A stretch of 37,271 nt of DNA from NCBI GenBank assembly GCA_028290355.1, contig JAQGKA010000122.1, positions 1 through 37,271 on the forward strand, given 5' to 3'. Of this stretch, positions 1-37,271 are shown piece after piece. Position numbers and translations under genes: made by a program. How positions within the stretch are numbered: the first letter of the stretch is position 1; each line of letters begins with the position of its first letter. Origin of the DNA: Tardiphaga sp. GTDB taxonomy: Bacteria; Pseudomonadota; Alphaproteobacteria; Rhizobiales; Xanthobacteraceae. The notes under the pieces are model-generated. The model did no database searches. It had not been told where the DNA came from and was given only the letters and a program-made list of their open reading frames with translations.

Positions 1-100
1 TCATCGTCCCAGTCCGAGATTCCCCGCCACTCCAATTGGAGTGGCTGAGGTTCGCTCGCAGCTGACGCTGCTCCCGCCCCGGAATGACATTGCTGTGGCG

Positions 101-2569
101 CTACGCCGCCTGCGACGCGCGGTTGCCAAACTTGCGCAGCAGATCCTCGACTTCGGACGCGGGCCTGGCGGCGCTGAACAGAAAGCCCTGCACCTCGTTG
201 CAGCCTTCGGCGCGCAGCCAGTCGAGCTGATCGACGGTCTCGACGCCTTCCGCCGTGGTGGTGATGTTGAGGCTGCGGCCGAGGCCGGAGATCGCGCGCA
301 CGATCGCGACGCAATCCGGCCGGCCGACGAGGTCCTTCACGAAAGAGCGGTCGATCTTGATCTTGTCGAACGGAAAGCTGCGCAGATAGCTCAGGCTGGA
401 ATAGCCGGTGCCGAAATCGTCCATCGAGATGCGGACGCCCAGTGCGCGCAGCTGATGCAGGATCGCCAGATTGGCTTCGGTCTCGGCGAGAAACAGCGAC
501 TCGGTGATTTCCAGCTCCAGCCGTAGCGGCGACAGGCCGGAATAGGCCAGCGCGGCGATCACGATCTGCACGATGTTGCGGCTGCGGAACTGGACCGGCG
601 ACAGGTTGACCGCGATCTTGATATCCGACGGCCACTTCGCCGCCTCGGCGCAGGCTTTTCGCAGCACCCATTCGCCAAGCGTGACGATCAGGCCGATGTC
701 CTCGGCCACCGGGATGAAATCCGCCGGCGAGATCATGCCCTTGTCCGGATGCTTCCAGCGCAGCAGCGCCTCGAAGCCGGTGATGCGGTCGGCGGCAAGA
801 TCGACCAGCGGCTGGTAGTGCAGTTCGAATTCGCCATTGGCGAAGGCGCTGCGCAGGTCCAGTTCCATGTCGCGGCGCTTCTGCGCCTGGCGGTCCATCT
901 CGCGTTCGAAGAAGCGGTGCACGCCGCCGCCTTCGGATTTGGCGCGGTACAGCGCCATGTCGGCGTTGCGCATCAGCTCCTCGCTGGATTCGCCGTCGCC
1001 CGGCGACAGCGCAATGCCGATGCTGGCGCCGATCACCACTTCGATGCCGTCCATGTCATAGGGCACGCTGAGGATCTCGATCAGCCGCGCCGCGAAATCG
1101 TTGGCCTCGTTGGGCGAGACGTCCGATGCCAGCACGACGGCGAATTCGTCGCCGCCGAGCCGCGCCACCAGATTATTGCCGCGCACCTCGGCGCGCATCC
1201 GGCTGGCCACCATCTTCAGCAGCCGGTCGCCCATGGGATGGCCGAAGGAGTCGTTGACGTTCTTGAACAGGTCGAGATCGACGCACAGCACAGCGACGTG
1301 CTTGGTCGCGTCGTTGAGGTCGAGCGCCTGGCTCAGTCGCTCCTGATAGAAGACGCGGTTCGGCAATTCGGTGAGGCTGTCGTGATGCGCCATGTGCGCC
1401 ACCCGCGCCTCCGCCTTGCGGCGCTCGGTGATATCGACGATGGCCACCAGAAACCCGTCGCGCCCCTCGAACGTCACGCGGCGCCCGTAAGTCAGCACCT
1501 GGATCTCGCTGCCGTCGGCCTTCAGATGGCGCCAGTTGCGATCCGACTGATAGGCGTCGCCAAGCTGCTGCAGCGCCTTGGAGTGAATGTCCCATTCGTC
1601 CCGCGGCCAGATCTGCCTGAGCTGCATGCGCAGAAAGCTGGCACGGTCATAGCCGTAGTGCTGGACCGCAGCGTCGTTGACGCTGAGGAAGTCCATGGTG
1701 TCGGCGTCGAACACCCACATCGGCATCGGATTGCTGTCGAACAGCAGCCGGAACGAATCCTCCCGGCGCTTGATATCGGTGACGTCGGAGACTGTCAGCG
1801 AGATGAGATCGCCGAACGCGGTGGCGCTGAGCCGCAGGTTGCGGTCCTCGCTGTCGATCTCGAACTGGTCGCTGGCGCCGCTGGCGATCATCGACAGCAG
1901 CCATTGCCTGACGCCGGGCAGACACAGCGCATGCCCGCCGGCGCTGAGCCGGCGCCACTGCAGTTCGGTCGATGCCACCCTCAGCAGCCGCGACGCGCCC
2001 TGGTTGAGATGCACGATCTGGAAGTCGAACGCCTTGCTGGCAGAATCGCGGATTGCCGCCAGCGACACGATGCCTTCGTCGGTGGAGGAAAAGATCGCAT
2101 CGACCAGATTGTAGCGGGCGCCCTGCTCGTTGACATAGGCCCCGATCAGCCGGCCGCCCCAGCGCGACGAGGTCGGCAGCGCCAGGATGTCATAGGTGTG
2201 GACATGGCCGTCGCGGACGCAATGCGCCACCGACGTGTGCGGCCGGTTGGTCTGCAGCGCGCAGCTTGCGGCTTCCGCCAGCGCCACCGCACAATCCGGC
2301 GTCAGGGAATCGAGCGGAATGTCCCAGCGTTCATCGCCCAGCCATTGCTGAACGTAACGGCCACTGCGCGACACTTCGAGCGACGCGCCGTCGCCTTTCA
2401 GGAGAACGATGTGATCGGCCATCCGGCCGAGGCTGCCGAGCATCACCTCTTCGTAGCTGGGCAGCACTTGCCCGGGACGGAGCGCGGCGTGCCACTTGCG
2501 TTGCAGAGCGGGCATGTCGTCGAACAGCTTCGTGTCCAGTTGCCCGGATAATTTTCTGGCCGCGGTCAC
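101..2569 (-). CDS. PAS-GGDEF-EAL cyclic-di-GMP signalling protein
   Basis: This 822-residue cytoplasmic protein has a poorly recognisable sensory N-terminus (about 1-270), a PAS domain (about 275-385), a GGDEF diguanylate cyclase domain with intact GGDEF at 472-476, and an EAL phosphodiesterase domain with intact EAL at 600-602. The EAL domain also keeps the NLSP, ITES, DDFGTGYSS and EGVE motifs. Both catalytic signatures are complete, so synthesis and hydrolysis of cyclic di-GMP are both possible. The RxxD inhibitory site five residues before GGDEF reads RGNN and is probably not functional. The start is GTG with an AAAGGGA-type ribosome site about five bases upstream. No transmembrane segment is seen. 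A CtrA-like box with one mismatch lies about 50 bases upstream. The net enzymatic direction cannot be read from sequence. Confidence 0.95.
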   Translation of the reverse strand: MTAARKLSGQLDTKLFDDMPALQRKWHAALRPGQVLPSYEEVMLGSLGRMADHIVLLKGDGASLEVSRSGRYVQQWLGDERWDIPLDSLTPDCAVALAEAASCALQTNRPHTSVAHCVRDGHVHTYDILALPTSSRWGGRLIGAYVNEQGARYNLVDAIFSSTDEGIVSLAAIRDSASKAFDFQIVHLNQGASRLLRVASTELQWRRLSAGGHALCLPGVRQWLLSMIASGASDQFEIDSEDRNLRLSATAFGDLISLTVSDVTDIKRREDSFRLLFDSNPMPMWVFDADTMDFLSVNDAAVQHYGYDRASFLRMQLRQIWPRDEWDIHSKALQQLGDAYQSDRNWRHLKADGSEIQVLTYGRRVTFEGRDGFLVAIVDITERRKAEARVAHMAHHDSLTELPNRVFYQERLSQALDLNDATKHVAVLCVDLDLFKNVNDSFGHPMGDRLLKMVASRMRAEVRGNNLVARLGGDEFAVVLASDVSPNEANDFAARLIEILSVPYDMDGIEVVIGASIGIALSPGDGESSEELMRNADMALYRAKSEGGGVHRFFEREMDRQAQKRRDMELDLRSAFANGEFELHYQPLVDLAADRITGFEALLRWKHPDKGMISPADFIPVAEDIGLIVTLGEWVLRKACAEAAKWPSDIKIAVNLSPVQFRSRNIVQIVIAALAYSGLSPLRLELEITESLFLAETEANLAILHQLRALGVRISMDDFGTGYSSLSYLRSFPFDKIKIDRSFVKDLVGRPDCVAIVRAISGLGRSLNITTTAEGVETVDQLDWLRAEGCNEVQGFLFSAARPASEVEDLLRKFGNRASQAA

Positions 2570-2620
2570 GACGTCCCTTTCCGAATACTTGCGCTCGTAT
2601 CGGTATTCAGGTCATGCCCC

Positions 2621-2635
2621 TTAACGTGATGTAAA
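2621..2635. promoter_or_regulatory. CtrA-like box (one mismatch) upstream of GGDEF-EAL gene
   Basis: The sequence is TTAA, seven bases, then TAAA, one mismatch from the CtrA consensus TTAA-N7-TTAA. It lies about 50 bases upstream of the GGDEF-EAL start on the minus strand. Alone, a one-mismatch site is weak evidence. It is listed because perfect or near-perfect boxes also precede the PAS and PilZ genes. Confidence 0.35.
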
Positions 2636-2765
2636 CGTTCCGCCGATCTGGCGCGAAACCGCGCATTATGAATTTTTAAAGTCGCGCGATGGTTAGGGCG
2701 GATTCACAACCATGACAGCTGCGTGACGGTTGCCTCGCAATTGACGCTTGTTGTTCAGGGATGAT

Positions 2766-3812
2766 CTACGCGGCAGCCGCTGGCGGATTCTCGAAGTCCA
2801 GCACGATGCGACCTTCGATCTGACCGCGGCGCATGCGATCGAATACATCGTTGATGTTCTCGAGCGTGTCGGTCTTCACGGTCGCATGCACCTTGCCGTC
2901 GGCGGCGATGTCGAGCGATTCCTGAAGGTCGAGCCGCGTACCGACGATCGAACCGCGCACCGTGATGCCATTCAGTACAGTGTCGAAGATCGACAGCGGG
3001 AAGTCGCCTGGTGGCAAGCCGTTGAGAGAGACGGTGCCGCCGCGGCGGACCATCCCCATCGCCTGCTGGAACGCCTTGGGCGACACCGCAGTGACAAGCA
3101 CGCCCTGCGCGCCGCCGATTTCCTTCTTGATGAAGGCCGCCGGATCGGTTTTCAGCGCGTTCACGGTGAGCGCGGCGCCGAGCTTGCTAGCAAGCGCCAG
3201 CTTGGCGTCGTCGACATCGACAGCGACAACATTGAGTCCCATCGCCTTGGCATATTGCACGGCCATGTGGCCGAGCCCGCCGATGCCCGAAATCGCTACC
3301 CAGTCGCCGGGCTTGGTATCGGTGACCTTCAGACCCTTGTAGACGGTCACGCCCGCGCACAGGATCGGCGAAATCTCCACGAAGCCGACATTGGCCGGCA
3401 GGATGCCGACATAGTTCGGATCAGCCAGCACATATTCGGCGAAACTGCCGTTGACCGAATAGCCGGTGTTCTGCTGCTCTTCGCACAGCGTCTCCCACCC
3501 GCCCAGGCAATGCACACAGTGGCCACAGGCACTGTAAAGCCAGGGCACGCCGACACGATCGCCCTCCTTCACATGGGCGACGCCGCCTCCGACCGCGACG
3601 ACATGGCCGACGCCTTCGTGTCCGGGAATGAACGGCGGGTTCGGCTTGACCGGCCAGTCGCCCTCGGCGGCGTGAAGGTCAGTGTGGCAGACGCCGGTGG
3701 CAGCGATCTTGACGAGAATCTGCCCGGGGCCGGGCATCGGCACCGTGACTTCCTCGATGACGAGCGGCTTGCCGAACGCACGAACGACGGCCGCCTTCAT
3801 GGTCTTCTGCAT
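2766..3812 (-). CDS. adhP: zinc-dependent alcohol dehydrogenase, AdhP type
   Basis: This 348-residue medium-chain dehydrogenase interconverts primary alcohols and aldehydes with NAD. Catalytic zinc ligands are visible at C42 (GVCHTDL), H65 (GHEGVG) and C152. Structural zinc ligands are C96, C99, C102 and C110. The Rossmann glycine motif GIGGLG is at about 176-181. Length matches the AdhP family. The start ATG has AGGAA about eight bases upstream; a second ATG four codons in is possible. The gene follows the aldehyde dehydrogenase by 47 bases on the same strand, so the two are probably one operon that takes an alcohol through its aldehyde to an acid. The natural substrate is not evident. Confidence 0.93.
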
Positions 3813-3859
3813 GATGTCATTCCTGTAACGGGAGGGGGCGGGAGGTTTGCGAACGCCGC

Positions 3860-5251
3860 TCAGAACGGTGCGTCGATATCGACGACGTCGATGAGCTTGT
3901 GGTTGACGAACTCCTTGATGCCCAATCCGAGCAACTCGCGGCCATAACCCGAGCGGCGAACACCGCCAAATGGCAGGTCCGCCTTCACCATGGTCGGGTG
4001 GTTCACGAACACCATGCCCGTGGAGATCTTCCTGGCCACCTCCACGCCATGCTTGGTATCGGACGTGAACACCGACCCACCGAGCCCGAACGGAGAATCG
4101 TTGGCGATGCGGACCGCGTCCGCCTCATCCTTGGCGCGGAACAGCATCGAGACCGGGCCGAAAAACTCCCAATGGCGTGCCGGATTGTCCTCACCGACCT
4201 CGGTGAGAATCGTCGGCTGCACGAAGCAGCCTTGATTGGGGACGTTCGGTCCCACCTCCGTCGCCGTTGCACCATGCGCGACCGCCTGGCGAATCTTGTC
4301 CTTGATCTCGTCGGCCGCGCCTTGCGACGACAGCGGCGCCAGCGTGGTGGCTGGATCGAACGGATCGCCTGCCCGCAATTCGGCGACGCCCTTGGTGTAG
4401 CGTTCGAGGAAGTCGTCATACACTTCATCGACGACAATCATCCGCTTGGAGGACACGCAGACCTGACCGCCGTTCCAGTGGCGACCGAACACGCCCCACT
4501 TGGCCGTCTTCTCCATGTCGGCATCGGCCAGCACGACGAATGCGTCGGCGCCGCCGAGCTCCATGGTCGACTTCTTCAACGCCTTGCCCGCCTGCGCGGC
4601 AATCACCGCGCCCGCGCCCTCGGACCCCGTGAGGGCAACACCGTGGACATGCGGGTCATTGAGGATGAGCTCGATCTGCGCGCGCGTGGCGAACAGGTTC
4701 TTGAAGGCGCCGTCCGGAAGGCCGGCATCGCGCATCAGTTTCTCGAACGCCTGGGCGCTCTGCGGAACGTTCGATGCGTGCTTGAGCAGCATCGTATTCC
4801 CCGCCGAAAGCTGCGGCGCGATGATGCGGGCGATCTGGTAGTAAGGAAAATTCCACGGCTCGATGGCGAGCAGCACACCGAGCGGCTCGCACACCAGCGT
4901 CGCCTCGCCTTCTGCCGGATCGGCGACCGCCAGCGCCTCGGGCGCGAGCAGCTTCTCGGCATTTTTCGCATAGTACTCAAAGATCGCGGCCGACAGCTCG
5001 ACTTCGGCCTCCGCCTCGGACAGCAACTTGCCCATCTCAAGTGTCAGCAGTTTCGCGTAGGACGCGCGCTCCTTGCGCAAAATATTGGCCGCGCTCTGCA
5101 TGATCCGGGAGCGTTCGGCGAACGAAACGTCCTTCCAGGACAGAAACGCGCGGTGGGCATTGTCGATGGCCAGCCGGACTTCTGCGTCCGTGGCGTCGCG
5201 GAAGCTCTTCAGAACTTCGCCGGTATAGGGATTCCTGGTTTCATAGGTCAT
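3860..5251 (-). CDS. NAD(P)-dependent aldehyde dehydrogenase, succinate-semialdehyde type (Sad/YneI-like)
   Basis: This 463-residue aldehyde dehydrogenase oxidises an aldehyde to a carboxylate. Catalytic residues are visible: the oxyanion Asn N134 in EPWNFP, the general base E231 in MELGG, and the nucleophile C265 in GGQVCVSS. Length and the short N-terminus match the Sad/YneI succinate-semialdehyde dehydrogenase group, but that substrate is inferred from family resemblance only. The open frame extends 28 codons further upstream. I chose the internal ATG because a GAGAGAAAG ribosome site lies just before it and the family starts there. The alcohol dehydrogenase follows 47 bases downstream, suggesting a two-gene alcohol/aldehyde oxidation operon. 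Confidence 0.93.
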
Positions 5252-5458
5252 GGCAGCTTTCTCTCGCAGGTTCCGGGCGGGGCCGATGTCGAGAGTATGG
5301 TCGTGCCCCGATCCAACGGAGATGACCTGCATCAATGTTCGTGCGCTGCGATCGCTTTTTCTGAAGAGAGTGTTGTGGATCGTGCGGGCTGGCTCGCTGG
5401 CGGGAACCTACCGAAATTCCGCAGTTAGAGCTTTTTTTGGATTGAGCCCACCCACCGT

Positions 5459-5562
5459 CCTCATGGTGAGGAGCGCGCCACTTGGCGCGCGTCTCGAACC
5501 ATGAAGCGTGTGTCGCCCATCCTTCGAGACGCGGTCGAAGGCGACCGCTCCTCAGGATGAGG
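5459..5562. repeat. intergenic palindromic repeat of the Bradyrhizobium/Rhodopseudomonas type
   Basis: About 104 bases bounded by CCTCATGGTGAGG and CTCAGGATGAGG, with an internal hairpin GCGCGCCACTTGGCGCGC and a TTCGAGACGC core. Elements with this CCTCATxxTGAGGAGC...CGTCTCGAA...TCCTCAGGATGAGG layout are, from memory, abundant between genes in this bacterial family. It fills most of the roughly 375-base gap between the aldehyde dehydrogenase and the next gene. The rest of that gap (5252-5458) shows no gene; any promoter there was not resolved. Confidence 0.8.
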
Positions 5563-5626
5563 AATCCTTGTGGAGAGGACGACTCATCTCAAAACGAAAA
5601 TGCTCTAAACCAGCGCGTTCCGGCGC

Positions 5627-6706
5627 CTAGCGCGCGACGACTTCGATTTCGCCGTCGACGCCGTTGACGACGTTGAACGGGCGCTCGAACACCTTGCCTT
5701 CGTTCTTGGCGATGGCGCGGTACTCGCCTTCCGACAGCACCACGCGCGGAAACGCGCCGATCGATTCCTTGATGACGTCGCCGGCCGGCGTGATCACCGA
5801 CCACGCGGTGTTGGCGAGCGCTTCGCCGCCCTTGTCGCTGACCAGCTTCAGCGTGATCACCGCGGCGCGATGGGTGATGATCACGTCGGTAAGCTTGCTG
5901 GCCTGAACGCGGATGTCGGAGCGCACCACCGAATTGGCGTCGCCGTAATTCGAGATGATGTAGTAGGTGCCTTCCTGCAGCAGCACGACGTCGCCGGCGG
6001 CGACGCTGGGCAGCAGCGGCGAACGCTCGCCGGCTTCGAACTGGCTGCCCTTGTAGATGCTGAACGAAATCTGGTTCTGCGGAATCTTCGAGGTGCCGAC
6101 GCGGCCTTCGATGCGCAGACCGCCGGCCGGCAGCACGAAGGATTCGCGATCGGTGTCGGACTTGATGGTCACCGGCCTGACGGCGCTGACCAGGCCCATC
6201 GCGACGTGAACCACATAGCTGCCCGGCGGCAGCACGATGTTCGGCGTCGCGCCGCGGTCCTCGCGGATCAGCTTGAACGCGCCGGTCTCGTCGGGCCGGT
6301 CGGAATACACCCGCCACACCAGCCCGCTATTGATCACCGGCATGTCCTTGCCGTAGCGCGCCGTCAGCGCCAGCACACCCTGTCCGGGGGCCGAAGGAGT
6401 TGCGGGCAGTGGCGACGGCACCGGCGGCGATACCGCGGCGACCGGAGGCTGCGTCAGTGGCGGCGGCAACAGAGGCGCGGATGCCGGGCCCGAGGGCGGC
6501 GCGAGGCTGATGGCCGGGCCGGATGGAACGTCCGGGATCGACCCCGGCGGAACCGGTGCCGGACGATCGCTAAAGAACTGCGCGAAGGCAGCGTTCGGCG
6601 CGGCCAGGGCCGACAGCAGGACCAGCACCAAGGCGCACGCCAAGCGTCCGCCCCGACCGGTTTTTGACAAGTCATGGCCCCGTGCAATCATCGCCATGCT
6701 TTTCAC
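5627..6706 (-). CDS. exported proline-rich protein of unknown function
   Basis: I do not recognise a characterised family. The 359-residue product starts with a signal peptide (about 15-42, hydrophobic ALVLVLLSALAA, cleavage near AFAQ). A proline-rich low-complexity stretch follows (about 50-105), typical of an envelope-spanning or flexible linker. The remaining 250 residues look beta-rich, with repeated short units containing phrases such as LPPGSYVVHVA, LQEGTYYIIS and LSEGEYRAIAK. These resemble carboxypeptidase-regulatory-like or Ig-like beta sandwiches. Three such (E/P)GxY units suggest a repeat architecture. Periplasmic or surface location is inferred. Internal ATGs at codons 4 and 6 are alternative starts. 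Confidence 0.8.
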   Translation of the reverse strand: MKSMAMIARGHDLSKTGRGGRLACALVLVLLSALAAPNAAFAQFFSDRPAPVPPGSIPDVPSGPAISLAPPSGPASAPLLPPPLTQPPVAAVSPPVPSPLPATPSAPGQGVLALTARYGKDMPVINSGLVWRVYSDRPDETGAFKLIREDRGATPNIVLPPGSYVVHVAMGLVSAVRPVTIKSDTDRESFVLPAGGLRIEGRVGTSKIPQNQISFSIYKGSQFEAGERSPLLPSVAAGDVVLLQEGTYYIISNYGDANSVVRSDIRVQASKLTDVIITHRAAVITLKLVSDKGGEALANTAWSVITPAGDVIKESIGAFPRVVLSEGEYRAIAKNEGKVFERPFNVVNGVDGEIEVVAR

Positions 6707-6917
6707 CGAAAACGCGGCAAATTCAAGCCTTGGGATGGTCCCTTACACAATCCCGCGAGCCGGCCCGAAAAGCCCCTCTGCCCGGCGTAGCGTCGCCATG
6801 CAGTCATAATTGCTGCCTACCCCGGATAAACGCGGCATAAATCGTGATTGTGGTACGATCTGGCGGGATCAGGCCACAGCGAATAAATTGGGCCAAGGCC
6901 GTCTGAGGAGTTTGTGG

Positions 6918-7964
6918 GTGCTGGACAGTTTGATGGGGCGCAGCCAGAACGGGGCGAATGGCCGCGACAAGCCGGGTCTCGGCAGCGTCCGCCGCCCGGT
7001 GATCGGGCTGGCCCTGGGCGGCGGCGCGGCGCGCGGCTTTGCCCATATCGGCGTGCTCCGAACCCTGCTGGCCCACGGCATCGTGCCCAACGTGGTGGTG
7101 GGAACCTCGATCGGCGCTGTGGTCGGCGGCTCCTATGCCGCGGGCCATCTCGACACGCTGGAGGAATGGGCGCGCAGCCTGCAGCCGCGCAACATCCTCA
7201 GCTATCTCGATATTCGCCTCAACGGTTCCGGCCTGATCGGCGGCAACAAGCTCGCCGCGCAACTCGAGGCTTCGCTCGGGCAGACCATCATCGAAGACCT
7301 GCCGCTGAAATTCGCCAGCGTCGCGACAGAAGTTCGCACCGGGCACGAGATCTGGCTGACCCACGGCCGGCTGGTCGATGCGATGCGGGCGTCCTACGCG
7401 CTGCCCGGCATCTTCTCGCCGGTGCTGGTGGGTGACCGCTGGCTGGTCGATGGCGCGCTGGTCAATCCGGTGCCGGTATCGGCGGCGCGCGCGCTCGGCG
7501 CCGAGATCGTGATCGCCGCCAATCTCAGCAACGACGTGTTCGGCCACAGCACCACGATCTTCGACCATGGCACCGGCCCGGATGCGGTCGAACCTATCAT
7601 CGAGGTTGAGCAGCCAAAGCGCGGTTTCGGCAAGTTCTTCTCGGCCGAACGCACCATGAAGCGGGAGTTCTTCGGCGGCGCCGGCCGCCCCGGCATCTCC
7701 TCAGTGATGGTCGATGCCTTCAACATCATGCAGGACCGCATCACCCGGGCGCGGCTGGCCGGCGATCCACCGGATCTGCTGATCGCGCCGCGCGTCGGCC
7801 AGATCGGGTGGTTCGATTTCCACCGCGCCGACGAAGTAATCGCCCATGGCGCGCGCGCCGCCGAGCGCGCCATCGAATCGATTCAGGAAGCGATCGAACT
7901 CCTGGCGCCGGAAGCCAGCAAATCGCCCGCGCCCATCATCGAACAGAAGCCGGTCACACCGTAA
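6918..7964 (+). CDS. patatin-like phospholipase (RssA/NTE type)
   Basis: This 348-residue serine lipid acyl hydrolase has the full patatin signature: oxyanion loop GGGAARG (34-40), nucleophile elbow GTSIG with S64, and the catalytic aspartate D178 in VDGALVNP. This is the Ser-Asp dyad of the family. No signal peptide is seen, so it probably acts on phospholipids or lysophospholipids from the cytoplasmic side. I chose the GTG at 6918 because GAGGAG lies seven bases upstream. The open frame extends to an ATG at 6810, but the extra 36 residues are unlike the family; an ATG at 6933 is also possible. It converges with the CBS-domain gene 12 bases away. Confidence 0.9.
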   Translation: MLDSLMGRSQNGANGRDKPGLGSVRRPVIGLALGGGAARGFAHIGVLRTLLAHGIVPNVVVGTSIGAVVGGSYAAGHLDTLEEWARSLQPRNILSYLDIRLNGSGLIGGNKLAAQLEASLGQTIIEDLPLKFASVATEVRTGHEIWLTHGRLVDAMRASYALPGIFSPVLVGDRWLVDGALVNPVPVSAARALGAEIVIAANLSNDVFGHSTTIFDHGTGPDAVEPIIEVEQPKRGFGKFFSAERTMKREFFGGAGRPGISSVMVDAFNIMQDRITRARLAGDPPDLLIAPRVGQIGWFDFHRADEVIAHGARAAERAIESIQEAIELLAPEASKSPAPIIEQKPVTP

Positions 7965-7976
7965 GGCGTACAGCCT

Positions 7977-8405
7977 TCAGGCCGTCGCGATGTAATCGCG
8001 CAGCGCTTCCTGCTCGGCCTCGAATTCCTTGACGCGCCATTTGACGACGTCGCCGATCGAGATCAGGCCGACGATCTTGTCGCCGTCGAGCACCGGCAGA
8101 TGCCGGAATTTTCCCGACGTCATTTTTTCCATGATGGCCGCGACGGTGTCCGACGGTTTGCAGTTGATCACCTTGTGCGTCATCACGTTGTGAACGGTCT
8201 CATCCAACGCCGCCGCGCCACGTTCGCCGATCACGCGTACAATGTCGCGTTCGGACAGGATGCCATCGATATGCTGGTCGGCGATTACCAGCACCGCGCC
8301 AATCCGCCGTTCCGACAGGAGCTTTACGGCCGCGGATAATTTTACGTCGGGTGTGACGCTGATGATCTGATGGCCTTTGGTATCGAGAATTGCACGTACC
8401 GTCAT
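7977..8405 (-). CDS. CBS-domain pair protein
   Basis: This 142-residue cytoplasmic protein consists of two CBS motifs (about 8-62 and 74-128), the adenosine-nucleotide-binding module of energy-sensing regulators. Typical CBS phrases are visible: GAVLVIADQHIDGILSERDI in the first, and FRHLPVLDGDKIVGLISIGD in the second. No other domain is attached, so it is a stand-alone Bateman module. The partner or target is unknown. The start is secure: AGGAGG lies about six bases before the ATG. The short C-terminal tail is acidic and helical. A role as an AMP/ATP- or NAD-responsive regulator is inferred from the family. Confidence 0.93.
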   Translation of the reverse strand: MTVRAILDTKGHQIISVTPDVKLSAAVKLLSERRIGAVLVIADQHIDGILSERDIVRVIGERGAAALDETVHNVMTHKVINCKPSDTVAAIMEKMTSGKFRHLPVLDGDKIVGLISIGDVVKWRVKEFEAEQEALRDYIATA

Positions 8406-8551
8406 TGTCGCCTCCTAGAGTCGGCCACGCCCTTGAGCAGGCGCGGTCTTTCATTCTTGGGTCGAGACATAGTGCAGCCGCAGGCGAAATTCGCCTGTCG
8501 AACTATAAAGATGGATGAATTCGGCCGGCCCCGCAAGGCGGCGATACCCGC

Positions 8552-9325
8552 TCAGTGCAGATCGGACACGTCAGGAGCCGATATCCCGGCGGCGGGACGG
8601 CCGGCGCGCGGGATGGGATCGAACACCGAGAACAGCAGCAAACCGGCGAAAAAACCGCCGATGTGGGCCTGCCAGGCAACGCTGGCGCCGTCGGCGCCGA
8701 TCGCAATCGAGCCGACGCCGAAGATGATGTTGACGCCGAACCAGACGGCGAGGAAGCCGAGCACGCGCGGATCGCGCAACGCACGCAACAGCGGCAGCGC
8801 CGGCACCCGGGCAGCCTCGTCGGCATCGCCGCGGTTGAACGACAGGAAACTGCCGCGCACGAAAGCAAAGCGGATCGCCGCCGCCATCGCGCCGGACACC
8901 GAGGCCGACGCGCCGATCATCGGCGCCAGCGCATGTTCATGGGTGACCAGATGCGCCGCGGCACCGCCGATCGCCGTCACCGCCATAAACAGAAAGAACC
9001 GGACGGCGCCGAAGCGGCGCGCCAGCGCGCTGCCGAACGGCAGCAGCCACAACACGTTGAAGCCGATATGGCTGAGATTGGCGTGCAGCAGCGAATAAGT
9101 GACAAAGCTCCAGATCTTGGCACCGGTGCCGCCGGGAAACGGCATCGTCAGCAGGGTCTGGTCGTAGCGCTTCGGAATGAAGCCGAACATCGCGATGACC
9201 AGGTCATCCAGATCCGGCGGCAGCAGCAGCCGCCCGACATGAATGACCGCCAGCAGCGCGACATAGGCCGTCAGGGCGCCCGGCAGGGTCAGGATCGGTT
9301 CGCGCGGGGGAACAGAGGAATCCAA
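8552..9325 (-). CDS. rhomboid-family intramembrane serine protease
   Basis: This 257-residue polytopic membrane protein has about six hydrophobic segments. Rhomboid landmarks are present: HANLSHIGFN (H86, N90 of the HxxxN oxyanion motif), a catalytic serine S140 in GASA, and the catalytic histidine H221 in WQAHIGG. The usual GxSG motif reads GASA here, so the glycine after the nucleophile is replaced by alanine. This could alter activity, though the Ser-His dyad is intact. It would cleave transmembrane substrates within the inner membrane; the substrate is unknown. It lies alone on the minus strand, divergent from the toxin-antitoxin operon. Confidence 0.88.
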   Translation of the reverse strand: MDSSVPPREPILTLPGALTAYVALLAVIHVGRLLLPPDLDDLVIAMFGFIPKRYDQTLLTMPFPGGTGAKIWSFVTYSLLHANLSHIGFNVLWLLPFGSALARRFGAVRFFLFMAVTAIGGAAAHLVTHEHALAPMIGASASVSGAMAAAIRFAFVRGSFLSFNRGDADEAARVPALPLLRALRDPRVLGFLAVWFGVNIIFGVGSIAIGADGASVAWQAHIGGFFAGLLLFSVFDPIPRAGRPAAGISAPDVSDLH

Positions 9326-9460
9326 GGGGTCAAAGGCCTGGTCAGCGGGCTCAAGCGAGCGATGGCCCCAAATAGGCGGCTTTGGCGGGGCGGCGCAAGC
9401 TCAGGATCGCCGCGGTCGGGCAAAAACGACAAGAGACTTGCCGGGATTTTCGAGGGGTCG

Positions 9461-9494
9461 TTGACGACCGCCGACATGTATCTTATAAAATACA
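9461..9494 (+). promoter_or_regulatory. sigma-70 promoter with overlapping inverted-repeat operator for the toxin-antitoxin operon
   Basis: A near-consensus promoter is visible: -35 TTGACG at 9461-9466, a 17-base spacer, and -10 TATAAA at 9484-9489. The -10 box sits inside an inverted repeat, TGTAT (9477-9481), eight bases, ATACA (9490-9494). Binding of the antitoxin there would block RNA polymerase, the usual autoregulation of such operons. The toxin ATG is at 9498, only nine bases after the -10 box. Transcription should therefore begin at or next to the start codon, giving a leaderless mRNA with no room for a ribosome site. Confidence 0.7.
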
Positions 9495-9497
9495 ACC

Positions 9498-9800
9498 ATG
9501 CTGACCGTCATTCGCACGGACGCATACGCGTCCTGGGCCCTCTCCCTGAGAGACGACCGGGCCAAGGCCCGGGTCGCCACACGGATTGACCGGCTCGGCC
9601 TTGGCAACCCCGGCGACGTCAAGCCGGTCGGCGGTGGCGTCAGCGAGATGCGGATCGATTACGGCCCCGGCTATCGCATTTATTACGCCCGCCACGAAGA
9701 CACGATCATCTTGCTGCTGTGCGGCGGGACGAAGAAGACCCAACAAGCAGACATCAAAGAAGCCAAACGTCTCTTCTCGGAATGGAAGAAACCGAAATGA
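9498..9800 (+). CDS. RelE/HigB-superfamily toxin, HI1419 type
   Basis: This 100-residue basic protein matches the phage Gp49/HigB-like killer family, specifically the group whose toxin gene precedes its antitoxin (HI1419/HI1420 type). Characteristic phrases are RIDRLGLGNPGDVKPVGGGVSEMRIDYGPGYRIYY in the middle (split here across two strands of the fold) and the C-terminal ADIKEAKRL helix. Members of the RelE superfamily are usually ribosome-dependent mRNA endonucleases; this activity is inferred. The stop codon overlaps the antitoxin start by four bases (ATGA), indicating translational coupling. No ribosome site precedes the ATG, consistent with a leaderless transcript. Confidence 0.9.
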   Translation: MLTVIRTDAYASWALSLRDDRAKARVATRIDRLGLGNPGDVKPVGGGVSEMRIDYGPGYRIYYARHEDTIILLLCGGTKKTQQADIKEAKRLFSEWKKPK

Positions 9801-10147
9801 CAAAAACAAGCCCCTACGATTCCGCCGAATTTCTGAATACGCCCGCGGCGATCGAATTCTATATGGCGGAGGCTCTGGAAACCGGTGATCCCGCTTTCAT
9901 CATGCACGCGCTCGGCGTCGTCGCGCGAGCAAAGAGCATGTCCGATATCGCTCGAAAGACCGGACTGGCGCGCGAGAATTTATACAAGGCACTCTCAGCC
10001 ACGGGCAGTCCTGAATTCTCGACGGTCCTTCGCGTTCTGAAAGCGCTGGATCTCAAGCTGACGATACAGCCCAAACCGGCCAAGGCAACGAAGCCGCTCC
10101 CGACAAAAAACGTCGTGCGAAAGAAGGGGGTAAAGGCTGCAGTCTGA
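9797..10147 (+). CDS. HigA-like antitoxin, HI1420 type, helix-turn-helix
   Basis: This 116-residue protein is the cognate antidote of the preceding toxin. A helix-turn-helix region is seen at about 45-90, around KSMSDIARKTGLARENLYKA and the following SPEFSTVLRVLKAL helix, so it can bind DNA. A lysine-rich C-terminal tail (about 95-116) follows and is probably disordered. The start ATG overlaps the toxin stop as ATGA; the longer in-frame ORF upstream is only a shadow of the toxin gene. It most likely neutralises the toxin and represses the operon at the TGTAT-N8-ATACA operator overlapping the -10 box. Confidence 0.9.
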   Translation: MTKTSPYDSAEFLNTPAAIEFYMAEALETGDPAFIMHALGVVARAKSMSDIARKTGLARENLYKALSATGSPEFSTVLRVLKALDLKLTIQPKPAKATKPLPTKNVVRKKGVKAAV

Positions 10148-10181
10148 CAGCCAAGCGCGACATCGATCGGCGCGCAAAGAA

Positions 10182-10208
10182 AAAGGGAGGCCTGAGAAGC
10201 CTCCCTTT
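10182..10208. terminator. strong hairpin terminator after the toxin-antitoxin operon
   Basis: A perfect 10-base-pair stem, AAAGGGAGGC and GCCTCCCTTT, with a seven-base loop, 35 bases after the antitoxin stop. A-rich and T-rich ends allow function on either strand. It is the main feature of the gap 10148-10568, which also holds a short C-rich repeat (10255-10271) and a CtrA box. Confidence 0.75.
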
Positions 10209-10254
10209 GCCTGGACCGATCTTTCCGCGCCGGGTGGATTTTTCGAAATCCGAT

Positions 10255-10271
10255 ATCCCCACCCCTCCCCG
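10255..10271. repeat. C-rich direct repeat, copy 1
   Basis: The 17-base string ATCCCCACCCCTCCCCG occurs here and again identically at 12875-12891, each time downstream of a terminated gene. It looks like the edge of a degraded intergenic repeat family. Function is unknown. Confidence 0.5.
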
Positions 10272-10402
10272 CGCGACGACCAAACCTTGTTTGCAGCCAC
10301 CCTGGTATCAAACGTCCGCGTCGCAGGCCCCCTGGAGAAAAGCCCGCAGCGCCATGGAGTAAGGCGATACTACCCGCTCTCCACCGCTCGCCAACAACAT
10401 GC

Positions 10403-10418
10403 TTAATTTAACGTTAAC
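10403..10418. promoter_or_regulatory. perfect CtrA box upstream of the PAS gene
   Basis: TTAA (10403-10406), seven bases, TTAAC (10414-10418) matches the full CtrA recognition sequence TTAA-N7-TTAAC exactly. It lies about 150 bases before the PAS-domain gene, in an otherwise GC-rich region. CtrA is the alphaproteobacterial response regulator of cell cycle and motility genes. Binding here is inferred from the match. Confidence 0.6.
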
Positions 10419-10568
10419 AACGAGATCCCGCGTCAACACGGTGGAAAACGCGCCTTCGGCATGGACGGTGCAATGCCTGATCTGCACAAGATGTAGCGGG
10501 CACGCGGTGCCTGGATTCGGGACAGAGATGTCCCCCGGAAGGCCGCGAGCGGGTCAGGGTTGACGTTA

Positions 10569-11126
10569 ATGAAGCATCCATCGAGCCGTGAATTCTTTGC
10601 CTATTGGGACGACAAGCGCGGTTTCGCGCGCGCGCCGGAACGCAGCGACATCGAGCCCGGCCCGGTGCGCGAGCTGCTCGGCGATATTTTCGTGCTCTCC
10701 TGCGACAAGCCGGCGGGCTTCCCGTTCCGCGTCGCCGGCACCAGAGTTTGTGCCCTGCTAGCCCGCGACCTGAAGGGTCAGGCCTTCCCGATGCTGTTCG
10801 CGCCGGACAGCCGCAGCGAGATCGAGGACATCATCACCGTCGTCTCCGAGGAATTGCTGGTCGCGGTCGCCGGCATCACCGCGACGACGGAATACGGCAA
10901 GAAGGCGCATCTGGAATTGCTGCTGCTGCCGTTCAACCTGCGTGCCCACACCCCGATCAGCCTCACCGGGCTGCTGGCGCCGTTCGGCGAAACCCGCGGC
11001 AAGCTCGGTCCTTTCAACCTGACCTCGTTCCGCTACCTCGCCCATCCGCCGCAGCGCTTCGCGCCGCGCGCGCTGCGCAAGCTTCAGGTCGCGCGCGGCC
11101 TGATGGTCTACGAAGGACTGCGCTGA
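10569..11126 (+). CDS. PAS-domain protein (PAS_5 family)
   Basis: This 185-residue cytoplasmic protein matches the stand-alone PAS_5-type alphaproteobacterial family. The recognisable core is at about 5-135: REFFAYWDDKRG near the start, then a PAS-like FPFRVAGTRVCALLARDLKG and a following helix with conserved acidic residues. No output domain is attached, so it probably acts by protein contact or as a small-molecule sensor. I used the ATG at 10569; a TTG nine bases upstream is possible. The double-PilZ gene follows in the same direction after about 130 bases, and a perfect CtrA box lies upstream, suggesting a cell-cycle or motility-linked role. Confidence 0.82.
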   Translation: MKHPSSREFFAYWDDKRGFARAPERSDIEPGPVRELLGDIFVLSCDKPAGFPFRVAGTRVCALLARDLKGQAFPMLFAPDSRSEIEDIITVVSEELLVAVAGITATTEYGKKAHLELLLLPFNLRAHTPISLTGLLAPFGETRGKLGPFNLTSFRYLAHPPQRFAPRALRKLQVARGLMVYEGLR

Positions 11127-11188
11127 TTGATCGGTCTGGGTGCCGCACGTCAGTGTCACGCCAGCTGGTTGCGGACCATCGGCATTTG

Positions 11189-11204
11189 CTAACGCCCCAT
11201 TAAC
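11189..11204. promoter_or_regulatory. CtrA-like box (one mismatch) upstream of the PilZ gene
   Basis: CTAA, seven bases, TTAAC differs from the CtrA consensus in one base. It lies about 55 bases before the chosen ATG of the double-PilZ gene, a sensible distance for transcriptional control. Its value comes from the perfect box upstream of the preceding gene. Confidence 0.45.
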
Positions 11205-11258
11205 CCTGAAGGCCGTAGGGTCGGGTTGACCTCGACCCGCTTGACCGGCACGGCATTG

Positions 11259-11873
11259 ATGGCGTTAGCGCAAACACGATCGATCCTTCCCTCCGCGGAA
11301 GAACGCCGACGCTTCCAGCGGGTGAAGGTCCATTTGCTTGGCCGCTACATGCTGCCGGACCGCCGCGAATTTCCCTGCCAGGTCATCAACATGTCCCCGG
11401 GCGGGCTCGCTCTGCTGGGCCCCGGTATCGGCAATGTCGGCGATCGCGTCATTGCCTATCTCGACCATATCGGCCGCGTGGAAGGCAAAGTCACCCGCAT
11501 CATCGACAACGGTTTTGCCATGAGCGTCGGCGCCACGCCGCGCAAGCGCGACAAATTGGCCGCGCAGCTGACCTGGCTCGCCAACCGCGACATCCTCAAC
11601 CTGCCGGAAGACCGCCGCCACGACCGTATCGTGCCGCGCAACCCGATTTCGCTGCTCACCCTCGAGGACGGCAGCCAGATGACCTGCCGCATCATCGATC
11701 TGTCGCTGTCGGGCGCCGCCATCGCGGCGGAGAAACGCCCGCCGCTGAACACCCAGGTCTTGCTTGGCCGGGTGAAGTCCCGCGTGGTCCGTCATCTCGA
11801 AGACGGCTTCGCGCTGGAGTTCGTCCACGAGCAGCCTGCAGAGACGCTCGAAGATAGCGTCAACGCCCGGTAA
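11259..11873 (+). CDS. tandem PilZ-domain cyclic-di-GMP receptor
   Basis: This 204-residue protein carries two PilZ domains. The first has the RRxxR-type arm ERRRFQR (about 15-21) and a NMSPGG motif (about 46-51), equivalent to (D/N)xSxxG. The second has DRRHDR (about 119-124) and DLSLSG (about 149-154). Both arms and loops are present, so both halves could bind cyclic di-GMP. There is no effector domain. The start chosen is the ATG at 11259; the ribosome site is weak and a TTG at 11226 would add 11 residues. The neighbouring PAS gene and the LapG-like peptidase downstream fit a cyclic-di-GMP signalling group. Confidence 0.92.
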   Translation: MALAQTRSILPSAEERRRFQRVKVHLLGRYMLPDRREFPCQVINMSPGGLALLGPGIGNVGDRVIAYLDHIGRVEGKVTRIIDNGFAMSVGATPRKRDKLAAQLTWLANRDILNLPEDRRHDRIVPRNPISLLTLEDGSQMTCRIIDLSLSGAAIAAEKRPPLNTQVLLGRVKSRVVRHLEDGFALEFVHEQPAETLEDSVNAR

Positions 11874-12028
11874 ACAGCCGCGCGACCCAAATCCCGATTT
11901 TCCCTGCCCTGTGAAGGCGATATCTGCGTTGGCGAATACCGCCACGCGGTATTTTGTTGGCGCGGTTTGCAGTTAACGCCGCGCCGTTTTCACGCACAAG
12001 CCCCCGATTTGCAGCATCCCGGCGCTTA

Positions 12029-12118
12029 ACGCGTAAAATTTGAATCAATTGCAATTGCTTCAAATTTGAATCGAAGTTGCCTCAAGTATAGTTCGAATGC
12101 ACCGCGTGTTTTACGCGT
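12029..12118. repeat. nested palindromes in the AT-rich leader before the cysteine peptidase
   Basis: A 32-base near-perfect palindrome spans 12036-12067 (left arm AAATTTGAATCAATTG, one mismatch in the right arm). It overlaps one arm of a second inverted repeat, ACGCGTAAAA (12029-12038) against TTTTACGCGT (12109-12118). Two GANTC methylation-type sites lie at 12042-12046 and 12068-12072. The stretch is far more AT-rich than its surroundings and lies within the 330-base gap 11874-12203, which has no gene. It may be an operator or a structured mRNA leader. Confidence 0.6.
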
Positions 12119-12203
12119 ATTCGCTTCAAATGTAGTTCTGTGATTTAGCGGCGACGAAAATCCTTTCTGCAAAACATGGTCCCAACAAGAAACGGGGGCC
12201 ACA

Positions 12204-12827
12204 ATGTTTGGTAACAAGGGGCACTTCACGGGACTGGCATTCGCAGCTGTCCTGTTCGGATTTTCGGCAACGGCGCAGGCCGGTGACGAACGACTATATG
12301 CAAGTCTCGGCGACAGCACACGGTCGCCGATCGGCTGGATCGAATTCTGCGCCGACAATCCCGGCGATTGCCGCGGCGGCGCGACCCAGGCGCGTGACAT
12401 CGTCATCACGCAGACCGCGTGGAAGGATCTGCTGCGGGTCAACCGCTGGGTCAACGAAACCATCAAGCCGATGACCGACATGGATCATTGGGGCGTGATC
12501 GAGAAGTGGTCGCTGCCGACGGACGGTTACGGCGACTGCGAAGATTACGTGCTGCTGAAGCGCAAGATGCTGATCGACGCAGGCTGGCCGCGCGAGGCGC
12601 TGCTGATCACCGTGGTGCGCGACAAGAAGGGCGAAGGCCACGCGGTGCTGACGGTGAAGACCGACAAGGGCGAGTTCGTTCTCGACAACCAGAACGAAAA
12701 CGTCGTGGCCTGGACCGAGACTGGCTATCGCTTCGTCAAGCGGCAGTCGCAGAGCGATCCGAATGTCTGGGTCTCCCTCGGCGACACCCGCCCTGCGGTG
12801 GCTACGGCCAGCGCAAGAGAGCGCTAA
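12204..12827 (+). CDS. transglutaminase-like cysteine peptidase (BTLCP/LapG-like), exported
   Basis: This 207-residue protein has a signal peptide (about 1-27, cleavage near AQAG) followed by a bacterial transglutaminase-like cysteine peptidase domain. The triad is visible: C112 in GYGDCEDYV, H146 in GEGHAV and D161 in LDNQ. The family includes LapG, the periplasmic protease that releases biofilm adhesins under cyclic-di-GMP control through LapD. No LapD-like gene is adjacent here, so the LapG role is only a possibility. The gene follows the PilZ gene after a 330-base AT-rich palindromic region and ends in its own terminator. Confidence 0.9.
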   Translation: MFGNKGHFTGLAFAAVLFGFSATAQAGDERLYASLGDSTRSPIGWIEFCADNPGDCRGGATQARDIVITQTAWKDLLRVNRWVNETIKPMTDMDHWGVIEKWSLPTDGYGDCEDYVLLKRKMLIDAGWPREALLITVVRDKKGEGHAVLTVKTDKGEFVLDNQNENVVAWTETGYRFVKRQSQSDPNVWVSLGDTRPAVATASARER

Positions 12828-12874
12828 CTCAAGCGCTAACGCCAACACCTTTTGGAGACACGCGACCCGGTCAC

Positions 12875-12891
12875 ATCCCCACCCCTCCCCG
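12875..12891. repeat. C-rich direct repeat, copy 2
   Basis: This copy is identical over 17 bases to the one at 10255-10271. It lies between the cysteine peptidase stop and its terminator hairpin. Confidence 0.5.
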
Positions 12892-12910
12892 TCCCAGACC
12901 GGATCGCGCG

Positions 12911-12948
12911 CGGCCAGCTCTCCCCCAAGAGCTGGCCGCAACTTTTTT
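12911..12948 (+). terminator. Rho-independent terminator of the cysteine peptidase gene
   Basis: An 11-base-pair stem, CGGCCAGCTCT and AGAGCTGGCCG, has a CCCCCA loop and is followed by a run of six T residues (12943-12948). Confidence 0.85.
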
Positions 12949-12979
12949 GAGGGATGTAGCTGGAAGCAGATGCGTCAAA

Positions 12980-13015
12980 AGAATCGGGCCGCAGGAAAAA
13001 CTGCGGCCCGATTCT
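12980..13015. terminator. very stable hairpin terminator for the small membrane protein gene
   Basis: A perfect 15-base-pair stem, AGAATCGGGCCGCAG and CTGCGGCCCGATTCT, with a six-base loop. Read on the minus strand it follows the small membrane gene and is followed by TTTT, so it probably terminates that gene. It also backs up the plus-strand terminator. Confidence 0.85.
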
Positions 13016-13052
13016 GAATCGTTGAAAATATCATGACGCTGGCGCGATGACG

Positions 13053-13247
13053 TCAGTCGCGCCCATTCGGGTTGCGGTCGCGGCGACCATCGGGCCGGTA
13101 GCCGAAGCGCGCCAGCGTGGTGGGCGCACGCCGCTTGCCGATGTGGCGTTCGAATTCGATGAACATCCAGACAAAGGCGGTCGCCAGGCAAAACACCGTG
13201 CCGAGAAACAGCAACGTAAGGTGGGGTGCATCGAGGGTCATCAGCAT
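13053..13247 (-). CDS. small single-span membrane protein, unknown function
   Basis: This 64-residue product has one clear transmembrane helix (about 9-31, LTLLFLGTVFCLATAFVWMFI) followed by a strongly basic C-terminal tail (IGKRRAPTT, RPDGRRDRNPNGRD). By the positive-inside rule the tail should be cytoplasmic. No family is recognised. The gene has a plausible start with AGG upstream and ends before a strong minus-strand terminator, which supports expression. An ATG two codons in is an alternative start. Confidence 0.65.
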   Translation of the reverse strand: MLMTLDAPHLTLLFLGTVFCLATAFVWMFIEFERHIGKRRAPTTLARFGYRPDGRRDRNPNGRD

Positions 13248-13319
13248 GGACCTAATTTAGCAAGCGCCGTACGCTGAGGCCGCAGATTCAATCACATCGT
13301 CGTGTTGATGCGCGTTCGG

Positions 13320-13700
13320 TCAGTTGCACACCTCAACCCGGCGCAGGCGGTACCCGGCCGGCGTCCAGACACGGCGCCGAACCAGGTAGCACCCGCCCTC
13401 GTCCTCGTAGCCGCCGTAAGCATATGGGTAACCCGCATAGCCGTAGGGATAGCCGTATCCGTAGCCGCCGTAGGCCCCATAAAGTCCGGCGCCGGCGAGA
13501 CCCAGTCCAAGCCCGATGCCTATCCCGCGGCCGCCCCAACCTCCGCCGTGGAAGCCACCGCCATGGAAGCCGCCACCGTGGAAACCTCCGCCCCCATGAA
13601 AGCCGCCGCCACCGAATCCGCCGCGGGCCGAAGCCGCCGTCGGCGCGGCCAGCGCGATCGCTGCCACCGCCATCAATCCAAACACCATTTTCCGCAACAT
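13320..13700 (-). CDS. exported glycine/histidine-rich repeat protein
   Basis: This 126-residue protein has a signal peptide (1-25, cleavage near ASARG). A repeat region follows, with about five GGxFHGGG units (about 27-55), then a glycine-rich hydrophobic stretch (GIGIGLGLGLAGAG) and a Tyr/Gly region (YGYGYPYGYAGYPYAYGGY). The C-terminus is compact and basic with two cysteines (GGCYLVRRRVW and VEVCN), possibly disulphide-bonded. Small exported proteins of this layout are common in Rhizobiales, with no established function known to me. The regularly spaced histidines could bind metal, but that is speculation. GGAGGAAAG precedes the ATG. Confidence 0.85.
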   Translation of the reverse strand: MLRKMVFGLMAVAAIALAAPTAASARGGFGGGGFHGGGGFHGGGFHGGGFHGGGWGGRGIGIGLGLGLAGAGLYGAYGGYGYGYPYGYAGYPYAYGGYEDEGGCYLVRRRVWTPAGYRLRRVEVCN

Positions 13701-13944
13701 CGACTTTCCTCCGTCGGAGATCGCACCCAGTGCTGACTACTCCAGTCACTTAAGATCGTTGCGAAGAATAGCTATAAATTCAGCCGGCTGGTCCCTCAAT
13801 TATTCGCGATTGCGCGCGCTGGCTGAACAGCCAAGCGGGTTGTTTCCGGAGGTTGCCAGCAACGCGTGGCTGGCAGCCCTTGCAGATGCTCTTGACCTTG
13901 GCAAAGGGATCAACCGGTTTCCGTCACGCGACCTCAGGCTACCT

Positions 13945-15594
13945 TCAGGCGGCATTCCTGGCATATTCGGTCTGATCCTGAATCAAGCTCAGCAAAATGT
14001 GCGAGCCGCCATCCGGACTGATGATCGGCATTCGTCGAACGGCAACCTTCCGACTTCCGTTTTTGGGCGTCTCGATCATCTGAGTGCCGATTTCGATTTC
14101 GTGATTTTCCGTCAATAGCTGACGATCATAGCCCTCGATCAGGTCGGCGCTCTCGCCCGAAAACAGCTCGCGCGCAGTCTTGCCGATGATCTCGGAGCGC
14201 GGAACACCAAACAGAGTTTCGGCGGCGCGATTGACGAAAACATAACGCAGGTCGCGTGCGTCCTTGGCGATAATCGCTTCAGGGATATTTTCGATCACCG
14301 TCACGAGCAGCATTTCGGTCCGCTCAAGGATTCGCTGCATGCGGCGCTGGTCGGTACAGTCGTCGTGCGTGGCAACCCAGCCTCCACCGGGCATTGGCTG
14401 CTCCGAAATCCGCACCACCCGTCCATCGGCAAGTTCAACTTCGCTGACTGCGGGCTCCTGCTTTGCAATGCGCGCGATGATCGCGGCCAGATAGTTGGCG
14501 ACGTTGCCGGAAAACAGACCGCTCCGGACCCGGCATTGCAGGATATCCTGCAGCGAGGATCCCGCTTTGATCTCGGGAGGCAGACCATACATCTTCCTGT
14601 ACCGGTCGTTGATGACCAGCACTTCGGCCGCAGCGTTGAGCATGATCACGCCTTGCGGCATGTTATTGATGGCCGCAGAGAGCTGCCACTTCGCGGCGTA
14701 ATACTTGTCATTAAGCTTGTCGCGCTGACCCATCGCCTCGTCGCGCTGTTTCGCGATCCCGATCTCCAGTTCCTCCAGCTGCAGATTGCGGCTCACGGCG
14801 TCGCGAAAGTTCTGCACGGCGTGGGCGAGACGTCCGATTTCATCTCGACGCGTCATGTGCGGAATAGCAACCTCGATCCGCCCGGCAGCGATCGCGTCAG
14901 TCGCTTCTGTGATATCGGACAAGGGCGCAACGACGAACCGTTTCATGACAAGAACGTTGAGACCAGCCATCATCATGGCACCGACGCCGAGAAGCGCGAG
15001 GTACCAGGCGGCGAGCCGGGTCCGATCCCCTAGCTCCGCGACAGTCTTGGTCCGCTCGGCGTAGATTCCGGCGAGCGCTCCAAGGTCTTCGTTCAGCGCC
15101 GTGCGCAGGCTGCGGTTGGCGTCATTGTCGCCCCATTCGCGTCCGGCGGCGGGGCTGATCTCGACGGCACGTCGAACCAGCTCGCGACGGAATTCGATGA
15201 ACTGATCAATCCGCTTCTTGAAGGTCATGAATCGCGCAGCGTCGTCGGGAAGAATTCCTGTCTGCCACTGCTCCACGACCTTGCCCAGTTCGCGATTGCG
15301 CGCCGTCAGCGCATCTCCGAACGGTTTTGCCTTTGCGGGGTCCGTGGACATATAGATGCCGCGCGACTCCATCACGATCGCAAAGATCAGGCCGTTGACC
15401 CGTTCGATGTTAAGCGCGGCGGTCGCGGGAGCCACCAGGTCTTCGCGATATGCGGTTTGCAGCCGGACGGACTGGATGGCCATGACCACCAGAAGCGCGG
15501 TCATCACGGCAAACAGGGCCGCGATACCGTAGACTTTCTCGGCAACGCCGAGGTCGCGAAAAGCCTTGACCAGAACGGTCGACAACCTCTGCAT
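13945..15594 (-). CDS. membrane receptor with HAMP and two PAS domains, no output domain
   Basis: This 549-residue protein has a transmembrane helix (about 22-42), a periplasmic helical sensor region (about 43-190), a second helix (about 193-215), HAMP (about 216-270), a coiled-coil linker, PAS-7 (about 315-420) and a second PAS (about 435-545). It then stops at YARNAA. Relatives with this front half usually continue into GGDEF-EAL or kinase modules; none is found here in any downstream frame. It may signal by contact with a partner or be a truncated gene. The ATG at 15594 has AGGAT six bases upstream; the in-frame 33 residues further upstream are unlikely to be translated. Confidence 0.87.
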   Translation of the reverse strand: MQRLSTVLVKAFRDLGVAEKVYGIAALFAVMTALLVVMAIQSVRLQTAYREDLVAPATAALNIERVNGLIFAIVMESRGIYMSTDPAKAKPFGDALTARNRELGKVVEQWQTGILPDDAARFMTFKKRIDQFIEFRRELVRRAVEISPAAGREWGDNDANRSLRTALNEDLGALAGIYAERTKTVAELGDRTRLAAWYLALLGVGAMMMAGLNVLVMKRFVVAPLSDITEATDAIAAGRIEVAIPHMTRRDEIGRLAHAVQNFRDAVSRNLQLEELEIGIAKQRDEAMGQRDKLNDKYYAAKWQLSAAINNMPQGVIMLNAAAEVLVINDRYRKMYGLPPEIKAGSSLQDILQCRVRSGLFSGNVANYLAAIIARIAKQEPAVSEVELADGRVVRISEQPMPGGGWVATHDDCTDQRRMQRILERTEMLLVTVIENIPEAIIAKDARDLRYVFVNRAAETLFGVPRSEIIGKTARELFSGESADLIEGYDRQLLTENHEIEIGTQMIETPKNGSRKVAVRRMPIISPDGGSHILLSLIQDQTEYARNAA

Positions 15595-15855
15595 CGGATC
15601 ATCCTGATCGGTTTCAAGTCGGCATTGCACGACCGGGTGCGTCGGCCACGAACTCGCCGGGCCTCGAAGCGCATGCAAGAGCCGCGTCATCATGCGACCA
15701 GCGTGATATATACGCCTGCGCCGCTACCGAAGCGTTAAGTCGCTTGAAACAAAGCGGATGGCGATGCTCGAACTGGGATGTTTTCGAGCTTAGGGACTTA
15801 AATCCTCAATGATTAATGTATGGTCGGCACAAAGTACCGCCCGATGGCAGGCTCC

Positions 15856-15920
15856 GCGAAGCAATCCAGACCCTCAACTCAAACTGGGCTGCTTCGCCGC
15901 AAGTGCTCCTCGCAATGACA
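15856..15920. repeat. GCGAAGCAATCCAG-type intergenic repeat
   Basis: Starts GCGAAGCAATCCAGACC and continues through the imperfect inverted match CTGGGCTGCTTCGCCGC to CGCAATGACA. This is a dispersed intergenic repeat familiar from Nitrobacteraceae genomes (recalled, not searched). It sits in the gap 15595-15950, which otherwise shows no gene. Confidence 0.7.
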
Positions 15921-15950
15921 ATGACAAGGAGGCTTGACGCGGGTGACGCG

Positions 15951-16481
15951 TCATCCGATTTTCTTAAGTCCCTTTTTGAATCTCGGGCCGTTCGCCGCGT
16001 AGAACCGCGCCGCTCCGCCCATGGCCGCGATCTGCGCCGGCTCCAGCGTGCGGATCACGCGCGCGGGCGCGCCGATGATCAGCGAGTTTTCCGGAAACTG
16101 CTTGCCTTCGGTGATCACTGAACCCGCGCCGACCACGCTGTTGCGGCCGATCCGCGCGCCGTTCATGACAATCGAGCCCATCCCGATCAGCGCGCCATCC
16201 TCGATGGTGCAGCCGTGCAGGATGACGTTGTGGCCGATGGTGCAGTTCTTGCCGATGGTGAGCGGGAAGCCCTTGTCCGTGTGGCAGGTGCTGTTGTCCT
16301 GCACGTTGGAATGTTCGCCGATTTCGATCCATTCATTGTCGCCGCGCAGCACCGCGCCGAACCAGACGCTTGCCTGTTCCAGCAAGCGGATCTTGCCGAT
16401 CACCTGGGCGGTGTCGGCAATGAAATAGTTACCATCGGTGGGAAGTTCGGGGCCCTGCCCGTCGAGTTCGTAAATCGCCAT
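15951..16481 (-). CDS. gamma-class carbonic anhydrase family protein
   Basis: This 176-residue left-handed beta-helix protein carries the three zinc-ligand histidines of the gamma carbonic anhydrase family: H67 (TCHTD), H84 and H89 (GHNVILHGC). Hexapeptide-repeat phrases (IGKNCTIGHNVILHG, IGRNSVVGAGSVI) run through the middle. A helical C-terminus (about 150-176) follows. Length and order match YrdA/PaaY-type bacterial members, in which hydratase activity is variable. It is cytoplasmic. Sitting 49 bases downstream of a small membrane protein gene on the same strand, it may be co-transcribed with it. Confidence 0.93.
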   Translation of the reverse strand: MAIYELDGQGPELPTDGNYFIADTAQVIGKIRLLEQASVWFGAVLRGDNEWIEIGEHSNVQDNSTCHTDKGFPLTIGKNCTIGHNVILHGCTIEDGALIGMGSIVMNGARIGRNSVVGAGSVITEGKQFPENSLIIGAPARVIRTLEPAQIAAMGGAARFYAANGPRFKKGLKKIG

Positions 16482-16530
16482 AGTGCTTTTGTTCTCCCTG
16501 TACGGGAGACATTGCCATGGATGACGAGGC

Positions 16531-16863
16531 TTAGGCCAGCACGCCTACGGCCTGCAGCGTCATGACGATGAAGGTGCCGGACATCAGGCTCCAGAAGCCG
16601 GCGAGCACGGTGGCCATCATCACGAACTGGAAACGGCGCTGCTGCTCGATGCGGCGGCCAACCAGCGTGTTGCGCATGATGATGAAGGGAGCGGCGAACA
16701 CCAGGAATGGCACGGCGGCAAAGGCCTGCGGCACCGCGCCCTGCTTCAGCAGGGCAAAACCGGCGGGGCGCTGCACCAGCGCCTGATAACCGCTGGCCAG
16801 CGCGCCAGCCAGGGCAAAACCAATGCACAGCTCAAACAGGGAATTCAACGCATCTGGCGACAT
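16531..16863 (-). CDS. small integral membrane protein, unknown function
   Basis: This 110-residue protein has about three hydrophobic segments: SLFELCIGFALAGALASGY, FAAVPFLVFAAPFIIM, and FVMMATVLAGFWSLMSGTFIVMTL. A basic loop (VGRRIEQQRRF) precedes the last. I do not recognise a named family, although the length and layout look like a conserved uncharacterised Rhizobiales family. The ATG at 16863 follows a GAAAG ribosome site; the frame extends 19 codons upstream without support. A perfect CtrA-type box lies about 70 bases upstream. The carbonic anhydrase gene is downstream on the same strand. Confidence 0.75.
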   Translation of the reverse strand: MSPDALNSLFELCIGFALAGALASGYQALVQRPAGFALLKQGAVPQAFAAVPFLVFAAPFIIMRNTLVGRRIEQQRRFQFVMMATVLAGFWSLMSGTFIVMTLQAVGVLA

Positions 16864-16934
16864 CGACGATCTTTCGTACACACGACAACACCCGCCATGC
16901 ATCGCAAAATCCCGAGCCACCCGCCATCACATCC

Positions 16935-16949
16935 TTAACAAAGGGTTAA
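16935..16949. promoter_or_regulatory. perfect TTAA-N7-TTAA (CtrA-type) box in a divergent promoter region
   Basis: TTAA (16935-16938), seven bases, TTAA (16946-16949) is an exact core match to the CtrA site. It lies between the minus-strand membrane protein gene (start 16863) and the plus-strand gene at 17091, so it could control either. Confidence 0.55.
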
Positions 16950-17090
16950 TACGCGAACCGCTTCCCGCGCATGGCTCGGCGCCGCCGCCCGGCGAGCAAA
17001 ATCGTCAGGGCGTTAACCACCCGATGGCATATTGACGGCTGATTCGACCCGCCTTTACACCGCCTTCCCTGTCCCCCAGTTCGCGTGCGC

Positions 17091-17801
17091 ATGTCCCTGC
17101 TTTTCCCGACCCAGACCACGATGCGGCGGCGGCGCCGCAAACGGCGCAGCCATCTCGTGCCGATCGTGCTTGGCGGCCTGTTCGCGGCAAGCGCGATCGC
17201 GACGGTCGCCTACCTGCTGTGGCCGACCTGGCAAAGCGCCAAGGTGGGCGATCCCGACCGGATTCCGGTCAGCGTCGGCGCCACCTTGTTCAACGTTCCC
17301 ACCTATGCCTTCCGCCGCAAGGTGCAGAAGCATTCCGGTCCGCAGGAGCGTGTCGATCTCAGTTACAACTACCCGTCACTCGAGGCGACCGACGCGCCCA
17401 GGCATGTCAGCGTCGAAACTTTCGATGAGAACCAGCAGCCGATCGACAGGATCTTTCTATCGATCTCGGCGCATCACGACGCGCTGTCGCCGGACACGCG
17501 CTTGCGCACGATCTATCCGCGCTATGTCGAGCAGGCTCCAACGGCAGAGGACGGCCTGACCACGCGGCCGTTCCGCGACAACTCGCCCTACAGCCATGAA
17601 GACCTGTTTCTCGGCGATGCGCCCACGCTGGTGGCGCGCTGCACCCGCGATGCCGCCACGCCCGGCATGTGCCTGAGCGAACGCCGCATCGACGGCGCCG
17701 ACCTCACCTTTCGCTTCCCGCGCGCCTGGCTGGAGCAGTGGCGCGAGGTGGGGAATGCGATGGACCGGCTGACAGCGCAACTGAGTGGCCCGCGGGGGTA
17801 G
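17091..17801 (+). CDS. single-span membrane-anchored protein, unknown function
   Basis: This 236-residue protein has a short basic N-terminus (MRRRRRKRRS at 11-20), one transmembrane helix (about 22-44) and a periplasmic domain of about 190 residues with no family I recognise. The N-terminal charge places the tail in the cytoplasm and the large domain outside. Two cysteines near 185 and 195 (ARCTRD and GMCLSER) could form a disulphide. The ATG at 17091 was chosen; GTG at 17085 and ATG at 17121 are alternatives. A CtrA-type box lies about 140 bases upstream. Confidence 0.75.
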   Translation: MSLLFPTQTTMRRRRRKRRSHLVPIVLGGLFAASAIATVAYLLWPTWQSAKVGDPDRIPVSVGATLFNVPTYAFRRKVQKHSGPQERVDLSYNYPSLEATDAPRHVSVETFDENQQPIDRIFLSISAHHDALSPDTRLRTIYPRYVEQAPTAEDGLTTRPFRDNSPYSHEDLFLGDAPTLVARCTRDAATPGMCLSERRIDGADLTFRFPRAWLEQWREVGNAMDRLTAQLSGPRG

Positions 17802-17822
17802 CAATCATTCCGCAGTCTCGTG

Positions 17823-17971
17823 CCCCGGATGCTGCGCAACGCGCCGCCTTGGCGGCGTGGTGCGCTGCTAATCCGGGGCCTACAGCCAGCACAGCTTGTG
17901 GGTCCCGGATCTGCGGAGCGGCATGCGGCGATGCTTCGCATCGCCTGAGAATGCCGCACCGCGTCCGGGAC
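17823..17971. repeat. paired hairpin intergenic repeats
   Basis: Two consecutive palindromic units: CCCCGGAT (17823-17830) with ATCCGGGG (17871-17878), and GTCCCGGA (17902-17909) with TCCGGGAC (17964-17971). They have GC-rich interiors including GCGGCATGC and ATGCCGCACCGC. The GTCCCGGA...GCACCGCGTCCGGGAC layout is a common dispersed element in this bacterial family (from memory). It fills the gap between two convergent genes. Confidence 0.75.
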
Positions 17972-17985
17972 ACGAGGCATTGTCG

Positions 17986-18216
17986 TCAGCCGTTGTCGAC
18001 GAGGTCTTCTTCCAGGATCGCCATCTGGAACTGGAACGAGCGATCGTCGTCCTCATCGTCGACAAACAGCACGCCGATGAATTCCTCGCCGATATAGACC
18101 TCGGCCGAATCATCCTTCTTCGGTCGCGGCACCACGCGGAGCTTCTGGTTGCCGAATACGCGCTTGAGATAGGCGTCGAGCTTTCTGACTTCCTGAACGT
18201 CCACAGGTGTCTCCAT
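17986..18216 (-). CDS. DUF3126 family protein
   Basis: This 76-residue acidic protein matches the small, conserved alphaproteobacterial family DUF3126. Family phrases are VRKLDAYLKRVFG, RVVPRPKKDDSAEVYIGEEFIGVLF and FQFQMAILEEDL. It is cytoplasmic, has no known function, and looks complete (the family is about 70 residues). It lies about 120 bases downstream of cysE on the same strand, a frequent pairing in alphaproteobacteria as far as I recall, which may hint at shared expression. Confidence 0.88.
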   Translation of the reverse strand: METPVDVQEVRKLDAYLKRVFGNQKLRVVPRPKKDDSAEVYIGEEFIGVLFVDDEDDDRSFQFQMAILEEDLVDNG

Positions 18217-18333
18217 TGCAATTGTTGTGATCGGTGTGATGCCGAAGCTTTAAAGCGAGACGGCGCCCACGGCTAGGCTGTTTGTCGAGAAATCACACAC
18301 ACAGATTAAAACACCTGCAAAACGTCCGAAAGA

Positions 18334-19161
18334 TCAAAGCCCGGTCGCGTTCAGCATCTGGTTCATGGTGCGCGACGGCTCTGCACAGCCGGCCTCGCCG
18401 ACAATTTTCGCAGGCACGCCGGCCACGGTGACGTTATGCGGTACCGGCTTGACGACCACCGAGCCCGCGGCGATCCGCGCGCAATGGCCGACTTCGATAT
18501 TGCCGAGAATTTTCGCGCCGGCGCCGATCAGTACGCCGTGCCTGATCTTCGGGTGACGGTCCTCGTTCTCCTTGCCGGTGCCGCCGAGCGTCACACCGTG
18601 CAGGATCGAGACGTCGTCCTCGATGACAGCGGTCTCGCCGACCACGAAGCCGGTGGCGTGATCCAAAAAGATTCCGCGACCAATCTTTGCGGCCGGATTG
18701 ATGTCGGTCTGGAATACCGCGGAGGACCTGCTCTGCAGGTACCAGGCAAAATCCTTGCGGCCCTTGTTGTGCAGCCAGTGCGCCAGGCGATGGGTCTGGA
18801 TCGCGTGAAAGCCCTTGAAGTACAAAAGCGGGTCGATGAAGCGCGTGGTGGCAGGATCGCGGTCGAACACCGCGACGAGGTCGGCGCGAAACGCGTTGCC
18901 GAGATCGGGCTCGTCGCGCAGCGCTTCGTCAAAGGTCTGGCGGATCAGATCGCCCGACAGCGCCGAATGATCGAGCCGCTCGGCGACACGATGCACCACC
19001 GATTCTTCCAGACGGTTGTGATGCAGCACGGTGGAGTAGATGAACGATGCCAGCTCCGGCTCGCGGTGGACGATGTCCTCCGCCTCGGTGCGAATGCGAT
19101 CCCAGATCGGATCGAGCGTTGCCAGTTTCGCGTTCTGCGGAATGAGGTTCTGTACGGCCAT
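18334..19161 (-). CDS. cysE: serine O-acetyltransferase
   Basis: This 275-residue enzyme acetylates L-serine with acetyl-CoA, the first step of cysteine synthesis. An alpha-helical N-terminal domain (about 12-140) precedes a left-handed beta-helix. The catalytic histidine is in LDHATG (H168), with further active-site residues in ILHGVTLGGTGKE (about 187-199). Hexapeptide repeats (IGAGAKILGNIEVG) follow, and the C-terminal tail (to GL) lacks the terminal isoleucine that binds the CysK active site in some species. The ATG at 19161 gives the normal family length; the frame runs 35 codons further upstream without support. Confidence 0.95.
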   Translation of the reverse strand: MAVQNLIPQNAKLATLDPIWDRIRTEAEDIVHREPELASFIYSTVLHHNRLEESVVHRVAERLDHSALSGDLIRQTFDEALRDEPDLGNAFRADLVAVFDRDPATTRFIDPLLYFKGFHAIQTHRLAHWLHNKGRKDFAWYLQSRSSAVFQTDINPAAKIGRGIFLDHATGFVVGETAVIEDDVSILHGVTLGGTGKENEDRHPKIRHGVLIGAGAKILGNIEVGHCARIAAGSVVVKPVPHNVTVAGVPAKIVGEAGCAEPSRTMNQMLNATGL

Positions 19162-19399
19162 GCTGGACTCGCAAATTCTCAATGTTCGGTCATGCACTAT
19201 AGCACAACGCGGGGTTCTGTCGCGACAGGCCTTGCGCCATGATGAACGCCGACTACCCGCGAACACCTGCTAAGGCATTGAATAAGCAGAAGTTCTCGGA
19301 CGATCCGCGAGCTGCCTCAGCGCGAGGCGTGCATCAGAAATGGGCGGCCGTTTGGTCAAAACAAGGTGTAGGCCAGCACCATCGTGCCAGTGACTGACA

Positions 19400-20152
19400 T
19401 CATACCCGGCGCGACAGGAAGTCCAGCACGCCTTCCTTGTAGACACGGTCGCCGACCGCACGCATGTGATCGCGGTTGGGGATGTCCAGCACCTCGGAGC
19501 CTTCGATCACCTGCTGCAATTCCTGCGCGGAGCCGGCGATCTCGTCGATGGTACCGACGGCGATCAACGTGGGTACCTTGATGCGCGCGGCTTCTTCCTG
19601 CGTCATCAGACGCCGCGATCCGCGCATGCAGGCGGCGAGCGCGAGGCGGTCGGAGCGGGTCTGGTCGGCGAAGGTGCGAAAGGTGCGGCCGACGGGATCC
19701 GTGACATCGTCGAGCGACGGCGCTTCCAGCGCGAGCGCGACATTTTCACCGGGGCCACCGCCCTTGATCAGGCCGATGCCGAGGCCTGCGATGATCGCAC
19801 TACGCAGCAACTGAGGCTGAGTTTCCGCGATCAGCGCCGTAATGCGAGCGCCCATCGAATAGCCCATCATATCGGCGCGTTCGATCTTCAGATGCGCCAT
19901 CAGCGCGCGGACGTCGCCGGCCAGCAGGCTTAGATGGTAGTCTTCCGGATCATACAGTTTCGTGGAATCGCCGTGGCCGCGATGATCGAGGGCGACGACG
20001 CGCTTGCCGTGCTTCTTCAGCTCCGAAACCCAGGTCGGATACACCCAGTTGACGTTCTTGCTGGAGGCGAAGCCGTGCACGAGCACGATCGGATCGCCCT
20101 CGCCTTCATCGAGATAGGCAATTTCAACATCGCCGTTGTGAAAGCTCGGCAT
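19400..20152 (-). CDS. alpha/beta-fold hydrolase
   Basis: This 250-residue cytoplasmic enzyme has the complete alpha/beta hydrolase triad: S99 in GYSMG, D203 in GTIDEIAG and H229 in RDHMRAVG. The oxyanion element is HGF (26-28). DHRGHGDS (56-63) is also typical of the esterase/lactonase-like group. The substrate cannot be deduced. The ATG at 20152 follows GGAA; a TTG directly before it is less likely. The upstream membrane-protein gene ends about 50 bases before it on the same strand, so co-transcription is possible. Confidence 0.92.
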   Translation of the reverse strand: MPSFHNGDVEIAYLDEGEGDPIVLVHGFASSKNVNWVYPTWVSELKKHGKRVVALDHRGHGDSTKLYDPEDYHLSLLAGDVRALMAHLKIERADMMGYSMGARITALIAETQPQLLRSAIIAGLGIGLIKGGGPGENVALALEAPSLDDVTDPVGRTFRTFADQTRSDRLALAACMRGSRRLMTQEEAARIKVPTLIAVGTIDEIAGSAQELQQVIEGSEVLDIPNRDHMRAVGDRVYKEGVLDFLSRRV

Positions 20153-20203
20153 CAAAAATTCCGTTTGTAATGGGGAATGGGTAATCGGCGGGAGGCGCGC
20201 AGT

Positions 20204-21352
20204 TTAGCCGTGCACGGCGATCGCCGCCAGTGTGGGAGGTAAGGCCATTTCGTGGCGGAGCCGCAGCTCATGGCGCAGCCGCCGCGCCTTGGAGCGCTGC
20301 AGCCACGACCAGGTGAGGCGTTCGGTAGTGGCCTTGATGGAAGAGAGAAATCCGAACAACGCCAGCAGCGCCCAGAACACCCACATGGTCAGGTTGAACG
20401 CGCCGGCCGCCAGCAGCAGCGCGCCGCGGCCGAACATTTTTATGATGGCGCGGGTCTGGCCGCCCTTCGATTCCGCGAGCTTTGCCGCGCGGGCCACGTC
20501 CTTTGGTCCCTCGGCGATGCGCAGCGTATCCAGCGCGCCGCGGGCGCCGGCCTTCTCGCTGACGCGGCCGACATCCTTCGCGAGGCGAACGAGCCCGCCG
20601 GCCTTCTCGGCGCGGAACGCGGCCTTCACCGCATCGATGGTTTTGCCCGGCCGCAGGATCGAGGCATCGGCCATCGCCGTCTGCAGCAGCGGCGTATCGA
20701 CGACGCTGCGCGCCGATCGCCCGGCCCAGACAGTAAGCCCCTCGCCGAGCCGCCCGACCTTGCGGGCGTCCTTGACCAGCGTCAGCCCGGCCCGCACCGG
20801 CGCAACGCCGCCGACGGTGACATAGGTCGCGGCCGTCACCGCAAGGCCGGCAGCGGCGAGGCCCAGAATCAGATGATCGGTGTCCTCGCCCATGGCGAGA
20901 TGCTTGCCTTCGCGGACGACGTCGCGGATGTCGCCAAACACGAACAGATCGCCGGCCACGGTACCCGACATGCTGCCGACATCGTCGGCATTGCCGGTGA
21001 CGAAGCCGGTGGCGAATTTACTGGCGAAATGCGAGGCGGAATTCTCTTCGGCCACGGCATCGCTGACGCGCTTCGTCAGCTCCTCGGGCAGCACGACATT
21101 CTTGGCAGCTGCAACCTCGACAAAGCTCTTCGCCAGATCGGCATCCCCAGCCGCCAGCGCGTCCTCGATATTGCGCCTCAGCACCGCCGGATCATTCTTC
21201 AGTGCGGAATTGACCTGGGCGTCGGCCAGCGCCACGGGGTCATCCTGCGCCGCCAGTACGGCGCCGGCATCATGGGCACGCGGCCACAGCAGCAGGCCGA
21301 CGGTGGCGCAGACCGCTATTCCCGTCAGTGCTGTGTCGATCCGGAACCACAT
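20204..21352 (-). CDS. uncharacterised membrane protein
   Basis: This 382-residue protein begins with a transmembrane helix (about 5-23), followed by a helical, probably periplasmic region (about 30-155). A hydrophobic hairpin (about 160-185, LILGLAAAGLAVTAATYVTVGGVAP), an alanine/lysine-rich helical region and a C-terminal membrane helix (FNLTMWVFWALLALFGFLSS) complete it, with a basic tail RSKARRLRHELRLRHE. No known family is recognised. The ATG at 21352 was chosen because it starts just before the first membrane helix; the frame remains open 51 codons upstream. Confidence 0.75.
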   Translation of the reverse strand: MWFRIDTALTGIAVCATVGLLLWPRAHDAGAVLAAQDDPVALADAQVNSALKNDPAVLRRNIEDALAAGDADLAKSFVEVAAAKNVVLPEELTKRVSDAVAEENSASHFASKFATGFVTGNADDVGSMSGTVAGDLFVFGDIRDVVREGKHLAMGEDTDHLILGLAAAGLAVTAATYVTVGGVAPVRAGLTLVKDARKVGRLGEGLTVWAGRSARSVVDTPLLQTAMADASILRPGKTIDAVKAAFRAEKAGGLVRLAKDVGRVSEKAGARGALDTLRIAEGPKDVARAAKLAESKGGQTRAIIKMFGRGALLLAAGAFNLTMWVFWALLALFGFLSSIKATTERLTWSWLQRSKARRLRHELRLRHEMALPPTLAAIAVHG

Positions 21353-21587
21353 TGCGCGCAAAACCCTATCTCTGCACCTCTTGGACAGGTGGTGTGCCGT
21401 TTTTGCGACACAACTGCCCCGACGAAAGAAGGGCTTCTCGAACACACCAGGATTGTGTCGAATTTGCCCCAAGCAATGAACCATTCGTGGCCTAGGAATC
21501 AGCACCAGCGGCCAGTATGGTGCGCCGCACTGAATGGCGCGAGACCCCTGTTTAAGTCCGCAGCCGTTGCGAGCAAAGGTAGAGAAG

Positions 21588-21833
21588 ATGTCCGACCACG
21601 TCGTTCCGCACTTTCACAATGATGCCGGCGTTCCGATCATCGAGATCGGTTCGAAGGAGTTCATGTGTGTGGGCGCCAATCCGCCGTTCGATCATCCGCA
21701 CGTCTTCCTCGACCTCGGCAACGACAACGAGATCATCTGCCCGTATTGCTCGACGCTGTATCGCTTCGCCGCTGATCTCGGCCCCGGTGCGGCCCGCCCG
21801 CCGGAATGCGTGGTGCACGACAAGGTCGCCTGA
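21588..21833 (+). CDS. zf-CHCC zinc-finger protein (NDUFS6-like)
   Basis: This 81-residue protein matches the small CHCC zinc-finger family related to the mitochondrial complex I subunit NDUFS6. Probable zinc ligands are the Cys in KEFMCVG, His in FDHPHVF and both Cys in CPYC. Alphaproteobacterial homologues are conserved, and a link to complex I assembly is plausible but not shown here. The ATG at 21588 is taken as start. The FAD monooxygenase begins nine bases after the stop, so the two form an operon. Confidence 0.88.
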   Translation: MSDHVVPHFHNDAGVPIIEIGSKEFMCVGANPPFDHPHVFLDLGNDNEIICPYCSTLYRFAADLGPGAARPPECVVHDKVA

Positions 21834-21842
21834 TCCCACACG

Positions 21843-23042
21843 ATGGCTCTGTCGCGCACCATCGTCATCGCTGGTGCCGGCATCGGCGGATTGACGGCAG
21901 CGCTGGCGCTCGCCGCCAGGGGATTTCGCATCCTCATCCTTGAGAAGGCCGAACGGCTGGAGGAAGCCGGCGCCGGGTTGCAGCTGTCGCCCAATGCCAG
22001 CCGGGTGCTGATCGACCTCGGCCTGCAGCCTCGCCTCGCCCCGCACCTCATGACGCCCGATGCCGTCAGCATCATGAGCGCGCGCAGCGGCGGCGAGGTG
22101 ATCCGCCTGCCGCTCGGCATCGCGGGCGAATTCCACGCCGCCGCACCCTACTGGCTGATCCATCGCGCCGATCTGCAATCCGCGCTGCTGGCTGAAGTGA
22201 ACAACCATCCCGGCATCGAATTGCGGCTCGGCTGCCAGTTCGAGGATTTTGATGTCCATTCCACCGACGTCGTGGTCGGCCATCGCAAGGGCGTGGCGCG
22301 CGAACACGAACCGGCGCTGGCGCTGATCGGGGCCGACGGCGTCTGGTCCGCGGTGCGACAGCAGCTGTTTCCCGACACCCAGGCGGAATTCGCCGGGCTG
22401 ATTGCCTGGCGCGGCACCATCGACGCCAGGCAATTGCCGCGCGAGCTGACACCGCACCGCGTGCAGCTATGGATGGGTCCGAAGGCACATCTGGTGGCCT
22501 ATCCGATGTCGTCAGGCAAACAGATCAACGTGGTGGCAATCATGCCCGGCGCCTGGAACAGGCCAGGCTGGAGCGCGCCGGGCGACCCCGCCGAGATCAA
22601 GAACCATTTTGCGGCGTCGCGCTGGCCGGACAATGCCCGATTGATGATCGGCGCCGTCGACGACTGGCGGCGCTGGGCGCTGTTCACCATGCGCGACGGC
22701 GGGGTCTGGCACAAAGGCCCGGTGGCACTGCTCGGCGATGCCGCGCACGCCATGCTGCCCTTCGCAGCCCAAGGGGCCGGCATGGCGATCGAAGACGCCG
22801 CAGTGCTGGCAAAATGCTGCGGCGAATTCATCGACGATCCCGCCAACATTGCGGTGGCGCTGCAACGCTATGCAATGATGCGCCGCTCACGCGTCGGAAG
22901 GGTTCAGCGCACGGCGCGGCAATCCGGACAGATCTATCACCTCCGCGGGCCGATGGCGCTGGCGCGCGACCTGACCATGCGGGCATTGGGCGCGCCGCGG
23001 CTGCAGGCGCGGCAGGACTGGATCTACGACTGGAAGCTGTGA
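21843..23042 (+). CDS. FAD-dependent aromatic monooxygenase (salicylate hydroxylase-like)
   Basis: This 399-residue class A flavoprotein monooxygenase has the dinucleotide-binding GAGIGG (11-16) with a following acidic residue (E34), the DG motif in GADGVWSAVR, and the GD motif in LLGDAAHAMLPFAAQGAGMAIEDA. It would hydroxylate an aromatic or ring substrate using NAD(P)H and oxygen; the substrate is unknown. It resembles salicylate or 6-hydroxynicotinate hydroxylases, and UbiH-type enzymes are more distant. It is co-transcribed with the zinc-finger gene (9-base gap), which would be unusual for a catabolic gene and may favour a housekeeping role. Confidence 0.9.
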   Translation: MALSRTIVIAGAGIGGLTAALALAARGFRILILEKAERLEEAGAGLQLSPNASRVLIDLGLQPRLAPHLMTPDAVSIMSARSGGEVIRLPLGIAGEFHAAAPYWLIHRADLQSALLAEVNNHPGIELRLGCQFEDFDVHSTDVVVGHRKGVAREHEPALALIGADGVWSAVRQQLFPDTQAEFAGLIAWRGTIDARQLPRELTPHRVQLWMGPKAHLVAYPMSSGKQINVVAIMPGAWNRPGWSAPGDPAEIKNHFAASRWPDNARLMIGAVDDWRRWALFTMRDGGVWHKGPVALLGDAAHAMLPFAAQGAGMAIEDAAVLAKCCGEFIDDPANIAVALQRYAMMRRSRVGRVQRTARQSGQIYHLRGPMALARDLTMRALGAPRLQARQDWIYDWKL

Positions 23043-23075
23043 GGCACTACACCGCCGGCGCCAGACCTCGGCGCC

Positions 23076-23504
23076 CTAATCGATCGCGCTGCTGGAGCGT
23101 TTGCGGGCGCTCTTGGGCGGCGTCGGCGCGACGGGCGTCGCCACCACCGGTGCGCTGGCCACGCATTTGCTGCGCTGCCAGTTCTCTTCCGCAAGCTTCG
23201 CCGATGCCCGCGCCGAGATGTAATCGTTACGGTAGGCGAGTTCGCCGACCACCGATCCGGCGGCGCCGGTCTCGGCCTTGTCGATCAGCCCCTGCAATTC
23301 CGCGGTCCGCGCGGCCAGCGCCTTGCGCTCGGTTTCGAGCTGCTTGCAGTCATACAGGTTATATTTCGCGGGATCGACGAAGGCCCCCGACGCAAAACTG
23401 TCGCCGAGCCCGGCGCAGCCGCCGAGACCAGCGCCGAGCTCCAGCAACGACGCCAAAGCGGCGGCGCGGGCAAGCAGATGAAGATGGTAACGGCGATCGA
23501 TCAT
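23076..23504 (-). CDS. small lipoprotein, unknown function
   Basis: This 142-residue protein has a lipoprotein signal peptide with lipobox LGGC (C30) followed by AGLGDSF. After the signal a helical region, rich in Glu/Lys/Ala (YDCKQLETERKALAARTAEL), forms a probable coiled coil (about 50-90). A further Cys (SKCVAS) and a proline/basic tail (TPPKSARKRSSSAID) end the chain. No family is recognised. The ATG at 23504 is the only start that places the lipobox at a normal distance. It converges with the FAD monooxygenase. Confidence 0.8.
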   Translation of the reverse strand: MIDRRYHLHLLARAAALASLLELGAGLGGCAGLGDSFASGAFVDPAKYNLYDCKQLETERKALAARTAELQGLIDKAETGAAGSVVGELAYRNDYISARASAKLAEENWQRSKCVASAPVVATPVAPTPPKSARKRSSSAID

Positions 23505-23724
23505 ATGGCTTGGTAACCCGACAACATTGAAGTTGCGTAAAGCAGCGCGAGGTGACCGGATTGAGGCCGACCGGACCTCGAATCCGGACCCGGATCCTGC
23601 GATATGCGTCGTTATACCCGCCCCGATCCCCAAGGCCAGGTCGCCTCCGACGAGAAGCGCAGCCAGCCCAACTGCTGGCTTGGTCGATCAACGGCCCGTG
23701 ACCTTCGCGCCGGGATGTCCGGGG

Positions 23725-24696
23725 TCAAACGCCCTCATAGACCAGCCGGGTGAAGAAGCCCGAATCGATCACGAACTGTCCCCACTTGGCATCGAACGCG
23801 GCAGTCGGCTTGGCCGCGACCGTCTCGTCGCGCGACCTGCCCTGTTTTTTGAGCGCCGCAACATTGTCGCGGATGGCGACGAGCATGTCGCGGAATTCCT
23901 TGAGCTCTGCCTTGTTGCTGACCGGCTTGCCGTGGCCCGGGATGATGATCGTGTCGTCCCGCGTCGCGGCGAGATTGGCATCGGACGCAGCGATCATTCC
24001 ATTGATGCTGCCGCCCGTCGAATAATCGATGAACGGATAGATGCCGTTCCAATAGGTGTCGCCGACGTGAACGACGTTCGCTTCGGCAAACGTCACCGAG
24101 ATGTCGCTGTCGGTATGCGCAGACCCATAGTGCTTCAGATGGATCGAAGCGCTGTTGAGCTTGAGGCTGTGCTCCTTCGCAAAGACCTCGCTGGGGATTG
24201 CACCTGGCGCCGAAGGAAGAAAATTATAATCCCAGTCTTCAACGCGCTGGATGCCGGACAAGTGCTTGCGGGTGTTGTTCTGGGCGATAATTTTCGCGCC
24301 GGCCGCATGCAGCCATGCATTGCCGTCCGCATGATCGAAGTGCCAGTGGGTATTGATGAGGCGCGTCACCGGATCGGCACCGAGATCGGCGAGAGCCTTG
24401 GTGAGCTGCGGGCGCGATACGCCGATGCCGGCATCGACAAGCAGTTTGCCGTCGGAGCCCGTAAGCACGGCGATATTGCCACCGGAGCCCTCCAGCACGC
24501 TGACGTTGTTTCGCAATTTGTAAGTCACGATCGGCGAAGCAGCGGCACTGTCCTTGATCAGGCTGACGAGGCCGCGGGCTTCCGCGAAGGCCTCACGCGG
24601 CGTGAGCCAGCCTTTGGTGGCGGCATATGTCGCTCCGGCCACACAACAGAAACAGAAGTGCCGGCGTGAAAACAGATTTGGCTGCGCAAGCGTCAT
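23725..24696 (-). CDS. metallo-beta-lactamase-fold hydrolase, exported
   Basis: This 323-residue protein has an N-terminal SRRHF motif (10-14) followed by a hydrophobic stretch, suggesting Tat export. The metallo-beta-lactamase domain (about 60-270) contains THWHFDHADG (H117, H119, D121, H122), then GSAHTDSD, VGDTYW and IPGHGKP, giving the remaining metal ligands. It therefore probably binds two zinc ions. The substrate is unknown. The ATG at 24696 follows GAGGAAGAG, a good ribosome site. The C-terminal 50 residues are an additional helical extension. It is transcribed alone. Confidence 0.9.
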   Translation of the reverse strand: MTLAQPNLFSRRHFCFCCVAGATYAATKGWLTPREAFAEARGLVSLIKDSAAASPIVTYKLRNNVSVLEGSGGNIAVLTGSDGKLLVDAGIGVSRPQLTKALADLGADPVTRLINTHWHFDHADGNAWLHAAGAKIIAQNNTRKHLSGIQRVEDWDYNFLPSAPGAIPSEVFAKEHSLKLNSASIHLKHYGSAHTDSDISVTFAEANVVHVGDTYWNGIYPFIDYSTGGSINGMIAASDANLAATRDDTIIIPGHGKPVSNKAELKEFRDMLVAIRDNVAALKKQGRSRDETVAAKPTAAFDAKWGQFVIDSGFFTRLVYEGV

Positions 24697-24954
24697 GACT
24701 CTTCCTCGTTTCATTCTGCTGGGGAGTTCATCTCATTGGCGGCGACGTTGGATTTCGCGCAAGCTGAAGCTAGTCAGATTCATGGTCGGGCTTTGGCTCA
24801 GAGTTTGGTTTAATGTGTGAAAGCAACAGTGGCTGTCTTCACCGTCCGATCACAGCCGAGCCGCTGGATTTCGCCCAAGCGTGTCGATTTTTAAACCGAT
24901 TTTCCTCACGTACAATCGCGCGCTCATTGCCTTGCTAACCTGACGGAGGTGGGA

Positions 24955-25311
24955 ATGAATAACTACAGGACCAGATGGCATGGACTTTATGCCGAATACG
25001 TTGAACAGTCCGTGCAAGCCGTCTTCGGCCACGTCGAGAGAATCATCGTCGGTACCTTGATTGTATCGGCCGGCACACACGTCTCGACGAATGAGCCCGC
25101 CATCATGCTGTTCGGCTATTTGCGCCACGGTCTGGTGGGCCGAGGCGTCGAATTGTTCGGCGTCATTCTCCTGTTTCTCAATTTTCTCGACGGCTTGTAC
25201 CGGCTCTCCAAGTCGGAGTGGCATTCGGCACTCCAGATCATCATGTCGATCTGCTACATCGCGTTGTCCGTGCGCCTCGTGCAGCTCATCCTCGCATTTC
25301 GCGGCGAATAG
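24955..25311 (+). CDS. small three-helix membrane protein, unknown function
   Basis: This 118-residue protein has three hydrophobic segments: about 24-45 (ERIIVGTLIVSAGTHVS), 55-78 (GRGVELFGVILLFLNFLDGLY) and 92-113 (ALQIIMSICYIALSVRLVQLIL). No known family was identified. The ATG at 24955 follows GGAGGT by four bases. It lies alone between a minus-strand hydrolase and small Cys-rich genes. G+C content is lower than its neighbours by eye, so it may be accessory. Confidence 0.72.
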   Translation: MNNYRTRWHGLYAEYVEQSVQAVFGHVERIIVGTLIVSAGTHVSTNEPAIMLFGYLRHGLVGRGVELFGVILLFLNFLDGLYRLSKSEWHSALQIIMSICYIALSVRLVQLILAFRGE

Positions 25312-25394
25312 CCGCCGCGCAGAACTGCTGCGCACGCAACAGTTCTGCGAACTGCGATCAAACCGCCTGAAGCGAGCTGACGATCGGGCTGGTT

Positions 25395-25634
25395 CTACCA
25401 GCACCTGCGGACAAACACGCAGCCATTCGGACCGCAGGTGCGCACGCGCCGGCACCCGCCATAGCGATTACCGCGATAGACACTGCGACGATAGACATAT
25501 GCCTGCTCAATGAGCGAATTGGCCGATGCGGCGTTTGCGATTGCCGCACCGTTCATAGGAGCGGCGACGGATCCTGTCGCGCCGGCAAAAGCAAGACAAG
25601 CGAAAGCCAGGATTCCAAGCGCAATTCGTTTCAT
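25395..25634 (-). CDS. small exported cysteine-rich protein
   Basis: This 79-residue protein has a signal peptide (about 1-25, cleavage near SVAAP) and a short basic mature region. The end carries four cysteines (C61, C67, C72, C78) in GGCRRVRTCGPNGCVFVRRCW, enough for two disulphides. Length and layout resemble small secreted Cys peptides common in Bradyrhizobium-like genomes, with no function known to me. The ATG is preceded by GGGAGAA. The Cys-repeat protein is transcribed in the same direction 75 bases upstream, so they may be co-transcribed. Confidence 0.75.
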   Translation of the reverse strand: MKRIALGILAFACLAFAGATGSVAAPMNGAAIANAASANSLIEQAYVYRRSVYRGNRYGGCRRVRTCGPNGCVFVRRCW

Positions 25635-25708
25635 ACGCGTTCTCCCTCTCTCTTTTTTATCGCTTCCCAGCGGAAATCGCGAACGTCAGCCCAATGGACT
25701 CAACAAGT

Positions 25709-26497
25709 TCAGCGCAATCCGAGCATCGCACTTTGGCAAGTCGGGGAAAGCGACGCTGCGTTTGCTCGCAAGCATTCGACAGCCCGTCCGCCGCCAAGCG
25801 GGACGTTGCTGCAATAGGTGCGGAAATCTCCGCCGCAAGCCGACCGGACAAGCATGATTTCCCGGCGCGGAGAAATGGCGCGCATCGGAACGACCGGCGC
25901 GGCACCGACAGTCGTTGGCGCGGGGCTGGCCGTGCTCGCCGCAGATCCGGCTGCCGCCGGAGCACCGCCCACGGCGCTGACAGCCTGCTGACAAGGCTGC
26001 GAAAGTTTGGCCGAGTTGGTTTGCAGGCAGCTCAACGCGGCGGCTCCGCCGGGCGGGATACTTGCGCAATTCGCTTCATAGTCCGAGCGGCAGACCTGAC
26101 GTATCGTGTCGGTCTGCGCCTGACTGGGCTGTTGCTTTGGCGCAGCAGCAGTCGCTGCTTTTGGCGCCGCGGCTGCAGGAGTTGCTGCGGCTTTGGGCGC
26201 GGAAGCCGGCGCTGCAGCAGCGGGCGTTGCAACCGATGGCTTGTCGATCGCGCTCACGGCCGTCTGACATGAGGCCGACAGACTCGCCATGTTTTTCTGC
26301 AAGCACATCAGTGCCGGTTTGCCCCCCGTCGGGACGCTCGCACAATGCGCCTCGTAATCAGAGCGACATTCCTCGCGGATCGCATTGCGTTGCGCCGATG
26401 TCGGCTGCTGCGATGCAGCAGGAATTGTTAGGACAACTAAACTTGTCGAGATAACAGCAAGCAGCGCCGCCAGGCGGCGTTCAAGACCTTTGGTCAT
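25709..26497 (-). CDS. exported protein with three cysteine-rich repeats
   Basis: This 262-residue protein has a signal peptide (about 8-29) and three copies of a four-cysteine unit: C44/C52/C65/C77, C136/C144/C157/C169 and C221/C229/C242/C254. All three have identical spacing of 8, 13 and 12 residues. The units read like CRSDYEAHCASVP with a GGKPALMCL middle and resemble the Cys-rich repeat family of the eukaryotic Golgi protein GLG1 (from memory). Alanine/proline-rich linkers join them. Expected location is the periplasm, with disulphides. The ATG at 26497 follows GGAG. It is divergent from the RND efflux operon, 181 bases away. Confidence 0.85.
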   Translation of the reverse strand: MTKGLERRLAALLAVISTSLVVLTIPAASQQPTSAQRNAIREECRSDYEAHCASVPTGGKPALMCLQKNMASLSASCQTAVSAIDKPSVATPAAAAPASAPKAAATPAAAAPKAATAAAPKQQPSQAQTDTIRQVCRSDYEANCASIPPGGAAALSCLQTNSAKLSQPCQQAVSAVGGAPAAAGSAASTASPAPTTVGAAPVVPMRAISPRREIMLVRSACGGDFRTYCSNVPLGGGRAVECLRANAASLSPTCQSAMLGLR

Positions 26498-26678
26498 TTT
26501 GATCTCCAATGCTTTGCCTGGTTCAGGACGTGTCAGCAGCAAATTAAATCAAGCGGCGACGAGCAGAGACCTCAATGGCCAAAGACTGCCCGCTTTTGAA
26601 TTTTCCGGCAAGAAGAATGTGCTATTAATCGAGCGAGCGGGCCTGCTTGCCGAAACATGTCGACAGGGAGGAAGGGGA

Positions 26679-27881
26679 ATGGAGTCCTTTCATTTGCTGC
26701 CCGATGTTGAGCCTCGGAGTTCTGCGAGGTTTTCAAGATATTCCACGCAACGCATCGCTCTCGCTTTGGCCGCACTCGGCCTTCTCACGGCATGCGAACA
26801 AAACAGTTTCGTTCCGCCGTCTCCGCCAACCGTCGAGGTTGCGCAGCCCGTTCAGAAAGCAATCACGCGTTATCTTGAAGCAACCGGCAACACCGCGCCG
26901 ATCAAGACGGTCGATCTCGTGGCACGCGTGCAAGGCGTCTTGCAGTCCATCAACTACAAGGATGGAACGTTCGTAAAGGAAGGCACTACGCTTTTCACGA
27001 TCGAACCCGAGACCTACAAGCTGAAGCTGGATCAGGCCCAAGCATCTGAGGCGGGCCTTCAGGCCCTGCTGAAACAAACCGAGGCCGAATTCAAGCGACA
27101 GTCGGATCTCGTCTCCAAACAATTTGCGTCGCAAGCCACATTCGAGCAGGCAACTGCCGCACGCGACAGCGCTCAGGCAAACCTGCAGCAGGCTCAGGTC
27201 AGCACCAAGATCGCAGCCGTCAACTACGGCTACACCAATGTGACGGCGCCGTTCGACGGCATCGTGACCGCGCATCTGGTTTCGGTCGGCGAGCTCGTGG
27301 GTGCCGCGTCGCCGACCCAGCTCGCGACGATTGTGCAGCTCGATCCGATTTATGTGAACTTCAATGTCAGCGAGCAGGACGTTCTGCGCATCCGCGCGGA
27401 AGCTGTGAGAAAGGGACTGAAGCCGACCGATCTTCTGAGCATTCCCATCGAGGTTGGCTTGCAAACGGAAACGGGCTACCCGCATGTCGGCAAGCTCGAC
27501 TACGCCGCACCGACGGTTAATCAATCGACGGGAACGCTCGCGGTTCGCGGTGTCCTGCCGAACGAGAATCGCGTGTTGCTGCCGGGCTATTTCGTCCGCG
27601 TCCGCGTTCCCGTCGATGAGTCGGCGAAGGCATTGCTGGTCCCCGACGTTGCATTGGGCAGCGATCAGGCCGGCCGGTACGTTCTAGCCGTCAACAAAGA
27701 CGATGTCGTCGAACAGCGCAAAGTGGAGGCCGGTCCGCTCGATGGCAATCTGCGTGTCATCGAAAAGGGACTGGCGCCCGAAGATCGCGTGGTGATTGCC
27801 GGCATTCTGCGCGCCATTCCCGGCCAGAAGGTGAATCCAAAGGTCCAGACGATCGAGCAGCCCCGCGCGTCAGCCAACTAG
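26679..27881 (+). CDS. RND efflux periplasmic adaptor (membrane-fusion protein), lipoprotein
   Basis: This 400-residue HlyD-family adaptor has a lipoprotein signal with lipobox LTAC (C39). The barrel-sandwich and hairpin regions follow: GVLQSINYKDGTFVKEGTTLF, then an alpha-hairpin (about 110-180), NVTAPFDGIVTAHLV, and the beta-barrel and membrane-proximal domains to the C-terminus. It would bridge the inner-membrane pump and an outer-membrane channel. The ATG at 26679 follows GGAGG by about seven bases; the ORF upstream is not coding. The pump gene starts eight bases after its stop. Confidence 0.95.
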   Translation: MESFHLLPDVEPRSSARFSRYSTQRIALALAALGLLTACEQNSFVPPSPPTVEVAQPVQKAITRYLEATGNTAPIKTVDLVARVQGVLQSINYKDGTFVKEGTTLFTIEPETYKLKLDQAQASEAGLQALLKQTEAEFKRQSDLVSKQFASQATFEQATAARDSAQANLQQAQVSTKIAAVNYGYTNVTAPFDGIVTAHLVSVGELVGAASPTQLATIVQLDPIYVNFNVSEQDVLRIRAEAVRKGLKPTDLLSIPIEVGLQTETGYPHVGKLDYAAPTVNQSTGTLAVRGVLPNENRVLLPGYFVRVRVPVDESAKALLVPDVALGSDQAGRYVLAVNKDDVVEQRKVEAGPLDGNLRVIEKGLAPEDRVVIAGILRAIPGQKVNPKVQTIEQPRASAN

Positions 27882-27889
27882 GATCGCGC

Positions 27890-30800
27890 ATGATTTCGAA
27901 ATACTTCATCGAGCGCCCGGTTCTCGCCAACGTCATCGCGATCCTGATGGTTCTCATCGGCGCGGTGGCGCTTTTCAATCTGCCCGTTGCGCAGTATCCC
28001 GACGTTGTTCCGCCGACTGTTCAGGTGACAACGCGCTATCCCGGCGCCAGCGCGCAGATCGTCGTCGATACCGTGGCGCTCCCGATCGAGCAGCAGGTCA
28101 ACGGCGTCGAGGACATGCTCTACATGCAGTCCTACAGCGGCGCGGACGGCAGCTATACGCTCACCGTGACGTTCAAGATCGGGACCGACCTCAACTTCGC
28201 GCAGGTGCTGGTGCAGAACCGGGTGTCGAGTGCATTGTCGGCGCTGCCGCAAGCAGTGCAGACACAAGGCGTGAACGTCCAGAAACGTTCGACGGCCATC
28301 CTGCTGTTCGTCACCCTCACCTCGTCGGATTCCGCGTACGACAGTCTTTACCTAAGCAACTACGCCACCATCAACCTCAAGGATGAACTGGCCCGCCTGC
28401 CCGGCGTCGGCAATGTGACGGTGTTCGGCGCCGGCCAGTATTCCATGCGGCTATGGCTCGATCCGAGCAAGCTTCAGTCGCGGGGACTGATGCCGCAGGA
28501 CGTCATTCAATCGGTGCAGCAACAGAGCCAGCAGGTGACCGCTGGCCAGGTCGGCATGCCGCCGACGCCGGCCGGGCAGGCCTTTCAATACACGCTGAAT
28601 GTCAATGGGCGGTTCGACGACGTCGACCAATTTGCCAACGTCATCGTCAAGACCGGCAACGCCGGCGATATCACCCGTCTGCGCGACGTCGGCAGAGTCG
28701 AGTTGGGCGCCCAGACCTACAGCCAGGTGTTTTCGCTCGACAAGCGTCCGGCCACGGGCATCGGTGTGTTTCAATCACCCGGCGCCAATGCGCTCGACGT
28801 CGCCGGCGAGGTCAAGAAGAAGATGACCGAACTCGCCAAGGGATTCCCGCAAGGGATCACATTCGACGTCCCGTTCGACACCACCAAATTCGTCCAGGCA
28901 TCCATCGACGAGGTCTACAAGACGCTGATCGAAGCGGCCTTGCTGGTGCTGATTGTGATCCTCGTGTTCCTGCAGGACTGGCGCGCCATGCTGGTGCCGG
29001 CAACTACCGTGCCCGTGACGATCATCGGCGCTTTTGCCGCGATGGCAGCCTTGGGATTCACGGTGAACCTCTCGACCTTGTTCGCCATCATCCTCGCTAT
29101 CGGCATCGTGGTCGACGACGCCATCGTCGTCGTGGAAGGCGCCGCGCACAATATCGAGCAGGGAATGTCGGGACCGCAGGCGGCGATCAAGGCGATGGAC
29201 CAGTTGTTCGGCCCGATCATCGGCATCACGCTGGTGCTGATATCGGTATTCCTGCCGGCCGCATTCCTGCCAGGCCTGACCGGGCGCATCTATGCGCAGT
29301 TCGCGCTGGTGATCGCAGCCACGGCCCTCATTAGCGCAATCAACGCGGCAACGTTGAAACCAACGCAATGCGCGTTGTGGCTGCGCCCCGCGGTGCCGCC
29401 GGATCAGCGCAACTGGTTCTATCGCGGCTTCAACTCGGTCTATGGGCGGGTGGAGCGTTGGTACGGAAACCTGATCGGTCGTCTCGTCGCACACAGCGGG
29501 ATGTCGGTGATCGTGGCGCTGATCCTGATCGGCATCGGCGGCTACGGTCTGTCGCGCGTGCCGACCGGCTTTCTGCCGATCGAGGATCAGGGCTACCTGC
29601 TTGCGGCCGTTCAATTGCCGGACGGAGCCTCGCTCGACCGCACCCGGCAGGTGATGGACCGGGTCAGTGAGATATCCGGCAAGACGCCCGGCGTGGCGCA
29701 CGTCCTCGGCATTTCCGGCATTTCCGCGCTCGACAACAGTGCGAGTCTGGCCAATGCCGGCGTCGCCTATCTCGTCCTCAAGGACTGGAGCGAACGTGGA
29801 GCCGGCGAGGATTTGCGATCGCTGGTGGTCGGGCTCAATCAATCGCTCGCAGCCATTGCCGAAGCGCGGGTCATCGTACTGCCACCGCCACCGATTCAGG
29901 GCATCGGCAACGCCGCCGGCTTTGCCATGCAGGTTGAGCTGCGCGACGGCAGCTCCGATTACAACAAGCTGCAGGCCGTCACCAATGCGGTTGTTGCCAA
30001 CGCCCAGACGCAAAGTTCATTGCAGCGGGTCAACTCTCCGTTCCGCTCGATGGTGCCGCAGTTCAACGTCGAAGTGGACAGGATCAAGATCCAGACACTG
30101 CATGTCTCCACCGATCAGGTGTTCTCGGCGCTGGCGTCATATCTCGGATCGAGCTACGTCAGCCAGTTCAACAAATTCGGCCGGACTTTTCAGATCTACG
30201 CCCAGGCGGATGCTCCGTACCGGCTGAACACGCGGGACATCGAGAACATGATGGTGCGCAATCAGCAGGGCGACATGATCCCGCTCGGCACGGTGGCGAA
30301 GATCACGCCGGCGATCGGCCCCTCGCTTGTCAGCCTGTATAATCTCTATCCAGCCTCGACGATCATCGGTTTGCCCGCGCAAGGCTTCAGTTCCGGCCAA
30401 TCCATCGCGCTGATGGAACAGATCGCGGCCAGGACGCTGCCGCCCGGCACCGGCTACGAATGGACCGCGATGTCCTACCAGGAGAAGATCGTCGGCAACC
30501 AGATCTACTACACGTTCGGTCTGGCGATGCTGCTGGTCTATCTGGTGCTGGCCGGACAATATGAAAGCTGGTACGCGCCGATCTCCGTCATTCTCGCCGT
30601 GCCGCTTTCCTTGCTCGGACCGATGTCGGTGCTGACCGGGTTGCGGATCGAAAACAACCTTTATGTCCAGATCGGGCTGATCCTGCTGATCGCCCTTTCC
30701 GCCAAGAATGCCATCCTGATTGTCGAGGTGGCGCGCGAACTGCGCGTGCGCGACGGCAAGCCGTTGCTTGAATCCGCTGTCGAAGCCGCGCGCGCCCGCT

Positions 30801-31033
30801 TCCGACCGATCATCATGACGTCGTTTGCCTTCATTCTCGGTGTTGCGCCGCTGGTACTGGCAAGCGGTGCGGGAGCCAGTGCCCGCAAATCGATTGGCAT
30901 CACGGTCTTCAGCGGCATGATCGCTTCGACCTGCCTGGCGGTGCTGTTCGTGCCGGCATTCTTCGTCATCGTTCAGCGGTTCGAGGAGTGGCGCGCGAGC
31001 CGAAAGAAGCAGGTGAAGCCTGTCACCGTGTGA
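27890..31033 (+). CDS. RND multidrug efflux pump, HAE-1 (AcrB/MexF-like)
   Basis: This 1,047-residue inner-membrane proton-driven pump has the typical length and twelve-helix, two-repeat layout. The N-terminus MISKYFIERPVLANVIAIL is family-typical. The proton-relay pair D409/D410 lies in IGIVVDDAIVVVEG, equivalent to AcrB D407/D408. Large periplasmic loops follow helices 1 and 7. It forms a tripartite pump with the upstream adaptor. No outer-membrane factor gene or dedicated repressor gene is adjacent, so the channel must come from elsewhere. Substrate range is unknown. Confidence 0.97.
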   Translation: MISKYFIERPVLANVIAILMVLIGAVALFNLPVAQYPDVVPPTVQVTTRYPGASAQIVVDTVALPIEQQVNGVEDMLYMQSYSGADGSYTLTVTFKIGTDLNFAQVLVQNRVSSALSALPQAVQTQGVNVQKRSTAILLFVTLTSSDSAYDSLYLSNYATINLKDELARLPGVGNVTVFGAGQYSMRLWLDPSKLQSRGLMPQDVIQSVQQQSQQVTAGQVGMPPTPAGQAFQYTLNVNGRFDDVDQFANVIVKTGNAGDITRLRDVGRVELGAQTYSQVFSLDKRPATGIGVFQSPGANALDVAGEVKKKMTELAKGFPQGITFDVPFDTTKFVQASIDEVYKTLIEAALLVLIVILVFLQDWRAMLVPATTVPVTIIGAFAAMAALGFTVNLSTLFAIILAIGIVVDDAIVVVEGAAHNIEQGMSGPQAAIKAMDQLFGPIIGITLVLISVFLPAAFLPGLTGRIYAQFALVIAATALISAINAATLKPTQCALWLRPAVPPDQRNWFYRGFNSVYGRVERWYGNLIGRLVAHSGMSVIVALILIGIGGYGLSRVPTGFLPIEDQGYLLAAVQLPDGASLDRTRQVMDRVSEISGKTPGVAHVLGISGISALDNSASLANAGVAYLVLKDWSERGAGEDLRSLVVGLNQSLAAIAEARVIVLPPPPIQGIGNAAGFAMQVELRDGSSDYNKLQAVTNAVVANAQTQSSLQRVNSPFRSMVPQFNVEVDRIKIQTLHVSTDQVFSALASYLGSSYVSQFNKFGRTFQIYAQADAPYRLNTRDIENMMVRNQQGDMIPLGTVAKITPAIGPSLVSLYNLYPASTIIGLPAQGFSSGQSIALMEQIAARTLPPGTGYEWTAMSYQEKIVGNQIYYTFGLAMLLVYLVLAGQYESWYAPISVILAVPLSLLGPMSVLTGLRIENNLYVQIGLILLIALSAKNAILIVEVARELRVRDGKPLLESAVEAARARFRPIIMTSFAFILGVAPLVLASGAGASARKSIGITVFSGMIASTCLAVLFVPAFFVIVQRFEEWRASRKKQVKPVTV

Positions 31034-31159
31034 CACCAATCCAGGGCTGAGCCCCGCTTAAGCACAAGTTAGAATCAATCCGTATTTTGCTAAGTGCCAA
31101 TGAGTCCACGGCGCAGATCAGACAATCGAAACCGGCTTGTTGCATGAATCGACATCAAG

Positions 31160-31276
31160 CTAATCGAGTTCTTCGCTGGGTGTTTCTCGAATGTCCCGCA
31201 CGATGCAGGCGAGCAAAAGAAGTGAAGGCGACCATGCGAGCATCGCTCCGAATAGAATCGCTTGTAGCGTCGTCAT
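31160..31276 (-). CDS. 38-residue single-span membrane microprotein
   Basis: This ORF is too short for usual gene finding: start MTTLQAILFGAMLAWSPSLL, then LLACIVRDIRETPSEELD. About residues 5-25 form one transmembrane helix, and a charged tail of about 13 residues follows. GAGGAG lies five bases before the ATG, a near-ideal ribosome site. It is convergent with the RND pump gene. Similar short membrane proteins are common in Bradyrhizobium-type genomes as I recall. Function is unknown. Confidence 0.6.
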   Translation of the reverse strand: MTTLQAILFGAMLAWSPSLLLLACIVRDIRETPSEELD

Positions 31277-31348
31277 GATAGCTCCTCGATTATCTCTTCC
31301 ACGCCACTGCTATCGACGGTCCTTAATACAACCAGCTTGGCACTTTCT

Positions 31349-31371
31349 AAAAAAAGCGCCCCCGCAGGGGC
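31349..31371 (-). terminator. Rho-independent terminator of the zinc-ribbon microprotein operon
   Basis: On the minus strand a GCCCC/GGGGC stem with a TGCG loop is followed by GC and a run of seven T residues. It lies 36 bases beyond the stop of the second zinc-ribbon gene, marking the end of that transcript. Confidence 0.8.
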
Positions 31372-31406
31372 AAGGTTTCCAGTGTGTGAGGGAGCGCAGC
31401 ACTGGA

Positions 31407-31592
31407 TTAATTCTGGTCTGCGACAGACGGGTCAGGACATTTGTAGAGCCATCTCCAATAAGCCTTGTTGCGTTCCCACAAGCGCCTGTAACTCTCGCGG
31501 CACCTGGTCGAGCAAAACTGCTCGAAGCGCCAGCTGCATCGGACCAACCCGAAGGGACGTTTGCAGTCCGGATTGCCGCAATGATTTTTCAT
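31407..31592 (-). CDS. zinc-ribbon-like microprotein B
   Basis: This 61-residue basic protein has cysteines C5, C10, C19, C27 and C31 (KNHCGNPDCKR, VRCSW, FCSTRCRESY). The C-x4-C and C-x3-C knuckles resemble a treble-clef/zinc-ribbon finger; C19 is extra. An aromatic/basic helix follows (RRLWERNKAYWRWLYK). The ATG overlaps the stop of the upstream microprotein gene by four bases, so translation is probably coupled. A strong terminator follows. No named family is recognised; DNA, RNA or protein binding is only inferred from the fold type. Confidence 0.72.
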   Translation of the reverse strand: MKNHCGNPDCKRPFGLVRCSWRFEQFCSTRCRESYRRLWERNKAYWRWLYKCPDPSVADQN

Positions 31593-31753
31593 GACACGGC
31601 CTCCGCGTCGATTCGCCGTATCCAGCGAATGAAGCTCTCCTGACCTTCGTCAAGGCAGGACCGTCCGCAGTAATGTTCACGCGAAGGATTTCTCAGAGAG
31701 ATTATCTTTGGGTCTTCACTGTCGCACTCAGAACAACGTGGGCCTCTACGCAT
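31589..31753 (-). CDS. zinc-ribbon-like microprotein A
   Basis: This 54-residue protein has cysteines C7, C10, C29 and C33 (RCSECDSED and HYCGRSCLDEG), a C-x2-C and C-x3-C pair suited to bind one zinc ion. A short charged helix follows (ESFIRWIRRIDAEAVS). The ATG at 31753 has AGGAGGAG about eight bases upstream, a much better site than the ATG nine codons earlier. Its stop overlaps the start of microprotein B, which has the same paired-cysteine plan and is probably a distant paralogue. No family is recognised. Confidence 0.72.
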   Translation of the reverse strand: MRRGPRCSECDSEDPKIISLRNPSREHYCGRSCLDEGQESFIRWIRRIDAEAVS

Positions 31754-32034
31754 GGCGATCTCCTCCTGGGGAATAGCCATTTGCCGATCATCATGTGCTG
31801 CTTTATCTCGCCTTCGTGCTCTCGAAGGGCGACGATGTTTCCAGTCTCATTCCCTCCCGCGCCATTATCAACTCGTCTCAATGTTTGGTGCACCCATCCT
31901 TACGTATAACCCGATCGCAGCACGTTCATGCGCTTGTAGAACACCGCTACACTGTGACCTTCCTGTACTTTTTTCCACTGCCGCAAACCGATCGACACTC
32001 GCGACGTACGAGATGCTACGCCAGCCTAATAGCC

Positions 32035-32418
32035 TCATTTTCCCGCTCTCTCGCCGTACCCTTGCAGAGCTGTGTCAAGGCATTTGATCAACGCTTCTCC
32101 GCCGAAAGGCTTGGTCAGGAAACACGTCGCTTCTGCGTTCAGCGCTCGCGCGCTTTCAACGGGGAAGGCCGTGATGAAAATGAACGGCACGCGGTTTCCC
32201 TGAGCAAGCAGGCTGGCTTGCAGTTCAACACCGCTCATTGTCGGCATTTGAACATCCGCTATCACACATGACGTGTCATTCAGCTGGGGCGATCGCAAGA
32301 ACTCTTCGGCCGACGCAAATGTATGGACGATGTACCCAACCGACCTCACGAGGTTGTGGATCGCGGCGCGAACGGATCCATCGTCGTCAATGATTGAAAT
32401 GACTACTGGTTTGGGCAA
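32035..32418 (-). CDS. receiver-only response regulator
   Basis: This 127-residue protein is a single response-regulator receiver domain: acidic pocket DDD (11-13), phosphoacceptor D55 in IADVQMP, Thr in FITAFP and Lys in LTKPF. It has no output domain. It begins at TTG 32418, supported by AGGAAAG six bases upstream and by relatives starting at the same PKPVVISIIDDD; an ATG 24 codons upstream is the only alternative. It lies 140 bases downstream of the FixJ-like gene and probably receives phosphate from the same kinase or acts as a sink. Confidence 0.85.
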   Translation of the reverse strand: MPKPVVISIIDDDGSVRAAIHNLVRSVGYIVHTFASAEEFLRSPQLNDTSCVIADVQMPTMSGVELQASLLAQGNRVPFIFITAFPVESARALNAEATCFLTKPFGGEALIKCLDTALQGYGERAGK

Positions 32419-32558
32419 AGCGGTCTTTCCTGGAGGCGCAAACAGGGCGCTTCGTGCTGCACAGCCGCTTGACGGCAGAATGCATCGCAAATCAGGATCG
32501 GAAAATCATACTTAGGTTTGTAGCCCGCCAACAGACTCCGACCTAGAGCAGCTCCATT

Positions 32559-33218
32559 CTACGACGCTGCGCGCCGTATCCCGAGCGTCTCCGCCATCCT
32601 CACCAGGTCGGCCAACGACTTCGCAGCCATTTTCCTCATAATATGTCCGCGGTGTATCTTCACGGTGATCTCGGCAAGTCCGATTTCGGCTGCGATCTGC
32701 TTGTTCATGAGCCCGGCGGCGACCAGAGCCATCACTTCCCGCTCCCGAGGGGTCAGGGTCGCGAAAAGAGCATGCAAGTCCGAGTGGATCTTCGCATCAG
32801 TGCGACTCTTTCGGTCGCGCTCGATTGCTGTCGTCACGGCATCCAGCATGTCCTGATCGCGAAATGGCTTGGTCAGAAAATCGATGGCTCCGGCTTTCAT
32901 CGCCCTGACCGACATCGGGATATCGCCGTGCCCCGTCATGAAGATGATCGGAATGTGAATACCCGCCTTGGCCAGGTCGGCCTGAAAATCGAGGCCGCTC
33001 AGTCGAGGCAACCTGATGTCAAGGATCAGGCAACTGGCAACATCCGGAAGCTTGCTCAGCAGAAACTCAGAAGCCGAACCGAACACTTCGACCTGCAAGC
33101 CCACCGACCGGAACAGACTCCTGAGCGCTTCGCGCATTGAGACGTCGTCGTCGATGACGAAGACGATCGGTTCCTCGGCGCTGGCGAGATCGCGAGGCGA
33201 TATTGGGCGCCCGGTCAC
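32559..33218 (-). CDS. FixJ-type response regulator with LuxR helix-turn-helix
   Basis: This 219-residue transcription regulator has a receiver domain (about 17-130; DDD at 23-25, phosphoacceptor D67 in LILDIRLP, Thr in FMTGHGD, Lys in LTKPF) and a LuxR-type DNA-binding domain (about 150-212; LTPREREVMALVAAGLMNKQ and the following EITVKIHRGHIMRKM). The start is GTG, overlapping the upstream kinase stop by four bases (GTGA), so the two are translationally coupled. Its targets are unknown; FixJ relatives control respiration, nitrogen fixation or stress genes. Confidence 0.94.
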   Translation of the reverse strand: MTGRPISPRDLASAEEPIVFVIDDDVSMREALRSLFRSVGLQVEVFGSASEFLLSKLPDVASCLILDIRLPRLSGLDFQADLAKAGIHIPIIFMTGHGDIPMSVRAMKAGAIDFLTKPFRDQDMLDAVTTAIERDRKSRTDAKIHSDLHALFATLTPREREVMALVAAGLMNKQIAAEIGLAEITVKIHRGHIMRKMAAKSLADLVRMAETLGIRRAAS

Positions 33219-34966
33219 GGCGTATCGTCCTTTTGATGCAGCGGCAAGGTAAACTGAAACGTCGCGCCCGGCCCGACATTGCCGGAGGCTGACAGTCGCC
33301 CTCCGTGAGCGTCGATGATCGAGCGGCAGATCGATAGGCCCATGCCCATACCGCTGGATTTGGTGGTGAAGAAGGCGTTGAACAACTGATCAGCATTCTC
33401 GGCGTCTATTCCAACACCGTCGTCCTTCACCGTGACCAGAATTTTTCGAGCTTCGTCCTGGCGCGTTCGGATCATCAGTTCGCGCGGCCGGTCCGTGACC
33501 GATTGCATCGCTTCCATGCCGTTGACCACCAGATTGAGAATCACCTGCTGTAGCTGGATCCGATCGGCGAGGACCAGGGGCAGTGCGGGCGCGAGTTCCA
33601 TCCGCAGCGACACCCGGTGGCTGAACAATTCACGCTGCACCAGGGTGATAACCTCATTAACGACTTCATTGATGTGGAGCGGCACTTTCTGAACCGGGGT
33701 CTTGTTCACCAGCGCACGGACGCGCTGGATCACTTCGCCGGCCCGATTGCCGTCATTGATGATCGACTCCACCGTGCTGCGCGCTTCATCCAGGTTGGGC
33801 GTTTCGTGGTCAAGCCAACGCAGGCAGGCTGCGGCGTTGGTGACGACGGCGGCGAGCGGCTGGTTCACTTCATGGGCAATCGACGCGGTCAGTTCCCCGA
33901 GCGCCGTCACGCGCGTGACATGAGCAAGGTTCGCCTGCGCTTGATGCAGCTCCTCCTCGGCTCGCTTGCGTGCGGTGATATCCGTCACCGCTCCAACAAA
34001 CGCGAGGCAGCCCGATGCATCCTTTACAGCACGTGCCACGGCATGGACGTATTTCACTGAGCTGTCGGGCATCAGCAAACGATATCCGTGATCGAAATCC
34101 TTCCCGTCGCTGGACGCACGATCGATGGTCTGTTGCGCCAGAGCACGATCGTCCGGATGAATGCGTTGAACGACCATGTCGATGTTGACGGAAGGAGCCT
34201 TGTCGTACCCAAAAATTCTAAAGGTTTCCTCCGACCAAATGATCTCGCCGGTGGCGGTGCGCCAGCCAAAGCTGCCGGTGTGACTCAACCGCTGTGCTTC
34301 GGCCAAATACGTTTCGCTCTGCCGCAGGGCATTCTCCGTTTCCTTGCGCTCGGTAATGTCCTCGCACGCGATCAGGACGATCAACCGGTTATCCAACCGC
34401 CGCACGGCTTTGGCATTTTCACGAACCCAAAGTGCGGAACCGTCCTTTCGGACCTTTCGGATTTCCCAACTGTTCGTTTGGCCGATATTTTCCAGGCAGA
34501 CGGCAACATGTTTCTGGACCAGCTCTCGGTCTTCCTCGAAGAAGACTTTCAGCACGGATTGTCCAAGCAATTCGCTGACTGAATGGCCGAGTTGCGCAGC
34601 ACCAAGAGTGTTGACTGACAGGACGGTGCCGGTCGCGTCGACCATGAAATACATGACCGGGTTGTGCTCGAAGACCTCCCTCCATTGCGCCTCGCTATCG
34701 CGCAGCGCTTCCATCGCGCATTGCTCGGCCCTCGCTCGGTCCTGGAGCGCGGCTTCCATCTGCCTGCGGGTACTCTCCACGAGGCGCGTCATGATCAACG
34801 AGACCAGAAGCAAGGCGAGCAGCACGATGGCAATCAAATAAGCAAGGACCATTGGTGCAGGACCAAGCACGAGCCAAATGCCAGCCACAGTCACCAACGC
34901 CAGCACTGTGCTGCCGAGCAACCATTGCTCAGCTGAGCGCCGGAGTTTCATTGTCTGGTTACGCAT
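33215..34966 (-). CDS. membrane sensor histidine kinase with PAS domains (FixL-like)
   Basis: This sensor kinase (about 583 residues from the chosen start) has two transmembrane helices near the N-terminus, two or three PAS domains, and a HisKA/HATPase core. Visible boxes are SIAHEVNQPLAA (phosphorylated His), ILNLVVNGMEAM (N box), DDGVGI (G1) and FFTTKSSGMGMGLSI (F/G2). It shares the FixL/ThiB-type H-box group. It overlaps the response regulator by four bases. The start is uncertain: the frame stays open to 35314, with no clear ribosome site at any candidate ATG; I chose 34966 just before the first helix. Confidence 0.85.
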   Translation of the reverse strand: MRNQTMKLRRSAEQWLLGSTVLALVTVAGIWLVLGPAPMVLAYLIAIVLLALLLVSLIMTRLVESTRRQMEAALQDRARAEQCAMEALRDSEAQWREVFEHNPVMYFMVDATGTVLSVNTLGAAQLGHSVSELLGQSVLKVFFEEDRELVQKHVAVCLENIGQTNSWEIRKVRKDGSALWVRENAKAVRRLDNRLIVLIACEDITERKETENALRQSETYLAEAQRLSHTGSFGWRTATGEIIWSEETFRIFGYDKAPSVNIDMVVQRIHPDDRALAQQTIDRASSDGKDFDHGYRLLMPDSSVKYVHAVARAVKDASGCLAFVGAVTDITARKRAEEELHQAQANLAHVTRVTALGELTASIAHEVNQPLAAVVTNAAACLRWLDHETPNLDEARSTVESIINDGNRAGEVIQRVRALVNKTPVQKVPLHINEVVNEVITLVQRELFSHRVSLRMELAPALPLVLADRIQLQQVILNLVVNGMEAMQSVTDRPRELMIRTRQDEARKILVTVKDDGVGIDAENADQLFNAFFTTKSSGMGMGLSICRSIIDAHGGRLSASGNVGPGATFQFTLPLHQKDDTP

Positions 34967-35760
34967 CATCGGCAACACCACGCATTCAGCGAGCTTAGGT
35001 CCGCGCTGCGTCGCTAGGTGATCGTTATCATCAGCGGACCCCGCCGCCTCCAAGACAACCTCGCCGTCCAAACAGACTAGCAGCTTTTCGACGTTTTGGG
35101 ACATAATGCAGCATACCCTTACCCTTGCGCCGCCGTGCCGCGATCGTCCGGCCGGCGGCGCGACGAGATGGTTGTGCAGCGCCGTGGTGCCGACGAGGGT
35201 GACGCGAACCGACGCCCTCGCGCCGGTCTCGCGCACGCCGCACCCTTGAAGATTGCCTGGAACCACGATCCACGGATCGCGGCTGGCGGTGTTGTTGGCC
35301 CGCCCTTTCGACATTTAAGGAGCGAGCTCGCCTGGAGACCGATCTATCAGCATTCATTAACCGCCCGCTGATAATTTCAGCCTGCTGAAGATGCGTTCAA
35401 CGCACCGCAGGGCATCGGAGAAGCCGTGCAGATCGTCCAGACGACGGATGAAGTAGAGGCCCGACGTGCACGGCGCGCGCAGTTCAGCGGTCAAATATCG
35501 ACGCTTCAACTCGGCGGTCACACAGTCAGCGGATTGGTCCAATCCGTCATGCGAGACGCAGCGAGCAGTTCTCCTAGCTGGATCGTGAAAGTCATTCTGA
35601 AGGCCGAGCGACAATGCTCACCTGCCCTTCGTTATAATCCGCACACGCAGGCGTATACCGGTTAGATCCGGCAGCATCGTTTTGCGTTGTTTTGGAATGC
35701 CACGGACAAGGTCCGAAGAACGTGCCAGTACATGCCCAAGCCACCAACAAGGCGTCAAGC
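34967..35760. other. long region without a confident gene
   Basis: About 790 bases between the kinase and the alpha/beta hydrolase. The kinase frame stays open on the minus strand to 35314, so a longer kinase N-terminus is possible. On the same strand 35357-35614 encodes 85 residues from a TTG start, ending LYFIRRLDDLHGFSDALRCV and more; it reads like protein but has no ribosome site. Divergent promoters should lie here; none is clear. Confidence 0.4.
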
Positions 35761-36441
35761 ATGCAGAAGCTGACCATCGACGGCGAGAGTTCGATCCCGG
35801 TTTCAGCCATCCTGATGAAACCGGAGCAAGCTCGCGCGTGCTTCGTCTTCGCCCATGGCGCCGGCGCCGGAATGTCCCACATCTTCATGGAGCAAGTCGC
35901 GGCCGGTCTCTACGACCGTGGCATCGCGACTCTGCGCTACCAGTTTCCCTACATGGAGAAAGGCAGCAAGCGGCCGGACGCGCCGGCAGTCGCGCACGCC
36001 ACGGTTCGCGCAGCCGCTGCGGAAGCGCGCGAGCGCTGCCCGGGGCTTCCACTCATAGCCGGCGGCAAATCCTTCGGAGGGCGCATGACCTCGCAGGCGC
36101 AGGCTACGGCACCGCTGAAAGGAGTCCATGGGCTCGCCTTCCTCGGATTTCCGTTGCACCCGGCAGGCAAACCTTCAACCATGAGGGCCGAGCATCTGGC
36201 GCAGATACTAGTCCCTACGATCTTCATCCAGGGGACGCGAGACAAACTCGCGGAGCTTTCGCTTCTCAAACCCGTCGTCGAAAGCCTCGGCCCGAAAGCC
36301 TCACTTCATCTCGTGCAAGATGCCGATCACGCGTTCCACGTTCCGGCACGCACCGGTCGAAACGACCACGATGTCATGGCCGAATTTCTCGACGCCTTTG
36401 TGACGTGGGTTTCCACCATCGCTCCTCGCAAACAGCCGTGA
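35761..36441 (+). CDS. alpha/beta hydrolase, KANL3/Tex30-like
   Basis: This 226-residue protein resembles the KANL3/Tex30 alpha/beta-hydrolase family. AHGAGAGM (31-38) is the oxyanion loop, GGKSFGGRM places the nucleophile at S104, and IQGTRDKLAE and DADHAFHV place acid D161 and base H190. Reaction and substrate are unknown; bacterial members are usually annotated only as dienelactone-hydrolase-like or alpha/beta hydrolases. I chose the ATG at 35761 where homology should begin; a TTG at 35692 would add 23 residues. It is transcribed alone. Confidence 0.9.
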   Translation: MQKLTIDGESSIPVSAILMKPEQARACFVFAHGAGAGMSHIFMEQVAAGLYDRGIATLRYQFPYMEKGSKRPDAPAVAHATVRAAAAEARERCPGLPLIAGGKSFGGRMTSQAQATAPLKGVHGLAFLGFPLHPAGKPSTMRAEHLAQILVPTIFIQGTRDKLAELSLLKPVVESLGPKASLHLVQDADHAFHVPARTGRNDHDVMAEFLDAFVTWVSTIAPRKQP

Positions 36442-36627
36442 GGACGGACGGCGATCATTGCGGCAAGACTGCCGATCGTTCCTGATCGTGTGCCAGCACG
36501 AAAATTACTCTGCTGACGGTTCTTGTCGACCTCGGCGACGAGTTCCGACAGAACGAGACTGTCCGCTCGCGGACTCTGACGGATCGAGCCTCCTCGGGAT
36601 ATCCACGGCAGCACGCGGCATTCGAAT

Positions 36628-36966
36628 TCAGTGGAAATTCACCGAGACGTTCGACGGCTGCGGACTGCTTGTATTTGATGAAACTGGGCGCACGCCGCCT
36701 GAGCCTGGCTTCGGAGTTTCGATCGCCGGCCTTGGCTCACTACGCTTGATCACTCCAGCCTCGACCAAACCCCGCAGCGCATTCTGCATAACCTCGACAG
36801 AATTCGCGAATGCTTCAATCGAAAAAATCAATCGTTGTCGAAAGACTTTCTTCGGAGCGTTGTTCGCATCGCGCTCGGTCGGCGAAAGGCTCACCAGATC
36901 GACGCGCACAATCGTGCCGCTGACCGTAATCTCGTCAACTCCATCCGTGTAAAGTTCCGCATGCAT
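36628..36966 (-). CDS. hypothetical protein downstream of a DUF4082 gene
   Basis: I do not recognise a family for this 112-residue protein. The first 70 residues look folded and beta-rich (ELYTDGVDEITVSGTIVRVDLVSLSP, then an RQRLIFSIEAFANSVEVMQNALRG helix). The last 40 residues are Pro/Ser-rich and probably disordered. There is no signal peptide. The ATG follows AGGAGAG, and that ribosome site overlaps the stop codon of the upstream DUF4082 gene, so the pair is probably one operon. It may assist or regulate production of the surface protein; that is inference. Confidence 0.75.
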   Translation of the reverse strand: MHAELYTDGVDEITVSGTIVRVDLVSLSPTERDANNAPKKVFRQRLIFSIEAFANSVEVMQNALRGLVEAGVIKRSEPRPAIETPKPGSGGVRPVSSNTSSPQPSNVSVNFH

Positions 36967-36976
36967 GGCCGCTCTC

Positions 36977-37271
36977 CTATGCTACCAACTGTGCCCTGAA
37001 GAGGACATCGACGCCGTAGCTATTCGAATTGTACGTGTTGGTGGGAAAAAGTCCGCCGCTGCCATACGCGTACACGCCATTGCCGCCGCTGGCTGCACTC
37101 GACGGGGCAGTCAGCGGACCGCTGGTATGGGCGGTAGCGAAGTAATTTGGGTCTGCCGAATAGTTGCCGTTGGTGTGGTAGGAGGCGACATAGGTCGTCC
37201 CCGCTGCGATCGTCACAGGGTTCGCGAAGGGGACTTGCTGCCATCCGCTTGCGGTTTCATTGGTGAAGGTA
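36977..37271 (-). CDS. C-terminal end of a DUF4082-domain protein (partial)
   Basis: Only the last 97 codons lie in the window; the gene continues beyond position 37271. The translated end matches the C-terminal half of the DUF4082 beta-sandwich domain, with family phrases TFTNETASGWQQV, PVTIAAGTTYVASYHTNGNY and GGNGVYAYGSGGLFPTNTYNSNSY. DUF4082 occurs in large exported proteins with Ig-like or cadherin-like repeats in proteobacteria, so a surface or secreted adhesin-like product is probable. The stop codon lies ten bases before the next gene. Confidence 0.75.
   Translation of the reverse strand, partial: TFTNETASGWQQVPFANPVTIAAGTTYVASYHTNGNYSADPNYFATAHTSGPLTAPSSAASGGNGVYAYGSGGLFPTNTYNSNSYGVDVLFRAQLVA

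What the first reader, a model, noticed from the sequence alone, without database searches (positions are those of the whole stretch)
31349..31753. Tandem, translationally coupled zinc-ribbon microproteins with their own terminator
Two adjacent ORFs of 54 and 61 residues share the same paired-cysteine plan (CxxC or Cx4C, then Cx3C), overlap by ATGA, start from an excellent AGGAGGAG site and end in a clear terminator. They look like a duplicated pair of small metal-binding regulators, next to a three-gene phosphorelay. No known family is evident, so they could be a novel paired regulator or toxin-like unit.
Basis: partly seen in the sequence, partly recalled or inferred. Interest (0 to 1): 0.6.

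Follow-up and report, generated by a model that had tools for sequence, protein, structure and literature searches.

The report
Zinc microprotein pair tied to phosphorelay
Two tiny four-cysteine proteins encoded by overlapping genes are real, selected genes that in 22 of 22 compared bacterial loci sit directly behind the same signalling gene cluster and a dedicated promoter-like element, so they are probably its target or feedback arm, although I found no name or test of them.

Summary
ORF1 (54 aa, CxxC…CxxxC) and ORF2 (61 aa, Cx4C…CxxxC) are genuine genes. All eight cysteines and the ATGA overlap are conserved, pN/pS is about 0.25, and shifted frames give about 1.0–1.5. The terminator is real but occurs only in the window and its nearest relative. 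'Duplicated pair' is not shown (BLASTP finds no similarity; profile comparison is weak). 'Toxin' has no support.

The larger result lies outside the given coordinates. In 22/22 loci (own genus, Bradyrhizobium and a third genus) the pair, or in one case ORF1 alone, follows a FixJ-type regulator and a single-domain receiver on the same strand, headed in 21 by a PAS histidine kinase. A 39-nt element 109–115 nt upstream of ORF1 (195 in one) occurs once per pair-bearing genome. In 300 family genomes, ORF1, the exact element and the FixJ-type regulator at ≥79% identity mark the same nine. ORF2-type and a second zinc-microprotein family also flank six paralogous kinase modules divergently.

Best reading: accessory treble-clef-like microproteins of a FixJ-type phosphorelay, driven by its regulator and probably feeding back on it. 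Module membership is shown. Promoter control is inferred. Feedback is conjecture.

The parts
31589..31753 (-). ORF1, 54 aa microprotein, CxxC-x18-CxxxC
31407..31592 (-). ORF2, 61 aa microprotein, Cx4C-x16-CxxxC with FGLVR...FCS; overlaps ORF1 by ATGA
31760..31767 (-). Shine-Dalgarno AGGAGGAG of ORF1 (AGGAGG-like core conserved in 24 aligned loci)
31600..31604 (-). GGAGG, own SD of ORF2 inside the end of ORF1, conserved in most loci
31357..31372 (-). intrinsic terminator stem followed by T7; seen only here and in G170
31869..31907 (-). 39-nt conserved element ATACNNANGGATN8CAANCATNNNGACNNNTTG, putative promoter/activator site 115 nt before ORF1
32035..32490 (-). single-domain response regulator (receiver only; start codon uncertain)
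32559..33218 (-). FixJ/LuxR-type response regulator (receiver + GerE)
33215..35314 (-). PAS-PAS-HisKA-HATPase histidine kinase (start uncertain), 4-nt overlap with the regulator gene

Best explanation
ORF1 and ORF2 are the two terminal genes of a five-gene signalling module: histidine kinase, FixJ-type regulator, single-domain receiver, ORF1, ORF2. They encode four-cysteine, probably zinc-binding, treble-clef-like microproteins. They are most likely transcribed from their own promoter, switched on by the phosphorylated FixJ-type regulator through the conserved TAC-box (ATACNNANGGAT) upstream of ORF1. The microproteins then probably bind the kinase, regulator or receiver and tune the pathway as small feedback or redox/metal-gated modulators. 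Shown: real genes, conserved cysteines, constant association with this phosphorelay, unique conserved upstream element. Inferred: metal binding and regulation by the FixJ-type regulator. Conjectured: feedback on the phosphorelay.
For: Same-strand order HK-RR-sdRR-ORF1-ORF2 in 21/22 loci; the 22nd (G124) keeps RR-sdRR-ORF1. Outer flanks are shared only with G170. In 300 family genomes the nine with the regulator at >=79% identity, with ORF1 and with an exact element are the same nine. Regulators of pair loci form one clade (96/92). Independent second arrangement: ORF2-type and 'MRFxLVN' zinc-microproteins flank paralogous HK-RR-sdRR modules divergently in G139, G024, G087, G168, G170 and G189. 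In G124 the decayed ORF2 is followed by an intact ORF2 paralogue. TAC(C/G)NAGG boxes recur in kinase-microprotein intergenic regions (11 seen, 0.31 expected; pattern chosen after inspection) and resemble the SELEX-derived FixJ site GTAMGTAG quoted in PMC4999443. Weak treble-clef matches: DUF2116 E=0.18 for ORF2; VATC E=3e-4 and zf-FCS E=0.017 for a relative; L24e for the family profile.
Against: No expression, binding or phenotype data. The DNA-box resemblance is post hoc and the loci are related. AlphaFold models are of low confidence (pLDDT 71 and 67) and Foldseek found no PDB match for ORF2. Some strong ORF2-family members lie away from such modules (two in G170, one in G024; G064 near a contig end), so the protein family also has other contexts. 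No sigma-70-type promoter match in the region.
Confidence: 0.5

Rival explanations
1. The pair is simply a downstream effector of the phosphorelay: its products act elsewhere (for example on RNA polymerase, ribosome, gyrase or a metal pool) and do not feed back on the signalling proteins.
For: Own promoter-like element and fixed linkage fit a dedicated target equally well. ORF2 relatives resemble L24e/FCS-type treble clefs, which bind nucleic acid or protein. Stand-alone ORF2-family members exist away from such modules.
Against: Targets of a regulator usually scatter over a genome, whereas these genes stay adjacent in 22/22 loci and relatives recur beside paralogous modules, which favours an intrinsic part of the module.
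Confidence: 0.33
2. Metal or redox buffering or metallochaperone pair; the phosphorelay next to it senses a metal or redox stimulus.
For: Four-Cys sites conserved in both proteins; TRASH-like cysteine spacing; in the window an RND pump lies next door; a molybdo-oxidoreductase and a cytochrome-like gene lie near one paralogous module.
Against: The RND pump is not conserved beyond G170. No membrane or transport genes are fixed neighbours. The kinase has no recognised metal-binding domain.
Confidence: 0.1
3. Small toxin-antitoxin-like unit made of two overlapping genes with a terminator.
For: Two tiny overlapping ORFs; patchy occurrence, 9 of 300 family genomes with ORF1.
Against: No PADLOC hit, inheritance with one regulator clade, one partner decayed and followed by a paralogue while the other stayed intact, no spread to unrelated sites seen.
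Confidence: 0.04
4. Spurious ORFs in a conserved intergenic region.
For: Short length and no family match.
Against: pN/pS 0.25 in frame against about 1.0-1.5 out of frame, invariant cysteines, conserved SDs and overlap.
Confidence: 0.01

Closest known systems
FixT, Fe-S-binding single-domain receiver that inhibits the kinase FixL (Caulobacter; PMC7078487)
   Same: Small four-cysteine protein tied to a PAS-kinase/FixJ-type pathway and acting as feedback; FixT itself is a receiver, like the third gene here.
   Different: FixT's cysteines lie in a receiver domain; ORF1 and ORF2 are not receivers and are separate, even smaller proteins.
One-domain zinc-finger microproteins of haloarchaea (PMC6562870)
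   Same: Fewer than 70 aa, two cysteine pairs, mostly of unknown mechanism; [quoted passage not shown]
   Different: Archaeal C(P)XCG motifs; no fixed link to a phosphorelay in the passages read; no sequence relation shown.
FCS/MYM-type, TRASH, VATC and L24e treble-clef zinc fingers
   Same: CxxC...FCSxxC plan followed by a helix; a relative of ORF2 matches VATC (3e-4) and zf-FCS (0.017), and the family profile matches L24e weakly.
   Different: ORF2 itself does not reach any curated cut-off; stand-alone microprotein rather than a domain of a larger protein.
YacG, small zinc protein that inhibits DNA gyrase (from general knowledge)
   Same: About 65 aa, CxxC...FCSxxC plan.
   Different: No Pfam or NCBIfam YacG hit for ORF1, ORF2 or relatives; different gene context.

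Membership tests
Treble-clef zinc fingers of FCS/TRASH/L24e type | Two Cys pairs, the second (Cx3C) at the start of a helix, first Cys to third Cys about 19-22 residues apart | tested here: met
   Cys spacing conserved in A1, A2, A4; AF2 (low confidence) puts a helix from residue 29 in ORF2
Treble-clef zinc fingers of FCS/TRASH/L24e type | Score above a curated Pfam/NCBIfam cut-off | tested here: not met
   Best for ORF2 is DUF2116 E=0.18; a relative reaches VATC 3e-4 but below cut-off
Treble-clef zinc fingers of FCS/TRASH/L24e type | Binds Zn | not testable with these tools
   needs protein and metal assay
YacG gyrase inhibitors | Match to the YacG profile | tested here: not met
   no Pfam or NCBIfam YacG hit at E<=1
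FixT-type feedback inhibitors | Receiver fold | tested here: not met
   ORF1/ORF2 have no receiver match; the neighbouring gene does
FixT-type feedback inhibitors | Inhibits kinase autophosphorylation | not testable with these tools
   needs in vitro kinase assay
FixJ/NarL-family two-component module (the neighbours) | Histidine kinase plus receiver-GerE regulator in one operon-like run | tested here: met
Toxin-antitoxin systems | Match to known TA/defence families; toxicity and rescue | tested here: inconclusive
   no PADLOC hit (that library covers defence systems); toxicity not testable here

The most novel reading that the evidence does not exclude
A previously unnamed class of paired treble-clef microproteins serves as metal- or redox-gated connector proteins of a group of FixJ-type phosphorelays in Nitrobacteraceae, re-arranged and exchanged between modules but kept with them.
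Probability: 0.3. Interest if true: 0.72.

Novelty: new variant of a known kind. Interest (0 to 1): 0.52.

Why it matters
Bradyrhizobium-like genomes carry many FixJ-type kinase/regulator sets whose signals and outputs are mostly unknown. A microprotein pair locked to one clade, with a unique upstream element, gives an immediate reporter and a concrete candidate for how such pathways are tuned; the four-Cys sites suggest metal or redox input. It also shows that genes easily missed in annotation can be constant parts of signalling modules.

Tried and rejected
First pattern search for the element used a wrong spacing and found nothing even in the window; corrected to 8 N. Profile search of ORF1 against the PDB gave TOX4 at E=0.003, judged chance. 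Homology of ORF1 with the 'MRFxLVN' family: same CxxC-x18-CxxxC plan, but hhalign only 35%, left open. Hits of ORF2 at E 0.001-0.01 were mostly random frames and were discarded unless they kept the four Cys. Rfam on the window: nothing. A viral-contig search with A4 could not run for lack of conserved stretches. ORF2-family copies on Bradyrhizobium plasmids have no informative neighbours. The adjacent RND pump was rejected as part of the system because it is not conserved beyond G170. Literature searches found no paper on these proteins in the open library.

Full report
Observation. On the minus strand the window holds ORF1 (31589-31753, 54 aa) and ORF2 (31407-31592, 61 aa), overlapping by ATGA, with AGGAGGAG before ORF1. 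The terminator (31357-31372) is clear, but it is found only here and in G170. ORF2 has its own GGAGG-like SD, conserved in most loci, so coupling through the overlap is possible but not required.

They are genes. Homologous pairs occur in one complete genome of the same genus (G170, 91% and 87% identity) and in many Bradyrhizobium. G124, of a third genus, has ORF1 and an ORF2 remnant. The four Cys of ORF1 are invariant in 20 sequences; those of ORF2 are kept in all close homologues and, in the wider family, C5, C10, C27 and C31 are invariant. Median pN/pS is 0.25 for both, shifted frames give 0.99-1.54, and the TCATGA junction is identical in 19/19.

They belong to a module. In all 22 loci examined the genes follow, on the same strand, a FixJ-type regulator and a single-domain receiver; in 21 these are headed by a PAS histidine kinase and both ORFs are present. 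In the 22nd, G124, the best kinase match is a 50% paralogue on the other strand. Some of the 22 are the same or near-identical species seen through two collections (for example G106 and CSA112), so the number of independent cases is smaller. Other flanking genes are shared only with G170. In 300 family genomes the nine with the regulator at >=79% identity are exactly the nine with a strong ORF1 match and with a perfect 39-nt element; eight of them have intact ORF2. The regulators of pair loci form one clade (96/92).

The upstream element. ATACNNANGGATN8CAANCATNNNGACNNNTTG ends 109-115 nt before ORF1 in 21 loci (195 in G124) and occurs once per pair-bearing genome at up to 3 mismatches. Its first half resembles TAC(C/G)NAGG boxes found between kinase and microprotein genes in paralogous modules (11 seen against 0.31 expected; the pattern was chosen after inspection and the loci are related, so this is only indicative). 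It also resembles the in-vitro-selected FixJ site GTAMGTAG as quoted in PMC4999443. Direct regulation is therefore inferred, not shown.

A wider pattern. ORF2 is one branch of a family with the plan CxxC-xxFGL(I/V)R-...-CSxxC. Other members lie a few hundred bases from, and divergent to, the kinase gene of paralogous HK-RR-sdRR modules in G139, G024, G087, G168, G170 and G189. There they are accompanied by one or two members of a second family, MRFxLVN...CxxC-x18-CxxxCY. Those regulators fall in a second clade (100/96) in which one of seven modules (G284) has no detectable microproteins. In G228 the two families form another tandem pair with a 4-nt overlap, and in G212, G176 and G242 they lie close together in the same order. 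In G124 ORF2 has decayed and an intact ORF2 paralogue of the other branch follows ORF1. Several family members lie elsewhere (two in G170, one in G024, perhaps G064), so the family is not exclusive to these modules.

Relation of ORF1 to ORF2. BLASTP finds nothing. Profile comparison superposes the cysteines of ORF1, ORF2's family and the MRFxLVN family at 32-36% probability. A common treble-clef plan is plausible; duplication is not shown.

What they are. No Pfam, NCBIfam, PHROG or PADLOC family is convincingly matched by either protein. Sub-threshold matches of relatives point to FCS, VATC and L24e treble clefs. AlphaFold models are poor, though ORF2 shows a short hairpin and a helix starting at the CxxxC, as in treble clefs. 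Foldseek finds no PDB match for it. Zinc is therefore the likely ligand by analogy, not by test; an Fe-S cluster is not excluded.

Mechanism. The best-supported reading is a dedicated output of the phosphorelay that stays with it and most likely feeds back on it. FixT (PMC7078487) is the nearest working example: a four-Cys receiver protein that inhibits FixL autophosphorylation. It is a model for how this could work, not a family to which ORF1 or ORF2 belongs. A plain downstream effector remains a serious alternative.

Verdict. The combination (unnamed zinc-microprotein families recurrently linked to FixJ-type phosphorelays) appears undescribed in the open papers searched, but both ingredients are of known kinds, hence 'new variant of a known kind'.

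Noticed in passing
L117, L118, L119, L171: In paralogous kinase modules with divergent zinc-microprotein clusters, a roughly 130-aa protein with the motif SCCNxxDCYPT and no Pfam family lies in the cluster.
   Followed up: partly
L070 (G124) 9850-10330: ORF2 decayed, followed by an intact ORF2 paralogue of the other branch after ORF1.
   Followed up: partly
L174 and L175 (G170): MRFxLVN-type zinc microproteins lie a few kb from long ORFs that look by eye like quinol-oxidase subunit I genes; a broken ORF2-type pseudogene is in L174.
   Followed up: no
window 26385-31033 +: RND efflux pump (HlyD-type adaptor and AcrB-type transporter) convergent with the pair; shared only with G170.
   Followed up: partly
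plasmid records NZ_CP121651, NZ_CP094524, NZ_CP126037: ORF2-family microproteins on Bradyrhizobium plasmids with no gene listed there in the (incomplete) PLSDB table; possibly overlooked genes.
   Followed up: partly
L128 6299-6741 (-), L131 near 3198-3404 (+): Tandem MRFxLVN + ORF2-type pairs in another genus, away from the kinase modules seen here, with a 4-nt overlap in L128.
   Followed up: no
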